Assembly: GCF_041320275.1 (NCBI RefSeq)
Contig: NZ_CP162023.1
Span: forward strand, 2,170,001-2,234,000
Direction of reading: 5' to 3'
Length of the DNA: 64,000 nt
From: Mumia sp. Pv4-285
Lineage (GTDB): Bacteria > Actinomycetota > Actinomycetes > Propionibacteriales > Nocardioidaceae
Positions 1 through 64,000 of this stretch are shown in pieces. The stretch's first letter is position 1. Every line of letters begins with the position of its first letter. The position numbers were made by a program, and so were the translations under genes. Below the pieces are notes generated by a model. It saw nothing but the letters and a program-made list of their open reading frames with translations, had not been told where the DNA came from and did not search any database.

Positions 1-465
1 CACGACGGCGACGAGGCGACCGTCGTCGGAGATGACCGGAGCCTGACCGACGATCCGCGTCCCGTCGGGGTCGTCGACGTCGCCGGTCCACGCGCGCCCG
101 TCGAAAGCGGGGGTGGCGGCCGACTCGGTCGTGCCGACGAGACGCGGGTCGGTCGACGCCAGGACGTCGCCGTCAGGAGCGACGAGGCTGACCGTGTCCG
201 AGCCGGACAGGTTGGCGGCCTGCTGGATCGCCGGGGCGAGCCGTCGCGGTGCCCCGGGCGTGCTCGCCTCGGACCGGACGACGGGGGGGTTGGCGACGTA
301 CTCCGCGGCCGCCTGCAGCCGGCTGCCCCTCAGCTCGCGGAAGTCGGTCGTCGACTGGCGTACGGAGATGATCGCGACGACCGCGAGCACGACCGCCACG
401 ACACAGAGCTGCAGCACCAGGAACTGTCCGGCGAGGGTGGCCCGGGGGCGGCGCAACGACCACAA
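1..465 (-). CDS. CitA/DcuS-family sensor histidine kinase, N-terminal part (cut by window edge)
   Basis: Only the first 155 codons lie in the window; the C-terminal PAS, dimerisation and ATPase parts lie to the left. Reading the reverse strand gives a short basic cytoplasmic start, one hydrophobic segment (about residues 16-36, VVAVVLAVVAIISV at its core), then an extracytoplasmic sensor region containing VSLVAPDGDVLAST and APVISDDGRLVAVV. These are typical of the periplasmic PAS-like domain of citrate/C4-dicarboxylate sensors. The start is a TTG at 465, nine bases after a perfect AGGAGG at 480-475; a TTG at 474 is an alternative. The gene diverges from tctCBA, which is the usual arrangement for a kinase controlling a tricarboxylate transporter. 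That functional link is inference; the partner response regulator would lie outside the window. Confidence 0.8.
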   Translation of the reverse strand, partial: MWSLRRPRATLAGQFLVLQLCVVAVVLAVVAIISVRQSTTDFRELRGSRLQAAAEYVANPPVVRSEASTPGAPRRLAPAIQQAANLSGSDTVSLVAPDGDVLASTDPRLVGTTESAATPAFDGRAWTGDVDDPDGTRIVGQAPVISDDGRLVAVV

Positions 466-499
466 CGACCACAACCTCCTTTGGTTCCGCAAGGGTGAC

Positions 500-514
500 G
501 TGGACCACGTCCAC
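500..514. promoter_or_regulatory. Perfect dyad in the kinase/tctC divergent region
   Basis: GTGGAC-CAC-GTCCAC is a perfect 6-bp inverted repeat with a 3-bp centre, lying between the divergent kinase and tctC starts. It is a candidate operator for the response regulator of the adjacent sensor kinase. No promoter hexamers were assigned. Confidence 0.35.
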
Positions 515-572
515 CGACCATCCTCGCAGGTGACGCGCATGCGGACCTGCGCGCACCGAGGGAGAGAGAGCG

Positions 573-1583
573 ATGGCCACCAACGCGAGAGAACGCCGCG
601 CGCACCGTGTGCGCGCCGTGGTGGCCGTGGTGCTCGCGACGGCGCTGACCGCGCTCGTCTCGGCCTGCGGCGTCACTCGTGGCGCCGACGACGCGGACAA
701 CCGCCGGCTCCGCATGATGATCCCGAACAGCCCGGGCGGCGGGTACGACCTCACCGGGCGCGCGGCGGCGCGCGTGATGGAGGAGGAGGGCCTCACCGGC
801 CGTTTCGAGATCACCAACGTGATCGGCGCCAGCGGCACGGTCGCGATGCAGCGGCTGCTCAACGAGCGGGGGGCCGACGACCTGATGCTCACGATGGGCC
901 TCGGCGTGGTCGGGGCGGTCTACACCAACCGGTCCGACGCGACCGTCGACAACGCCACGCCGCTCGCGCGCCTGGTCGAGGAGTCCGAGGGCCTGCTGGT
1001 TCCGGCAGACTCGCCGTTCAAGACGGTCGACGACTTCGTGGAGGCGTGGAAGGCCGACCCGGGCAGCGTCTCGATCGGCGGCGGATCGTCACCGGGCGGT
1101 CCTGACCACCTCTTCCCGATGCAGCTCGCCCAGGCCGTCGGGGTCGACGCGCGCGACGTCAACTACGTGCCGTACGACGGTGGTGGCCCGCTGACGACCG
1201 CCTTGCTCGGCTCCAAGATCGACGTCGGCACCTCGGGGCTCGGCGAGTTCGAGGGCCAGCTCGAGGAGGGCACCCTACGGGTGCTCGCGGTGTCGGGCGA
1301 GGAGCCGCTGGAGAACGTGGACGCGCCCACGCTGAAGGAGTCGGGCATCGACTTCTCGTTCAGCAACTGGCGCGGGATCCTCGCCCCGCCCGGGATCAGC
1401 GACGAGGAGCGCGACGCCCTCGTCCGCCTCCTCGAGGAGATGCACGACACGAAGGCCTGGCGCGACGAGCTGGAGCGCAACGGGTGGATCGACGCGTTCC
1501 AGACCGGGACCGAGTTCGAGGACTTCCTCGTCTCGCAGGACGAGCGGGTCGAGGACACGTTGAAGGAGCTGGGGCTGGTATGA
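573..1583 (+). CDS. tctC: Tripartite tricarboxylate transporter substrate-binding lipoprotein TctC
   Basis: 336 aa extracytoplasmic binding protein of the TTT family (Bug/TctC fold), delivering a carboxylate such as citrate to the TctAB membrane unit. A basic N-terminus and hydrophobic stretch end in a lipobox, LVSAC with Cys32, so it should be lipid-anchored. The mature part has family features: MMIPNSPGGGYDLTGR near the start, IGGGSSPGGPDH in the middle, and LAPPGISDEERDAL in the C-terminal lobe. The length is normal for the family. The ATG at 573 follows a purine-rich GAGGGAGAGAG. The stop overlaps the tctB start (ATGA). The order tctC-tctB-tctA downstream of a CitA-like kinase supports carboxylate uptake; the exact substrate cannot be read from sequence. 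Confidence 0.93.
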   Translation: MATNARERRAHRVRAVVAVVLATALTALVSACGVTRGADDADNRRLRMMIPNSPGGGYDLTGRAAARVMEEEGLTGRFEITNVIGASGTVAMQRLLNERGADDLMLTMGLGVVGAVYTNRSDATVDNATPLARLVEESEGLLVPADSPFKTVDDFVEAWKADPGSVSIGGGSSPGGPDHLFPMQLAQAVGVDARDVNYVPYDGGGPLTTALLGSKIDVGTSGLGEFEGQLEEGTLRVLAVSGEEPLENVDAPTLKESGIDFSFSNWRGILAPPGISDEERDALVRLLEEMHDTKAWRDELERNGWIDAFQTGTEFEDFLVSQDERVEDTLKELGLV

Positions 1584-2095
1584 GCGAGACACAGGAGCTG
1601 AAGTCCGGGGGAGCAGCGGTCGACCGGGCGCAGTACGGCCTCGCGGCGTTCCTCGTCGTGGTGGGCGCCTACGTGCTGTACGACGCCGCGACCCTCAGCG
1701 CGGGCTTCTCCGACCAGGCGCTGTCGCCCGCGGTGTTCCCGTACGTGATCGGGTCGGCGCTGATCGTCCTCGCGGTGCTGCTCGCGGTCGTCACCGCACG
1801 TGGTGACCGCCCGCAGGCGGAGGCCGGTGAGGACGTCGACCTGACCGGCGGCGCCGACTGGGCCACCGTCGCGAAGCTCGTGGCGGTGTTCGTCGTGAGC
1901 ATCGCCCTCATCGACCTGCTGAGCTGGGCGATCACCGGTGCACTGCTGTTCGCCGGCTGCACCTGGGTCCTCGGCAGCCGTACGCACGTGCGCGACCTCG
2001 CGATCGGCGCGGTGCTCTCGGTCGGCACCTGGTACGGCTTCTACGTCGGCCTGGGCATCCCCATCCCGGCCGGCATCCTGGACGGGGTGCTCTGA
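1580..2095 (+). CDS. tctB: Tripartite tricarboxylate transporter small membrane subunit TctB
   Basis: 171 aa. Four hydrophobic segments are visible (around residues 17-36, 46-66, 98-118 and 124-160), the usual topology of Tct[19 protein letters not shown] and the [10 protein letters not shown] motif after the first helix are typical. The ATG at 1580 overlaps the tctC stop by four bases. It forms the membrane complex with the large subunit that follows, and its stop overlaps the tctA start (TGATG), so the three proteins are probably made in a coupled way. Confidence 0.9.
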
Positions 2096-3612
2096 TGGAG
2101 ATGCTCCTCGACGGGTTCGCGACCGCGCTGACCCCCGTCAACCTGCTGTATGCCTGCATCGGAGTGCTGCTCGGGACCTCGGTGGGCGTCCTTCCCGGTA
2201 TCGGTCCGGCGATGACCGTCGCCCTCCTGCTCCCCGTGACCTACAACGTCGCCCCCGACGGCGCCCTCATCATGTTCGCCGGCATCTACTACGGCGGCAT
2301 GTACGGCGGGTCCACGACCTCGATCCTGCTGAACACCCCGGGTGAGTCCTCCTCGGTGGTCACCGCGATCGAGGGCAACAAGATGGCCAAGGCCGGCCGT
2401 GCTGCGCAGGCGCTGGCGACCGCCGCGATCGGATCGTTCGTCGCCGGGACGATCGGCACGATCCTCCTGGTCGCGCTCGCGCCGAGCGTTGCCGGTTGGG
2501 TCGTCAACCTGGGCGCACCGTCGTACTTCGCCATCATGGTGCTCGCCCTCGTGGCCGTCACCGCGGTGCTGGGCGACTCCAGGCTCCGGGGCTTCATCTC
2601 CCTCGCGCTCGGTCTGGCGATCGGCCTCGTCGGGACGTCGACGGGTCAGCCGCGGCTGACCTTCGGCAACCCGCTGCTCGCCGACGGGATCGACATCGTG
2701 GTCGTCGCGGTCGCGATCTTCGCGATCGGCGAGGCGCTGTGGGTGGCGGCGCACCTGCGGCGCAGGCCGCTCGAGATCATCCCGGTCGGCCGCCCCTGGA
2801 TGGGACGCAGCGACTGGGCGCGCTCGTGGAAGCCGTGGCTGCGCGGGACCGCGTACGGGTTCCCCTTCGGGGCGCTGCCGGCCGGCGGTGCGGAGATGCC
2901 GACGTTCCTCTCGTACATCACCGAGCGCCGGCTCGCGAAGCACCCGGAGGAGTTCGGCCACGGCGCGATCGAAGGCGTAGCGGGTCCCGAGGCGGCCAAC
3001 AACGCCTCGGCCGCGGGGACGATGGTGCCGCTGCTGGCGCTGGGGCTGCCGACGACGGCGACCGCGGCCGTCATCCTGGCCTCGATGCAGAGCTACGGGA
3101 TCCAGCCGGGCCCCGGCCTGTTCGACAACGAGCCCGAGCTCGTCTGGGGCCTCCTCGCGAGCCTCTTCGTCGCCAACACGCTGCTGCTGGTCCTCAACCT
3201 GCCGCTCGCGCCGGTGTGGGCCAAGCTGCTGCGCACACCGCGGCCGTACCTGTACGCAGGGATCCTGTTCTTCGCGTCGCTCGGTGCGTACAGCGTGAAC
3301 TTCCAGTGGTTCGACCTGCTCGTGCTGCTGGCGTTCGGGATGCTCGGACTCGCGATGCGACGGTTCGCGCTGCCGGTGCTGCCGCTCATCATCGGCGTCA
3401 TCCTCGGCCCCCAGCTGGAGTACCAGCTCGGTCAGGCCCTGCAGCTGTCGGAGGGCGACTGGACGACCCTGCTCTCCGAGCCCGTCGCGGTCGTCGCGTA
3501 CGTCGTGGTCGCGCTCATCCTCGTCGTCCCGCTGCTCGCCCGGCTGCGCGGTGGTGGGAACGACCGGTTGGACAAGGAGCTCGACGACCTGGAGAAGGAG
3601 GTCCGCCCGTGA
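2095..3612 (+). CDS. tctA: Tripartite tricarboxylate transporter large permease TctA
   Basis: 505 aa polytopic permease of the TTT system, the ion-coupled transport subunit. It carries the family signatures: [19 protein letters not shown] near residue 35, [20 protein letters not shown] near 64-83, and [20 protein letters not shown] followed by [13 protein letters not shown] near 295-330. About 11-12 hydrophobic segments are visible and the length is standard. The start overlaps the tctB stop and the stop overlaps the GTG of the universal stress protein gene, so the operon runs on. Confidence 0.95.
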
Positions 3613-4019
3613 CCGTCGTAGTGGCGTACAGCGAGGACGACCAGGGGCGCGCCGCGCTCTCCTACGGAGTGGCGGAGGCGACGCTGCGGGGCAGCGACCT
3701 GGTCGTGGTCAACGCGACCCGCGGCGACGCGTACGTCGACCGGCGTTTCGCCGCGGGAAGCGCCGCCGACCACCTCCGCGACGAGCTGGCGAGGCTCGGC
3801 GTCGACGCCGACGTCCGGCAGCCGATCGACCCCGACATCGCGGGCGCCGTGCTCGCGGTCGTCGCGGAGGTCGGCGCCGACGAGCTCGTCATCGGGATCC
3901 GCCACCGCTCGCCGGTCGGCAAGGCGATCACCGGGAGCGTCGCCCAACGCCTTCTGCTCGACTCCCCGGTACCCGTCCTCGCCGTCAAGCACGACGGGCG
4001 TGCAGACTCGGCGGTGTGA
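3609..4019 (+). CDS. Universal stress protein (UspA family)
   Basis: 136 aa single Usp domain starting at a GTG that overlaps the tctA stop (GTGA). The beta-strand start [20 protein letters not shown] and the C-terminal [28 protein letters not shown] fit the ATP-binding loop pattern G-x2-G-x9-G(S/T); here [17 protein letters not shown] small ATP-binding Usp translationally coupled to tctA is seen in other actinobacterial Tct operons and may modulate the transporter; that role is inference. Its stop overlaps the next gene's GTG. Confidence 0.85.
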
Positions 4020-4594
4020 CGAGCGATCTGGAGACCGAGGCACGGGCGCTGCTGGACGCGACGCTGAGCCATGCCGGCGTGACCGTCCGGATCACGGAGG
4101 TCGAGGCGTACGGCGGCACCGCCGACCCGGCGTCGCACGCCTTCCGGGGGCCGACACCGCGCAGCGCGATCATGTTCGGGCCGCCGGACGTGCTGTACGT
4201 CTACCTGTCGTACGGGATGCACCACTGCGCCAACGTGGTCGTCGGGAGCGACGGCGACGCCTCGGCCGTGCTCCTCCGCGCCGGGGAGGTCGTCCGCGGC
4301 GTCGAGACGGCACGCGTACGCCGTGGGCCGGGCGTGACCGACGTCCGGCTGGCTCGTGGACCGGCGAACCTGACCCAGGCCCTCGGCCTCACGCTGTCGC
4401 ACAACGGCGTCGCGCTCGGCGGGCCGGAGGTCGTGCTGCGGCGCGCCGCCGTCCCGGCGGCCGAGGTCAGCAGCGGTCCGCGGGTCGGCGTCTCGCAGGC
4501 GGCGGACGTCCCCTGGCGGTTCTGGTTGACCGGAGACCCCACCGTCTCCGCCTACCGCCGCAGTCCCCGCGCCGGTGCCGCAGGCGCTCTGTGA
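4016..4594 (+). CDS. DNA-3-methyladenine glycosylase (Mpg/AAG type)
   Basis: 192 aa. It excises alkylated purines in base-excision repair. Family motifs visible: RITEVEAYGGTADPASHAFRG near residues 23-43 with the catalytic Glu in the EVEAY segment, FGPPDVLYVYLSYGMHHCAN (substrate pocket), VLLRAGEV, and ARGPANLTQALG. The length is close to the usual 190-210. The GTG at 4016 overlaps the Usp stop. A gene of DNA repair at the end of a transport operon probably reflects compact packing and not pathway membership. Confidence 0.9.
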   Translation: MTSDLETEARALLDATLSHAGVTVRITEVEAYGGTADPASHAFRGPTPRSAIMFGPPDVLYVYLSYGMHHCANVVVGSDGDASAVLLRAGEVVRGVETARVRRGPGVTDVRLARGPANLTQALGLTLSHNGVALGGPEVVLRRAAVPAAEVSSGPRVGVSQAADVPWRFWLTGDPTVSAYRRSPRAGAAGAL

Positions 4595-4604
4595 GGATGA
4601 GCGC

Positions 4605-5294
4605 ATGACTCGCACCCGGCCCCTGCGCGGGATCGCCGCCGCGCTCGCGTCCCTGCTGCTCGTCTCGTGCGGCAGCGCCGCACAGATCGCGGGGGAGTCG
4701 GGCGGCGAGACCTGGGGGCCGGAGGCAGCAGGCCTGCCCCTGACCGACGACGGCGGCGTCGTCGTCACGGCGCACGACCTCGATCCGACCGGCAGCTACC
4801 CGGACGACCCGGTCGCGGTGGCGGTGTACGTCGAGCCGCTGTGCCCCCACTGCGGCGCGTTCGCCGCGGACCAGGGGCGCCTGCTCGCAGACCGGCTCGC
4901 CTCGGGGGCGATCACCCTCGAGTACCGGCTGGTCTCGTTCCTCGACACCGGCAGCACCGACCGCGCCTCGGCCCGCAGCGTCAACGCAGCGCTGTGCGTG
5001 TCGGCCGCGGGAGGCCCGGTCGCGTACGAGGCGTTCGTCGGCGCCCTGCTCGAGAACCAGCAGCCGGACGGGCTCTCGGACGACGACCTCGTCGCGCTCG
5101 CCGCCGACATCGCCGGCGCCCGGAGCGAGCGGTGCATCCGCGACGAGGAGCATCAGGAGCTCGTGCGTGTGCTGACCGAGCGCGGTGTCGAGGAGATCTC
5201 GGGTACGCCGGCGGTGGTCGTCGACGGGCGCCCGCTCGATCAGATCCCGACCACGGCTGAGCTGAGGGCGATGTTCGGCGCGGCGACCGTCTGA
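4605..5294 (+). CDS. DsbA-like thioredoxin-fold lipoprotein
   Basis: 229 aa. The ATG at 4605 gives a lipoprotein signal ending LLLVSC (Cys22). The redox motif is C80-P-H-C83 in YVEPLCPHCGAF, followed by a helical insert (ADQGRLLADRL, SARSVNAALCVS) and the cis-Pro loop region GTPAVVVDGRPL near residues 205-215. This is the actinobacterial thioredoxin_4/DsbA-like arrangement of extracytoplasmic thiol oxidoreductases. The partner (a VKOR- or DsbD-like protein) is not in the window. An in-frame upstream ATG at 4575 would overlap the glycosylase and spoil the signal peptide. Confidence 0.85.
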   Translation: MTRTRPLRGIAAALASLLLVSCGSAAQIAGESGGETWGPEAAGLPLTDDGGVVVTAHDLDPTGSYPDDPVAVAVYVEPLCPHCGAFAADQGRLLADRLASGAITLEYRLVSFLDTGSTDRASARSVNAALCVSAAGGPVAYEAFVGALLENQQPDGLSDDDLVALAADIAGARSERCIRDEEHQELVRVLTERGVEEISGTPAVVVDGRPLDQIPTTAELRAMFGAATV

Positions 5295-5298
5295 GAGG

Positions 5299-6432
5299 TC
5301 AGAGCGGGAGCGCCACGGCGTCGAGCGCCGTCACGAGCGCACCGACGACCGACGCCTGGTCACCGCGTTCGGACACCCGAACCGAGATCTCGCCGCCGAG
5401 CCCGTCCACGGCATGGCGACGGAGGCCGTCGCGGATCCCGTCGACGACGATGCTGCACGCGAGATCACCCCCGACGACGATCAGCTCGGGGCTGAGGAGG
5501 TTGGCGAGGATCGCCGAGCCCTGGCCGAGGGCGCGGCCGGCATCCTCCAGCAGGCGCCGGGCTCCGGCGTCCCCGGAGTCGGCGAGGTCGACGAGGTCGT
5601 GCACGGCCAGGCCGGGGATGCGGCTGTGGAGCTGGTCGACGAGGCCCGTGCCACCGGCGTACGCCTCGAGGCAACCGCGACTCCCGCACCGACAGAGGGG
5701 GCCGGTCTCGTCGAGCGTGATGTGGCCGAGCTCGCCGGCGGTGCCGAGGCCGCCCCGGTAGAGGTTGCCGTCGAGCACGAGACCGCAGCCGATGCCCGAC
5801 GACACCTTGAGGTAGGCGAGGGTGCTGACCTCCGGGTGGTCGCTGTGCTCGGCGAGCGCCCCCAGGTTGGCGTCGTTGTCCACCAGCGTGGGCAGGTCGA
5901 GCGCCTTCGACGCGACGTCCGGCGCGGCGACTCCGACCCAGCCCGGGAGGATCGAGCCGGCGGTGATCCGGCCGTCCTTGGTGATGGGAGCCGGCAGGCC
6001 GAGCCCGGCGGCGTGGACGTTCGAGCGGTGCTCACCGAGCTCGGCGAGCAGCGAGTCGAGGAGCTCGTCGGCGAGCGCGAGCCCGTCGCCGTACGCGTGG
6101 TCGTTGTCGAGCTGGCGTCGCGTCGTGATCAGGGGACGGGCGGCGAGGTCTCCGAGCGCGACCTCGAGGTGGGAGTGGCCGAAGTCGATGCCGGCGACCA
6201 GCCCGGCACCGCGCGCGATGCTCACCGTGAGGCCCGCGCGCCCGCCGCTGCCGGCCGTCTCGACCAGGCCTGTGGCGACGAGCTGCCGGACGATGTTGGA
6301 CACCGTGGCGGGCGCGAGCTCGGTCCGTCGGGCGATCTCCGCCTGGCTCAGCTCGCTGTCCGTGCGCAGCACCGACACGACGCGCGCCAGGTTCGCTGAG
6401 CGCAGCGCTGACGTCGATCCGGTGGGTCGCAT
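5299..6432 (-). CDS. ROK-family transcriptional repressor (XylR/NagC type)
   Basis: 377 aa. An N-terminal winged helix (about residues 15-70, ELSQAEIARRTELAPATVSN as recognition region) is followed by an ROK sugar-kinase-like domain. That domain has the GIDFGHSHLEVALGDL phosphate loop and the zinc motif C-x-C-G-x2-G-C-L-E in LCRCGSRGCLEAYAGG. It diverges from the sugar ABC operon at 6602, and two matching dyad sites lie in the shared intergenic region. It is therefore probably the local repressor, released by a sugar such as xylose. The identity of the sugar is inference. It converges tail-to-tail with the DsbA-like gene with four bases between stops. Confidence 0.9.
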   Translation of the reverse strand: MRPTGSTSALRSANLARVVSVLRTDSELSQAEIARRTELAPATVSNIVRQLVATGLVETAGSGGRAGLTVSIARGAGLVAGIDFGHSHLEVALGDLAARPLITTRRQLDNDHAYGDGLALADELLDSLLAELGEHRSNVHAAGLGLPAPITKDGRITAGSILPGWVGVAAPDVASKALDLPTLVDNDANLGALAEHSDHPEVSTLAYLKVSSGIGCGLVLDGNLYRGGLGTAGELGHITLDETGPLCRCGSRGCLEAYAGGTGLVDQLHSRIPGLAVHDLVDLADSGDAGARRLLEDAGRALGQGSAILANLLSPELIVVGGDLACSIVVDGIRDGLRRHAVDGLGGEISVRVSERGDQASVVGALVTALDAVALPL

Positions 6433-6450
6433 TGCCTCAACCTAGTCGGA

Positions 6451-6467
6451 TTCGACAAATCGTCAAG
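6451..6467. promoter_or_regulatory. Candidate ROK operator 1
   Basis: TTCGACAAATCGTCAAG is an imperfect dyad (T-GAC-A-T-GTC-A conserved on both strands) placed 18 bp upstream of the ROK start. A second, oppositely oriented match lies at 6521-6538. Together they could control both divergent transcripts. Confidence 0.5.
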
Positions 6468-6520
6468 GGGTGAAGGTTTCACGCGAATGTTTCGGTTTTG
6501 CAACGCTCTTATGTTCACAA

Positions 6521-6538
6521 CTTGACGATTTCTCCGAA
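6521..6538. promoter_or_regulatory. Candidate ROK operator 2 overlapping a -35 element of the sugar ABC operon
   Basis: CTTGACGATTTCTCCGAA matches the reverse complement of operator 1 in its first 11 bases (CTTGACGATTT). It contains TTGACG (6522-6527), a plausible -35 box; 17 bp later AAGACT is a weak -10. A repressor bound here would block the promoter. Confidence 0.45.
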
Positions 6539-6601
6539 GATGCCAAGACTGTGGGCGACAGACGCGGAGTTTCCTGCGTCACATCTTCCTGGGGAGGAAA
6601 C

Positions 6602-7660
6602 GTGAAGAAGTTTGCCCGCACCGCTGTAGGGGCGGCGTCGGTCGTGGTGCTCGCGGCCGCACTGGGCGCCTGTGGAGGCGACGACGACGGAGGCGACGGT
6701 GGCAGCGACAGCAAGACGATCGCGCTGCTGCTCCCCGAGACCAAGACCACCCGCTACGAGGCGTTCGACAAGCCGCTCTTCGAGGCGAAGGTCCAGGAGC
6801 TCTGTGACGACTGCGAGGTCAAGTACCTCAACGCCGACCAGGACGCCTCCAAGCAGCAGCAGCAGGCAGAGTCGGCGATCACCGACGGTGCGGCTGTCCT
6901 GGTGCTCGACCCGGTCGACAGCGAGGCCGCTGTCGGCATCGTGAAGTCGGCCCAGTCCTCCGAGGTCCCGGTCATCGCCTACGACCGCTTCATCGAGGGC
7001 GCCGACTACTACATGTCGTTCGACAACGAGCGTGTCGGCGAGCTCCAGGGCCAGGCCCTGGTGGACGCCACCGGCGGCACCGGCGACATCCTCATGCTCA
7101 ACGGCGCGCCGACCGATCCGAACGCGGCCCAGTTCAAGGCGGGTGCGCACAAGGCGATCGACGCCAGCGGCCTCAACGTCGTGGCCGAGTTCGACAACCC
7201 GGACTGGAGCCCCGACAACGCGCAGAAGTTCGTCACGTCGCAGCTCAACAACGTCGACGGCGCCTCGCTCGCCGGCGTCTACGCCGCCAACGACGGCCAG
7301 GCAGGCGGCGTGATCGCCGCCCTCCGTGCCGACGGCATGACGAAGTTCCCGCCGGTCACCGGTCAGGACGCCGAGCTCGCTGCGATCCAGCGGATCGTCA
7401 CCGGCGACCAGTTCATGACGATCTACAAGTCGATCAAGACCGAGGCCGAGAAGGCCGCCGAGGTCGCGGTCGCCATCGTCAACGGCGACGACGTGGGCGA
7501 CACGACCGACTTCCAGGGCGTCAAGTCGTTCATCTTCGACCCGGTCGTCGTCACGACAGACAACATCAAGGACTCCGTCGTGGCTGATGGGTTCTACTCG
7601 GTGGAGGACATCTGCACGCCGGAGTACGCGGACGCCTGTGCAGCCGCAGGCCTCAGCTGA
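6602..7660 (+). CDS. Sugar ABC transporter substrate-binding lipoprotein (CUT2/XylF-like)
   Basis: 352 aa. The GTG at 6602 follows GGGAGG at good spacing and gives a lipoprotein signal with lipobox LGAC (Cys24). A Gly/Asp-rich linker precedes a periplasmic-binding-protein type 1 fold: IALLLPETKTTRYEAFDKP, AVLVLDPVDSEAAVGIVKSA, VPVIAYDRFIEGADYYMSFD, GDILMLNGAPTDPNA and the C-terminal GQDAELAAIQRIVTGDQFMT. These segments resemble D-xylose-binding proteins, especially YDRFI and the TDPNA stretch. It is the first gene of a three-gene importer facing a ROK regulator, so pentose uptake is the best guess. A reading frame extends upstream but lacks signal-peptide logic. Confidence 0.9.
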   Translation: MKKFARTAVGAASVVVLAAALGACGGDDDGGDGGSDSKTIALLLPETKTTRYEAFDKPLFEAKVQELCDDCEVKYLNADQDASKQQQQAESAITDGAAVLVLDPVDSEAAVGIVKSAQSSEVPVIAYDRFIEGADYYMSFDNERVGELQGQALVDATGGTGDILMLNGAPTDPNAAQFKAGAHKAIDASGLNVVAEFDNPDWSPDNAQKFVTSQLNNVDGASLAGVYAANDGQAGGVIAALRADGMTKFPPVTGQDAELAAIQRIVTGDQFMTIYKSIKTEAEKAAEVAVAIVNGDDVGDTTDFQGVKSFIFDPVVVTTDNIKDSVVADGFYSVEDICTPEYADACAAAGLS

Positions 7661-7742
7661 TCCGCAGTCCCCGGGTCCGGGTGGTCACGCGTCGTCGTGA
7701 CCGCCCGGACCGTTCCCGTCCCCACGACCAGCGAAGGACACC

Positions 7743-8627
7743 ATGAACGACGGCAGCCAGCCGATCCTCTCGCTGCGCGGCATCGACAAGCGCTTCGGCG
7801 CCGTGCAAGCCCTCAGTGACGTCTCCATCGACGTGCACCCCGGTGAAGTGGTCGCCCTCGTCGGCGACAACGGCGCCGGCAAGTCGACCCTCGTCAAGAT
7901 CATGTCCGGCGTCTACCAGCCCGACGGCGGCGACATCGTCTTCGACGGCAAGAAGGTCTCGATCCCCGGTCCCAAGGCTTCGCAGGAGCTCGGCATCGCG
8001 ACGGTCTTCCAGGACCTCGCCCTGTGCGACAACCTGGACGTGGTCGCCAACCTGTTCCTCGGTCACGAGCGCACCTCCGCGGGTGTCCTCGACGAGGTCG
8101 AGATGGAGCGCCACTCGTGGGAGCTGCTCCGTCAGCTCTCCGCCAAGATCCCGTCCGTCCGCATCCCGATCGCCTCGCTGTCCGGCGGACAGCGGCAGAC
8201 CGTCGCGATCGCCCGCAGCCTCGTCGGCGAGCCCAAGGTGGTCATGCTCGACGAGCCGACCGCGGCCCTCGGTGTCGCGCAGACCGCCGAGGTCCTGAAC
8301 CTCGTCGAGCGGCTCCGCAGCCGCGGTCTCGGCGTCGTGCTCATCAGCCACAACATGGCCGACGTGCAGGCCGTCGCCGACCGGATCTACGTGCTGCGCC
8401 TCGGGCGCAACGGCGCGGAGTTCGCGATCGGCGAGGTCACCACGGTTCAGCTCGTGGCCGCGATCACGGGGGCGTCCGACAACGTGGTCGCCGAGCGTGC
8501 GGCGCGCGACCAGTCGGGAGCGTCGATCGCTCCCGAAGACATCGATCCCGACGCCGTGCTGCCGGACGGCCACCACGCTCCCGGCACCGGCACGACTCCC
8601 GACTCGGACGAGGAGCGCAACGCATGA
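7743..8627 (+). CDS. Sugar ABC transporter ATP-binding protein, single NBD
   Basis: 294 aa with one complete nucleotide-binding domain: Walker A GDNGAGKS (41-48), Q-loop TVFQDLALCDN (88-97), signature LSGGQ (146-150), Walker B VVMLDE (166-171) and the switch His in VLISHNMADV. CUT2 sugar ATPases of the XylG/RbsA type carry two such domains in about 500 aa. This one has a single domain plus a hydrophilic tail from about residue 255, like FrcA-type ATPases, so the transporter should use a homodimer. It overlaps the permease start by four bases. Confidence 0.92.
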   Translation: MNDGSQPILSLRGIDKRFGAVQALSDVSIDVHPGEVVALVGDNGAGKSTLVKIMSGVYQPDGGDIVFDGKKVSIPGPKASQELGIATVFQDLALCDNLDVVANLFLGHERTSAGVLDEVEMERHSWELLRQLSAKIPSVRIPIASLSGGQRQTVAIARSLVGEPKVVMLDEPTAALGVAQTAEVLNLVERLRSRGLGVVLISHNMADVQAVADRIYVLRLGRNGAEFAIGEVTTVQLVAAITGASDNVVAERAARDQSGASIAPEDIDPDAVLPDGHHAPGTGTTPDSDEERNA

Positions 8628-9853
8628 GCACCGCGTACGACCAGAGCGACGAGCGTCTCGTCGAGGCGGGGACGCCACGCGCCGCGCTGGGCGCGTTCGG
8701 ACGACGGATCCGGTCCGGCGACCTCGGCATGGCCCCGGTCATCATCGGCCTCGTCGCGATCTGGCTGGTCTTCTTCTTCCAGAACGACCGCTTCCTGTCG
8801 TCGCGCAACCTCGTCAACCTGAGCCTCGACTCGGCGACCATCGGGATGATCTCGCTCGGCATCGTCCTCGTGCTGCTCCTCGGCGAGATCGACCTGTCCG
8901 TCGGCTCGGTGAGCGGTGTGGGCGGCTCCGTCATGGCCGTCCTGCTGGTCTACCAAGGGTGGCCGCTGCTCGCGGCCATCCTGATGGCGCTGGCGGTCGG
9001 CGTGGCGATCGGCTTGTTCTACGGGCTGCTGTTCACGCAGTTCGGGGTGCCCAGCTTCGTCATCACCCTGGCCGGCCTGCTCGCGTTCCTCGGCGTCCAG
9101 CTGTGGGTGCTCGGCAGCCGCGGCACGGTGAACCTGCCGGTCGACTCGTGGCTCATCGAGTTCGCGAACTTCAAGTTCCTGTCTCCGCTGGCGTCGTACG
9201 TGCTGGCGGTCGCGATCGGTGCCGTCTACCTCGTGACGCGGCTGCGCACGATCCAGCGACGTCGTGCGGCGAACCTGTCGGCGCCGTCCTTCCAGGGCGC
9301 CTTGATCCGTACGGCGCTCATGGTCGCCGCGCTGCTGTTCGGCGCGTGGTACCTCAACCAGGACCGTGGCGTCGGCTACATGCCGCTGTTCTGGGTGGCG
9401 ATGATCGTGGCGGTCGACCTGATCCTGCGCAAGACGCGCTTCGGACGCTCGGTCTTCGCGGTCGGCGGCAACGAGGAGGCCTCGCGTCGCGCAGGCGTCG
9501 CGGTGAACAAGGTCTACATCACCGTGTTCGCGGCATGCTCGACCTTCGCGGTGCTCGGCGGCATCCTCGCCGCCGGCCGTCTGCAGTCGGTCGCGCAGTC
9601 CAGCGGCGGCACCGACACCAACCTGATGGCGATCGCGGCCGCGGTCATCGGCGGGACGAGCCTGTTCGGTGGGCGCGGCTCGGCGTACGCGGCGCTGTTC
9701 GGCATGCTCGTGCTCCAGTCGATCACGAGCGGCCTGAACCTGATCGGTGTCGAGGCCGAGGTCCGCTACATCGTCACCGGTGCGGTCCTGCTGCTCGCCG
9801 TGACGATCGACTCGCTGTCGCGCCGGGCGCGGCGGAGCAGCGGCACCGCCTAG
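8624..9853 (+). CDS. Sugar ABC transporter permease (CUT2/XylH-like)
   Basis: 409 aa. A hydrophilic N-terminus is followed by about 10-11 membrane segments. Typical motifs are GMISLGIVLVLLLGEIDLSVGS near residues 76-95, VPSFVITLAGLLAFLG, and in the C-terminal half FAVGGNEEASRRAGVAV (the contact loop for the ATPase) and AAAVIGGTSLFGGRGS. The length and a long inserted middle region match XylH-type permeases. The ATG at 8624 overlaps the ATPase stop. A strong hairpin follows at 9889-9921. Confidence 0.92.
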   Translation: MSTAYDQSDERLVEAGTPRAALGAFGRRIRSGDLGMAPVIIGLVAIWLVFFFQNDRFLSSRNLVNLSLDSATIGMISLGIVLVLLLGEIDLSVGSVSGVGGSVMAVLLVYQGWPLLAAILMALAVGVAIGLFYGLLFTQFGVPSFVITLAGLLAFLGVQLWVLGSRGTVNLPVDSWLIEFANFKFLSPLASYVLAVAIGAVYLVTRLRTIQRRRAANLSAPSFQGALIRTALMVAALLFGAWYLNQDRGVGYMPLFWVAMIVAVDLILRKTRFGRSVFAVGGNEEASRRAGVAVNKVYITVFAACSTFAVLGGILAAGRLQSVAQSSGGTDTNLMAIAAAVIGGTSLFGGRGSAYAALFGMLVLQSITSGLNLIGVEAEVRYIVTGAVLLLAVTIDSLSRRARRSSGTA

Positions 9854-9888
9854 CTGCCGTACGGCGCACGACCAGCAGCACAGCGCTC

Positions 9889-9921
9889 GGGGCGCCTCCG
9901 GACCTCGTCCGGAGGCGCCCC
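9889..9921 (+). terminator. Terminator hairpin after the sugar ABC operon
   Basis: Perfect 14-bp stem GGGGCGCCTCCGGA / TCCGGAGGCGCCCC with a CCTCG loop. No T-run follows, which is usual in actinobacteria. Its 3' arm abuts the first CCCAAG repeat of the SARP-type site. Confidence 0.75.
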
Positions 9922-9946
9922 AAGCCGTTCCCAAGCGTTCCCCAAG
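9919..9946 (+). promoter_or_regulatory. SARP-type triple direct repeat upstream of the MMPL gene
   Basis: CCCAAG occurs at 9919-9924, 9930-9935 and 9941-9946, an exact 11-bp period. Hexa- or heptamer direct repeats with 11-bp spacing are the known recognition pattern of OmpR-fold SARP regulators such as AfsR and ActII-ORF4. The same array, followed by the same TGG, recurs at 15692-15719. The adjacent SARP gene is the obvious candidate binder. Confidence 0.7.
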
Positions 9947-9995
9947 TGGTCACCGCGAGGCTCCTCTCCGTCAGACAGACGATTGAGGAGCACAG

Positions 9996-12188
9996 ATGTC
10001 CAGCCTGCTTTACCGCCTCGGCCACACGACCGCGGCTCACCCGTGGCGCACGATCTGCGCCTGGGTCGTCGTCCTCGTCGGTGTCCTCGCCCTCGCCGCG
10101 AGCGTCGGCGGCACCTTCCAGGACGACTGGGACGTACCCGGAGCCGAGGGCCAGACCGGCCTCGACCAGCTGCGCGCCCACATGCCCGACGCCGGTGGTG
10201 CGAACGCACTGATCAGCGTCCACGACGCCGAGGGCGACCGGATCCCCGCCAGCGACCTGGATCGCCTCGCCGAGCGGGTCGGCGACGTCCCGCACGTGAT
10301 CGGCGTCTCCGCACCGCGGCTGTCTGAGGACGGCGACACCGCCTTGATGTCGGTCCGGTACGACGTTCCTGTCACCCACGCCGACGTGATGGGAGAGCTG
10401 GCGCCGCTCGAGGACGCCGTCGACGAGGCGGCGCTGGGGGACGTGAAGGTCGACTTCGGGGGAGAGGTCCCCGGGACGGCGATGGAGATGAACGGGCGCG
10501 GTGAGCTGATCGGGGTCGGCGTCGCTCTCGTGCTGCTGGTGCTGACCTTCGGCTCGGTGGTGGCCGCGGGGCTCCCGATCGCCGTCGCGCTCTTCGGTCT
10601 GGCGCTCGGGTCGGCCGGCGTCACCCTGCTCGCCGCGACCACGAACGTCAGCAACGACGCTCCGACCGTCGCCACGATGGTCGGCCTCGGTGTCGGCATC
10701 GACTACGCGCTCCTGCTCGTGACCCGGTTCGTGGAGTTCCTGCGGGCGGGGCACGGCCGGGCCGCTGCCGCCGGGCATGCCACCGCGACGGCGGGCCGAG
10801 CCGTGCTCTTCGCGGGGCTGACGGTCCTCGTCTCGCTGATGGGGCTCGGACTTGCCGGACTGCCGACGTACTCGGCGTTCGGCATGGCGACCGGCATCAC
10901 GGTTCTTGCGGTGATGGCGGCTGCCCTCACGCTCGTGCCGGCGCTGTGCGGGCTCGCGGGCCACCGCCTGGTGTCGCGCAAGGCCCGCCGGGGCGCGGTC
11001 AGCGACCCGGACCGTACGACCTTGACCGCCCGGTGGGCCGCACGTGTCGGCGCCCGGCCCCTGCCGTGGGCGCTGGCGGCGCTCGTGGTCATGGTCGCGC
11101 TCGCTGCTCCCGCGCTCGGGATGCGGACGTTCCCGCAGGACGCCAGCGCCGAGCCGACGAGCTTCACGACGCGTCAGTCGTACGACGTGGTGGCTGACGA
11201 GTTCGGTCCGGGGGCGAACGGCCCGTTGACCTTCGTCGCCGATCTGGACACCGTGGACGACAGAGACCTCGACCAGCTGCGGGCGACGCTCGCCGACGAC
11301 CCACGGATCGTCGCGGTGGGGGAGCCGGTGACCTCCGCGGACGGAGCGATCGCGGTGTTCGACGCACAGCCGGCGTTCGGTCCCCAGGACGAGCGCACGA
11401 CCGACCTCATCACGTCGATGCGTGCGGACGTCCTGCCCGCCGGTGTGGCACTGACGGGGACGACGGCGATCCTCACGGACATCTCGGTGATGCTCTCCGA
11501 GCGGATCTGGGTCGTGGTCGGGTTCGTGGTGCTGCTTTCGATGATCCTGCTCGCGGTGATGTTCCGGTCGGTCGTCGTCCCGCTGAAGGCCGCCGCGATG
11601 AACCTGCTGTCGATCGGCGCCGCGTACGGCGTGGTGACGCTCGTCTTCCAGCACGGCTGGGGGCTGTCCCTGCTCGGGATGGACCACACCGTGCCCGTGT
11701 CGAGCTGGGTGCCGATCCTCACGTTCGCGATCCTGTTCGGGCTCTCGATGGACTACGAGGTGTTCCTCCTGTCGCGGATCCGCGAGAGCTGGCTGCGTAC
11801 CGGTGACGCCCGAGGATCCGTCGTGGCGGGTCTCGCGAGCAGCGCGCGCGTCATCTCGAGCGCTGCGGCGATCATGGTCGCGGTGTTCATCGGGTTCGCG
11901 ACCGAGTCGGCGGTGACCGTGAAGATGCTGGGTGTCGCGATGGCGGCCGCCGTCGCGCTCGACGCCACGCTCGTGCGCCTCGTCCTCGTGCCGGCGACGA
12001 TGACGATGCTGGGCCGCTGGAACTGGTGGCTGCCGGCGTGGTTGGACCGCATGCTGCCGCACGTCCGGATGGAGCCGGCCGACGTGCCGGTCGCCGAGCC
12101 GTCGTCCGGCCAGGCCGATCAGCAGGACGAGCCGGACGAGGCGAGCGAGGTCGACGAGCTCGGCGAGGGCCAGCCCGTACGCGGCTGA
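9996..12188 (+). CDS. MMPL-family (RND-type) exporter
   Basis: 730 aa. Two repeated halves: a first membrane segment (residues about 20-42), a large extracytoplasmic loop starting FQDDWDVPGAEGQTG, then a five-to-six-helix bundle with TMVGLGVGIDYALLLVTRF carrying the Asp-Tyr motif of MMPL proton relays. The pattern repeats in the C-terminal half with FAILFGLSMDYEVFLLSRI. These proteins export lipids, polyketide or lipopeptide products, or drugs. There is an acidic, Glu/Asp-rich tail of about 40 residues. The gene follows a SARP-type repeat array and converges with the SARP gene. It may export whatever the nearby oxidoreductase helps make, but no biosynthetic core enzyme is present. Confidence 0.92.
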   Translation: MSSLLYRLGHTTAAHPWRTICAWVVVLVGVLALAASVGGTFQDDWDVPGAEGQTGLDQLRAHMPDAGGANALISVHDAEGDRIPASDLDRLAERVGDVPHVIGVSAPRLSEDGDTALMSVRYDVPVTHADVMGELAPLEDAVDEAALGDVKVDFGGEVPGTAMEMNGRGELIGVGVALVLLVLTFGSVVAAGLPIAVALFGLALGSAGVTLLAATTNVSNDAPTVATMVGLGVGIDYALLLVTRFVEFLRAGHGRAAAAGHATATAGRAVLFAGLTVLVSLMGLGLAGLPTYSAFGMATGITVLAVMAAALTLVPALCGLAGHRLVSRKARRGAVSDPDRTTLTARWAARVGARPLPWALAALVVMVALAAPALGMRTFPQDASAEPTSFTTRQSYDVVADEFGPGANGPLTFVADLDTVDDRDLDQLRATLADDPRIVAVGEPVTSADGAIAVFDAQPAFGPQDERTTDLITSMRADVLPAGVALTGTTAILTDISVMLSERIWVVVGFVVLLSMILLAVMFRSVVVPLKAAAMNLLSIGAAYGVVTLVFQHGWGLSLLGMDHTVPVSSWVPILTFAILFGLSMDYEVFLLSRIRESWLRTGDARGSVVAGLASSARVISSAAAIMVAVFIGFATESAVTVKMLGVAMAAAVALDATLVRLVLVPATMTMLGRWNWWLPAWLDRMLPHVRMEPADVPVAEPSSGQADQQDEPDEASEVDELGEGQPVRG

Positions 12189-12194
12189 CCTGCG

Positions 12195-15100
12195 TCAGAA
12201 CCCGTACGCGTCCCGCTGGTGGAGGAACCATCCCTCCACCAGCGGGATGTTCCATGCCTCGATCAGGGCGAGAGCGTCGTCGGCGTGGTGCGCGGCGCGC
12301 TCGAGGTCTCCCGTCGCAGCGGAGGCGAGGGCCAGATAGGCGTCCACGGGTCCGAGCGCCATCGTCGATCCCGCACTGAGCACGCCCCCGGCCAGCGGCG
12401 CGAGCCGGGTGTAGGACGTCGCGGCGACGTCGGGCAGGTCGAGCGCGAGCGCGACCTCGGCGCCGAAACCCCAGATCATGGGCGCGATCCAGCTGTCGTC
12501 GTCGATCGTCGGCGAGGTCCGCTGGTACAGCGCGCGCGCCTCGTCGATCCTGCCGCGGCGGACGAGGAACCCGGTCGCCGCCATGTGGATCGGGACGACG
12601 GCCGTCCGCACGAGCGCGTCGAGCGCGCTGTCGGCGCGGTCGCCGTCGTCGTCCTGGTCCGCGCCGCGCCAGATCGCCAGCACGAGCATGAGACCGCTGA
12701 GCGCGTCGTACTTGTGCGGGACGGCGATCGTGTCGACCACCCGCAGCAGCTCGTCGAGGGAGTCACGGGCGGCGTCGAGGTCGCCGCGCATCGCGAGCCA
12801 CGGGATGCGCATGCAGTCGAGGAACCACAGCGTGTACGGCAGTTGGAGCTCGCGCGCGATCCGGCGTCCTCGCTCGAGGTCCTGCTCCATCTCGGCGACG
12901 AGACCGAGGTCGCTGCGAGCGGTGGCCCGCTGGGCGAGGGCGATCGCCTCGACCCGGCGGTCTCCGACCCGTCCGGCGAGCGAGAGTGCCTCGTCGGCGA
13001 GCGTCAGCCGCTGGCGTGCCGTCCACGGGTGCCAGATCGCGATGAACGCCGCCGTGCACATGTCCATCAGGAGGGCGTCGTCACCCAGGCGCCGCGCCAT
13101 GTCGAGCCCGTCCGTGACCAGCTGCTGGCACTCCTCCTCGCTGGCCGTGTAGTACAGCTCGTTCGCGAGGCTGATCAGCAGCGTGCACCGGACCGGTGAG
13201 TCCTCGACCGGGAGCGCCTCGAGCGCGCGGCGCTGGGCGCCGACGATCGTGTCGCTGGTCTCGCCGAACGACCGTGTCTGCCACAGCGCACCCCGCGTCG
13301 TCGCGACCGCCGCCCGGGCGAGCAGGGCGGTGTCGCCCAGCGCGTCGGCGACCCCGATCGCCTCCTCGACGGCGTCGGTGAGCTCGTCCCACCGGGCCGC
13401 CCACCGTGCGGCGTCGGCGAGTGCGAGGAGCAGCTCGTACCGGTCGCCCGGGGACGCGTCGGGATCCATGTCGATCCGGGTCAGCGCGAGATGGAGCAGG
13501 TCCGCCGCCTCGTCGTAGCCGTGCCGCTGCTGCGCCGCGAGCGCCGCCCGGTACGCCGAGGTCCAGGCCTGTGCCGCGTGGTCGGCGCCCGCCTCGGCCC
13601 AGTGCCGTGCGATCTCGGCCACCCGCGCGGACGCGTGGCGACCGTCCGCGAGCGTCCCGGCGATCCGCGCATGCACGCGCTGGCGACGCGACGGCGACAA
13701 GGACGCGTAGACGGCGTCGCGCACGAGCGCGTGGGAGAACCGGAAGCGGTCGTCGCCCTCGTCGCGCAGCATCCCCGCCGCGGTGGCCGGCTCGAGGTGG
13801 TCGAGGACGTCGAGATCGGTCAGTCCGGTGCTCGCCATCACGGTCGCCAGGTCGAAGCGGCGACCGACGACGGCGGCGTGCCGGAGGACGTCGAGGGTCG
13901 GCTCGGGAACGGCGCTGAGCCGGCGGCGTACGACGTCGGTCACGGCGGTCGGCGGCTCGGCGTCGAGGCTGCCCTCGTCTCCGAGCAGTCGCGCGTACTC
14001 GACCACGAAGAACGGGTTGCCCTCGGTGCGGTCACGCATGGTGGCGGCCGTGGCTTCCGCGACCGGGTGGTCCGCCATCGCTTCCAGCACCCGCGCGGTG
14101 TCGGCGACGGTCAGGCCCTGGAGCCGTACGGTCGCCGCGTGGCGTCGCGCGAGGGTCTCCATGGTCTCCGCGAGCTGGCCGGTCGGCTCGGGGTGCGCTC
14201 GCATGGTGACGAGGACGAGGAGCCGCGCCCGGTCGGCGATCGTGCACAGGTGCCGGAGGACGCGCAGCGATGACGGGTCGGCCCACTGGAGGTCGTCCAG
14301 CGCGACCACGACCGTCTGGTCGGCGGCGGCCGAGAGCAGCTGCCGGCAGATGTGGTCCCAGGCCGCGAAACGGCCTCCGTCGGGATCCGCGGCGTCCGGG
14401 CCGGCTTCCCTCACGACGCTGCCGATGCCGGTCAGCACCGACTCCCACGGCCACAGCGGCGGCGCGCCGCGGTCGGAGGAGCACCGGCCGACGAGAACGT
14501 GCGCCCCGCGCGCCCGAGCCCGGGCCATCAGCTCGGCGACGAGCCGCGACTTGCCGATCCCGGGCTCGCCCACGACGGACGCGAACTGCGGCTCGCCGGC
14601 GTCGGCCACGTCCAGCCTGTCGAGCAGCTCGTCGAGCTCGTCGTCGCGGCCCACCATCGGCCAAGGAGGGAGCGTCGGAAGCCGGTGCTCCGACCGGGGG
14701 AGCGGTGGATCGGCGGGCTCGGGCGCGGTTGGCGTCGCCGACGGGGGCGCCGCCGCGGCCACCGTGGCGGTGACACGCTGTTCCGCCCAGGCGACCAGCG
14801 GATCCTGGCGCAGGATCGCGGTCTGCGTGTCACGCACCAGCGCTGTCGGCTGGAGGCCCAGCTCCTCGTCGAGCGTCTCGGTCAGTCGCCGGACGACGTC
14901 CAACGCGTCGGCCTGTCGGCCGGTTCGGGCGAGCGCGACCGCGCGCAGCGTCCACAGGCGTTCGCGGAGCGGGTGCTGGGACGAGAGCGACTCCAGCTCT
15001 GCCGCGACCGTCGCGTGCTCACCCTGGGCGAGCCGGACGACCGCGAGGTCCTCCAGCCCGACGAGCCGCAGCTCGTCGAGCCGGCCACGCTCGGCCATCG

Positions 15101-15596
15101 CCTGAGGATGGTCGGCCAGCTCGTCGTACGCGCGCCCGCGCCAGGTCGCGGTCGCCGTCTCGAGGTCGTGCCTGATCTGCTCGAGCACCTCGTCGTCGAG
15201 CACGCCCGCCCCAGGGATCGCGTCCCGCGCGAGCGGACCGAGCGCTCGGTGTGCGGACTGAAGGAGCGCGATCGTCGCGGCCGCGTCGACCGTCACGCTG
15301 CTCGCGTCGAGGACGTACCCGCCCCCGGTCGTCCTCAGTGGCAGCGCCTCGCCCGGCCCGAGCGCGGTGCCGAGCGCTCGACGCAGGCCCGAGACGTACG
15401 ACTGGAGGGTGCCGAGGGCGCCGTCGGGTGGGGTGTCACCCCACAGGTAGTCGATCAACGTGTCGACGCTCTGGACGTTGCCGACCCCGAGAGCGAGCGC
15501 AGCGAGCAGGACGCGGTGCTTGCGCGTCCCGAGCGCGACCGGCGGCGATGCCTGCTCGCGGTACGCCTCGACCGGGCCGAGGACTGCGAGCCACAT
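12195..15596 (-). CDS. SARP/AfsR-type transcriptional regulator with ATPase and TPR domains
   Basis: 1133 aa. Domains in order: OmpR-type winged helix (about 1-98; RKHRVLLAALALGVGNVQSV and GTLQSYVSGLRRALG), bacterial transcriptional activation domain (about 100-265; RAVALARTGRQADALDVVRR), a Pro/Ala linker, AAA_16 ATPase (about 313-520) with Walker A GEPGIGKS (343-350) and Walker B VVVALDD (429-435), then a long helical TPR-like region to the C-terminus. This is the large-SARP/LuxR-hybrid layout of regulators of secondary metabolism and export genes. The start is ATG at 15596; TATGCT at 15609-15604 ends seven bases before it, which would give a nearly leaderless mRNA. It lies between its two presumed targets, each preceded by 11-bp CCCAAG repeats. 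Confidence 0.9.
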   Translation of the reverse strand: MWLAVLGPVEAYREQASPPVALGTRKHRVLLAALALGVGNVQSVDTLIDYLWGDTPPDGALGTLQSYVSGLRRALGTALGPGEALPLRTTGGGYVLDASSVTVDAAATIALLQSAHRALGPLARDAIPGAGVLDDEVLEQIRHDLETATATWRGRAYDELADHPQAMAERGRLDELRLVGLEDLAVVRLAQGEHATVAAELESLSSQHPLRERLWTLRAVALARTGRQADALDVVRRLTETLDEELGLQPTALVRDTQTAILRQDPLVAWAEQRVTATVAAAAPPSATPTAPEPADPPLPRSEHRLPTLPPWPMVGRDDELDELLDRLDVADAGEPQFASVVGEPGIGKSRLVAELMARARARGAHVLVGRCSSDRGAPPLWPWESVLTGIGSVVREAGPDAADPDGGRFAAWDHICRQLLSAAADQTVVVALDDLQWADPSSLRVLRHLCTIADRARLLVLVTMRAHPEPTGQLAETMETLARRHAATVRLQGLTVADTARVLEAMADHPVAEATAATMRDRTEGNPFFVVEYARLLGDEGSLDAEPPTAVTDVVRRRLSAVPEPTLDVLRHAAVVGRRFDLATVMASTGLTDLDVLDHLEPATAAGMLRDEGDDRFRFSHALVRDAVYASLSPSRRQRVHARIAGTLADGRHASARVAEIARHWAEAGADHAAQAWTSAYRAALAAQQRHGYDEAADLLHLALTRIDMDPDASPGDRYELLLALADAARWAARWDELTDAVEEAIGVADALGDTALLARAAVATTRGALWQTRSFGETSDTIVGAQRRALEALPVEDSPVRCTLLISLANELYYTASEEECQQLVTDGLDMARRLGDDALLMDMCTAAFIAIWHPWTARQRLTLADEALSLAGRVGDRRVEAIALAQRATARSDLGLVAEMEQDLERGRRIARELQLPYTLWFLDCMRIPWLAMRGDLDAARDSLDELLRVVDTIAVPHKYDALSGLMLVLAIWRGADQDDDGDRADSALDALVRTAVVPIHMAATGFLVRRGRIDEARALYQRTSPTIDDDSWIAPMIWGFGAEVALALDLPDVAATSYTRLAPLAGGVLSAGSTMALGPVDAYLALASAATGDLERAAHHADDALALIEAWNIPLVEGWFLHQRDAYGF
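12212..12246. terminator. Bidirectional terminator inside the 3' end of the SARP gene
   Basis: CCCGCTGGTGGAGG and its exact reverse complement form a 14-bp stem with a 7-nt loop. The hairpin sits 24-58 bp beyond the MMPL stop and codes for part of the C-terminal residues of the convergent SARP gene. One structure could therefore end both transcripts. Confidence 0.6.
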
Positions 15597-15691
15597 GGCT
15601 CAGAGCATAGGTCGGACGGAGGTTCCGGACGTTGCTTTTCACCGCGCCGAGAGGCGGTCCCTCCGTGCTCGCGAGCCATGCCCATGCCGTC

Positions 15692-15719
15692 CCCAAGCCG
15701 ATCCCAAGGACTCCCCAAG
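15692..15719 (+). promoter_or_regulatory. SARP-type triple direct repeat upstream of the flavin oxidoreductase
   Basis: CCCAAG at 15692-15697, 15703-15708 and 15714-15719, again with exact 11-bp spacing and again followed by TGG. The array lies between the divergent SARP gene and the oxidoreductase, in the same orientation relative to the latter as the copy at 9919-9946 has to the MMPL gene. Confidence 0.7.
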
Positions 15720-15792
15720 TGGGCAGGCGCACGGTGGTTCTCGTTCATCGACGCGCCGACAGAGAGGTCGGCCACGGAAGCAAGGAAGCACC

Positions 15793-17190
15793 ATGACCAC
15801 ACTGACCGACACGATCGCGACCCGACCGAGTCGTCATGACGAGCCCGCCGACGTCGACTTCGACGCTCTTCGGGCGCAGATCGGCACCCGTCTCGTCCGC
15901 CCCGGTGACCCCGGGTGGAACGAGGTCAGCCTCGCCTGGAACCTCGCCGTCGACCAGTCGCCCTGCGCGGTCGTCCTGGCCGAGAGCGCCGACGACGTGG
16001 CAGCCGCCGTACGGTTCGGCCGTGCGTTCGACATCGCCGTCGCGCCGCAGGCCAGCGGTCACGGGGCCTCTGCCAGGCTCGCCGGCAGCATCGTGGTCCG
16101 CGGGACCGGCCTCGACGTGATCGACGTCGACGTGATCGCACGCACCGCGCGAGTTGGCGCCGGCGTGCGCTGGGGGGCGCTTCAGGCAGCGCTCGACGGC
16201 ACCGGGCTGACCGGCATGATCGGCTCGAACCCCGACGTCTCGGTGGTCGGATACACCCTGCAGGGCGGCTACTCGTGGTTCACCCGCCCCTTCGGGATGG
16301 GTGCGGACTCCCTGCGCTCGGCCGAGATCGTCGATGCGGACGGCGTCGTACGACACGTCGACGACGACACCGACCCCGGGCTCATGTGGGCACTTCGCGG
16401 TGGTGGCGGCAACGTCGCCTACGTGGCGTCGGTGGAGATCGACCTCCACCTGGCCCCGGCCATCGCCGGCGGTCGCATGCTGTTCCCGATCGCCGACGCG
16501 CGCAGCGTCCTGAACGCGTTCGCGCAGGCGACTGCCGCCGCTGGTGACGCGATCTCGCTGTGGGCCTCGATCGTCCACGTCCCGAACCTCGACTTCATGC
16601 CGGAAGAGGTGCGCGGCCAGTCGTTCGTCGTGGTGGAGTCCTGCACGGCGGAGGGACTCACCGGGCTCGAGCGGGCGCTCGCGCCGATCCGTGCCGCCGG
16701 CGTGCTCGTGTACGACACGGTGCGCGAGCGGACCGCGTCGGAGGTCGGCGACATCTGCGAGGAGCCCATCGACCCCATGCCTGTGGCCCACCACGGGATG
16801 GCGCTCGGTGAGCTGACGCCGACCGCGATCGATGCGCTGCTGGCGGTGGCCGGCAGGCCCGGCGCGATCCTCCAGGTGCAGGTACGTCACCTGGGGCCGT
16901 CGCGAACCGCACGTCGCTCGGGCCTCATGACCGAGGTTCCGTCCGAGTACATTGCCGTCGCGCTCTCGCTGCTGCCCGACCCGGGACTCGAGCCGATGGT
17001 CCGCGACGCCTTCGCGGAGGTCGCCGCGGCACTGCGGCCCTGGAGCGCCGGCGCCGTCGGATCGACCTTGGTGTCCGCGTGGGACACGCTCGACCGCAGC
17101 ACCTCGTACGCCGACCGCGAGCGGCTCGCCGACGTGATTGCGGAGCACGACCCGACGGGCGTGTACCGCGCAGCCGTCGGCCTCTCCTGA
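15793..17190 (+). CDS. FAD-dependent oxidoreductase of the BBE/6-hydroxynicotine-oxidase family
   Basis: 465 aa. The FAD-binding type-4 (PCMH) domain occupies about residues 40-215: CAVVLAESADDVAAAVRFGR, then PQASGHGASARLAGSIVVRG with His in the position used for 8-alpha covalent FAD attachment, and GYTLQGGYSWFTRPFGMGAD. The second, 6-S-cysteinyl attachment Cys seen in bicovalent members is absent (GGYSW). The C-terminal berberine-bridge-like segment ends with TSYADRERLADVIAEHDPTG, shorter than canonical. Such enzymes oxidise sugars, alkaloids or polyketide intermediates. The ATG at 15793 follows AAGGAAG. The upstream SARP repeat array suggests co-regulation with the MMPL exporter. Substrate unknown. 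Confidence 0.85.
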   Translation: MTTLTDTIATRPSRHDEPADVDFDALRAQIGTRLVRPGDPGWNEVSLAWNLAVDQSPCAVVLAESADDVAAAVRFGRAFDIAVAPQASGHGASARLAGSIVVRGTGLDVIDVDVIARTARVGAGVRWGALQAALDGTGLTGMIGSNPDVSVVGYTLQGGYSWFTRPFGMGADSLRSAEIVDADGVVRHVDDDTDPGLMWALRGGGGNVAYVASVEIDLHLAPAIAGGRMLFPIADARSVLNAFAQATAAAGDAISLWASIVHVPNLDFMPEEVRGQSFVVVESCTAEGLTGLERALAPIRAAGVLVYDTVRERTASEVGDICEEPIDPMPVAHHGMALGELTPTAIDALLAVAGRPGAILQVQVRHLGPSRTARRSGLMTEVPSEYIAVALSLLPDPGLEPMVRDAFAEVAAALRPWSAGAVGSTLVSAWDTLDRSTSYADRERLADVIAEHDPTGVYRAAVGLS

Positions 17191-17328
17191 GACCGCGGCG
17201 CGGGGTCGTCGGCCAACCGGGGGAAGACCGACGGCCCCGTCCCGTGCCAGGGACGCGCAGGGGTGCGGCAGACTTGCAGCTGGACCCGGTCGATCACCGA
17301 CCGGGCACTCAGCTGTGAGGAGACCACC

Positions 17329-18591
17329 GTGACCACCCACGTCCTGGACGACCTCGAGGCGCGCGGACTCGTCGCGCACTCGACAGACCGTGACGCCCTG
17401 CGCGCCGATCTGTCCGCGGGGCCGGTCACGTTCTACGTGGGCTTCGACCCGACGGCCCCCAGCCTCCACATGGGCAACCTTCTCCAGCTGCTCACCGCCC
17501 GGCGGCTGCAGCTCGCGGGTCACCGGCCGCTGATTCTCGTCGGTGGGTCCACCGGCCTGATCGGCGACCCGCGGGACGTGGGGGAGCGGACGATGAACAG
17601 CCGCGAGACCGTCGCCGACTGGGTCGACCGGATCCGGTCGCAGGTCGAGCAGTACGTGTCGTTCGAGGGCGACAACGCCGCGCGGGTCGTCAACAACCTC
17701 GACTGGACGAAGGACGTCAACGTCATCGACTTCCTCCGTGACGTCGGGAAGCACTTCCCGGTCAACCGGATGCTCGACCGCCAGGTGGTCGCGAGCCGCC
17801 TCGAGACGGGCATCAGCTACACCGAGTTCAGCTACGTCCTGCTCCAGTCGATGGACTACCTGGAGCTCTACCGCCGGTACGGCACCTCGTTGCAGACCGG
17901 AGGCAGCGACCAGTGGGGCAACATCACCGCAGGCGTCGAGCTGATCCGGCGCGCCGAGGGTGCCAAGGTCCACGCGCTGTCCACGCCGCTGATCACGAAG
18001 GCGGACGGGACCAAGTTCGGGAAGTCGACGGGGGGAGCGCTGTGGCTCGACCCGGAGATGCTGTCGCCGTACGCCTTCTACCAGACCTGGATCCAGGCCG
18101 AGGACTCGAAGGTCGTCGAGTACCTACGCCAGTTCACCTTCCTCGGTCTCGACGAGATCGAGGAGATCGCCGCCGAGTCCGCCGAGCGCCCCGGGCTCCG
18201 CATCGCCCAGCGCCGACTCGCGGCGGAGGTGACTGCGCTGGTGCACGGGCAGGACGAGGTGACCGCTGCCGAGCAGGCGTCCGCAGCGCTGTTCGGCAGG
18301 GCGGAGCTCGTCGATCTGCCGGAGTCGACCCTGCGGGCCGCCCTCACGGAGGCCGGCTTGGTGACGGTCGAGAGCGGTACGCCCCTGGTGGACGCCTTCG
18401 TGGCCGCGGGCCTCGTCGACAGCAAGTCCGCCGCGCGCCGCGCGGTCAACGAGGGCGGTGCCTACGTCAACAACGTCCGTGTCGAGGACCCGGACACGAC
18501 GCTCGACGGGCAGCACGCCCTCCAGGGCGGGCTGGTGGTCCTCCGCAAGGGCAAGAAGTCCGTCGCGGGGGCCGAGCTGGCGAGCGCGTGA
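17329..18591 (+). CDS. tyrS: Tyrosyl-tRNA synthetase
   Basis: 420 aa class I aminoacyl-tRNA synthetase charging tRNA-Tyr. Signature 1 is PSLHMGN (HMGN 47-50, a HIGH variant). The KMSKS-type loop is K229-FGKS in KADGTKFGKSTGG. The tyrosine pocket region YTEFSYVLLQSMDYLELY and GGSDQWGNI are typical. An S4 RNA-binding domain follows at about 355-415 (SKSAARRAVNEGGAYVNN). The GTG at 17329 follows GAGGAG with good spacing. It directly precedes the rrn operon and is followed by its own hairpin. Confidence 0.97.
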   Translation: MTTHVLDDLEARGLVAHSTDRDALRADLSAGPVTFYVGFDPTAPSLHMGNLLQLLTARRLQLAGHRPLILVGGSTGLIGDPRDVGERTMNSRETVADWVDRIRSQVEQYVSFEGDNAARVVNNLDWTKDVNVIDFLRDVGKHFPVNRMLDRQVVASRLETGISYTEFSYVLLQSMDYLELYRRYGTSLQTGGSDQWGNITAGVELIRRAEGAKVHALSTPLITKADGTKFGKSTGGALWLDPEMLSPYAFYQTWIQAEDSKVVEYLRQFTFLGLDEIEEIAAESAERPGLRIAQRRLAAEVTALVHGQDEVTAAEQASAALFGRAELVDLPESTLRAALTEAGLVTVESGTPLVDAFVAAGLVDSKSAARRAVNEGGAYVNNVRVEDPDTTLDGQHALQGGLVVLRKGKKSVAGAELASA

Positions 18592-18621
18592 CCGGTCTGT
18601 CCAGACATGTCCGAGACGTCC

Positions 18622-18658
18622 GTGGGGCCCGTCGTCGCGTTGCGCCGGCGGGTCCCAC
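18622..18658 (+). terminator. Terminator hairpin after tyrS
   Basis: GTGGGGCCCG pairs with CGGGTCCCAC (10 bp, one G-U) around a 17-nt loop, 30 bp after the tyrS stop. Confidence 0.55.
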
Positions 18659-18727
18659 GTCTTCGGCCCCAAAACGCCATCTGACCTGCAGAAACGGCAC
18701 TTGTGACCCAGGGCACATCGCCTCGAT

Positions 18728-18756
18728 TTGACCGCCTGTTTACCTCCGCGTAGTGT
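18728..18756 (+). promoter_or_regulatory. Candidate rrn promoter
   Basis: TTGACC (18728-18733), a 17-bp spacer and TAGTGT (18751-18756) form a near-consensus vegetative promoter about 335 bp upstream of the 16S gene. A weaker pair TTGGGG / TAGGTT with 17-bp spacing lies at 18856-18884. Multiple promoters in this position are normal for actinobacterial rrn operons. Confidence 0.6.
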
Positions 18757-18948
18757 TCTTCTTGTTGCCGGGGACGGCGGTGGGCAAGGCCTTGTGGGTC
18801 GGGTTCGCGGTCCTGGTTGACTTATCTTCCTTCTCTTTCGGAGTCACCGCCCTGTTTGGGGTGTTGTGGTTGTTCTGGTAGGTTGGGGGGTCGCGCCTTG
18901 GTCTGGGGTCTCCTTGTGTGGGGGGTTCTGGGTTTTGTGTGTCTGATG

Positions 18949-18968
18949 TTTGAGAACTCAACAGTGTG
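18949..18968 (+). promoter_or_regulatory. rRNA leader antitermination/processing box
   Basis: TTTGAGAACTCAACAGTGTG is the conserved leader element found before 16S genes of high-GC Gram-positives. A diverged copy, TTTGAGAACTTCACAGTGG, occurs before the 23S gene at 20962-20980. Confidence 0.7.
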
Positions 18969-18992
18969 TTAAAAGTCGACGAGATAATCAGT

Positions 18993-19033
18993 ATGACCTG
19001 TTTGGTCATTTTTCCGTGACAAATTATTTGTCA
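18993..19033 (+). other. Two hairpins in the rRNA leader, one terminator-like
   Basis: ATGACC-TGTTT-GGTCAT (18993-19009) is followed at once by TTTTT, the form of an intrinsic terminator. Then TGACAAA-TTA-TTTGTCA (19017-19033) is a perfect 7-bp dyad. This stretch is AT-rich compared with its surroundings. The first hairpin would need antitermination to be passed, or may be a processing structure. Confidence 0.5.
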
Positions 19034-19089
19034 GCAAATAGTTAGTCCGGGTTTGAAGTTTTTGTTGTGCCCAGCTTTTGGTTGGGTTT

Positions 19090-24127
<5,038 letters not shown>

Positions 24128-24191
24128 TACACACACTTCAACGACACTCAAATGCGTCCACTGTGAGGTTCTGGGACCACAACCCAGAACC
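24128..24191 (+). other. 23S processing stalk, 3' arm
   Basis: Complement of 20947-21006; contains GCGTCCACTGTGA and CCACAACCC, which pair with the 5' arm. Confidence 0.75.
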
Positions 24192-24239
24192 AAAACAAAA
24201 TAGCAACACCATGTTTTGGTCCAGTTGTAACCCCACAGG

Positions 24240-24357
24240 GTTACGGCGGCCATGGCGAAGGGGAAACACCCGGCAACATTCCGAACCCGGAAGTTAAGCC
24301 CTTCAGCGCCGATGGTACTGCACGGGAGACTGTGTGGGAGAGTAGGACGCCGCCGGA
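24240..24357 (+). rRNA. rrf: 5S ribosomal RNA
   Basis: About 118 nt: GTTACGGCGGCCATGGCGAA at the 5' end, CCGAACCCGGAAGTTAAGCC in loop B/helix III, and AGTAGGACGCCGCCGGAC at the 3' end closing helix I with the 5' GGCGGC. It lies about 110 nt after the 23S gene. Confidence 0.95.
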
Positions 24358-24367
24358 CAACACTTCA

Positions 24368-24403
24368 GCTGAAGGCCGTCACCACCAGGTGACGGCCTTC
24401 AGC
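24368..24403. terminator. rrn operon terminator, likely bidirectional
   Basis: Perfect 16-bp stem GCTGAAGGCCGTCACC / GGTGACGGCCTTCAGC with an ACCA loop, then CATTTCTGCATTCATTC. It lies 16 bp from the stop of the convergent DUF1015 gene, so it can serve both. Confidence 0.85.
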
Positions 24404-24418
24404 CATTTCTGCATTCAT

Positions 24419-25519
24419 TCATGCCCAGGACCGCATGACCATGCCGACCCTCGGCTTCGGCCTGAACCACGACGACTTGTGCGGCAGCAGTCGACCCGTC
24501 GTCGCCGCGCGGGTGACGGTCGCGAGGGTCGGGGTCGAGAGAAGCAGGGCCACGCCGCCTCCCGATGCGACGGCCCGTGCAGCCGTCTCGAGGTCCGGCT
24601 CGTACGCCACCGCCTCCGACTCGAGGCCGTGATGGGGGGTGAAGACGTCCTCAACCCAGCACGGGGAGCACTCGTACGGGTCGACGCCGAGGAACCGGCG
24701 GCCGTCCGTGAGGACGCAACGCGACTCGCCCTCGGCGACGAAGCGCGTGGCATCGGGCTCACCGGCGAGGTCGACGACTGGGAGCGGAAGGCCCTTCACG
24801 GCTTCGTCGAGGTCGATGGACGACACCACGCGGTGTATCGGACCCACTGTGAGGGCCGGGGGATCGACGACCAGGGTCAGTGCGAGCCGTCCCGCCCGCT
24901 CGTAGGCCGTGCGCCAGGCGGCGTACCGGTGGTGTCCGTCGGCGATGACGAGCGGCTGGCTGTCGAGGCGTGCCGCGATGCGCTCGATCGCCTGCGACTC
25001 GGTGATGGCCCACACCTCGTCCGTTCGTCCTCCGTCCTCGGCGATGCGGTCCGGGGGCCGGTCGAGCACGCCCTCGAGGAGCGGCGCGACCGGCTCACCC
25101 GTCGTGTAGGCGGTGATCGGCTCCCACTGCGCCTGCGTCGCCTCCGCCAGGCGGGCCTGCCGGATCGCGTACGCGGCGATCACGTCCTCGTGCGGGCGGA
25201 GGCGTCCGGCGTCCAGGTCGACGAGGACGACGACACCGAGTGCCTGATGGCCGTCGTGGGTGAGCCGGTACGCGTAGAACGCAGGCTCTTCGTCGGTGGT
25301 GAGGACACCGTCGGTGAACCAGGTGCGAGCGGTCTCGGCCGCGCGCGCCGGCGCGTCGTCGCGAAAGGCGGGCTCGAGCAGGCGCAGGACGTGGTGCTCG
25401 GGAAGGGTCGACGGAAGGTCGGCCCAGCCGACCGACGGGACGTACGTGCGGGCGGAGACCGCCGGCGCACCACCGTCGAAACCCACAGCCCGGAAGGGCA
25501 CGATCGCGCCGTTGTCCAC
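24419..25519 (-). CDS. DUF1015 family protein
   Basis: 366 aa. Conserved family blocks are visible: ADGHHRYAAWRT near the centre and the C-terminal HKSSWFRPKPRVGMVMR, plus EPAFYAYRLTHDG and AYAIRQARLAEATQAQWEPI. The family is broadly conserved and a role in D-amino-acid or serine phosphorylation has been proposed for some members; no function is asserted here. GTG at 25519 is chosen because it leaves a 43-bp divergent gap to the NagD-like gene and begins with a plausible VDNGAIVPFRAVGF strand. An upstream frame to 25573 would overlap that gene. Confidence 0.85.
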   Translation of the reverse strand: MDNGAIVPFRAVGFDGGAPAVSARTYVPSVGWADLPSTLPEHHVLRLLEPAFRDDAPARAAETARTWFTDGVLTTDEEPAFYAYRLTHDGHQALGVVVLVDLDAGRLRPHEDVIAAYAIRQARLAEATQAQWEPITAYTTGEPVAPLLEGVLDRPPDRIAEDGGRTDEVWAITESQAIERIAARLDSQPLVIADGHHRYAAWRTAYERAGRLALTLVVDPPALTVGPIHRVVSSIDLDEAVKGLPLPVVDLAGEPDATRFVAEGESRCVLTDGRRFLGVDPYECSPCWVEDVFTPHHGLESEAVAYEPDLETAARAVASGGGVALLLSTPTLATVTRAATTGRLLPHKSSWFRPKPRVGMVMRSWA

Positions 25520-25562
25520 CGGTGCATCGTAGGCCAGGTCTCCTGCCCCTACGCTGGTCGCG

Positions 25563-26684
25563 ATGCCCGACAACGCGACTCGACCCCATGATCACGCCCC
25601 CTCGTCGCCCGACGACCGCCGTCGGGCGGTCGAGCGCCTGCACGACCGCAGCGGCCCGCTCCGTGACGGATACGACGTGGCCATGCTCGATCTCGACGGT
25701 GTGGTCTACCGCGGGGACGACGCGATCGATCACGTGTCGGAGAGCCTCGAGGCCGCCCGGGCGGCGGGTGTCCGGCTCGCGTACGTCACCAACAACGCCG
25801 CTCGCACGCCCGACGCGGTCGTCGCGAAGCTGCGCGGACTCGGGATGCCGACGGAGGACGACGCGGTCGTCACCTCGGCGCAGGCCGCTGGTCGCCTGGT
25901 TGCCGGGCTCGTCGAACCCCGTTCCCGCGTGCTGGTCGTCGGTGGCGAAGGGCTCCAGAAGGCGGTCGAGGAGCACGGTCTCGTCCCGGTCGCGTCCGCC
26001 GACGACGGTCCCGACGCGGTGGTGCAGGGCTTCTCGCCAGACCTCCGCTGGGCGCAGCTGGCGGAGGGCGCGTACGCGGTGGCACGGGGCATCCCGTGGG
26101 TCGCCAGCAACACGGACGGCTCCATCCCGACCGCGCGTGGTCTCGCTCCGGGCAACGGCACCCTGGTCGCCGCGATCGCGACGGCCACGGGCGGTGTCCC
26201 GCAGGTCGCCGGCAAGCCGTACGCTCCGCTCTTCGACGAGACCGTCCTCCGCGTCGGCGGGTCGCGTCCGCTGGTGGTCGGCGACCGGCTGGACACCGAC
26301 ATCGAGGGTGCCAACAACGTGGGCGCCGACAGCCTGCTCGTCCTCACAGGTGTCACGGACCTCGACGCGCTGATGACGGCTCCGCCGCCGTCACGCCCGA
26401 CCTACGTGGCCCCCGACCTGCGGGCGCTCGCGCTCCCGCACCCGCCGGTCGACGTCGAGGCAGAGGCAGCACGGTGCGGCAGCCATGCCGTCCTCGTCGC
26501 CGACGGGGCGCTGCTAGTGGACGGGGCAGGGCTGGCCGCCGACGACCACGAAGCAGCAGTCGAGCTGCTGCGCGCCGCCGTGGCGCTGGCCTGGCACCGG
26601 CGCGACGAGATCGCGGGGGAGTCGTCGCGACGCCTCGACCTCGCCGCGATCCGCTCCGCGCTGGAGCCCTGGGGAGTGCGATGA
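25563..26684 (+). CDS. HAD-IIA family phosphatase (NagD-like)
   Basis: 373 aa. HAD motif I is DLDGVVYRG with Asp43 and Asp45; motif II is YVTNNAARTP (TNN typical of subfamily IIA, p-nitrophenylphosphatase/NagD/glycerol-phosphate phosphatase). Motif III/IV is GKPYAPLFDETV followed by VVGDRLDTDIEGANN with the acidic pair. There is a C-terminal extension of about 85 residues beyond the core, as is common in actinobacterial homologues next to tlyA. The substrate is unknown; 2-phosphoglycolate or glycerol phosphate are possibilities for the subfamily. Confidence 0.9.
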   Translation: MPDNATRPHDHAPSSPDDRRRAVERLHDRSGPLRDGYDVAMLDLDGVVYRGDDAIDHVSESLEAARAAGVRLAYVTNNAARTPDAVVAKLRGLGMPTEDDAVVTSAQAAGRLVAGLVEPRSRVLVVGGEGLQKAVEEHGLVPVASADDGPDAVVQGFSPDLRWAQLAEGAYAVARGIPWVASNTDGSIPTARGLAPGNGTLVAAIATATGGVPQVAGKPYAPLFDETVLRVGGSRPLVVGDRLDTDIEGANNVGADSLLVLTGVTDLDALMTAPPPSRPTYVAPDLRALALPHPPVDVEAEAARCGSHAVLVADGALLVDGAGLAADDHEAAVELLRAAVALAWHRRDEIAGESSRRLDLAAIRSALEPWGVR

Positions 26685-26712
26685 TCGAGCCGGTGGAACG
26701 AAGGAGCGCGAG

Positions 26713-26991
26713 ATGACCGACGACGGACCCGAGAACCCGGCCGCACCGAGGCCTCCCGTCCCCGGCCCGCCTCGCCCGCGGCCCCCGACGGCCCCTCCCG
26801 CGCCCGCAGCGCCTGACGCCGGAGCGGGCGAGCCTCCCGCCGCCGACCCGAGGGTCGAAGCCGTGCTGGCCGACCTCGAGAAGCTCGCCGAGCTTCCCGT
26901 GTCGGAGCACCTCGCCGTGTACGAGCAGGTTCACGCGAAGCTCCGCGACGTGCTGCAGTCGGCCGGCCAGGACCGCCCGAGCGCCTCGTGA
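26713..26991 (+). CDS. Small conserved Pro-rich hypothetical protein
   Basis: 92 aa. The first 50 residues are Pro/Ala-rich and probably disordered. The last 40 form a predicted helix pair (RVEAVLADLEKLAELPVSEH, then LAVYEQVHAKLRDVL). It has AAGGAG before its ATG and overlaps tlyA by four bases. A small protein of this form sits between the HAD phosphatase and tlyA in many actinobacteria. No function is known to me. Confidence 0.8.
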   Translation: MTDDGPENPAAPRPPVPGPPRPRPPTAPPAPAAPDAGAGEPPAADPRVEAVLADLEKLAELPVSEHLAVYEQVHAKLRDVLQSAGQDRPSAS

Positions 26992-27821
26992 GCCGTCGGA
27001 TCCGCCTGGACGCCGAGCTCGTACGCCGTGGGCTCGCGCGGTCGCGCGAGCAGGCCAGCGACCTGATCGCTGCAGGCCGTGTCACCGTCGACGGCGCCAC
27101 GGCTGCCAAGGCGGCGACGCAGATCACGACCGACCAGGCGGTCGTCGTACGGGACGCGGAGAACGATCCGGGCTATGCATCGCGTGGCGCCTACAAGCTG
27201 CTCGGAGCGCTCGAGGCGTTCGAGCCGCAGGGACTGGCCGTCGAGGGGCGGCGCTGCCTCGACGCCGGTGCGTCGACCGGTGGGTTCACCGATGTGCTGC
27301 TGCGACGCGGCGTGCGTGAGGTGGTCGCCGTCGACGTCGGGTACGGCCAGCTGGTCTGGGCGCTGCAGCAGGATCCCCGAGTGGCCGTCCACGACCGTAC
27401 GAACGTGCGCGAGCTCGACCCCGACACCATCGGCGGGCCGGTCGACCTCGTGGTGTCGGACCTGTCGTTCATCTCGCTCACCCTCGTGATGCCGGCGCTC
27501 GCCCGGGTCTGCGCCGCCGACGGCGACATGGTCCTGATGGTCAAGCCGCAGTTCGAGGTCGGCAAGGACCGGGTCGGCAGGAAGGGTGTCGTACGCGACC
27601 CGGAGCTTCACGTGGAGGCCGTCCTCGGCGTCTGCCACGCCGCCGAGCAGGCGGGTTGGGGCACTCGTGCGGTCGCCGCGAGCCCGTTGCCCGGACCCAC
27701 CGGCAACGTCGAGTACTTTGGGTGGTTCCGGCAGGACGCCCCGCCGGTCGCCGAGGACGCGGTCCGCGCGGCGGTGGCCCAGGGGCCGTTGGGATCACCG
27801 AACGGACGGGAGCACCAGTGA
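26988..27821 (+). CDS. tlyA: TlyA family rRNA (cytidine-2'-O)-methyltransferase
   Basis: 277 aa. N-terminal S4 RNA-binding domain (about 4-62; RIRLDAELVRRGLARSREQA) and an FtsJ/RrmJ-like SAM methyltransferase domain. SAM motif I is CLDAGASTGGFTDVLL near residues 87-102; VSDLSFISLTLVMP and LMVKPQFEVGKD carry the catalytic Asp/Lys residues. In mycobacteria TlyA methylates 16S and 23S rRNA and sets capreomycin sensitivity. GTG start at 26988, GTGA overlap; the stop overlaps nadK. Confidence 0.93.
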   Translation: MSRRIRLDAELVRRGLARSREQASDLIAAGRVTVDGATAAKAATQITTDQAVVVRDAENDPGYASRGAYKLLGALEAFEPQGLAVEGRRCLDAGASTGGFTDVLLRRGVREVVAVDVGYGQLVWALQQDPRVAVHDRTNVRELDPDTIGGPVDLVVSDLSFISLTLVMPALARVCAADGDMVLMVKPQFEVGKDRVGRKGVVRDPELHVEAVLGVCHAAEQAGWGTRAVAASPLPGPTGNVEYFGWFRQDAPPVAEDAVRAAVAQGPLGSPNGREHQ

Positions 27822-28777
27822 GCACCGAACGACGCGTGCTGATCCTCGCCCACACCGGACGCGACGAGGCCAGCAAGATCGCGGCCGAGTTCGCGCGGGC
27901 GATCGTGGCCGAGGGCATCATCGTGCGTGTCGTCGTCGAGGACGCGCCGGCCCTCGAACGCTGGGGCCTGCCGGAGGCGGAGGTCGTCCCCGTCGATCCC
28001 GAGGCCGGTGCCGGCTGCGAGCTGGCGGTGGTGTTCGGTGGCGACGGCACCTTGCTGCGGGCGGCCGAGCTGGTCCGTGAGTGCGGCACGCCGCTCGTCG
28101 GCGTGAACCTCGGGCACGTCGGCTTCCTCGCCGAGGCCGACGTCGACGACCTCGACCACACGGTCCGCCGGGTCGTCGACCGCGAGTACACGGTCGAGGA
28201 GCGGATGACCGTCGATGCGCGGGTCTTCGTCGACGACCAGGAGGTCGCGCGCAGCTGGGCTCTCAACGAGGCCGCGGTCGAGAAGGCGTCGCGCGAGCGG
28301 ATGCTCGAGGTCGTCGTGGCGATCGACGACCGGCCGGTCTCGCGCTGGGGCTGCGACGGCATCGTCTGCGCGACCCCGACCGGGTCCACCGCCTACAACT
28401 TCAGCGCCGGCGGACCGGTGGTGTGGCCCGAGGTGCAGGCGCTGCTCATGGTGCCGATCAGCGCGCACGCCCTGTTCGCGCGGCCGATGGTCGTCTCGCC
28501 GACGTCGCTGCTCGCGATCCAGGTCATCCCCGAGGCTCCTGCCTCCGGGGTGCTGTGGTGCGACGGTCGCCGGACGTACGACCTCCCGCCGGGCGCGCGC
28601 GTCGAGGTGAGGCAGGGCGAGAAGCACATCCGCCTCGCCCGCCTCCACCAGGCGCCGTTCACCGACCGTCTGGTCCGCAAGTTCGACCTGCCGGTCACCG
28701 GGTGGCGCGGAGCGGCGGCGCAGCGCAGGAGCGAGCGGGATGCCCTCGAGCGACGTCCCGACCCCGAGGAGGGCTGA
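27818..28777 (+). CDS. nadK: NAD kinase
   Basis: 319 aa. It phosphorylates NAD to NADP. GGDGTLLRAAEL (74-85) is the ATP-binding signature, followed by NLGHVGFLAEAD. The conserved NE and DG segments are SWALNEAAVEKAS and WGCDGIVCATPTGSTAYN. The C-terminal tail of about 25 residues is basic. The GTG at 27818 overlaps the tlyA stop. The nadK-recN order after tlyA is standard in actinobacteria. Confidence 0.95.
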   Translation: MSTERRVLILAHTGRDEASKIAAEFARAIVAEGIIVRVVVEDAPALERWGLPEAEVVPVDPEAGAGCELAVVFGGDGTLLRAAELVRECGTPLVGVNLGHVGFLAEADVDDLDHTVRRVVDREYTVEERMTVDARVFVDDQEVARSWALNEAAVEKASRERMLEVVVAIDDRPVSRWGCDGIVCATPTGSTAYNFSAGGPVVWPEVQALLMVPISAHALFARPMVVSPTSLLAIQVIPEAPASGVLWCDGRRTYDLPPGARVEVRQGEKHIRLARLHQAPFTDRLVRKFDLPVTGWRGAAAQRRSERDALERRPDPEEG

Positions 28778-28782
28778 TCGAC

Positions 28783-30486
28783 GTGTGGCACGAGATCCGG
28801 CTGTCGTCGCTGGGCGTGATCGCGGACGCCGAGCTCGAGCTCGGCGCGGGCCTGACCGTCCTCACCGGCGAGACCGGCGCCGGCAAGACGATGGTCGTGA
28901 CGGCCCTGGGGCTGCTCCGCGGAGCACGTGCCGACGCGGGGCTGGTACGCCACGGTGCCGACCGTCTCCGGGTCGAGGCCACCGTGGACGTCGGGGGCCT
29001 CCCTGCCGTCAGGGACCTCCTCGACGAGACGCCGGCAGAGACCGACGGCGACGACCTGGTGCTCGCCCGCACGATCGGCAAGGACGGTCGCTCCCGCGCG
29101 TACCTCGGCGGCGCGTCGGTCCCGGCCGGCATGCTTGCACGGCTCAGCGAGCAGCTGGTGGCGGTCCACGGGCAGTCCGACCAGCACCGGCTCCTCCAGG
29201 CGGGAGCCCAGCGAGACGCGCTCGACCGCTTCGGTGACGTGGGCAAGGCGCTTGCCTCGTACCGGCCGGCGTACACGCGCCTGGTCGAGAGCCGGCGCGA
29301 GCTCGAGGAGCTCACGTCGGCGAGCCAGGAGCGGGCCCGTGAGCTGGACGTCCTCGTGTTCGGCCTCGACGAGATCGCCCAGGTGGCCCCTGAGGAGGGT
29401 GAGGACGACGCGCTCCGGATCGAGGAGAGCCGCCTCGCCCATGCCGAGTCGCTGGTCCTCGCGGCGGCCGAGGCGCACGGCCTGCTCTCCGACACCGACG
29501 ACGCGGCGGACGTGCTCGACCTCCTCGGCCGGGCGAGCAGCCTCCTCGACGGTGTCCGCGAGCACGATCCGGCGCTCGACGCGCAGGCACGGCGCCTTGA
29601 CGAGGTCCGGTTCACCGTCAGCGACGTGGCCGGTGAGCTCGCGTCGTACGCCGACGGCGTCGAGGTCGACCCTGCTCGGCTGGCTGCGGTGTCCGAACGC
29701 CGTGCGGCGCTGGCCGGACTGACCCGCAAGTACGGGCCGGCGCTGTCCGACGTCCTGGCCTGGTCCGACGACGCACGGGCACGGGCGGCGGCACTTCAAG
29801 GCGACGACGGCCGGATCGCCGAGCTGACCGAGGAGATCGCGCAGCTCGAGCGCGATCTGCTCGCCCAGGCAGCGGAGATCACCGCGCTCCGCCAGGAGTC
29901 GGCCGTACGCCTCGCCGCCGAGGTCGGCGCGGAGCTGGAGGCGTTGGCGATGCCGCACGCGCGCATCGAGGTGGCCGTCCGCGCTCCCGAGACGCCCGAG
30001 CCCTCCGACCTCGGCCCGGACGGCACCGACGTGGTCGAGCTCCTGCTGGCAGCCAACGCCGGCGCGGCACCGCGCCCGCTCGCCAAGGGTGCGAGCGGCG
30101 GTGAGCTCTCGCGGGTGATGCTGGCGCTCGAGGTCGTCCTCGCCGACAAGGCGAGCGTCCCGACGTTCGTGTTCGACGAGGTCGACGCAGGCATCGGTGG
30201 CCGGGCCGCGATCGAGGTGGGCCGTCGTCTCGCCCGGCTCGCGTCGGGTGCTCAGGTGCTCGTGGTGACGCACCTGCCGCAGGTGGCGGCGTTCGGCGAC
30301 CGCCACTACCACGTGCTGAAGTCCGACGACGGCACGGTGACGACGAGCGGCGTCGCGCTGCTCGACGACGACGCCCGGGTGGCCGAGCTCTCTCGGATGC
30401 TCGCCGGGCTGGAAGGCTCCGCGACGGCGGAGGCCCACGCGCGCGAGCTGGTCGCACTGGCCGCGGAGGACCGGGCGCTGCGCTGA
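28783..30486 (+). CDS. recN: DNA repair protein RecN
   Basis: 567 aa SMC-like ATPase for double-strand-break repair. Walker A GETGAGKT (29-36) is near the N-terminus. A long coiled-coil-rich centre (SRRELEELTSASQERARELD, EEIAQLERDLLAQAAEITAL) follows. The C-terminal half of the ATPase has the signature KGASGGELSRVMLALEVVL (from about 435) and Walker B FVFDEVDAGIGG. GTG at 28783, five bases after the nadK stop, aligns with the usual WHEIRLSSLGVI start. Confidence 0.95.
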   Translation: MWHEIRLSSLGVIADAELELGAGLTVLTGETGAGKTMVVTALGLLRGARADAGLVRHGADRLRVEATVDVGGLPAVRDLLDETPAETDGDDLVLARTIGKDGRSRAYLGGASVPAGMLARLSEQLVAVHGQSDQHRLLQAGAQRDALDRFGDVGKALASYRPAYTRLVESRRELEELTSASQERARELDVLVFGLDEIAQVAPEEGEDDALRIEESRLAHAESLVLAAAEAHGLLSDTDDAADVLDLLGRASSLLDGVREHDPALDAQARRLDEVRFTVSDVAGELASYADGVEVDPARLAAVSERRAALAGLTRKYGPALSDVLAWSDDARARAAALQGDDGRIAELTEEIAQLERDLLAQAAEITALRQESAVRLAAEVGAELEALAMPHARIEVAVRAPETPEPSDLGPDGTDVVELLLAANAGAAPRPLAKGASGGELSRVMLALEVVLADKASVPTFVFDEVDAGIGGRAAIEVGRRLARLASGAQVLVVTHLPQVAAFGDRHYHVLKSDDGTVTTSGVALLDDDARVAELSRMLAGLEGSATAEAHARELVALAAEDRALR

Positions 30487-30535
30487 CACGCCGGGGTGTC
30501 GCGGGTGCGCGGATCGCCCCGGGACGGGTGGCAGC

Positions 30536-31711
30536 ATGACGACGGTGAGCCTGCTGAACCTGCGCCGTACCCCGCGCGACACCGACCTCGATGTCGCGGG
30601 GCCTGCACGCGTCGTCCGCAACCCGCACGACGTGAGACGAGTCCGGGCCGGCGACGTCGCCGTCGTGGATCTCCCGGACCTCGACCGAGCGACCGCCGAG
30701 CAGATCTGCGAACGACGTGTCGTCGCCGTCGTCAATGTTGCGGCGTCGAGCACCGGGCGTTATCCCAACCTGGGCCCGCAGGTGCTGGTCCGGGCCGGCA
30801 TCCCCCTGCTCGACGGGGTCGGCACCGACGTTCTCGCCACGCTGAAGGACGGCGACAAGGTCGGGCTGGACGGTACGGCGCTCGTCCGTGGCGAGACGAC
30901 GCTCGCCGAAGGCGTCGTGATCGACGAGAACCGTGTCGAGGAGATGCTCCTCCGCGGCCGCACCGGCATGTCCGTGCAGCTCGAGACGCTGACCGCCAAC
31001 AGCGGCGAGTACCTGCGGCGCGAGCACGCGCTCCTCCTCGAGGGCGTGGGCATCCCCGAGATCGCCACGAGGCTCGAGGGCCGCGAGGTCGTCGTCGTCC
31101 TCCCCGGTGCGGACGCTCGCAGCGAGCTGAAGGGGATGAGGCGCTACCTCAAGGAGCGCAAGCCGGTGCTGATCGGTGTCGATGCCGGCGCAGACGCCCT
31201 GATGGTCGAGGGGTACGAGCCGACGATCGTGGTGGGCGACATCGGGCAGATGAGCGACCGGACCCTCCGCGCGGTCGACGAGATCGTCGTCACGAGCTCG
31301 CGACGGCACGTCGAGTCCGAGGAACGCCTCGAGCGCCTGCAGCGGACGTCGGTCGAGTTCCCCGGCGCCGCCGGCGCCGAAGAGGCTGCCCTCCTGCTCG
31401 CCGACGCGCGCGGTGCTCGGGTCGTCGTCACGGTCGGAGGTTTCGGCACGCTCGAGGAGTTCCTCGACTCGGCCCGCTCCGGCGGTGCGACGCGCTACCT
31501 GACACGGCTCCGCCTCGGCGCGAAGCTGGTCGACGCCAAGGCGATGACGGGGCTGCACCGGCCGCGGTTCACCTGGCTCCAGGTGCTGTTCGTCCTCCTG
31601 CTGGCCCTCGTCGCCGTCGGAGCCGCCGTCGCCGCGACGCCGGTCGGGTCCGACTGGTTCGAGGCCGCGGGTGACTGGGTCTCCACGACGATCCGGGGGA
31701 TCCGAGGTTGA
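30536..31711 (+). CDS. steA: SteA-like putative cytokinetic ring protein
   Basis: 391 aa. A large cytoplasmic part contains VVAVVNVAASSTGRYPNLGP, TANSGEYLRREHALLLEG and a thiamin-pyrophosphokinase-like fold with GVDAGADALMVEGYEPTIVV. One C-terminal membrane segment (about 347-370, LQVLFVLLLALVAVGAAVA) follows, then a short amphipathic tail. This matches SteA, described in Corynebacterium glutamicum as acting with SteB in septal cell-wall remodelling. The next gene is a SteB-like protein, overlapping by one base, which supports the call. Confidence 0.88.
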   Translation: MTTVSLLNLRRTPRDTDLDVAGPARVVRNPHDVRRVRAGDVAVVDLPDLDRATAEQICERRVVAVVNVAASSTGRYPNLGPQVLVRAGIPLLDGVGTDVLATLKDGDKVGLDGTALVRGETTLAEGVVIDENRVEEMLLRGRTGMSVQLETLTANSGEYLRREHALLLEGVGIPEIATRLEGREVVVVLPGADARSELKGMRRYLKERKPVLIGVDAGADALMVEGYEPTIVVGDIGQMSDRTLRAVDEIVVTSSRRHVESEERLERLQRTSVEFPGAAGAEEAALLLADARGARVVVTVGGFGTLEEFLDSARSGGATRYLTRLRLGAKLVDAKAMTGLHRPRFTWLQVLFVLLLALVAVGAAVAATPVGSDWFEAAGDWVSTTIRGIRG

Positions 31712-32604
31712 TGCCCGCACGTTCCGCCTTCGTCGTCGCAGGTGCGCTGGTGGTGACTCTCGCCGGTGGGATCGCCCTCGGGGCCGGGGTCCTCGACGGC
31801 GCGGAGCCCGAGCCCGCCTCGGCCGCGCGGGTCGTACCCGAGGAGACGCCCGAGGACTCGGCGGCGCGCGCGGTCGCCGACGCGTACCGCGCGGACCTGG
31901 GCGAGGCACCTCTCGCCGGCAGGCTCGACGGCGCGTCGGTCGCTGTGGTGACGCTGCCCGGCGCGGACGCGACGATCATCGACAGCGTCACCGCGACACT
32001 GAGAGCCTCGGGTGCCACCGTCGTCGGCACGGTCGCCCTCACCGAGCGGATGGTCGACCCTGCCGACCGCCAGTTCGTCGTCGGCGTCGCCGAGCAGACG
32101 CTCGAGGAGGTCAAGGACACGCCGACCGACGACCTCTCTAACTACGAGGTCGTCGGCGCGGCGCTGGGCCGCGCGATCGCCGCCAAGACGACGGTCCCGA
32201 CGGACGCCGCCGGTCAGACCATCGTCTCGGCGCTCACCGAGGCGAAGCTCGCCACCACCGACGCGTCACCGACGTCGCGTGCGCAGCTCACCGTGCTGGT
32301 GACCGGCGCGGAGAAGGACTACTCCGGAGGACGGGGCGAGCTCGTCGCGACCCTGGCCGCAGGCATCGACGCGGCGGGTGTCGGCACGATCGTCGCTGGG
32401 CCGGTGGGTTCAGGGACCACGGACGGCGCGGTGGAGGCCGTCCGCGCCTCGGACGCGGCGAAGACGGTCTCCACCGTCGACGTCGTCGGCGTCCCGTTCG
32501 GTGACCTCGTCCTCCTGTCGGCGCTCCAGAAGGAACGCGCCGGCACGGCAGGTCACTTCGGTACGGCGGGGGCTGCCGACGGCGCCTGGCCCTCGGCCGA
32601 ATAG
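31711..32604 (+). CDS. steB: SteB/MctB-like membrane-anchored protein (annotated elsewhere as copper transporter)
   Basis: 297 aa. The ATG at 31711 sits in a TGATG overlap with steA. A single N-terminal membrane anchor (about 6-28, AFVVAGALVVTLAGGIALGAG) is followed by an extracytoplasmic domain with coiled-coil character and the Rossmann-like VAVVTLPGADATIIDSV. The family includes the outer-membrane-associated MctB of mycobacteria, hence the copper label. Next to steA the cell-division partner role is more likely. It contains no Cys/Met-rich metal motif. Confidence 0.85.
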   Translation: MPARSAFVVAGALVVTLAGGIALGAGVLDGAEPEPASAARVVPEETPEDSAARAVADAYRADLGEAPLAGRLDGASVAVVTLPGADATIIDSVTATLRASGATVVGTVALTERMVDPADRQFVVGVAEQTLEEVKDTPTDDLSNYEVVGAALGRAIAAKTTVPTDAAGQTIVSALTEAKLATTDASPTSRAQLTVLVTGAEKDYSGGRGELVATLAAGIDAAGVGTIVAGPVGSGTTDGAVEAVRASDAAKTVSTVDVVGVPFGDLVLLSALQKERAGTAGHFGTAGAADGAWPSAE

Positions 32605-32631
32605 GGCGGCCGGCCTCTCGAACGCCGGTAG

Positions 32632-35144
<2,513 letters not shown>

Positions 35145-35153
35145 GATCGACAC

Positions 35154-36272
35154 GTGTTGGTCGGCATCCCGCGCGAGATCAAGGTCCATGAGTACCGCGT
35201 GGCGATCACCCCGGCAGGCGTGCGGGAGCTCCGCGACGCCGGCCACGAGGTGGTCGTCGAGACCGGCGCGGGCGCGGGCTCCTCGATCTCCGACGACGAG
35301 TTCGTCCGGGCGGGCGCTGACATCCTTCCTGGCGCTGACCAGGTCTGGGCGAGCGCCGACCTCCTGCTGAAGGTCAAGGAGCCGATCCCGGAGGAGTACG
35401 CGCGCCTGCGCCGCGGCCAGGTCCTCTTCACGTACCTGCACCTTGCCGCGTCACGCGAGTGCACGGACGCGCTGGTCGGGTCGGGGACCACCGCGATCGC
35501 CTACGAGACCGTGCAGACCGCCGACCACGCCCTGCCGCTGCTCGCGCCGATGAGCGAGGTCGCCGGACGCCTCGCCTCGCAGGTCGGCGCCTACCACCTG
35601 CTCGCGCCCGAGGGTCGAGGCGTCCTGATGGGCGGCGTCCCGGGTGTCCACGGAGCCCACGTCGTCGTGCTCGGCGGCGGAGTGTCGGGCCGCAACGCAG
35701 CGGTGATCGCCCTCGGCATGGGCGCCCGCGTGTCGCTCCTCGACATCAACGTCGGACGGCTGCGCCAGCTCGACGCGGAGTTCGGCGGTCGGCTGCAGAC
35801 GGTCGCGTCGAACCGCTACCAGATCGAGGGCGCGGTCGCCCAGGCCGATCTCGTGATCGGCGCCGTCCTGGTCCCCGGTGCCAAGGCGCCTCACCTGGTC
35901 AGCCACGAGATGGTCGCATCGATGCGCCCCGGGAGCGTGCTGGTCGACATCGCGATCGACCAGGGCGGCTGCTTCGAGGACTCGCGGCCCACCACCCACG
36001 ACGACCCGACGTTCGTCGTCGAGCAGTCGGTCTTCTACTGCGTCGCCAACATGCCTGGCGCGGTCCCGCACACCTCGACGTACGCGTTGACCAACGTCAC
36101 CTTGCCGTACGTCCTCGCGCTGGCCGAGCACGGCTGGGTGGAGGCGCTGCGGCTCGACCCGGCGCTGCGTGCCGGTCTCAACGTGCACGACGGCGCCGTC
36201 ACCAACGAGGGCGTCGCCGAGGCGCACGCGATGTCGTACGTCTCACCGGGCGAGGTCGTGGGGCTGACGTGA
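35154..36272 (+). CDS. ald: Alanine dehydrogenase
   Basis: 372 aa. NAD-dependent L-alanine/pyruvate interconversion. The start [20 protein letters not shown] carries the substrate Arg; [13 protein letters not shown] holds the catalytic Lys region. The NAD-binding Rossmann motif is [20 protein letters not shown] and [20 protein letters not shown] closes the active site. The length is that of the family. GTG at 35154; a TTG at 35157 is possible. It overlaps xerD by four bases. Confidence 0.96.
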
Positions 36273-37207
36273 GCGGGGCGGGCCGCGGCGCGGTCGGCCG
36301 GCTCGTCGACGACTACCTCAGCCACCTCGGCGTCGAGCGGGGTCTCGCGGCGAACACGCTGACCTCGTACCGCCGGGACCTGCGCCGCTACGCGGCCTAC
36401 CTCCACCAGCGGGGGATCGAGACGCTCGGGGACGTCACGGAGGCGGACGTCGCCGACTTCCTCGCGGCGCTGCGCGAGGGGGACGCCGACCATCCGCCGC
36501 TGTCGGCACCCAGCGCCGCGCGGACGATCGTCTCGGCTCGCGGGCTGCACCGGTTCGCGCTGCGCGAGGGCGTCGTCGACCACGACGTCGCCGCGGAGGT
36601 GAAGCCCCCGACGCCGCCACGGCGGCTGCCGAAGGCGCTCGCGGTCGACCAGGTCGAGGCTCTGCTCGACGCCGCGGGCTCGGCCGGGACGCCGCTGGCG
36701 GTCCGGGACCGTGCACTGCTCGAGGTGCTCTACGGGACGGGCGCGCGCATCTCCGAGACGGTCGGTCTGGACGTCGACGACCTCGACCTCGAGATCGGCG
36801 AGGTCCTGCTGCGGGGCAAGGGCGGCAAGCAGCGGGTCGTGCCGGTCGGACGGTACGCCCAGGACGCGCTGCGAACGTACCTGGAGTCCGTACGCCCGGC
36901 GCTGACCAGCGTCCGTACGACCGGGGGAGCGGTGTTCCTGAACTCCCGCGGCGGCCGGCTGTCACGGCAGAGCGCGTGGGCGGTGCTCGCGAAGGCGGCT
37001 CGGCGCGCCGGAATTACGGTCGACGTGTCCCCGCACACCCTGAGGCACTCGTACGCGACCCACCTGCTCGACGGTGGCGCCGACGTCCGCGTGGTGCAGG
37101 AGCTTCTCGGGCACGCGTCGGTGACCACGACCCAGGTCTACACGCTGGTGACGATCGACAAGCTCCGCGAGGTGTACGCGACCGCCCACCCCCGCGCCCT
37201 GGCGTAG
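36269..37207 (+). CDS. xerD: Site-specific tyrosine recombinase XerD
   Basis: 312 aa. An N-terminal SAM-like core-binding domain (about 8-105) and a catalytic domain with all residues visible: Arg160 (GARISE), Lys184 (GKGGK), His256 and Arg259 ([12 protein letters not shown]), His282 (LGHASV) and the nucleophile Tyr291 (QVYTLV). It resolves chromosome dimers with XerC at dif. Location between ald and parA-scpAB is the chromosomal XerD context of actinobacteria, so this is not a mobile-element integrase. A long inverted repeat follows the stop. Confidence 0.94.
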
Positions 37208-37215
37208 CGCGCGCC

Positions 37216-37290
37216 GCGCCCCACGATTTGACCGCTTGTCCACCGAAGCTCGGGTCAAGAAGGTGGAGAACCCGTCAAATCGTGGGGCGC
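37216..37290. repeat. Long inverted repeat between xerD and parA
   Basis: The outer arms GCGCCCCACGATTTGAC (37216-37232) and its exact complement (37274-37290) form a 17-bp perfect stem. Pairing continues inward to 37244/37262 with three mismatches, leaving a 17-nt loop. It can end the xerD transcript, but it is longer than the window's other terminators. The inner arm resembles sequence at 18721-18744 (20 of 24 identical), so it may also be a dispersed element or a pair of protein-binding sites. Confidence 0.7.
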
Positions 37291-37408
37291 GACGGGACGT
37301 TGGGCAGCCCCGGCGACATGCCGCGCGGCGTCGAGGTGGAGACTTGTCGACTTGGTACAGTCCAAGCAGCCCCAGCACGGGAAAGAACAGCCACGGGATC
37401 GAGAGCGC

Positions 37409-38296
37409 ATGAACCACCACAGCGATCTGCTCGGCGAGCTCGGACCGTCGGCCGGCGCCGAGATCGGCCCGACCGGCCGCCCCATGCCGGAGTTTCCGCC
37501 GCCGCGACCTCCCAGCGGAGGCCCCGCGTACGTCATCGCCCTGTGCAACCAGAAGGGCGGCGTCGGCAAGACGACGACCACGATCAACCTCGGTGCCGCG
37601 CTCGCAGAGCTGGGGCGACGTGTGCTGCTCGTCGACTTCGATCCGCAGGCGTCGATGACGGTCGGTCTCGGGTTCCCCGCGCACGACCTCGACGCCACGG
37701 TCTACCACCTGCTGATGCACGACGACGTCGAGGTCTCCGACGTCCTCCTCAAGACGCGCACCGCGAACCTGCACCTGCTCCCCGCGAGCATCGACCTGTC
37801 GGGTGCAGAGATGCACCTCGTCCACGAGGTCGGCCGCGAGCAGACGCTCGCCCGGATGCTACGTCCCGTGCTCAACGACTACGACGTCATCCTCATCGAC
37901 TGCCAGCCGTCCCTCGGCCTGCTGGCGGTCAACGCGCTGACGGCGTGCGACGGCGTGCTGATCCCGCTGGAGTGCGAGTACTTCGCCCTGCGCGGAGTCG
38001 CCCTCCTCAAGGAGACCATCGAGAAGGTCCGTCAGCGGACCAACTTCGACCTGGAGATCATCGGCCTGCTCGGGACGATGTACGACAGCCGGACGCTGCA
38101 CAGCCGCGAGGTGCTCCAGACCCTCGTCGACGGCTGGGGACCGAAGGTCTTCCACACCGTGATCCGGCGTACGGTCAAGTTCTCCGACGCGACGGTGGCG
38201 GGAGAGCCGATCACCGACTTCGCCCCGGACTCCAAGGGTGCCGACGCCTATCGCCAGCTCGCCCGGGAGGTGCTCGTCCGGTGCCCCGGCGTGTGA
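37409..38296 (+). CDS. ParA family ATPase (chromosome-partition type)
   Basis: 295 aa. A Pro-rich N-terminal extension of about 38 residues precedes the deviant Walker A KGGVGKT (49-55, NQKGGVGKTTTTINL). Walker A' is VDFDPQASMTVGLG and Walker B VILIDCQPSLGLLAVNAL. This ParA copy heads the RHH-scpA-scpB cluster, distinct from the canonical parAB near oriC. The ATG at 37409 is preferred; a TTG at 37352 would add 19 residues. The stop overlaps the RHH gene (GTGA). Confidence 0.92.
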   Translation: MNHHSDLLGELGPSAGAEIGPTGRPMPEFPPPRPPSGGPAYVIALCNQKGGVGKTTTTINLGAALAELGRRVLLVDFDPQASMTVGLGFPAHDLDATVYHLLMHDDVEVSDVLLKTRTANLHLLPASIDLSGAEMHLVHEVGREQTLARMLRPVLNDYDVILIDCQPSLGLLAVNALTACDGVLIPLECEYFALRGVALLKETIEKVRQRTNFDLEIIGLLGTMYDSRTLHSREVLQTLVDGWGPKVFHTVIRRTVKFSDATVAGEPITDFAPDSKGADAYRQLAREVLVRCPGV

Positions 38297-38613
38297 GACT
38301 GCCTGGCGCTGACGAGCTGTTCCGACCGACCACCATCCCCGACGCTCCCGGCAACGCGCCTGCGGCGTCGGAGAGCGAGGACGCGGTCGACGCCAAGCCC
38401 AGCGGTCGCGTCAAGCACGACAGCAAGGTCACGGTCTACATGACCTCCGACGAGCTGCTCGACCTCGAGCACGCGAGGCTGGAGCTGCGGCGCGACCTGG
38501 GGCAGAGCCTCGACCGTGGGCGACTGATCCGTGAGGCCGTCGCGATGGCGCTGGCGGAGTACGCCGAGAACGGCGCCGACGGCGAGCTCGCGCGGCGGCT
38601 CGGAGCATCGTGA
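38293..38613 (+). CDS. Small ribbon-helix-helix-like protein between parA and scpA
   Basis: 106 aa starting at a GTG that overlaps the parA stop; its own stop overlaps the scpA GTG. The N-terminal 40 residues look disordered. Residues about 44-92 read as one strand, SKVTVYMTS, and two helices, DELLDLEHARLELRRDLG and DRGRLIREAVAMALAEYAE: the pattern of a ribbon-helix-helix DNA-binding domain. A partner DNA-binding protein for this ParA is a reasonable inference, because no ParB is encoded here. Confidence 0.8.
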   Translation: MRLPGADELFRPTTIPDAPGNAPAASESEDAVDAKPSGRVKHDSKVTVYMTSDELLDLEHARLELRRDLGQSLDRGRLIREAVAMALAEYAENGADGELARRLGAS

Positions 38614-39551
38614 CCGAGCCGGACACCGACGCGCCCGGGGCGTCGACGGGCTTCGTCGTGCACCTCGACGCGTACGAGGGGCCCTTCGACCTGCTCCTCC
38701 AGCTGATCGCCAAGCACAAGCTGGACATCACCGAGATCGCGCTGTCGAAGGTCACCGACGAGTTCATCGCGCACCTCAAGGCGATGGGGCCCGAGGGCGA
38801 CCTCGAGCAGACCACGGAGTTCCTCCTGGTCGCGTCGACGCTGCTCGACCTCAAGGCAGCGCGGCTGCTCCCGCAAGCCGACGTCGAGGACGAGGACGAC
38901 CTGGCGCTGCTCGAGGCGCGCGACCTTCTGTTCGCGCGGCTCCTCCAGTACCGCGCGTTCAAGCTGGTCGCTGGCCGGATGAAGGAGCGGCTCGCCGACG
39001 AGGCGAACCGGTTCCCGCGGGCGGTCGCGCTCGAGCAGCGCTTCGCGACGTTGCTGCCGGAGGTGCTGATCGCCGTCGGGCCCGAGGAGCTGGCCCTGCT
39101 CGCCGCGAAGGCGATGGAGCCGAAGATGCCCCAGATCCTCTCGTTGACACATCTCCACGCACCTCAGGTGAGCGTGCGCGAGCAGGCCGTCGTGGTGGTC
39201 GAGCGACTGCGCCGCGGATCGTCGATGACGTTCCGCGCGCTGGTCGCGGACGCGCCGGACACGTTGACGAAGGTCGCGCGGTTCCTCGCGCTGCTCGAGC
39301 TGTTCCGCGAGAGCGTGGTCGCGTTCGACCAGGCCGCCCCGTTGGCCGAGCTGACGATCCGGTGGACGGGCGGCGAGGACGAGGACGTCGAGGTCAGCGC
39401 CGAGTTCGATGAGGATCAGCTCGGCGATGAGGATCAGGTCGGCGACGAGGATCAGCTCGGCGACGAGGATCAACTGGGTGATGAGGGTCAGCTCGGCTAC
39501 GAGGATCAGCCCAGCGACGACGAGGACGAGGATGCAGATGGACAGCAATGA
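38610..39551 (+). CDS. scpA: Segregation and condensation protein A
   Basis: 313 aa kleisin of the SMC-ScpAB condensin. The N-terminal FVVHLDAYEGPFDLLLQLIA and KHKLDITEIALSKVTDEFI are diagnostic, and EFLLVASTLLDLKAARLLPQ follows. The C-terminal winged-helix region is about 190-255 (VREQAVVVVERLRRG, TLTKVARFLALLELFRE). From residue 267 an acidic tail is built of six repeats of the form (G)DEDQLG, encoded by 18-bp tandem repeats and ending in a poly-Asp/Glu stretch. Ordinary ScpA ends before this tail. Confidence 0.93.
   Translation: MTEPDTDAPGASTGFVVHLDAYEGPFDLLLQLIAKHKLDITEIALSKVTDEFIAHLKAMGPEGDLEQTTEFLLVASTLLDLKAARLLPQADVEDEDDLALLEARDLLFARLLQYRAFKLVAGRMKERLADEANRFPRAVALEQRFATLLPEVLIAVGPEELALLAAKAMEPKMPQILSLTHLHAPQVSVREQAVVVVERLRRGSSMTFRALVADAPDTLTKVARFLALLELFRESVVAFDQAAPLAELTIRWTGGEDEDVEVSAEFDEDQLGDEDQVGDEDQLGDEDQLGDEGQLGYEDQPSDDEDEDADGQQ
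39408..39515 (+). repeat. Six 18-bp tandem repeats in the 3' end of scpA
   Basis: Units of GAtGAGGATCAGCTCGGC at 39408, 39426, 39444, 39462, 39480 and 39498, differing at one to four positions, in frame with scpA (D-E-D-Q-L-G). In-phase minisatellites of this kind vary in copy number between strains. Confidence 0.9.
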
Positions 39552-40251
39552 CGTGCCCGAGGCGGTTGCGGAGTCGTCGCCGACCGACGCGGAGAGCCTC
39601 GCCTCGTACCCGCTCCGCCCGGCGCTCGAGGCCATCCTCATGGTCGCCGACCAGCCGTTGGACCACCTGCTGCTCGCCACCGCCGTGGGACATCCGCCGG
39701 CAGAGGTCGAGGTCGCGCTGGTCGAGCTCGCACGCTCGTACGACGACGAGGACCGCGGCTTCGAGCTGCGGCAGGTCGCCGGCGGGTGGCGCTTCTACAC
39801 ACGCGCCGAGTACGCAGGCGCAGTCGAGCGGTTCGTGCTCGAGGGTCAGCAGGCCAGGTTGACGCAAGCGGCGTTGGAGACGATGGCGGTCGTCGCCTAC
39901 CGGCAGCCGATCTCGCGGGCGCGGGTCTCGGCGATCCGGGGCGTGAACGTCGACGGCGTGATGCGCACCCTCGTGACCCGCGGCCTCGTCGCCGAGGCAG
40001 GGACCGACGTCGAGACGGGTGCCCTCCTGTACGCGACCACGCCCTACTTCCTCGAGCGGATGGGGCTGTCGAGCCTCGACGAGCTTCCCGACCTGGCACC
40101 CTTCCTGCCCGACATGGACGACGTGGAGGATCCTGAGGTGGTGGCCGGCCCAGAGCCCACTGTGCCGCAACCGACCGACGGCGCCGGCGTCGACGACGAG
40201 CCGGGCGAATCCGCGCCACCCGCAGCAGCAGAGGACGAGGAACGACCATGA
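39538..40251 (+). CDS. scpB: Segregation and condensation protein B
   Basis: 237 aa. Two winged-helix domains: LRPALEAILMVADQPLDHLL at the start, GFELRQVAGGWRFYTRAEYA, then QARLTQAALETMAVVAYRQP and RVSAIRGVNVDGVMRTLVTR. ScpB dimerises on ScpA in the SMC complex. ATG at 39538 (overlapping scpA by 14 bp) gives MDSNDVPEA; ATG at 39532 is two codons earlier. A frame running further upstream is only an antisense-phase reading of the scpA repeat. The C-terminus is an acidic Pro/Glu tail; the stop overlaps the next ATG. Confidence 0.92.
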   Translation: MDSNDVPEAVAESSPTDAESLASYPLRPALEAILMVADQPLDHLLLATAVGHPPAEVEVALVELARSYDDEDRGFELRQVAGGWRFYTRAEYAGAVERFVLEGQQARLTQAALETMAVVAYRQPISRARVSAIRGVNVDGVMRTLVTRGLVAEAGTDVETGALLYATTPYFLERMGLSSLDELPDLAPFLPDMDDVEDPEVVAGPEPTVPQPTDGAGVDDEPGESAPPAAAEDEERP

Positions 40252-40985
40252 GCGAGCACCCGGACGGCATCCGACTGCAGAAGGTGCTCGCGCAGGCCGG
40301 TCTGGGCTCCCGCCGCGCCTGCGAGGAGCTGATGGAGCGCGGTCGCGTCACCGTCGACGGCGAGGTCGTCACGCAGATGGGGTTGCGCGTCCACCCGGAG
40401 ACGGCCGTCATCCACGTCGACGGTAAGCGCATCCCGCCCGCGTCGGACCATGCGTACCTCGTCCTCAACAAGCCGCGCGGAGTCGTGTCGTCGATGAGCG
40501 ACGAGCGCGGCCGCACCGACCTCTCGGCCTACGTCGCGGACCGACCCGAGCGCCTCTTCCACGTCGGACGCCTCGACACCGACACCAGCGGGCTGCTGCT
40601 GCTCACCAACGACGGGGAGTTCGCCAACCGGATGGCCCACCCGTCGTTCGAGATCATCAAGACCTACGTCGCCGAGGTGGAGGGTCAGGTCGCCCGTGGC
40701 CTCGGACGCCAGCTGCGCGAGGGGATCGAGCTCGACGACGGAGCGGTGCGCGTCGACCGCTTCGCGGTCAAGCAGACCGCGGCGGACCGGAGCATCGTCG
40801 AGCTCGACATCCACGTCGGTCGCAACCGGATCGTGCGCCGGATGCTCGACGCCGTCGGCCACCCGGTCGTACGCCTCACCCGGACCGCGTTCGGCGTGGT
40901 GCACCTCGGCGGCATGAAGCCCGGTGACCTGCGCGACCTCACGCCCGACGAGCTCGGGGCGCTGTTGGATAGCGTGGAGCTGTGA
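40248..40985 (+). CDS. 23S rRNA pseudouridine synthase RluB/RsuA family
   Basis: 245 aa. N-terminal S4 domain (RLQKVLAQAGLGSRRACEEL) and the RsuA-type catalytic domain with LVLNKPRGVVSS, then the catalytic Asp motif GRLDTDTSGLLLLTNDGEF and the RLTRTAFGVVHLGGMKPGDL C-terminal block. It fits RluB, which makes the pseudouridine at 23S position 2605. It sits after scpB as in most actinobacteria and overlaps scpB and tyrA by four bases each. Confidence 0.93.
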   Translation: MSEHPDGIRLQKVLAQAGLGSRRACEELMERGRVTVDGEVVTQMGLRVHPETAVIHVDGKRIPPASDHAYLVLNKPRGVVSSMSDERGRTDLSAYVADRPERLFHVGRLDTDTSGLLLLTNDGEFANRMAHPSFEIIKTYVAEVEGQVARGLGRQLREGIELDDGAVRVDRFAVKQTAADRSIVELDIHVGRNRIVRRMLDAVGHPVVRLTRTAFGVVHLGGMKPGDLRDLTPDELGALLDSVEL

Positions 40986-42064
40986 GCTCCGCCCCCCGAG
41001 CCGCTGAGATTCCCGGCCCCGTCCTCGTCATCGGCTGCGGGCTCGTCGGCACCTCGATCGCCCTCGCCCTCACCCGGGCGGGGGTGGCCGTCCACCTCCG
41101 CGACGTCCTGCCGCAGAACGCACGGACCGCCGAGATGCTCGGCGCCGGCACCCTGGCGGAGCCGGAGACAGTGGCGCTGGTCGTCGTGGCGGTTCCGCCT
41201 GACTACGTCGCCGAGGTCGTCGCGGACGCCCTCGGCGAGTGGGCCGATGCCGTCGTGACCGACGTCGCCAGCGTGAAGCACCCACCGTTGCAGTCGTTGG
41301 CCGACGCCGACACGCCTGGGCTCGAACGGTACGTCGGCAGCCACCCGATGGCCGGCAGCGAGCGCTCGGGCCCGACGGCTGCGTCCGAGACGCTGTTCGA
41401 GGGTCGCGCGTGGGCGGTCACTCCGCACGCCGCGGCGGCTCCGGACGCGGTGGAGCTCGTCCGTGAGCTCGGTCGTACGACGGGGGCGACCGTCGTCGAG
41501 ATGCCGACCGACGAGCACGACTTCGCCGTCGCACGCGTGTCGCACCTGCCCCAGGTGATGTCGGTGCTGACCGCGGCACGGCTGCACGGCGGTCCTTCCG
41601 ACCACCTCGCGCTCGCCGGCCAGGGACTGCGGGACGTGACACGCATCGCGGCGAGCGACCCCGGCCTGTGGCGTCAGATCCTGCACGCGAACCGTCTCCC
41701 GCTCGTCGAGCTCCTGAGGGGCGTCCGGGACGATCTCGACGAGCTCCTCGACGGCATGGAGCGCAGCCAGGTCATCGAGGACGTCCTCGGTCGTGGTGTC
41801 TCCGGGACACGGCTGATCCCGGGCAAGCACGGAGAGGAGGCCGCGCCTCTGCTGGCCACCGTGTTCGTCCAGGTGCCCGACCAGCCGGGCGAGCTGGGCC
41901 GTCTTTTTCGCGATACGGGAGAATCGGGTGTGAACATCGAGGATCTGCGTATCGACCACGACCTCGGCCGCCCTGTGGGCATCGCCGAGATCGCGGTGCG
42001 CTCCGAGCGCGCGGAGGACCTGACCTCTGCGCTGACCGACCGCGGCTGGACCGCGTACCTGTGA
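40982..42064 (+). CDS. tyrA: Prephenate dehydrogenase with C-terminal ACT domain
   Basis: 360 aa. NAD-dependent conversion of prephenate to 4-hydroxyphenylpyruvate in tyrosine synthesis. The Rossmann motif is VIGCGLVGTSIALAL; GSHPMAGSERSGP holds the substrate/catalytic His region and HDFAVARVSHLPQVMS follows. From about 290 an ACT domain, FVQVPDQPGELGRLFRD and GVNIEDLRIDHDL, should mediate tyrosine feedback. GTG start in a GTGA overlap. Confidence 0.93.
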   Translation: MSSAPRAAEIPGPVLVIGCGLVGTSIALALTRAGVAVHLRDVLPQNARTAEMLGAGTLAEPETVALVVVAVPPDYVAEVVADALGEWADAVVTDVASVKHPPLQSLADADTPGLERYVGSHPMAGSERSGPTAASETLFEGRAWAVTPHAAAAPDAVELVRELGRTTGATVVEMPTDEHDFAVARVSHLPQVMSVLTAARLHGGPSDHLALAGQGLRDVTRIAASDPGLWRQILHANRLPLVELLRGVRDDLDELLDGMERSQVIEDVLGRGVSGTRLIPGKHGEEAAPLLATVFVQVPDQPGELGRLFRDTGESGVNIEDLRIDHDLGRPVGIAEIAVRSERAEDLTSALTDRGWTAYL

Positions 42065-42146
42065 CGCCGCCCGACGAATGACGCTGCACCATGACAACGC
42101 CGTACCAGTGAAGAAGGTTTCGAACTCCGTGAGAAAGGTTGGCTCC

Positions 42147-42842
42147 GTGCCCCCTGTCGTCATCGCTCTCGACGGACCGTCCGGGTCCGGCAAGTCGAGC
42201 ACGGCCCGCAAGGTGGCGACCCGCCTCGGACTGGCCTACCTCGACACCGGGGCGATGTACCGCGCCATGACCTGGGCGGTGCTGGAGCGCGATGTCGACG
42301 TCGAGGACGCGGAGGCCGTGGCCGAGGCCGCTGCGGAGATCGTGATCGAGTCAGGCACCGATCCGCAGGCGCCGACCATCATCGCCGACGGCGTCGACGT
42401 CGCCGGCCCGATCCGCGAGCAGGCGGTGACCGACGCCGTCAGCCAGGTCAGTCGGGTCCCCGCCGTGCGCGAGCGCCTGGTCGCGCTCCAGCGCCAGACG
42501 ATCGCCTCCTCGGACGGCATCGTGCTGGAGGGCCGTGACATCGGCACCGTCGTCGCGCCGGACGCACCGCTCAAGCTCTACCTGGTCGCCGACACGGCTG
42601 CCCGGGCAGCACGTCGCGCCGCGGAGGAGGGGCAGGCGGAGGTCGCCGCCCACGTCGAGGCGACCGCCGCCTCGCTCCAGCGCCGCGACGCCATCGACTC
42701 CACTCGTACGACGTCCCCGCTGGCCAAGGCAGACGACGCGATCGAGCTCGACACCACCCACCTCACGCTCGACGAGGTGGTCGACGAGGTCGTACGCCTC
42801 GCCGTCAAGGCCGTACCCGATCTCGGAGGACCCGCATCATGA
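42147..42842 (+). CDS. cmk: Cytidylate kinase
   Basis: 231 aa from the GTG at 42147. Walker A GPSGSGKS (10-17) and [15 protein letters not shown] follow at once, as in other Cmk proteins. [20 protein letters not shown] is the NMP-binding/lid region. It phosphorylates CMP and dCMP. AAAGG lies 8 bases before this GTG. In-frame starts at 42078 (ATG) and 42108 (GTG) would add an N-terminus absent from homologues. The stop overlaps der. Confidence 0.92.
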
Positions 42843-44188
42843 CCGAACCCGTCACCGAGCCGGGGAGCGTACGCCTCCCGGTCCTCGCCGTCGTCGGACG
42901 CCCCAACGTCGGCAAGTCGACGCTCGTCAACCGCATCCTCGGACGCCGCGAGGCTGTCGTGCAGGACGTCCCCGGGGTGACACGTGACCGTGTCTCGTAC
43001 GAGGCGGAGTGGAACGGCCGCGAGTTCACCGTGGTCGACACCGGCGGCTGGGACCCCGACGCCAAGGGGCTGGCCGAGCGGATCGCCGCCCAGGCGGAGG
43101 TCGCCGTCGCCGCCGCCGACGCGGTGCTGTTCGTGGTCGACGCGACGGTGGGCATCACCGACGCCGACGAGGAGGTCGTGAAGGTCCTGCGGCGCTCAGG
43201 CAACCCGGTCATCCTGGTCGCGAACAAGGTGGACGACGAGCGGGGTGAGCTCGAGGCAGCCTCGTTGTGGAACCTCGGGCTCGGCGAGCCGTTCCCGGTG
43301 TCCGCGTTGCACGGCCGTGGTGCCGGCGACCTGCTCGACATCATCCTCGACGTCCTGCCGGAGGCTCCCCAGCAGACCGACGACGAGGACGAGGGCCCGC
43401 ACCGCATCGCCCTGGTCGGCAAGCCCAACGCCGGCAAGTCGAGCCTGCTCAACAAGCTGGCCGGCTCCGAGCGCGTCGTCGTCGACAGCGTCGCGGGCAC
43501 GACCGTGGATCCGGTCGACGAGCTCGTCGAGCTCGGGGGAGACGTCTGGCGGCTCATCGACACCGCCGGCATCCGCCGCCGGGTGAAGGAGGCGTCGGGT
43601 CACGAGTACTACGCGAGCCTGCGTACGGCCTCCGCGATCGAGCGGGCCGAGGTCGCCGTCGTCGTCCTCGACTCCAGCGAGCCGATCTCCGAGCAGGACC
43701 TGCGCATCATCCGCCAGGTCGAGGAGGCCGGACGTGCGCTGGTCGTCGCGTTCAACAAGTGGGACCTCGTCGACGACGAGCGTCGCTACTACCTCGACCG
43801 GGAGATCACCCGCGAGCTGGTCCAGGTGCAGTGGGCGCCGCGGGTCAACATCACCGCGCTCACCGGCTGGCACGTCGACCGGATCGTCCGGGCGCTCAAC
43901 ACCGCGCTCGACGGGTGGTACACCCGGGTGCCGACCGGTCTCCTCAACTCGTTCCTCGGCCGTCTCGTCGCGGAGCACCCGCACCCGGTCCGCAGCGGCA
44001 AGCAGCCGAAGATCATGTTCGGGACGCAGGCGAGCGTCGCTCCGCCGACCTTCGTTCTGTTCACGTCGGGCAAGCTCGAGGACCAGTACCTGCGGTTCGT
44101 CGAGCGCCGGCTGCGCGAGGAGTTCGGCTTCGAGGGCTCGCCGATCCACCTGACCCAGCGCGTGCGGGAGAAGCGCAAGCGCCGCTGA
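42839..44188 (+). CDS. der: Ribosome-associated GTPase Der (EngA)
   Basis: 449 aa with two tandem GTPase domains and a KH-like C-terminal domain. Domain 1: G1 GRPNVGKS (20-27), DTGGWDP, NKVD. Domain 2: G1 GKPNAGKS near 197, [15 protein letters not shown]. The C-terminus, [19 protein letters not shown] to RVREKRKRR, is the KH domain with a basic tail. It is needed for 50S assembly. The Cmk-Der pair is conserved in actinobacteria. Confidence 0.97.
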
Positions 44189-44204
44189 CCGCGGACCCGC
44201 CATC

Positions 44205-44250
44205 AGGACCCGACGTTCCTGCCCGGATCCGGGCAGGAACGTCGGGTCCT
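44205..44250. terminator. 46-bp perfect palindrome between der and the convergent glycosidase gene
   Basis: AGGACCCGACGTTCCTGCC at the left is fully mirrored on the right around a central GGATCC, giving 23 self-complementary pairs with no fixed loop. It lies between two convergent stops, so a bidirectional terminator is the natural reading. Confidence 0.8.
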
Positions 44251-44266
44251 CTCGTCGGGTGGTGGG

Positions 44267-46348
44267 TCAGCGGGTGGTGCGGACGACCACCGTGTGGTGC
44301 CCGCCGTCGATCCCGTCGATGTAGACCCGCTCGCCGGTGTGGCGCACGGGGTGGCCGTACGCCTTGCCGTTGCTGCTGTTCCAGACCACGCGTCCGTCGA
44401 GCTTCACGAGGACGTGCTCGCCGTCGACGGGGACGCCGATCGAGCCCTCGGTGCCGCGCGGTGTCGTGAAGTCGATCGTGAGGTCTTTGCCCTCATCGGT
44501 CCACGACGCGTCGATCGGTCCCTGCGCGGTGACGAGGCGCCCCTCGGCGTGACGCAGGCCCGCCGTGTGCGGGTCGACCTCCCACCGCGACCCGCCTTCC
44601 TCGGCCTGGATGCCGAGGACCTGCTCCGTGAGGGCGCGGGTCGGTCCTGTCGACCAGCCGTGGGCGTACGACTGGTACGAGCTCACGACCTCACCGGACT
44701 CGCGCAGCGACTCCCAGAAGGTGCTCTGCGGTCCCTGCGGGCTGTCGAGCATCCAGCCCCACTGCCGCTCCATGAGATCGACGGCGGCCTCCTGCGCCTC
44801 CGGGTCGCCCGCCGCGAGCTGCGCCTGCAGCTCGAACGAGCCGAAGAGGAGCTGCAGGTCGTCGTCGCGCTCGGGCGTCCGGGCACCGCGCTCGACCCAG
44901 TTGGTGGTACGCAGGTGCTCCATCGCGCGGTCGGCGCGCGCCTCGTCGAGCAGGCCCCACCAGACGGCGAGGGAGTTCGCGCTCTGCGGGTGGACGTCGC
45001 GGCGGTCCGGATACCAGGAGAGCGCCCCGGCCTCCTCGTCCCACAGGTAGGTGTCGATCGCCGCGGCGACCGTCTTGGCCTCCGCGCGGAGCTCTGCCGC
45101 GAGCGCGTCGTCACCGACGCGCTCGGCGAGCGTGGCGCCGGTCCCGAGCAGTCGCCAGTACATGACGTTGGCCATCGACTCCTCGCCGTCGGGGATGCGG
45201 GACTCGTGCGTGGTGTCGTTGGTCTCGTCGATGAGCAGCAGGCCGCGGTCGCTCTTCTTGGCCCGGATGTAGTCGAGGCCGGCGGTGTACTCCGGCCACA
45301 CGCTCCGCACCCAGGCGACGTCGGCGGTGTTCTCGTAGTTCTCCGCCGTCGCCAGCAGGGTCCACATGTGGTACGTGTCCGAGCGGTAGAAGCTCAGCTC
45401 GGGGCCCGCGTACGGGAGCTCTCCGGTGGCCTTCTGGTTCTCGTACGCCGTCATGATGGAGTTGCGGACCGACGTCGTGTCGCCGGTCGACACGAAGGCG
45501 GTGCCCTGTGAGATCCCGAGGTCACCGGGCCACACCGTACGGTCGCGCTTGGCGCCGTCGACCAGGATCGACGATCCGACCCCGGTGGTCGCGCTGTTGT
45601 CCCACAGCGCGGACGGCGCAGGCCAGCTGCGACCGGTGGTCGGGTCGATGGTGTTGATCTGGGTCGTGTACGCGCCGGCGTACCAGAGTCGGTTGAGCAG
45701 GTCTGACGACGAGTAGAAGTGGTTCTGGTAGGCGCGCAGGTCCTCCATCAGCGGCGCTGCCGTGTAGTCGACGACGACGTCGTCGATCTGGACCGATGCC
45801 GCGTCGTCGACGAACAGCGTGACGTAGCGGAAGGCACCACGGAGCAGCTCCTTGGGCGCCGACCACGAGCCGTCGGCCTCGGCCTCGACCCAGACAGTGC
45901 CGTCACGACCGCGCGGACCACCGGTGGAGGCCTCGGACTCGCGACCGACGTACTTGGTGGTCTCGGAGAACGCGATGCCGACGCGGGCGGGCGAGCCGGT
46001 GACGTCGCCGAACTCGAGGTTGAGGAGACCGGCGATGTTGACGCCGAAGTCGAGCGTGACCTGTCCTCCCTGGCCGAGCGTCACGGCTCCGTCGCCGAAC
46101 GCACCCTCAGGGTTCGCGACCGCGCCGGTCGACGCGTACACGCCGTCTGCTCGGACCGTGCGCGACTCCGGGGCGAGGATGTACTTCTCCCACGGGTCGG
46201 CTGCCGTCGGCCGGTCGCCGTCGTGGTCGGGTGCGGAGATCGCGGGCGAGCTCAGACACAGCCCGAGCGCTGAGACCGTCAGCGCTGCCGCTGCCAGCTT
46301 CGTACGGGTGCGAGGACGCGAGCGAGGGGACTGGGATGTCGGATGCAT
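44267..46348 (-). CDS. Secreted alpha-L-rhamnosidase-like glycosidase (GH78-related)
   Basis: 693 aa. The ATG at 46348 follows GGAAGG and gives a long Arg-rich signal peptide ending near ALGLCLSSPAISA (cleavage about residue 39). A beta-sandwich region contains GQGGQVTLDFGVNIAGLLNL. It is followed by an (alpha/alpha)6 six-hairpin domain: YAGAYTTQINTIDPTTGR, VDGAKRDRTVWPGDLGIS, SDTYHMWTLLATAENY, DETNDTTHESRIPDGEES. A C-terminal sandwich contains YQSYAHGWSTGPTRALTEQV just before it. The DGAKRDR-x-WPGD segment parallels the GH78 DGxxRDRxxWxGD active-site region. Extracellular cleavage of rhamnosides or related uronic sugars is likely; the exact linkage is not determinable. Another frame extends 85 codons upstream without signal-peptide logic. 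Confidence 0.82.
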   Translation of the reverse strand: MHPTSQSPRSRPRTRTKLAAAALTVSALGLCLSSPAISAPDHDGDRPTAADPWEKYILAPESRTVRADGVYASTGAVANPEGAFGDGAVTLGQGGQVTLDFGVNIAGLLNLEFGDVTGSPARVGIAFSETTKYVGRESEASTGGPRGRDGTVWVEAEADGSWSAPKELLRGAFRYVTLFVDDAASVQIDDVVVDYTAAPLMEDLRAYQNHFYSSSDLLNRLWYAGAYTTQINTIDPTTGRSWPAPSALWDNSATTGVGSSILVDGAKRDRTVWPGDLGISQGTAFVSTGDTTSVRNSIMTAYENQKATGELPYAGPELSFYRSDTYHMWTLLATAENYENTADVAWVRSVWPEYTAGLDYIRAKKSDRGLLLIDETNDTTHESRIPDGEESMANVMYWRLLGTGATLAERVGDDALAAELRAEAKTVAAAIDTYLWDEEAGALSWYPDRRDVHPQSANSLAVWWGLLDEARADRAMEHLRTTNWVERGARTPERDDDLQLLFGSFELQAQLAAGDPEAQEAAVDLMERQWGWMLDSPQGPQSTFWESLRESGEVVSSYQSYAHGWSTGPTRALTEQVLGIQAEEGGSRWEVDPHTAGLRHAEGRLVTAQGPIDASWTDEGKDLTIDFTTPRGTEGSIGVPVDGEHVLVKLDGRVVWNSSNGKAYGHPVRHTGERVYIDGIDGGHHTVVVRTTR

Positions 46349-46385
46349 GGTGCCTTCCGGTCGTGGGATGGGCGACTTCGTCCGG

Positions 46386-46399
46386 ATGAAACGTTTCAT
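46386..46399. promoter_or_regulatory. LacI-family operator-like palindrome
   Basis: ATGAAACGTTTCAT is a perfect 14-bp palindrome with the central CG typical of LacI/GalR operators. It lies 38 bp upstream of the glycosidase ATG, in its presumed promoter or leader. No LacI gene is in the window. Confidence 0.65.
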
Positions 46400-46499
46400 T
46401 CGCGCCTCACCGTACAAGTGACCTGCATCACCTGGAAGAGATATGTCCGGATGCGGCCACCTCACGGAGCCGTCCAGCCTGCCGCGCCGGCAAGGGCGG

Positions 46500-47117
46500 C
46501 TAGGCGTCGAGGAACGGGAGGACCGCGCCGAGCCACGCGCGGGGTGCGGCGTCATGGATGAGGTGGCCGACAGGGATCGTGACGCGCCTGGCGTCCTGGA
46601 CACGGCTCACGAGCTCGTCGATGGTCTCGTCCGGGACATGACTCGTCGGACCGCCTGCGAGGACGAGCGTGGGTGCTGCGATGCGGGCGAGCTCGTCGCG
46701 CCAGGCCGGGTCGGGCGAGTCGATCTGGCGTCGCACGGACAAGACCATGTCCCAGTCGAAGAACAACGGTCCGTCAGGGCGGTCCGGGACGCTCGGCGTA
46801 CGAGGCCGGAGAGCGCCGACGTCCTCGAGCACGAGGCGGCGTACGCGATCGGGGTGCGAGGCGGCGACGCGGCACGCGACCGCACCGCCGAGCGAGTGTC
46901 CGACGAGGTCGACGACGTCCAGGCCACGCTGGTCCAGGAGTGCGACGACGTCGTCACGCATCCCCGCGATGGTGTACGGCGGTTCCCAGGATGCCTCGCC
47001 ATGTCCACGCAGATCGACCGCGTGGACTGCACGATCGCGGGCGAGAACCGGCGTGACGCCGTCCCAGCTCGCACGCGTCTCGCCGAGCGCCGGGAGCAGG
47101 ACCACGGGGACGGGCAT
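46500..47117 (-). CDS. Small alpha/beta hydrolase
   Basis: 205 aa. It starts VVLLPALGETRASWDG, then AVHAVDLRGHG, the nucleophile elbow GHSLGG (Ser75), APTLVLAGGPTSHVP (acid strand) and a C-terminal His in VGHLIHDAAP. The cap region is short, making it smaller than the usual 250-280 aa. Esterase, lactonase or peptidase activity cannot be told apart. It is followed on the same strand by the glycosidase, with 151 bp between. Confidence 0.82.
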   Translation of the reverse strand: MPVPVVLLPALGETRASWDGVTPVLARDRAVHAVDLRGHGEASWEPPYTIAGMRDDVVALLDQRGLDVVDLVGHSLGGAVACRVAASHPDRVRRLVLEDVGALRPRTPSVPDRPDGPLFFDWDMVLSVRRQIDSPDPAWRDELARIAAPTLVLAGGPTSHVPDETIDELVSRVQDARRVTIPVGHLIHDAAPRAWLGAVLPFLDA

Positions 47118-47196
47118 GGCCCGACCGTACGTCGGCGCGTTCGAGAGTGGAACCGTCGGCGTCGCGGTTCCGCTCGTGGCGGATCATCGCGGCTCG

Positions 47197-48440
47197 TCAG
47201 CGGCGCCGTAGGAGGAAGACGAGCGCGCCGACCGCCAGCACGACAACGCCGGCGACGACCGACGGCACGGGCAGGGTGCAGGCAAGAACGAGACAGCCGA
47301 CCAGGCCGAAGGCCGCGAGCGGGCGCGGTGGCCGGCGTTCGGCGCGCGACAGCGTCAGCGCCGAGGCGTTGGCGATCGCGTAGTACACGAGGACGCCGAA
47401 CGACGAGAATCCGATCGCCCCGCGCAGGTCCGTCGTCGCGGCGAGGGCCGCGACGACGGCGCCCACGGCAAGGGTGGCGGCACGCGGGACGCCCGACCCT
47501 GGCTCGACCGCGGCCAGCGCGCGAGGGAGATGGCGATCGCGGGACATCGCGAGAACGGTGCGCGAGATGCCGAGGACGAGGGCAAGCAGGGCGCCGCCCG
47601 CGGCGACGGCGGCCGTGATGCGTACCACCGGCACGAGCGCGGGTGCGCCCGCGGCGTCGACGGCGACAGCGAGCGGGTCGGACGCTGCGGCGACGCCCGT
47701 CGGCCCGAGCACGGAGAGCACGGCGTACGCCACGGCGCCGTAGACCACCACCGCGATCCCGAGCGCGAGAGGCACCGCACGGGACAGGGTCCGGACCGGG
47801 TCGCGGACCTCCTCGCCGAGCGTTGCGATGCGCGCGTAGCCCGCGAAGGCGAAGAACAGCAGCCCTGCCCCGCGCAGCACACCGTCGGGTCCCTCGCCCG
47901 TGCCCAGCACCGGAGCTGTCGACCCGGCCCCGTGCAGGCAGACGACGACCACGATCACGAGGACGGCGAGGACTGCCGCGACGACCGACTGAGCGACGGC
48001 GGAGGACCGCTGGACACCGAGGTAGTCCAGCGCGGTGACGAGGACGACCGCGACGACGGCGATCTCGCGTGCGTGCTCCGGCCAGGCGTAGACGCCGACG
48101 GTGAGCGCCATCGCCGCGCAGGACGCGGTCTTGCCGACGACGAACCCCAGCCGGCGAGATAGCCCCAGAACGGTCCCAACCGCTCCCGTCCGTAGACGTA
48201 GGTGCCTCCCGACTCGGGGTACCGCATCGCCAGCCGCGCGGACGACGTCGCGTTCGCGTAGGCCACCGCTGCAGCCAGGACGAGGGAGACGAGGAGAGCC
48301 GATCCGGCCGCCTCGGCTGCGGGCGCGAGCGAGGCGAAGATGCCTGCCCCGACCATCGAGGCGAGGCCGATGCCGACCGCGTCCCGGACGCCGAGCGTCC
48401 GTCGGAGGACTGCGTCGTTCACCCGTTCATCCGACCACAT
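47197..48440 (-). pseudogene. APC-superfamily amino-acid permease broken by a -1 frameshift
   Basis: The first frame (ATG 48440; GTG 48422 possible) reads VRDAVGIGLASMVGAGIFAS, YANATSSARLAMRYPESGGT and LGPFWGYLAGWG, the typical N-terminal half of an APC permease, and then turns into Arg/Ser nonsense. From about 48148 the +1 frame continues in register: FVVGKTASCAAMALTVGVYA, LDYLGVQRSSAVAQSVVAAV, LFFAFAGYARIATLGEEVRD, to the end at 47197. Inserting one G in the G4 run at 48148-48145 (coding strand GGCTGGGG-TTCG) restores a protein of about 414 aa. Either the gene is inactivated or the assembly has a homopolymer error. Confidence 0.85.
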
Positions 48441-48523
48441 CGCACCGCCGACGGCGGTGTCGGGATGCTGGACCGCGGCTGCTACTGTTGCTTCTCGGGT
48501 CCGGGACCACGTTCCGGCCTGAT

Positions 48524-48600
<77 letters not shown>

Positions 48601-48603
48601 GAC

Positions 48604-48644
48604 AACCGGCTCTGGCCAGCGGAAGCGCTGAGCCAGGGCCGGTT
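48604..48644 (+). terminator. Hairpin after tRNA-Pro
   Basis: AACCGGC / GCCGGTT and CTGGC / GCCAG stack around an inner CAGC / GCTG stem, three bases after the tRNA CCA. It lies 24 bp beyond the stop of the convergent thrE gene. Confidence 0.65.
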
Positions 48645-48668
48645 CTGGTTGTGACGTCTGTCGAGCGG

Positions 48669-50006
48669 CTAGGCGTCATTCGGGCCGATCGGCGGCCTGC
48701 CTCGACGGCCGACCCGCTTGAGCAGCGGCCCGGCGAGTCGGGGACCAGCCAGGCGGCTCTCCAGTCGCGAGCCCTCCCGCCTGATGGGCTGAGCCAGATA
48801 CTGTCCGAGTATGACTCCGGCGGCCAGCGCGATCGCCGTAGCACCGGCGGCAGCCAGATCCAGCACACCGTCCTCACCCTCGGCGAGCAGGGCCAGCCCT
48901 CGGTAGATGGAGACCCCCGGCAGCAGTGGCACGATGGCGGGCACGATCAGGACGAGGGGCGGCACGCGTACTCGGCCGGCGATTCCGTGGCTGATCGTGC
49001 CGATCACTATGGCGGCGGTGGCTGCCGCCCAGGTCTGCCCGAGCGAGAACCCGTCGACCGCCAAGAAGATCGCCTGGCCGCAGACGGCCACGCAAGCGGC
49101 CGCGGTCGACGCGCGTAACGGCGCATAGCATGCCAGGCCGTACGCGGCGGCGGCCAGCCCGGCACCGATGGTCATGACCGATCCTTGGGCCAGACCCGTG
49201 GCTCCGGGCTCGACGTGGCCCATGTCGGCCCCTGCGAGCTCGGCGACGGTCAGACCGGCGGCCACGCCGGCGATCACGCCCACGGTGGCGAGCAGGGCGT
49301 CGAGCAGGCGGGCATTCGCCGTGAGGGGATACCCGGTCAGGGCGTCGGCCATGGCGCCCATGAGTCCGATGCCGGCGAGCAGGATGATGATGCTCGCGGT
49401 GACGATCAGAGAGGGGTCCGCGTCGATCTGCGTTGCAGCGGCACCGACCGCGACGAGCGTGGCCAGCAACCCGCCCGCGGTCTGCTGGTAGAACAGCGGA
49501 ACCCGACTCCGAGTGGCGCGTCCGACAAGGTCGATGCCGCACGCCGCCACGAATGCGAGGCCGCTCACCACCAGCCCGCCTCCGAGCGTGACCGCGAGAG
49601 ATCCTCCCACGGCACCCCAGCCGACTGTGATGAGCCATCGAGCGCGGGGGTGATCGGCGGAGTCGATGGCCGCGATCCGCTCCCGCGCCCCGTCCCGAGT
49701 GGCCATTCCGTCGATCAGGTCCTGCACGAGCCGGTTCACCTCGATCAGCTCTGCGTAGTCCGCAGGCCGGCGTCGGACCCGCCGAATCAGGATCGAGGCC
49801 GGCTCCTCGAGGTTCGGCTGGTGCTGGAGGGAGAGCTCGGTGAAGGTGACGTCGGCGTCGATCCGTTGCAGTCCGCAGGCGTGAGTCACCGCGAGCATGG
49901 TGGCCGCGACATCTGCGGCTCCCGCCCCGGAAGAGAGCATGAGATCGCCGATCCGGAGTGCGAGGTCGAGGGTGCTGTAGATGTCGCGCGGGTCAGGGGC
50001 TGACAT
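48669..50006 (-). CDS. Threonine/serine exporter family protein (ThrE-like)
   Basis: 445 aa. An N-terminal soluble ThrE domain (DLALRIGDLMLSSGAGAADV, TFTELSLQHQPN) is followed by about ten membrane segments: ARWLITVGWGAVGGSLAVTL, IIILLAGIGLMGAMADALTG, and a second block with AAIVIGTISHGIAGRVRVPP and PAIVPLLPGVSIYRGLALLA. The last is the PGxxIYR signature of the ThrE C-terminal domain. It exports threonine, serine and possibly small peptides. It is the last gene of an operon with an M20 dipeptidase (18-bp gap), a small anchored protein and an APC antiporter. Confidence 0.9.
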   Translation of the reverse strand: MSAPDPRDIYSTLDLALRIGDLMLSSGAGAADVAATMLAVTHACGLQRIDADVTFTELSLQHQPNLEEPASILIRRVRRRPADYAELIEVNRLVQDLIDGMATRDGARERIAAIDSADHPRARWLITVGWGAVGGSLAVTLGGGLVVSGLAFVAACGIDLVGRATRSRVPLFYQQTAGGLLATLVAVGAAATQIDADPSLIVTASIIILLAGIGLMGAMADALTGYPLTANARLLDALLATVGVIAGVAAGLTVAELAGADMGHVEPGATGLAQGSVMTIGAGLAAAAYGLACYAPLRASTAAACVAVCGQAIFLAVDGFSLGQTWAAATAAIVIGTISHGIAGRVRVPPLVLIVPAIVPLLPGVSIYRGLALLAEGEDGVLDLAAAGATAIALAAGVILGQYLAQPIRREGSRLESRLAGPRLAGPLLKRVGRRGRPPIGPNDA

Positions 50007-50024
50007 CCGTCGAACCGAGCTCGC

Positions 50025-51371
50025 TCAGGTCGCCACAGCGGCGTAGCGCTGCAGGAACAACGCCTCGGTCAGTGCCATCGCGGAGATCTCGCGGGGGTCC
50101 ACACTCTCGTTCGGAGCATGGATCAAGGCCAAGGGTTCCTCGACGCCCATCAAGATGATCTCGGCGTCGGGATAGGTGTCGGCGAACACGTTGCACAGCG
50201 GGATCGAGCCACCCTGCCCCAACGTCGCCATCGACTTGCCGTAGGCCTCCCGCATCGCCGCGCCCATCGCCTGGTACGCCGGCCCGTCGATCGTCGCCTG
50301 GAACGGTGACCCGGTGGCTTCCACGTCGACGGTGACGTGGACACCCCACGGTGCGTGGTCCTTGAGGTGCGCGACGAGCGCGTCCTCGGCCGCAGCAGGT
50401 GCGAGCCCGGGAGGGATGCGAAGGTTGAGCCGCGCTGCGGCCTTGGGAACGATCGACGCCGACGAGCCGATCACGGGTGGGCAGTCGATGCCGAGCACGG
50501 TGATCGACGGCCGCGCCCACAGCATGTCCGACACCGTGCCGTCTCCGAGCAGCTGCACCCCGTCCAGCAGCCCGGCGTCTCCTCGGAACTGCTCGGGAGG
50601 GTACGGCTGGCCGTCCCAGTGCCGCGTGTTGTCGAGCCCCTCGATGGTGGTGTTGCCGGCGGTGTCTCGCAGGCTCGCCAGCACCGCGACCAGGGCTGCG
50701 AGGGCATCCGGGGCTGCACCGCCGAACATGCCGGAGTGCAGTTCCGAGGCCAACGCCTCGATCGTGACGACTACGTTCACCATGCCCCGCAGGCTGACGG
50801 TAGCGGCGGGTTGGCCGACGGCTGCGTTCCCGGTGTCGCAGACCAGGATCGTGTCCGCGCGGAGCAGGTCGGCGTTGTCGACCACGAAGGCCTCGAGGCC
50901 CCCGGTGCCTTGCTCCTCGGAACCCTCCACCACCAGCTTCAGGTGAACTGGCACGTCCTCACCCAGCGCACGAAGTGCGGTCAGGTGCATGAGGATGTTG
51001 CCCTTGCAGTCGGCTGTTCCGCGCCCGTACCAGCGGCCGTCCTTCTCGGTCAGCTCGAACGGCGGCGTCTCCCACGCAGCGTCGTCAAGGGGCGGTTGCA
51101 CGTCGTAGTGGGCGTAGAGCAGCACCGTGGGTGCATCGGCCTGGGCGCACGGACGGGAGCCGAGGACAGCGTTGCTGCCGTCCGCCGTCTTCGCCAGCCG
51201 GGCATCGGTGAACCCGAGCGCCGCGAAGCGGTCGAGCACCCACTGTGCGGCGCGCTGGCACTCCTCGGGCGGGAACTGACGCGGATCGGCGACCGACCTG
51301 ATGGCCACGAGGTCCGCCAGCTCTTCGCGCGCCTGCGGCATCAGGCCGGCGATACGGGCCCTCAGATCCAT
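50025..51371 (-). CDS. M20 family dipeptidase
   Basis: 448 aa di-zinc exopeptidase. Metal and catalytic motifs: YAHYDVQPP (His88, Asp90), GRGTADCKGN (Asp121), EGSEEQGTGG with Glu152/Glu153, VCDTGN for the next ligand and a late His in ALIHAPNESVDP. The dimerisation (lid) domain is about 195-310. This is the PM20D-like/CNDP dipeptidase subgroup, cytoplasmic, no signal. In this operon it could cleave imported dipeptides so that released amino acids leave through the ThrE-like exporter and are exchanged by the antiporter. Confidence 0.92.
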   Translation of the reverse strand: MDLRARIAGLMPQAREELADLVAIRSVADPRQFPPEECQRAAQWVLDRFAALGFTDARLAKTADGSNAVLGSRPCAQADAPTVLLYAHYDVQPPLDDAAWETPPFELTEKDGRWYGRGTADCKGNILMHLTALRALGEDVPVHLKLVVEGSEEQGTGGLEAFVVDNADLLRADTILVCDTGNAAVGQPAATVSLRGMVNVVVTIEALASELHSGMFGGAAPDALAALVAVLASLRDTAGNTTIEGLDNTRHWDGQPYPPEQFRGDAGLLDGVQLLGDGTVSDMLWARPSITVLGIDCPPVIGSSASIVPKAAARLNLRIPPGLAPAAAEDALVAHLKDHAPWGVHVTVDVEATGSPFQATIDGPAYQAMGAAMREAYGKSMATLGQGGSIPLCNVFADTYPDAEIILMGVEEPLALIHAPNESVDPREISAMALTEALFLQRYAAVAT

Positions 51372-51378
51372 GAGTCGA

Positions 51379-51822
51379 TCACCCCGCCACGTCGTCGGTC
51401 TTGAGGTCTTCGACGAACTCGTTGAAGTCGTCCAGCTCGTCGGGACAGTAGATCTCGATGATCAGCAGCTGGCCCTTGAAGACGCGGCTGTCGGCGATGA
51501 CCGGCCTTGCGCCGGGGCCGCTCGCCCCGTTCGCAAGCTGCGCGAGCAGGGCGGCCCGACTCAGCGCGTCGTTCGGGTTCTCGCAGGTGGCCCCACCGTC
51601 GTCGCCGAGGACGCGCACGACCTGGTCTTGCGAGGGGGCCGTCGCTCCGGCGTCCTCGATCGCCGCGATCAGCTGGTCGGCCTTCTCCTCCGCCTCGCGG
51701 GACTCCCGTGCGGAGCTGAAGGCGACCAACCCTGCGATGACGATGGCGCCGAGGACGACGCACACCGCGAGATAGATCCAGGTGCGTTCACGCTTGCTCT
51801 GTGTCTCGACGTGGGTGCTCAT
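51379..51822 (-). CDS. Unrecognised small protein with one N-terminal membrane anchor
   Basis: 147 aa; the ATG at 51822 overlaps the antiporter stop (ATGA). A basic start (QSKRERTW) is followed by one membrane segment (about 16-36, IYLAVCVVLGAIVIAGLVAF), then a predicted coiled/helical stretch ESREAEEKADQLIAAIEDAG and an extracytoplasmic domain of about 85 residues. That domain has two Cys (in ATCENPNDAL and IIEIYCPDEL) that could form a disulfide. I do not recognise the family. Its position between antiporter and dipeptidase genes, seven bases from the latter, suggests a subunit or sensor for the transport unit. Confidence 0.75.
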   Translation of the reverse strand: MSTHVETQSKRERTWIYLAVCVVLGAIVIAGLVAFSSARESREAEEKADQLIAAIEDAGATAPSQDQVVRVLGDDGGATCENPNDALSRAALLAQLANGASGPGARPVIADSRVFKGQLLIIEIYCPDELDDFNEFVEDLKTDDVAG

Positions 51823-53267
51823 GACGAGGTCACCTCCTGAGGCTCGGGTTGACGCCATGAGGGTTTGCGGAACCTGTAGAACAGGAACGGCACGAGGAGC
51901 CCGAGACCGAGCGCGCCGCCGCCGACGATCAGGAAGTAGACGCCTGAGTTGCCGCTCGCGAACTGCGACGGCGGGATGAACCCGACGAGCAGCGCGGCCA
52001 GCGAGGCTGCGAAGCCGACGCCGCACATGCCGACCAGCATGGGTGCGCGGTAGCCGCGCGGGTGGTCGGGATGCTTGCGGCGCAGCTGGATCGCGGCCAC
52101 GAACATCAAGAGGTACATGATCAGGTAGACCTGGGTCGTGATCACCGAGAAGATCCAGTACGCACTGGAGACGTCCGGGATCAGCGCGTAGGCCAGCCCG
52201 ATCACTGTGGTTACCAGGCCCTGGACGACCAGGATGTTCTGCTGGACGCCGTTCTTGTTGAGGCGCTGCAGGAAGGGAGGCAGATAGCCTTCCTGTCGCG
52301 AGATCAGCAGCAGGCCCTTCGAGGGCCCGGCCAGCCACGTCAGCATTCCGCCCAGCGAGGCGGTGACCAGCATGATGCCGACGATCGGCGTCAACCACTG
52401 CCAGCCGAAGTTCGCAAAGACCGCGTCGAAGGCCTGCATGACGCCGGCAGTGAGCGACAGCTCCTCTGCGGGCACGATCCAGCTGATCGCCAGCGCAGGC
52501 AGGATGAAGATCGCCAGGACCAGTCCCATCGCCAGGAACATCGACTTCGGAAACTCCTTGCCCGGGTTCTTCAGTGAGGAGACGTGCACTGCGTTCATCT
52601 CCATGCCGGAGTAGGAGAGAAAGTTGTTGACGATGAGCACGAGGCTCGAGAGTCCGGCCCACACCGGGAAGATGTTCTCGGCGGTCATCGGCGCCGCGGA
52701 CGGGTTGCCCTGCCCGAGGAAGACCATGCCGAGAAGCACCAGGACGACGCCGGGGATCAGGGTTCCGATGATCAGGCCACCGCTGGCCAGTCCGGCCACG
52801 CCCTTCGTGCCACGCGAGGAGATCCAGACACCGGACCAGTACACGACGATGATGACCGCCGCGGTCCAGACTCCGCTGCTGGCCAGCTCCGGATTGAACA
52901 CGTACGCGAGGGTGCTCGCCACGAACCCGAGAAGACTCGGATAGTAGAAGATCGTCATCGCGAACTGGCACCACACGGCCAGGAAGCCCATCGGCTTCGA
53001 GATGCCCTCCGATACCCACTTGTAGATGCCGCCCTCCCACCCCGACGCCAGCTCGGCGGAGACCAGGGAGGTCGGCAGGAGGAACACGACGGCAGGGAGG
53101 AGGTACAAGAAGACGCAAGCCAGGCCGTAGACCGCCATCGTCGGCGCCGCGCGCAGGCTGGCGACCGAGCTGGTGGTCATCATCGCCAGGGCCACCCAGG
53201 AGATCCACGCGGTGGCCGGTACCTTGGCCCGTGCGGCTGCTCCCGCGGTCGCGTCCGCGGCGCTCAT
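51819..53267 (-). CDS. APC-superfamily amino-acid antiporter (GadC/glutamate:GABA-like)
   Basis: 482 aa, about 12 membrane segments. The ATG at 53267 is the only standard in-frame start before WISWVALAMMTTSSVASLRA. FLLPTSLVSAELASGWEGGI followed by YKWVSEGISKP is typical of the glutamate:GABA antiporter family, as are FLSYSGMEMNAVHVSSLKNP and LTWLAGPSKGLLLISRQEGY. A cytoplasmic tail ends RKPSWRQPEPQEVTSS. It exchanges an amino acid for a decarboxylation product or another amino acid; no decarboxylase is adjacent. First gene of the dipeptidase/ThrE operon. Confidence 0.88.
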   Translation of the reverse strand: MSAADATAGAAARAKVPATAWISWVALAMMTTSSVASLRAAPTMAVYGLACVFLYLLPAVVFLLPTSLVSAELASGWEGGIYKWVSEGISKPMGFLAVWCQFAMTIFYYPSLLGFVASTLAYVFNPELASSGVWTAAVIIVVYWSGVWISSRGTKGVAGLASGGLIIGTLIPGVVLVLLGMVFLGQGNPSAAPMTAENIFPVWAGLSSLVLIVNNFLSYSGMEMNAVHVSSLKNPGKEFPKSMFLAMGLVLAIFILPALAISWIVPAEELSLTAGVMQAFDAVFANFGWQWLTPIVGIMLVTASLGGMLTWLAGPSKGLLLISRQEGYLPPFLQRLNKNGVQQNILVVQGLVTTVIGLAYALIPDVSSAYWIFSVITTQVYLIMYLLMFVAAIQLRRKHPDHPRGYRAPMLVGMCGVGFAASLAALLVGFIPPSQFASGNSGVYFLIVGGGALGLGLLVPFLFYRFRKPSWRQPEPQEVTSS

Positions 53268-53337
53268 GTCGACCAGCCGATGTCGGTGTGCTGGATTCGA
53301 GACATAGGCACTCTCATCACCCCTTGGCAACGCAGCG

Positions 53338-53353
53338 AACGTGTTTTCACGTT
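53338..53353. promoter_or_regulatory. Dyad upstream of the antiporter operon
   Basis: AACGTG-TTTT-CACGTT is a perfect 6-bp inverted repeat 71 bp before the antiporter start. A second dyad, TCGAGGGT (53385-53392) with ACCCTCGA (53412-53419), lies further upstream toward the Cys-rich gene. No regulator gene is adjacent. Confidence 0.4.
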
Positions 53354-53449
53354 AGGGAGGATCTCCCCGGCGGTGGGTCATCCTTCGAGGGTGAGATTGC
53401 GATCGAGCACTACCCTCGATGACACGACTCCGGGGGACGAAGGGCGGCG

Positions 53450-53635
53450 GTGGTGTCCAAGAGGAAGGGCGACCGCAAACGCGGGAAGCCGGCCAAGAAG
53501 GCCAAGAGGCCGAAGGCGAAGTGCTGCGTCTCCGACTCCCGCTGCAAGCGGTGCCCGATCCGCATGATGAAGGACGGCACGCTGCCGCCGGGCTACACGG
53601 TCAAGCGGCGCAGGCTCGTGAAGGTGTCGGACTGA
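53450..53635 (+). CDS. Conserved Cys-rich basic miniprotein
   Basis: 61 aa (GTG at 53450; a second GTG at 53453 is equally possible). The N-terminus is Lys/Arg-rich (SKRKGDRKRGKPAKKAKRPK), then CCVSDSRCKRCP carries four Cys in a C-C-x5-C-x2-C pattern suited to metal binding, then GYTVKRRRLVK. Short proteins with this layout are common in actinobacteria; function unknown to me, nucleic-acid or ribosome binding is plausible from charge. Its last 35 bp overlap the convergent EamA gene. Confidence 0.75.
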   Translation: MVSKRKGDRKRGKPAKKAKRPKAKCCVSDSRCKRCPIRMMKDGTLPPGYTVKRRRLVKVSD

Positions 53636-54587
53636 GTGCGACGTCGTCGGCAGGAGAATCGACCGGCGGGGGTGCCGGCGTCGTCCGCGGCGGCCACTGG
53701 ACCGCGACGACAGCCGCGAGCACCAGCAGGCCGCCGAACCACTGGACTGCGCTGAGCATCTCGCCGAAGACCAGGGCGGCTGCCACGACGGTCACCACCG
53801 GCTCGAGGATGGACAGGATCGCCGCCATCGACGGGCCGACCCGCGCCATGCCGGCGAAGAAGAGCAGGATCCCGCCGACGGTGCTGATCAGGGCGATCGC
53901 CGCCAACCACAGCCAGCCGGACGGCTCGAACGTCAGGTCCGTGCCGCCCCGTACGGCCCCCAGGAGCACGAACGTCGCCGTCGCGCCGGTGCACACCAGC
54001 GCCGCCAGGGCGAGTGGCGGGACGTCTCCGGTGACGCGGTCCCCGACGAGGATGTATGCGGTGTACGTGACCCCGGCGCCCAGGCCCAGCAGCACGCCGA
54101 CCGCATCGAGCCGGCCGGACGCCGCACCGCCGAGCACGAGGCCGATGCCGACCAGGGCGACGACCAGCGCACCGATCCGCCGTCCGGGGGCCCGCTCACG
54201 GCCCAGCGCCACGGCCACCACCATCACGAGCACGGGATAGATGTAGAGAAGCAGCGCGACGAGCGCCGCGTCGATGCGGGTGAGCGCGGAGAAGTACAGG
54301 CTCGACTGGAGCGCGTACCCGAAGACGCCCATGCCCAGACCAATCAGCACCGCTCGCGCCGAGAGCCCCCGGAACGCCCCACGCGCGAGGGCGAGGAGAA
54401 CCAGGACGGCGCCGGCGAGCCCGAAGCGCACGAGGAGAACGGCGTCGACACCGACGCCCGACTCGTACGCGAGCTTTCCGAAGACGGCCATCGCCCCGAA
54501 GGCGGCGGCGGAGGTCATGCAGTAGAGGCGTCCCACGTCTCCATCGTCGCGCCGCGAACCATTCACGTCTATCACGGCTTCCTGCAC
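53601..54587 (-). CDS. EamA/DMT family transporter
   Basis: 328 aa, ten membrane segments in two EamA repeats: AAFGAMAVFGKLAYESGVGV opens the first, LGAGVTYTAYILVGDRVTG the second. SLYFSALTRIDAALVALLLY and FAGMARVGPSMAAILSILEP are the conserved repeat motifs. Drug/metabolite exporter superfamily; substrate unknown. The start is uncertain: GTG at 54587, 54575 or 54566. It diverges from the LysR gene at 54613, its likely regulator. The C-terminus is a Pro-rich tail that overlaps the Cys-rich gene. Confidence 0.88.
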   Translation of the reverse strand: MQEAVIDVNGSRRDDGDVGRLYCMTSAAAFGAMAVFGKLAYESGVGVDAVLLVRFGLAGAVLVLLALARGAFRGLSARAVLIGLGMGVFGYALQSSLYFSALTRIDAALVALLLYIYPVLVMVVAVALGRERAPGRRIGALVVALVGIGLVLGGAASGRLDAVGVLLGLGAGVTYTAYILVGDRVTGDVPPLALAALVCTGATATFVLLGAVRGGTDLTFEPSGWLWLAAIALISTVGGILLFFAGMARVGPSMAAILSILEPVVTVVAAALVFGEMLSAVQWFGGLLVLAAVVAVQWPPRTTPAPPPVDSPADDVALSPTPSRACAA

Positions 54588-54597
54588 AGAACCGTGA
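54572..54597. promoter_or_regulatory. Candidate LysR-binding dyad
   Basis: TCACGG (54572-54577) and CCGTGA (54592-54597) are separated by 14 bp in the overlapping start region of the divergent EamA and LysR genes. Confidence 0.35.
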
Positions 54598-54612
54598 AGC
54601 TATGCTGAACGG

Positions 54613-55581
54613 ATGCTCGATCTCCATCGCCTGCGACTCCTGCGCGAGGTGCACAGCCGCCGCACCGTGCACGCCGCCGCAGAGGCCCTCGGATACACGC
54701 CGAGCGCCGTCTCGCAGCAGCTCGCCGTCCTCGAGCGGGAGGCGGGCACGCCGCTGCTCGAGCGGATCGGCCGCAACGTGCGGCTGACCGAGGCGGGCCA
54801 GGTGCTCGTGACGCACGCGACCCGTCTACTCGACGGCATGGAGGCGGCCGAGGCGGAGGTGGCGACGGTCGCTGCGGGTCGCGCGGCCGGTGTGGTCCGT
54901 GTCGCGTCGTTCCAGTCCGCGTTCTTGAGCATCGTCGCGCCAGCTGTGCGTACGCTCGCAGACACTCACCCCGACGTGCGCGTCGAGGCCGTCGAGGCCG
55001 AGGTCGAGCAAGCGGCGCCTGCGCTACGGCTTCACCAGCTCGACGTCGTGGTGGGGGACGAGTACGAGGGACAGCCACGAGCCGTCCATGCCGATCTGCA
55101 GCGCGAGGACCTCCTGCGGGAGCACATCCGCCTGGTCCTGCCAGAGAGCCATCCTGCGGCGCACCTCGAGAAGGTGCCGGTCGCGCAGCTGGCCGACATC
55201 GCATGGGCGGCCTGCCAGCCCGGCACCGGGCACCGCGAGATGCAGGTGCGGGTCTGCCGGGACCTCGGCGGGTTCGAGCCCGACGTGCGCTACAGCTCGG
55301 ACGACTTCCTGATCCTGCTGGAGCTCGTCCAGACGGTGGGTGCAGCGGCACTCCTGCCTGACCTCGTGCTGAGTCGAGGCGCGCCTGGGGTCGCCGTTCG
55401 CCTGCCTGCCGAAGGAACCGTCGGAAGGACGGTGTTCATGCTCACCCGACAGAGCCGTACGCCAGCGGTGGCGGCCGTCGCGGGGGCGATCCGCGAAGCC
55501 GCCGGGGTCAGCCTCCAGCCTGGTCGGAGTCCTTCATCGCACCCCAACCGTGCCAGCGGTCGACCTCGATCCAGGCGCTGA
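54613..55581 (+). CDS. LysR family transcriptional regulator
   Basis: 322 aa. N-terminal winged helix (about 1-60): LLREVHSRRTVHAAAEALGY, then SAVSQQLAVLEREAGTPLLE and LTEAGQVLVTHATRLL. The substrate-binding domain follows from about 93 (VVRVASFQSAFLSIVAPAVR). It is divergently placed to the EamA transporter gene with a 25-bp gap. A Ser/Arg/Pro-rich tail of about 20 residues overlaps the 3' end of the convergent PPOX gene by 74 bp. Confidence 0.93.
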   Translation: MLDLHRLRLLREVHSRRTVHAAAEALGYTPSAVSQQLAVLEREAGTPLLERIGRNVRLTEAGQVLVTHATRLLDGMEAAEAEVATVAAGRAAGVVRVASFQSAFLSIVAPAVRTLADTHPDVRVEAVEAEVEQAAPALRLHQLDVVVGDEYEGQPRAVHADLQREDLLREHIRLVLPESHPAAHLEKVPVAQLADIAWAACQPGTGHREMQVRVCRDLGGFEPDVRYSSDDFLILLELVQTVGAAALLPDLVLSRGAPGVAVRLPAEGTVGRTVFMLTRQSRTPAVAAVAGAIREAAGVSLQPGRSPSSHPNRASGRPRSRR

Positions 55582-55930
55582 CCCGCGCTCGGTCGCGTAC
55601 GGGGTAGGCCTGACCGCCGTAGTGGGTCGACAGCCGGTCGATGTCGGTCAGTCCCTCGTCGTCGTACATCTCGACGACCCGGCCCATGAGGGTGACGTGG
55701 GTGATCCAGCCGTCCTCGGCCAGGACGGTGAGGCTGACCCGAGGATCGCGGCGGAGGTGCTTCAGACGGGCACGGCCCTCGTCCATGTTGACGAGGACGC
55801 GGCCGTCCTCCCACAGGTACCAGGTGGCCGTCGTCACCGGTGACCCGTCCTGCCGCACGGTGGCGATGACAGCAGGGTTCGGTCGACGGAGCAGGGCGAC
55901 GGCATCGTCGGGCAGCGGCGGTCTCGACAC
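55508..55930 (-). CDS. PPOX-class flavin/F420-dependent oxidoreductase
   Basis: 140 aa split-barrel protein. The GTG at 55930 follows GGAGA. PNPAVIATVRQDGSPVTTAT near residue 18, then WYLWEDGRVLVNMDEGRARLK and DPRVSLTVLAEDGW are characteristic of the pyridoxamine-phosphate-oxidase-like fold as found in actinobacterial F420/FMN enzymes. Substrate unknown. Its tail-to-tail overlap with the LysR gene is 74 bp. Confidence 0.9.
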   Translation of the reverse strand: MSRPPLPDDAVALLRRPNPAVIATVRQDGSPVTTATWYLWEDGRVLVNMDEGRARLKHLRRDPRVSLTVLAEDGWITHVTLMGRVVEMYDDEGLTDIDRLSTHYGGQAYPVRDRARVSAWIEVDRWHGWGAMKDSDQAGG

Positions 55931-55983
55931 GAGGTCTCCTTCGAGGTCGGAGGCGTACCCCGCCACGCTAGTGGCGCGCCGCC

Positions 55984-56643
55984 CTACTCGACCAGGGGGA
56001 TCGGCTGCTCGACCGGCGAGGTCTCGAGCTGCGGCGCAGCGGTGCGCAGCCTTCCGCGACGCCACGCGGCGTGGATGGCAACCGCCGCGACGACGCAGCC
56101 GAGCAGTCCGAGCGTGAGGTCGCCGAGCGTGTCCGTGTACGCGCTGTGGCGCTCCGCGGACCTGCTGATGAAGGCGAAGTACTCGGCGAGCTCCCAGCCG
56201 ATCGCGGCAGTCGCACCGAACGCCAGCGCCCGCTCGATGGTCGCGCCGAAGCTTGCGCTGCGCGGGAGCGTCAGCAGGATCGCCGCCGCCGCGAGCATGC
56301 CGGTGTTCATGAAGTGCATCCAGTCGTCGAACCAGACGACCTGGTCGTACAGGTCGATCCTGTTGCCGAGGATGTCCGTGAAGCACGTGATGGTGATGAG
56401 GAGGTCGGCCAGCCAGGGGAACGACGCCCGCTCGCGCCACCACACGTGCCAGACGACCGGGACGGTGAACGCGAGAGCCGGGTACGCGATCGCGCGCGCG
56501 ACGGCGCCCTTCTCCTCGAGGTTGCCGAGCTCCGGGAAGGCCAGCGCGGTGCCGAGCATCAGGACGAGCAGAACCTTGGCTGCGATGTCGAGACGCCGCA
56601 CGAGCACAGGGACGGGGTGCCGGACCTCGGCGACGTCTGTCAT
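55984..56643 (-). CDS. Polytopic membrane protein of unknown function
   Basis: 219 aa (ATG 56643; GTG 56649 possible). About six hydrophobic segments: LLVLMLGTALAF, AIAYPALAFTVPVVWHVWW, FPWLADLLITITCFTDILGN, HFMNTGMLAAAAILLTLP, ALAFGATAAIGWELAEYFAF and LGDLTLGLLGCVVAAVAIHA. Conserved-looking polar motifs in membranes are DWMHFMNT, GWELAEY and YTDTLGDL, similar to YjdF/DUF2238-type proteins. Function unknown. Confidence 0.78.
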   Translation of the reverse strand: MTDVAEVRHPVPVLVRRLDIAAKVLLVLMLGTALAFPELGNLEEKGAVARAIAYPALAFTVPVVWHVWWRERASFPWLADLLITITCFTDILGNRIDLYDQVVWFDDWMHFMNTGMLAAAAILLTLPRSASFGATIERALAFGATAAIGWELAEYFAFISRSAERHSAYTDTLGDLTLGLLGCVVAAVAIHAAWRRGRLRTAAPQLETSPVEQPIPLVE

Positions 56644-56815
56644 GCGCACACGCTAACGGAGCGGTCCGGTGTTGTCGTCGGCCAGGGCGCGGACCGACCG
56701 CGGCAGGGGCGCCGCTCCAGCTGATGAATTCGCCCCCGTGGCACCGGCCACCGCCTCTACGATGCGGGAGAGCCCGCGCATCGTCGCGGGGCCGCCTGCT
56801 CGTGATGAGGTGTCG

Positions 56816-58471
56816 ATGGCCAAGCCCACGATCGTGACCGTCGACGACGACGAGAGCGTGTCGCACGCGATCGCCCGCGACCTGCGCGACCGCTACGGCG
56901 ACGACTACCGGGTGGTCAGAGCAACCTCCGGGGCCGACGGCCTCGAGGTGCTCCGCCGTCTCGCGCTGCGCGGTCAGCCGGTCGCGCTCGTGGCAGCCGA
57001 CGAGCGCATGCCGGGCATGACGGGAACCCAGATGCTCGCGCAGGTCCGCGACCTCGCGCCCACCGCCAAGCTGCTGCTCCTGACGGCGTACGCGGACATG
57101 GAGGTCGCGATCGCCGGGATCAACGAGATCGGGCTCGACCAGTTCCTGATGAAGCCGTGGGATCCGCCGGCGGACCGGCTCTATCCCGCGGTCGACGACC
57201 TGCTCGACGACTGGTCGCGCGCGAACCCCGACCACAGCGACGTCCGTGTGATCGGCCACCGCTGGTCCGACCGGACGCACGACCTCAAGACCTTCCTGGC
57301 GCGCAACCACATCGCGTACCAGTGGTACGACGTCGAGCTGGACGCCGACGCCGAGCGGCTGCTCGGTCTCGCGGGCGCCACGGCCGACGACACGCCGGTC
57401 GTGCTCACGCCGTCCGGCGACACGTTGCGCGCGCCGACCACGCTCGACGTCGCCACCGCCCTCGGGCTGCGGACGCAGGCGGAGCAGCCGCTCTACGACC
57501 TCGCGATCGTCGGCGCCGGACCCGCCGGCCTGGCCGCAGCGGTCTACGCGGCGTCGGAAGGGTTGAGCACCGTCGTCGTCGAGCGCGAGGCGCCCGGGGG
57601 ACAGGCCGGCCAGAGTGCGGCGATCGAGAACTACCTCGGATTTCCTCGTGGGCTCACGGGCGCCGACCTCGCTCAGCGGGCTCTCGCCCAGGCGCAGCGG
57701 TTCGGAGCGGAGATGGTCCTGGCCCGCGACGTCGTCGGGCTCGAGAGCCGCGGACCCGTGCGCATGCTGTCGCTCGAGGGAGGTACGTGCATCGAGGCGC
57801 GCGCCGTGGTGGTCGCGACCGGGATGTCGTACCGGCTGCTGCCCGCGGCTGGTGTCGAGGAGATGACCGGCCGCGGCCTCTACTACGGCGTCGGCGCTGG
57901 AGAGGCCTCGCAGTGCGAGGGCGACGTCGTCCACGTCGTCGGTGCGGCCAACTCCGCGGGGCAGGCCGTGCTGAACCTCGCCCAGTATGCGAAGCGGGTC
58001 GTCGTGCTGGCCCGCGGGACGTCTCTCGACGACTCGATGTCGCGCTACCTCGTCGAGAGGATCGAGGCGGCGGAGAACATCGAGGTCCGTTACGCGACCG
58101 AGGTCGCCGCGGTTTCGGGGGACGGCCACGTCGAGTCGGTCGTGCTCACCGAGCGCGGCACCGGGAGGCAGGAGACGGTCGCGACCGACTGGCTCTTCGT
58201 GTTCATCGGAGCGACACCGCACACCGCGTGGCTGGGGGACGACGTCGTGCGCGACGACGACGGGTACGTCGTCACCGGGCGGTCGCTCCGGCACTCCGAC
58301 GGGGCCAGCTCGTGGCCTCTCGCGCGGACGCCGTTCGCACTCGAGACGAGCATCCCCGGCGTCTTCGCGGCGGGCGACCTGCGCAACGAGTCGATGAAGC
58401 GCGTCGCGTCGGCCGTAGGAGAGGGAGCGATGGCCGTCGCACTCGTCCACCGCTACCTGGCGGCGACGTGA
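56816..58471 (+). CDS. Response regulator fused to thioredoxin-reductase-like FAD oxidoreductase
   Basis: 551 aa. Residues 1-130 are a receiver domain: acidic pocket VDDDES (9-14), phosphoacceptor Asp62 in ADERMPGMTG, LLLLTAYAD and Lys in FLMKPWD. Residues about 145-215 form a thioredoxin-like linker (DVRVIGHRWSDRTHDLKTFL). From 228 a pyridine-nucleotide/FAD domain has DLAIVGAGPAGLAAAVYAAS, GGQAGQSAAIENYLGFP, VVGAANSAGQAVLNLAQYAK and PGVFAAGDLRNESMKRVAS. The CxxC of true thioredoxin reductases is absent: only one Cys (about 367, EASQCEGD) remains. It overlaps the following histidine kinase gene by four bases, so the two are a signalling pair. ATG 56816; GTG 56810 possible. Confidence 0.9.
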   Translation: MAKPTIVTVDDDESVSHAIARDLRDRYGDDYRVVRATSGADGLEVLRRLALRGQPVALVAADERMPGMTGTQMLAQVRDLAPTAKLLLLTAYADMEVAIAGINEIGLDQFLMKPWDPPADRLYPAVDDLLDDWSRANPDHSDVRVIGHRWSDRTHDLKTFLARNHIAYQWYDVELDADAERLLGLAGATADDTPVVLTPSGDTLRAPTTLDVATALGLRTQAEQPLYDLAIVGAGPAGLAAAVYAASEGLSTVVVEREAPGGQAGQSAAIENYLGFPRGLTGADLAQRALAQAQRFGAEMVLARDVVGLESRGPVRMLSLEGGTCIEARAVVVATGMSYRLLPAAGVEEMTGRGLYYGVGAGEASQCEGDVVHVVGAANSAGQAVLNLAQYAKRVVVLARGTSLDDSMSRYLVERIEAAENIEVRYATEVAAVSGDGHVESVVLTERGTGRQETVATDWLFVFIGATPHTAWLGDDVVRDDDGYVVTGRSLRHSDGASSWPLARTPFALETSIPGVFAAGDLRNESMKRVASAVGEGAMAVALVHRYLAAT

Positions 58472-59850
58472 TCACGGTCGACGAGCTCCGTCCGCTGTCG
58501 CTCTTCGACGGGGTCGGGGACGACCAGCTCGCGGAGCTCGTCGCGCACGGCACGGAGATCGCGATCGAGCCTGGGGCGGAGCTCTTCCACGAGGGCGGCG
58601 ACGCCGACGCCTGGTGGCTCCTGCTCGATGGTGCGGTCGACCTCGTCCGCAACGTCGGCGGGGAGGACACCGTCGTACGCCGGATGGATCTGCCGGGGCA
58701 GTGGGCCGGCGGGTTCCGCGCGTGGGACGACGGCGGCCGCTACCTCGCGACCGGTCGTGGTGCCCGACCCGGCCGGATGCTCCAGGTGCAGGCACCGGCG
58801 CTGCGCGAGCTGTCGCTCACCTGGTTCCCGTTCGCGGTCCACCTCATCGAGGGCCTCTACAGCACGGCCCGCAGCATCGAGTCCACCGCCCGACACCGGG
58901 AGTCGCTGGTCACCCTGGGGACGCTCGCGGCGGGCCTCGCGCACGAGATCAACAACCCGGCAGCCGCGGCGGTCCGCGCCGTGGAGTCCTTGGACACGGC
59001 CGCGGCGAACGTGCTCACCGCGGTTCAGGGGCTTGCCGCGGCACAGGTGTCCGCGGAGGACGTCGCCACGTTCGACCGGCACTGGCGGGAGCTGGAGCCG
59101 AGCGCCGTGGGGGTCGACCCGCTGGACCGGGCCGACCTGGAGGAACGCCTGACGGACTGGTTGGAGGACCATCGGATCGAACGCGCGTGGCGTCTTGCGG
59201 CCACGCTCGCCGCCGCCGGCGCCGACGTCTCGTGGTGCGACGAGGTCGCCGACGCGGTCGCGCCTGCGTCCCTCGGCCCTGGCATCGCCTGGATGGCGTC
59301 GACCGCGGAGACCGCGCAGCTGCTCGACGAGGTGAAGGTCGCCACGAACCGCGTGTCCGCGCTCGTCACGGCGGTCCGGTCGTACTCTCAGGTGAACCGC
59401 GGCGAGCACCAGCAGGTCGACGTCACCGAGGGCATCGAGAGCAGCCTCCTGGTGCTCGGGCACAAGCTTCGCGGCGGGATCGTCGTGACGCGGGACTTCG
59501 CCGACGGCCTTCCGTCCATCGACGCGAACGCCGGCGAGCTCAACCAGGTGTGGACCAACCTCGTCGACAACGCCGTCGACGCGATGGACGGGCGTGGCAC
59601 CCTGCGGATCAGCACCCGCGAGGTCGAGGACGGCATCGAAGTGACGTTCGCCGACTCCGGCCCCGCGGTCGCGGACGCGGTGCTCGCCCGCGCGTTCGAC
59701 GCGTTCTACACGACCAAGGACGTCGGCAAGGGCACCGGGCTCGGTCTCGACATCGCGCGCCGGGTCGTGGCGGAGCGCCACCGCGGCGCGATCGCCCTCG
59801 CCCGTGAAGGTGAGGAGACCGTGGCGCGCGTACGGCTGCCGCTCGGGTGA
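58468..59850 (+). CDS. Histidine kinase with N-terminal cyclic-nucleotide-binding domain
   Basis: 460 aa, soluble. Residues about 1-125 are a cNMP-binding-like barrel (LFDGVGDDQLAELVAHGTEI, GAELFHEGGDADAWWLLLDG). The phosphoacceptor box is LAAGLAHEINNPAAAAVRAV with His159. The HATPase_c part has NQVWTNLVDNAVDAMDGRG (N box), VTFADSGPAV (G1) and GKGTGLGLDIARRVV (G2). GTG at 58468 overlaps the response-regulator fusion. The last two codons nearly touch the convergent leuC stop (one base between). Confidence 0.92.
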   Translation: MITVDELRPLSLFDGVGDDQLAELVAHGTEIAIEPGAELFHEGGDADAWWLLLDGAVDLVRNVGGEDTVVRRMDLPGQWAGGFRAWDDGGRYLATGRGARPGRMLQVQAPALRELSLTWFPFAVHLIEGLYSTARSIESTARHRESLVTLGTLAAGLAHEINNPAAAAVRAVESLDTAAANVLTAVQGLAAAQVSAEDVATFDRHWRELEPSAVGVDPLDRADLEERLTDWLEDHRIERAWRLAATLAAAGADVSWCDEVADAVAPASLGPGIAWMASTAETAQLLDEVKVATNRVSALVTAVRSYSQVNRGEHQQVDVTEGIESSLLVLGHKLRGGIVVTRDFADGLPSIDANAGELNQVWTNLVDNAVDAMDGRGTLRISTREVEDGIEVTFADSGPAVADAVLARAFDAFYTTKDVGKGTGLGLDIARRVVAERHRGAIALAREGEETVARVRLPLG

Positions 59851-59851
59851 G

Positions 59852-61258
59852 TCAGTCCGCGGGCAGGTCCGCCGGGGAGCTGAGACGACCGGTGACGGCG
59901 GTGGCTGCCGCCACGATCGGTGACACGAGGTGTGTGCGGCCCCCGACTCCCTGACGGCCCTCGAAGTTGCGGTTCGACGTCGACGCGCTGCGTTCGCCGG
60001 GACTGAGACGGTCGGCGTTCATCCCCTGGCACATCGAGCAGCCGGCGCCGCGCCACTCTGCGCCGGCCTTCGTGAAGACCGCGTCGAGGCCTTCTGCCTC
60101 CGCCTGGAGGCGTACGCGGACCGACCCCGGGACGACCAGGAGCCGTGTGCTCGCCGCGACCGTGCGGCCCTCGAGGACGGCGGCCGCTGCGCGCAGGTCC
60201 TCGATGCGACCGTTGGTGCAGGAACCGAGGAAGACGGTGTCGATCGCGATGTCCCGCATGGGGGTGCCGGGCTCCAGCGCCATGTAGTCGAGCGCCCGCG
60301 CGGCCGCCGTACGCTCGCGGTCGTCGCCGAAGTCGTCGGGGGAGGGGACGACGGCGTCGAGGGGCACGCCGTGCGCCGGGTTGGTGCCCCAGGTGACGAA
60401 GGGTGAGAGACCTGCGGCGTCGACAACGATCTCCTCGTCGAACGTGGCGTCCTCGTCGGTGACGAGGGTGCCCCAGTGCGCGACGGCCGCGTCCCAGTCC
60501 GACCCCGTCGGCGCCTCAGGGCGTCCACGGAGGTAGTCGAACGTCGTGTCGTCGGGCGCGACCATCCCGGCCTTCGCGCCCCACTCGATCGTCATGTTGC
60601 ACAACGTCATGCGTGCTTCCATCGAGAGCGCACGGACGGCCTCGCCGCGGTACTCGACGACGTAGCCCTGACCGCCGCCGGTGCCGGTCCGGGCGATGAG
60701 CGAGAGCGCCAGGTCCTTTGCAGTGACGCCGTCGGGGAACGATCCGTTCACGGTCACGGCCATCGTGCGAGGCCGCGCCTGCCAGACCGTCTGCGTCGCG
60801 AGCACGTGCTCGACCTCGCTCGACCCGATGCCGAAGGCGAGCGCCCCGAACGCTCCGTGCGTGGAGGTGTGGGAGTCGCCGCAGACCACGGTCATCCCGG
60901 GCTGGGTGAGCCCGAGCTGCGGTCCGACGACGTGCACGATGCCCTGCTCGACGTCGCCGAGCGAGTGCAGGCGCACACCGAACTCCGCGCAGTTGCGGCG
61001 GAGCGCGTCCACCTGCGTCCTCGACAGCAGGTCGGCGATGGGCTTGTCCAGGTCGGTGGTCGGAACGTTGTGGTCCTCCGTGGCGAGCGTGAGGTCCGGC
61101 CGGCGTACTGGACGGCCGGTGATCCGGAGGCCGTCGAACGCCTGCGGGCTCGTGACCTCGTGCAGGAGGTGGAGGTCGACGTAGAGGAGGTCGGGCTCGC
61201 CGTCGGCCCGGCGTACGACGTGCTCGTCCCAGAGCTTCTCGCTCAGCGTGCGTCCCAT
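59852..61258 (-). CDS. leuC: 3-isopropylmalate dehydratase large subunit
   Basis: 468 aa aconitase-family enzyme of leucine synthesis. [4Fe-4S] ligands are in [13 protein letters not shown] and [40 protein letters not shown] and [20 protein letters not shown] are LeuC hallmarks. The length is normal. The small subunit gene leuD, usually immediately downstream, is absent: the convergent kinase gene ends one base away. A TATATT box ends nine bases before the ATG. Confidence 0.95.
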
Positions 61259-61267
61259 GCACGCGAG

Positions 61268-61273
61268 AATATA
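61268..61273 (-). promoter_or_regulatory. -10 element of a probable leaderless leuC promoter
   Basis: TATATT on the minus strand ends nine bases before the leuC ATG and no Shine-Dalgarno sequence lies between. Transcription would start at or next to the start codon, as in many actinobacterial leaderless genes. No convincing -35 box. Confidence 0.5.
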
Positions 61274-61300
61274 CGATCGGCCGCTGCGGAAAGCCCGCGG

Positions 61301-61939
61301 TCAGACCAGCTTCGGGAACGCCAGCAGGATGCCCGCGAGCACGATGCACCCGCCGATGCCGAGCGCCAGCAGCGCCCACTGGCTGCGGCGGTCGCTCATG
61401 CGCCCGGCGAGGGCGCCGAAGAAGAGGACGGCCGCGAACGCGATCGTCAGGACGGTGTAGTTGTCGCTGCGCTGGTTGTTGCGCAGGGCCTCCGCGAACT
61501 TCGCATCGGCGCGGGCATCTGCTGCCTCGGCCTCGACGAGCTCGGGCACGACGTACTCGGGAAGGTCGAAGGGCGAGTCGGCCGCGGCCGGATTCTGCAG
61601 AGGGCGGCTGGCGATCCAGACGGGGAAGGCCGTCGCGAGCGGCTCGGGGAAGCGGTCCTCGAGGAAGGCGGCGAGCTGCGTGTCGTCGTCCTGGTAGGCG
61701 GCGAGCCACTGGCTGAAGAGCCCGACCTGCACGGTCAGACGTCGGTTGGCGTCCGCATCCAGGCGAGCGCCCTCGATCCGGGCGGTCGACGCCTGGCTGA
61801 AGGAGATCGACATCGCACCGCTCCACTTGCTCGCCTGGAAGCCGGTCCACGCCGTCAGGATGGCCGTCACGGAGAGCAGGATGACGGTGACCAGCTCGCG
61901 CCAGTCGGTGCCTTGGCGCGAGGAATCGCTCTCGTTCAT
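61301..61939 (-). CDS. Membrane protein of unknown function
   Basis: 212 aa from ATG 61939. One N-terminal membrane segment (about 16-32, LVTVILLSVTAILTAWTGFQ), an extracytoplasmic or cytoplasmic helical middle rich in Ala/Asp (DLPEYVVPELVEAEAADARA), then two C-terminal segments (YTVLTIAFAAVLFFGALAG and WALLALGIGGCIVLAGILLA). SKWSGAMSISFSQASTARIE after the first helix looks conserved. No function recognised. Longer upstream frame runs through the hydrolase gene and is rejected. Confidence 0.75.
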   Translation of the reverse strand: MNESDSSRQGTDWRELVTVILLSVTAILTAWTGFQASKWSGAMSISFSQASTARIEGARLDADANRRLTVQVGLFSQWLAAYQDDDTQLAAFLEDRFPEPLATAFPVWIASRPLQNPAAADSPFDLPEYVVPELVEAEAADARADAKFAEALRNNQRSDNYTVLTIAFAAVLFFGALAGRMSDRRSQWALLALGIGGCIVLAGILLAFPKLV

Positions 61940-61970
61940 CCCCGGAGTATGTCGGAGCCCGTCGCCGGTT

Positions 61971-62792
61971 TCACGACGCCACGACGCCGAGCCAACGACG
62001 AAGCTCGGCGGCCAGGGCGACGGGGGCGTCGAGCGGGACGAGGTGCCCGGCGCGAGGGACGAGGGTGAGCGTGCTCCCCGGGACGGCGGCGTGGATCCGC
62101 GCCGCGCGGTCGACCGGGATCCAGGTGTCGTCAGCACCCCACACGACGTGCGTGGGCGTGTCGACGGAGCCGAGCAGGTCCTCGATCTCGGCGGTGAACC
62201 GCTCGTCGGCCTGCGCGATCTGACGGTAGAACGCCGCCTGTCCGTCGACCCCGAGCCAGGGGTCGACGAGCATCGCGAGGTCCGTCGCGGACAACCCTCG
62301 ATGGCTCGCCGTCCCGACGTACGCCTCGACCAGGCCCCGATGGATCTCCGGGGGCAGCTGGGCGAAGACGTCGGCGTTCTCCTTCACGAGCCGGAAGAAC
62401 GGCGACCCCCACGGGCGCAGGGCGACGACGTCGACGAGGCAGAGCGAGGCGTACGGGACGTGGTGCAGGAGGTGCGCCCGCAGCGAGACCGCGCCGCCGT
62501 AGTCGTGCGCGACCACGTGCGGCCGCTCCTCACCCCAGTGCTCCAGGAGCGCGACGAATGCCTCGCTCTGGACGCCCAGGTCGACGTCGTGGCCCGGGTC
62601 CTGGGAGGACCTGCCGTATCCCGGCATGTCCCACAGGTAGACGGTGAAGTCGTCCGCGAGGGCCTCGGCGTACGGCCGCCAGAGCGCCGACGACCATGGG
62701 GTCCCGTGGCACAGGACCACCGCGGGGCCCGACCCGCGCCTGCTCCACGCGATCTGACGCCCGCGCCACTCGAACCAGCTGTCGTCCCTCAT
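61971..62792 (-). CDS. Alpha/beta hydrolase with Asp nucleophile (epoxide hydrolase/dehalogenase-like)
   Basis: 273 aa. Oxyanion motif CHGTPWSS, then LWDMPGYGRSSQDPG and the nucleophile elbow AHDYGGAV, with Asp in place of the usual Ser, as in epoxide hydrolases and haloalkane dehalogenases. Acid strand VVWGADDTWIPVD and catalytic His in RAGHLVPLDAP. It overlaps the WYL regulator stop by four bases (ATG 62792). Substrate unknown. Confidence 0.88.
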   Translation of the reverse strand: MRDDSWFEWRGRQIAWSRRGSGPAVVLCHGTPWSSALWRPYAEALADDFTVYLWDMPGYGRSSQDPGHDVDLGVQSEAFVALLEHWGEERPHVVAHDYGGAVSLRAHLLHHVPYASLCLVDVVALRPWGSPFFRLVKENADVFAQLPPEIHRGLVEAYVGTASHRGLSATDLAMLVDPWLGVDGQAAFYRQIAQADERFTAEIEDLLGSVDTPTHVVWGADDTWIPVDRAARIHAAVPGSTLTLVPRAGHLVPLDAPVALAAELRRWLGVVAS

Positions 62793-63757
62793 GTCTCCAG
62801 CGTGCCAGCAGCCCCGGCCGCACGGGCGTACCGGTCGCTGACGCGCTGAAGCGCCGGTGCGAGGTCGTCCGGACCGTCGACGGTGAAGTCGGCGTCCAGG
62901 AGCCCGAGCCACAGAGCGAGCTGGGCCGACGAGTCCGACCCGACGTGCGCGATGCACGTCTCGGCGTCGACCTCCTCGACGATGACCGCCGGCGGGACGC
63001 GCGCGATGATCGCTGCCGCGGGCGCCTTGACGTGTGCGCGTGCACGGACGCGCCAGGTCGCCGACCCGATCGAGCGTTCGACGAACCCGACCAGGTCGCC
63101 GTCGGGCTCCTCGCGGGGCTGGAAGCGGCGCGCGTTCGGCACCCGCAGCCGCATCCGATCGACGCGGAACGTCCGCCAGTCCCGCCGGTCGACGTCCCAC
63201 GCCGCGAGGTACCAGCGTTCGCGGGCGTGGACCAGGCGGTACGGCTCGGCGGTCCGGCGTCCCTCTGCCCCGTCCGAGCCCGTGTAGTCGAACCGCAGGC
63301 CCTCGCGCCGGCGTACGGCGTCGGCGATGGTGGTGAGGACGTCGACCGGAACGGTGGTCGTGGGTCCGGGCACCGTCACAGTGACGTCGAGGAGGTCGTC
63401 GAGGCGGTGCTGGAGTCGGCGAGGCAGCGTCTGCTCCAGCTTGGCGAGCGCGCGCAGGGCCGTCTCCTCGAAGCCGGTGACACCACCCGCGGCGGTCCGC
63501 AGGCCGATCGCGACCGCGAGGGCCTCCTCGTCGTCGAGCAGCAGCGGCGGGACGTCCGCCGCGGAGCCGAGCCGGTAGCCTCCGCCGACGCCGGACGTCG
63601 CCTCGACGGGATAGCCGAGGCCGCGCAGGCGCTCGATGTCGGTGCGGACCGTGCGCGTGCTCACCCCGAGCCGTTCGGCGAGGTGCGCACCGCTCCAGTC
63701 GCGCTGCGACTGGAGCATCGAGAGCAGCCGCAGAAGTCGGGCCGACGTCGAGATCAC
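62789..63757 (-). CDS. WYL-domain (YafY/DeoR-like) transcriptional regulator
   Basis: 322 aa. N-terminal HTH (LLRLLSMLQSQRDWSGAHLA, RLGVSTRTVRTDIERLRGLG, EATSGVGGGYRLG). The WYL domain is about 135-230 with EPYRLVHARERWYLAAWDVD, here as WYL-A, and a WCX C-terminal extension. Members often bind nucleotides or ligands. It diverges from the epoxide hydrolase gene and is coupled to the hydrolase at 62792. The GTG at 63757 has poor ribosome-binding spacing, so leaderless or slightly different initiation is possible. Confidence 0.9.
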   Translation of the reverse strand: MISTSARLLRLLSMLQSQRDWSGAHLAERLGVSTRTVRTDIERLRGLGYPVEATSGVGGGYRLGSAADVPPLLLDDEEALAVAIGLRTAAGGVTGFEETALRALAKLEQTLPRRLQHRLDDLLDVTVTVPGPTTTVPVDVLTTIADAVRRREGLRFDYTGSDGAEGRRTAEPYRLVHARERWYLAAWDVDRRDWRTFRVDRMRLRVPNARRFQPREEPDGDLVGFVERSIGSATWRVRARAHVKAPAAAIIARVPPAVIVEEVDAETCIAHVGSDSSAQLALWLGLLDADFTVDGPDDLAPALQRVSDRYARAAGAAGTLET

Positions 63758-63778
63758 GCTCCCATCGTGCCTCCGATC

Positions 63779-63797
63779 GCGGAAGAGAGTCTTCCGC
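63779..63797. promoter_or_regulatory. Operator-like dyad between WYL regulator and epoxide hydrolase genes
   Basis: GCGGAAGA-GAG-TCTTCCGC is a perfect 8-bp inverted repeat with a 3-bp centre, in the 61-bp divergent gap. It is a good candidate site for the WYL regulator. Confidence 0.55.
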
Positions 63798-63818
63798 AAG
63801 CGTTCGTAGCGTGAGGGG

Positions 63819-64000
63819 ATGAACGAGAACGCAGCACTCCGGTCGTACCGGATCGACATCCCACAGAGCGACATCGACGACCTCCACGAGCGGCTCGGCC
63901 GTACGCGGTGGCCCGACTACCCGGCAGGCTCCGACTGGAGCCGGGGAGTCCCTGCCGGCTACCTCCGCGGCCTCGCGGACTACTGGGCGAACGGCTTCGA
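63819..64000 (+). CDS. Epoxide hydrolase, N-terminal part (cut by window edge)
   Basis: 60 codons before the window ends. The sequence [20 protein letters not shown], then TRWPD and [17 protein letters not shown], is the EHN domain found at the N-terminus of microsomal-type epoxide hydrolases. ATG at 63819 follows GTGAGGGG. It is divergent from the WYL regulator, next to a second Asp-nucleophile hydrolase. Confidence 0.85.

Follow-up and report, generated by a model that had tools for sequence, protein, structure and literature searches.

Triple CCAAG repeat arrays as probable operators of a large SARP regulator beside exporter and oxidase genes in Mumia sp. Pv4-285

The two arrays of direct repeats at the locus of a large SARP regulator in Mumia sp. 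Pv4-285 are, judging from sequence comparison, very probably operators of the regulator encoded between them, which would jointly switch on one gene for an exporter and one for an oxidase. Since the arrangement recurs in relatives, the regulator very probably activates both genes directly, and the proposal of an earlier sequence-only reading that the two are direct SARP targets gains support from the conservation of these putative operators.

The arrays, the regulator and its neighbours

Within the window (the whole stretch of 64 000 nucleotides analysed), CCCAAG-N5-CCCAAG-N5-CCCAAG was found on the forward strand at positions 9919–9946 (array 1, the proposed SARP operator of the exporter gene) and 15692–15719 (array 2, that of the oxidase gene), both with an 11-bp period and both directed towards the downstream gene, in agreement with the sequence-only reading. 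That reading also called the arrays identical, which holds for the repeat units and fails for the spacers (CCGTT and CGTTC in one array versus CCGAT and GACTC in the other). The TGG it noted after the arrays is present after both, but was rejected as part of the site because relatives do not conserve it. In register with array 2 lies CCCATG (15681–15686, forward strand), an imperfect fourth unit.

Array 1 precedes the gene of an MMPL-family (RND-type) exporter of 730 amino acids (9996–12188, forward strand; Pfam MMPL, E 4e-74), which matched the actII subfamily of NCBIfam below the cut-off. Array 2 precedes the gene of a BBE-type FAD-linked oxidoreductase of 465 amino acids (15793–17190, forward strand; Pfam FAD_binding_4), whose best solved relative is mitomycin radical oxidase (9r43_A, E 3e-51). 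Pfam scans of 20 more window ORFs, 19 of which came from a set of 35 picked by script, found no biosynthetic-cluster family; one ORF had no match. The location that would mark a pathway-specific antibiotic-cluster SARP was thus not seen among the window ORFs scanned, and the regulon most likely belongs to no antibiotic cluster visible there.

The regulator gene (12195–15596, reverse strand) encodes 1133 amino acids, with an OmpR-type winged helix at the N-terminus (PF00486, residues 24–95, E 1e-6, above the cut-off), a BTAD domain (PF03704, residues 133–262, E 6e-28), an AAA ATPase or nucleotide-binding domain (PF13191, residues 314–461) with intact Walker motifs (GxPGIGKS and LDDLxWAD, invariant in five aligned sequences) and, by prediction, C-terminal helical repeats. 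The earlier description of a SARP-ATPase-TPR protein was therefore right in length and in its first two parts and partly so in the third: TPR models match the C-terminal part only below the Pfam cut-off, and paired helices from about residue 673 to 1131 appear in a predicted structure, in which many ten-residue blocks reach pLDDT 70–91 but overall confidence is low (mean pLDDT 61, winged helix below 50). The AfsR equivalog model of NCBIfam (NF053617) gave 122.5 bits against a cut-off of 1430. The best solved match of the N-terminal part was EmbR of Mycobacterium tuberculosis (PDB 2fez and 2ff4; residues 5–281, E 3e-27), which extends no further than residue 281 and so does not reach the half with the ATPase and helical repeats.

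The exact pair CCCAAG-N5-CCCAAG has four occurrences in the genome (4.65 Mb), all of them within arrays 1 and 2 (reversed control, 1), and the triple allowing up to three mismatches gave five matches genome-wide, all overlapping these arrays (reversed control, 6). Pairs with up to two mismatches numbered seven in the window against a shuffle mean of 3.0, five of them in the arrays and two being unrelated 2-mismatch sites. The genome-wide scan that the sequence-only reading had proposed thus did not find the pattern to be frequent elsewhere, an outcome by which that reading would have been refuted, and at the pattern level used the predicted regulon in Mumia sp. Pv4-285 would comprise two promoters.

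Promoter geometry and conservation in relatives

A sequence resembling a –10 element stands 10 bp past each array: GAGGCT past array 1 (9957–9962, forward strand) and CACGGT past array 2 (15730–15735, forward strand), the latter comparable to the CACTGT of afsS (PMC10936776). Across the family a –10 of the form [CG]ANNNT stands ten bases past the array, with A at +12 in 45 of 48 arrays and T at +16 in 45 of 48; no –35 of the exporter or oxidase promoters was evident by eye. This geometry, an 11-bp period with a –10 at fixed distance, matches the published rule for SARP operators (PMC10936776), by which direct repeats are spaced at 11 or 22 bp and 8 bp separate the 3′ repeat from the –10; in the arrays the –10 starts 10 bp after CCAAG, which is 8 bp after the heptamer CCAAGNN, a frame of our choosing.

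The loci of 59 SARP homologues forming the family were selected by protein alone, and they contained 39 CCAAG triple arrays with up to two mismatches (shuffles: mean 0.5, maximum 2), 37 of which lie no more than 150 bp upstream of, and are directed at, the gene of an MMPL protein, a FAD oxidase or a hemerythrin; the hemerythrin class was itself defined from genes found behind arrays. At up to three mismatches 62 arrays were found against a shuffle mean of 11.9, a smaller excess, and our counts therefore rest mainly on the stricter limit. With the looser limit an array lies upstream of one of the three target types in 43 of the 59 loci; of the other 16, 11 have a weak candidate with four or five mismatches at most 250 bp upstream of a target. 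Fifteen of the 62 arrays have no target of these types, and six ORFs downstream of such arrays were scanned, giving DUF7379/Ig-like (L096), RCC1-repeat (L101), no match (L102), Big_3_5 and PD40 (both L111) and no match (L115).

Repeat periods in multiples of 3 (6 to 24) yielded 5–15 arrays at up to two mismatches, a coding background on account of which period 11 was judged against other periods and permuted cores. Period 11 gave 39 arrays, against 0–2 for the ten other tested periods divisible by neither 3 nor 11, and the second best permuted core, CAAGC (20 arrays), is no independent core, being CCAAG displaced by one base. Coding periodicity and chance were rejected as the source of the arrays on these comparisons.

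All 15 exact pairs in six Mumia genomes sit upstream of an MMPL or BBE homologue. Array 1 is recognizable in all six with 0 to 2 mismatches (two in G001, one in G004), and array 2 in five of six with 0 to 3 (three in G003, two in G002). The two cases of loss are one genome each: G004 keeps the SARP, lacks the oxidase orthologue and has a decayed array 2, and G120 has no SARP at E ≤ 1e-20 and retains exporter and oxidase, with core bases lost from both arrays. The SARP is also present in 38 of 42 exporter-bearing genomes. Six exporters are unlinked from the SARP in SARP-bearing genomes, three of which keep an array (G219, G052 and G043); among the others, G199 has a 4-mismatch site only, and nothing convincing was seen for G209 or the second copy in G231.

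A further 14 SARP loci, more distant than the family, yielded an array with up to three mismatches in five cases and none in nine. The array points at a FAD-oxidase gene in L195 and L200, lies beside a hemerythrin gene while pointing away from it in L192 and L194, and in L201 (two mismatches) points towards the SARP gene from about 450 bp. In a quick SARP tree of 65 rows the type of neighbouring gene clusters, yet it changes 20 times, against a mean of 38.6 after shuffling.

Alternative explanations

That another regulator, a different SARP included, binds the arrays and the large SARP is a bystander is unlikely, although related domains are found in other genes too (a first look at G000 gave 31 candidate regions) and SARP paralogues of the same genome have similar operators in Nocardioidaceae. 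Matches at E ≤ 1e-60 occur at one place only in each Mumia genome, the family arrays were found by following homologues of this very protein, and both arrays have decayed in G120, where no SARP was found at E ≤ 1e-20 and its presumed targets remain. Efflux genes are often under repressors, and one may ask whether the SARP binds the arrays and represses both genes until a signal releases them; Atr32, a medium-sized SARP, is reported to be a negative regulator (PMC10972967). The spacing from array to suboptimal –10 is, however, that described for activator SARPs, and we regard repression as distinctly improbable.

The sequence-only reading had also placed array 2 to influence the SARP gene, and a stronger form of this idea, in which the array mainly autoregulates that gene and affects the oxidase only incidentally, could draw on its position in a 196-bp divergent intergenic region and on the orientation of the L201 array, one such case in 14 distant loci. 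The comparison does not bear this influence out, and autoregulation as the main function is very improbable: among the 62 arrays with up to three mismatches in the 59 family loci, not one is directed at the SARP start from 300 bp or less, the three-unit array 2 begins 96 bp from the SARP ATG, and it has decayed in G004 where the SARP was kept and the oxidase orthologue is absent. The SARP gene moreover has a predicted –10 of its own, TATGCT (15604–15609, reverse strand; read by eye), 7 nt before the ATG in a leaderless type of arrangement and shared by five of six Mumia species. The 2-mismatch pair pattern does arise by chance in the window, which might suggest that the repeats are accidental or a structural trait of the DNA with no part in regulation, but exact forms are confined to the SARP locus in the six Mumia genomes and the excess of family arrays is specific to both the 11-bp period and position; in our judgement these comparisons already refute that view.

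Our preferred reading is thus activation by the large SARP itself. We infer a mechanism in which SARP protomers would bind the CCAAG direct repeats side by side, one per helical turn, the 3′ repeat bringing the SARP up to the RNA polymerase on a promoter whose –10 ([CG]ANNNT) is weak, so that recruitment of the polymerase to weak promoters, as opposed to repression, would turn on exporter and oxidase genes together. A toxic small molecule is the probable signal, which would probably enter via the half formed by ATPase and helical repeats; the exporter would remove this molecule and the oxidase alter it, and it is the gene families of these two proteins, and these alone, that suggest a role in detoxification.

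Comparison with known SARPs and significance

AfsR of Streptomyces coelicolor, acting on afsS (PDB 8hvr, 8jke and 8k60), shares with the Mumia SARP a winged helix, BTAD, nucleotide-binding domain and helical repeats (predicted in the Mumia protein), and its 11-bp-period direct repeats lie just upstream of the weak CACTGT –10 (PMC10936776), as array 2 does of CACGGT. AfsR differs in acting on antibiotic production, and its site is reported to consist of two repeats of CGTT(T/C)ATCGNN (PMC10972967), as against three CCAAG repeats in Mumia. SARP-LAL regulators of the PimR type (PimR, FilR, SanG and PolR; PMC5930380) resemble the Mumia protein in their large C-terminal ATP-binding half and in an operator that lies in a neighbouring gene's promoter and consists of three direct heptamers separated by 4-bp spacers. 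The PimR heptamer CGGCAAG ends in CAAG, as does the Mumia YCCCAAG, although the three CGGCAAG heptamers themselves are not found. PimR, in that same source, controls one regulator gene within a polyene cluster through an operator that does not overlap a –35 box, whereas in Mumia the targets would be exporter and oxidase genes, and no cluster was seen within the window. Mitomycin radical oxidase (PDB 9r43) and EncM are the nearest solved relatives of the target oxidase over nearly its whole length; the setting differs in that no antibiotic-cluster family occurs among the window ORFs scanned. Searches of an open-access library found no paper that joins a large SARP and triple CCAAG arrays with exporter and oxidase genes.

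Descriptions of SARPs mostly present them as switches of Streptomyces antibiotic clusters. The branch considered here seems to act directly on genes for efflux and oxidation, unlike the antibiotic-cluster role implied by the family name. The operator can be read from sequence alone, and the targets of uncharacterized Nocardioidaceae SARPs are thus predictable genome by genome. As a compact two-promoter system, the Mumia locus lends itself to finding out what is sensed by the ATPase and repeat half of large SARPs, and it draws attention to exporters and oxidases whose substrates may be toxic compounds. More tentatively, Propionibacteriales might harbour a widespread, undescribed branch of large SARPs serving as one-protein sensors of toxic small molecules. 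Through triple CCAAG operators each would govern one promoter or two, those of an exporter (MMPL, frequently arranged in tandem with a hemerythrin) and of a redox protein (FAD oxidase or hemerythrin), with no tie to antibiotic clusters. If this possibility were true, antibiotic control by SARPs may be one specialization of a broader protective use.

Arrays around the SARP gene and their conservation in Mumia

Two arrays of three CCCAAG units, each at an exact 11-bp period, lie on the forward strand of the window: array 1 (9919-9946) is directed at an MMPL exporter gene (ATG at 9996) and array 2 (15692-15719), which also carries an imperfect fourth unit, at a BBE-type FAD oxidase gene (ATG at 15793). 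Both stand where the sequence-only reading had placed them, as does the gene between them (12195-15596, reverse strand), which encodes a SARP of 1133 amino acids with winged-helix, BTAD and AAA ATPase domains. The N-terminal part of this protein matches the solved structures EmbR and AfsR, and its closest named homologues in the protein search were from Mumia xiangluensis and M. quercus. Among solved structures, mitomycin radical oxidase is the closest relative of the oxidase. No antibiotic-biosynthesis family was detected among 20 further ORFs of the window scanned with Pfam.

The pattern is rare. In the genome of the window, a single contig of 4,649,352 bases, the exact pair CCCAAG-N5-CCCAAG occurs four times (reversed control, one), all within arrays 1 and 2, so that the genome-wide scan proposed with the original claim finds it not to be frequent elsewhere. 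Across six Mumia genomes, all 15 exact pairs (reversed control, seven) lie upstream of an exporter or oxidase homologue. The triple with ≤ 3 mismatches gave 24 matches in these six genomes (reversed control, 26), 18 at the locus and six elsewhere; since these six all have three mismatches and none is in the genome of the window, no further site stands out there.

Array 1 is kept in all six Mumia genomes (no mismatch in four, one in G004 and two in G001). Array 2 has no mismatch in the window's own genome, G005 and G001, two in G002 and three in G003; in G004 it has decayed, a putative remnant, CCGAG-CCGATC-CCGAG, having one A changed in each core and lacking the third unit. Genome G004 has no oxidase orthologue, its best match being 30% identical versus 66-88% in four other relatives, and by eye the start of tyrS occupies the place of the oxidase. 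Array 2 is thus decayed where the oxidase is absent but the SARP is present, and so follows the oxidase, not the SARP; the suggestion that it might also influence the SARP gene is not borne out. In G002 the arrangement could be read per contig only, as the 6.8-kb contig with SARP and oxidase does not include the exporter, which is on a separate one; the tyrS (Pfam) and rRNA operon (by eye) that neighbour the module in the window (17329-24360) may explain such breaks in draft assemblies.

Two further features were observed beside these genes. The hexamer TATGCT (15604-15609, reverse strand), lies 7 nt before the SARP ATG and is identical in five of the six Mumia genomes, so that the SARP transcript may be leaderless. 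A strong hairpin on the forward strand (9889-9921; 15-bp stem, -39 kcal/mol when three outer pairs are added) reaches with its 3′ end into the first unit of array 1. It may be the terminator of the upstream sugar-type ABC transport genes, thus sharing bases with the operator; by eye, G005, G002 and G004 have a comparable inverted sequence.

Arrays and promoter geometry across the Nocardioidaceae

Searching the family with the SARP protein gave matches in 48 of 245 genomes (E ≤ 1e-150), and each of the 59 places listed outside Mumia was retrieved with its surroundings, as a locus of 16-20 kb. At an 11-bp period these contained 39 non-overlapping arrays of three CCAAG when ≤ 2 mismatches were allowed and 62 when ≤ 3 were; 20 dinucleotide shuffles averaged 0.5 (at most 2) and 11.9 (at most 19), respectively. 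At ≤ 2 mismatches, the other periods tried (7, 8, 10, 13, 14, 16, 17, 19, 20 and 23) gave 0-2 arrays and a period of 22 gave four; the 5-15 at multiples of 3 are coding background.

An MMPL, FAD-oxidase or hemerythrin gene lay ≤ 150 bp downstream of 37 of the 39 arrays and 47 of the 62, this target-upstream space being 0.53% of the two-strand sequence of the 59 loci; a target-directed array was present in 33 loci at the stricter limit (≤ 2 mismatches) and in 43 at the looser one (≤ 3). The hemerythrin class was unforeseen and emerged from the genes behind arrays (three members Pfam-confirmed), its search set being built from array-bearing genes, so that position and array are not independent for this class. 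MMPL and oxidase alone, with the window proteins as queries, accounted for 37 upstream arrays (≤ 3) in 34 loci. None of the 62 arrays was aimed at a SARP start within 300 bp, which again speaks against an influence on the SARP gene itself.

Genes of ~240 amino acids with a conserved LPGQ...GPxD N-terminal part were seen behind SARP-type arrays beside SARP genes at ten loci (L060, L080, L086, L094, L100, L103, L106, L107, L113 and L115); the two scanned (L086 and L103) both encode hemerythrin-domain proteins, and elsewhere a homologue lies directly downstream of MMPL. At the more distant SARP loci L096, L101 and L111, the genes behind triple arrays encode DUF7379/Ig-like, RCC1-repeat, Big_3_5 and PD40 proteins, which may be surface-located or secreted.

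In a promoter set of 48 arrays upstream of MMPL or oxidase genes (37 family arrays plus 11 of Mumia, those of the window among them), counting from the last G, C or G occupies position +11 in 46, A position +12 in 45 and T position +16 in 45, so that +11 to +16 reads as a -10 element, [CG]ANNNT, whose first T is regularly missing. The SARP promoter rule given in PMC10936776 places the 3′ repeat 8 bp from the -10, with repeats 11 or 22 bp apart, and the same source describes a suboptimal -10, CACTGT, for afsS; the spacing here is also 8 bp if the heptamer is taken as CCAAGNN. The PimR operator is described as three CGGCAAG heptamers with 4-bp spacers (PMC5930380).

Beyond the family, the SARP matched 16 of 117 genomes of the order Propionibacteriales (E ≤ 1e-120; six from two other families) and eight of 98 of the class Actinomycetes (E ≤ 1e-100). 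Five of the 14 loci examined, eight of them with flanks of only ~1.5 kb, carry a ≤ 3-mismatch array: two are aimed at FAD-oxidase genes, two have a hemerythrin gene next to them but face away from it (L192 and L194), and one is directed towards the SARP from ~450 bp (L201). The link between operator and SARP is well supported inside the Nocardioidaceae and uncertain outside it.

Exporters without a linked SARP

In genome G120 the exporter adjoins the oxidase gene without the SARP, and no SARP match at E ≤ 1e-20 was found anywhere in the genome (99% complete); two other members of its genus, searched alike, gave one each. Compared with three genomes of that genus, two of three cores are changed in its exporter array and all three in its oxidase array. 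Among exporters unlinked from the SARP in SARP-bearing genomes, the array is kept in G219 and G052 (no mismatch) and G043 (three); the best array has four mismatches in G199, and no convincing array was found in G209 or at the second copy of G231. Of the genomes that, like G120, have no close SARP, G179 (best match weak, E 6e-70, and unlinked) shows no array at its exporter, and in G142 the exporter array has four mismatches, the SARP homologue next to the exporter being a weak one (33%). The exporter of G063 ends at a contig edge and is uninformative for array comparison. The SARP is present in 38 of 42 exporter-bearing genomes (hypergeometric p 2e-30, or 2e-26 without Mumia), values uncorrected for kinship and obtained with arbitrary cut-offs from two samples that differ (245 and 241 genomes).

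A proposed SARP branch acting on efflux and redox genes

At the level of sequence, the arrays are conserved sites, unique in the genome of the window and set in a regular promoter geometry, that have decayed where regulator or target is missing. By analogy with AfsR, the SARP would bind the CCAAG repeats and activate the exporter and oxidase genes, its C-terminal half presumably sensing a signal. Protein class, repeat type and promoter geometry all have precedents, but no prior description of a group of SARPs that acts on efflux and redox genes through a CCAAG operator was found in the open-access literature searched. Because the exporter is of the MMPL type, the solved protein closest to the oxidase is mitomycin radical oxidase and hemerythrin genes occur at other loci, the output of this regulon would be protection against a toxic compound.
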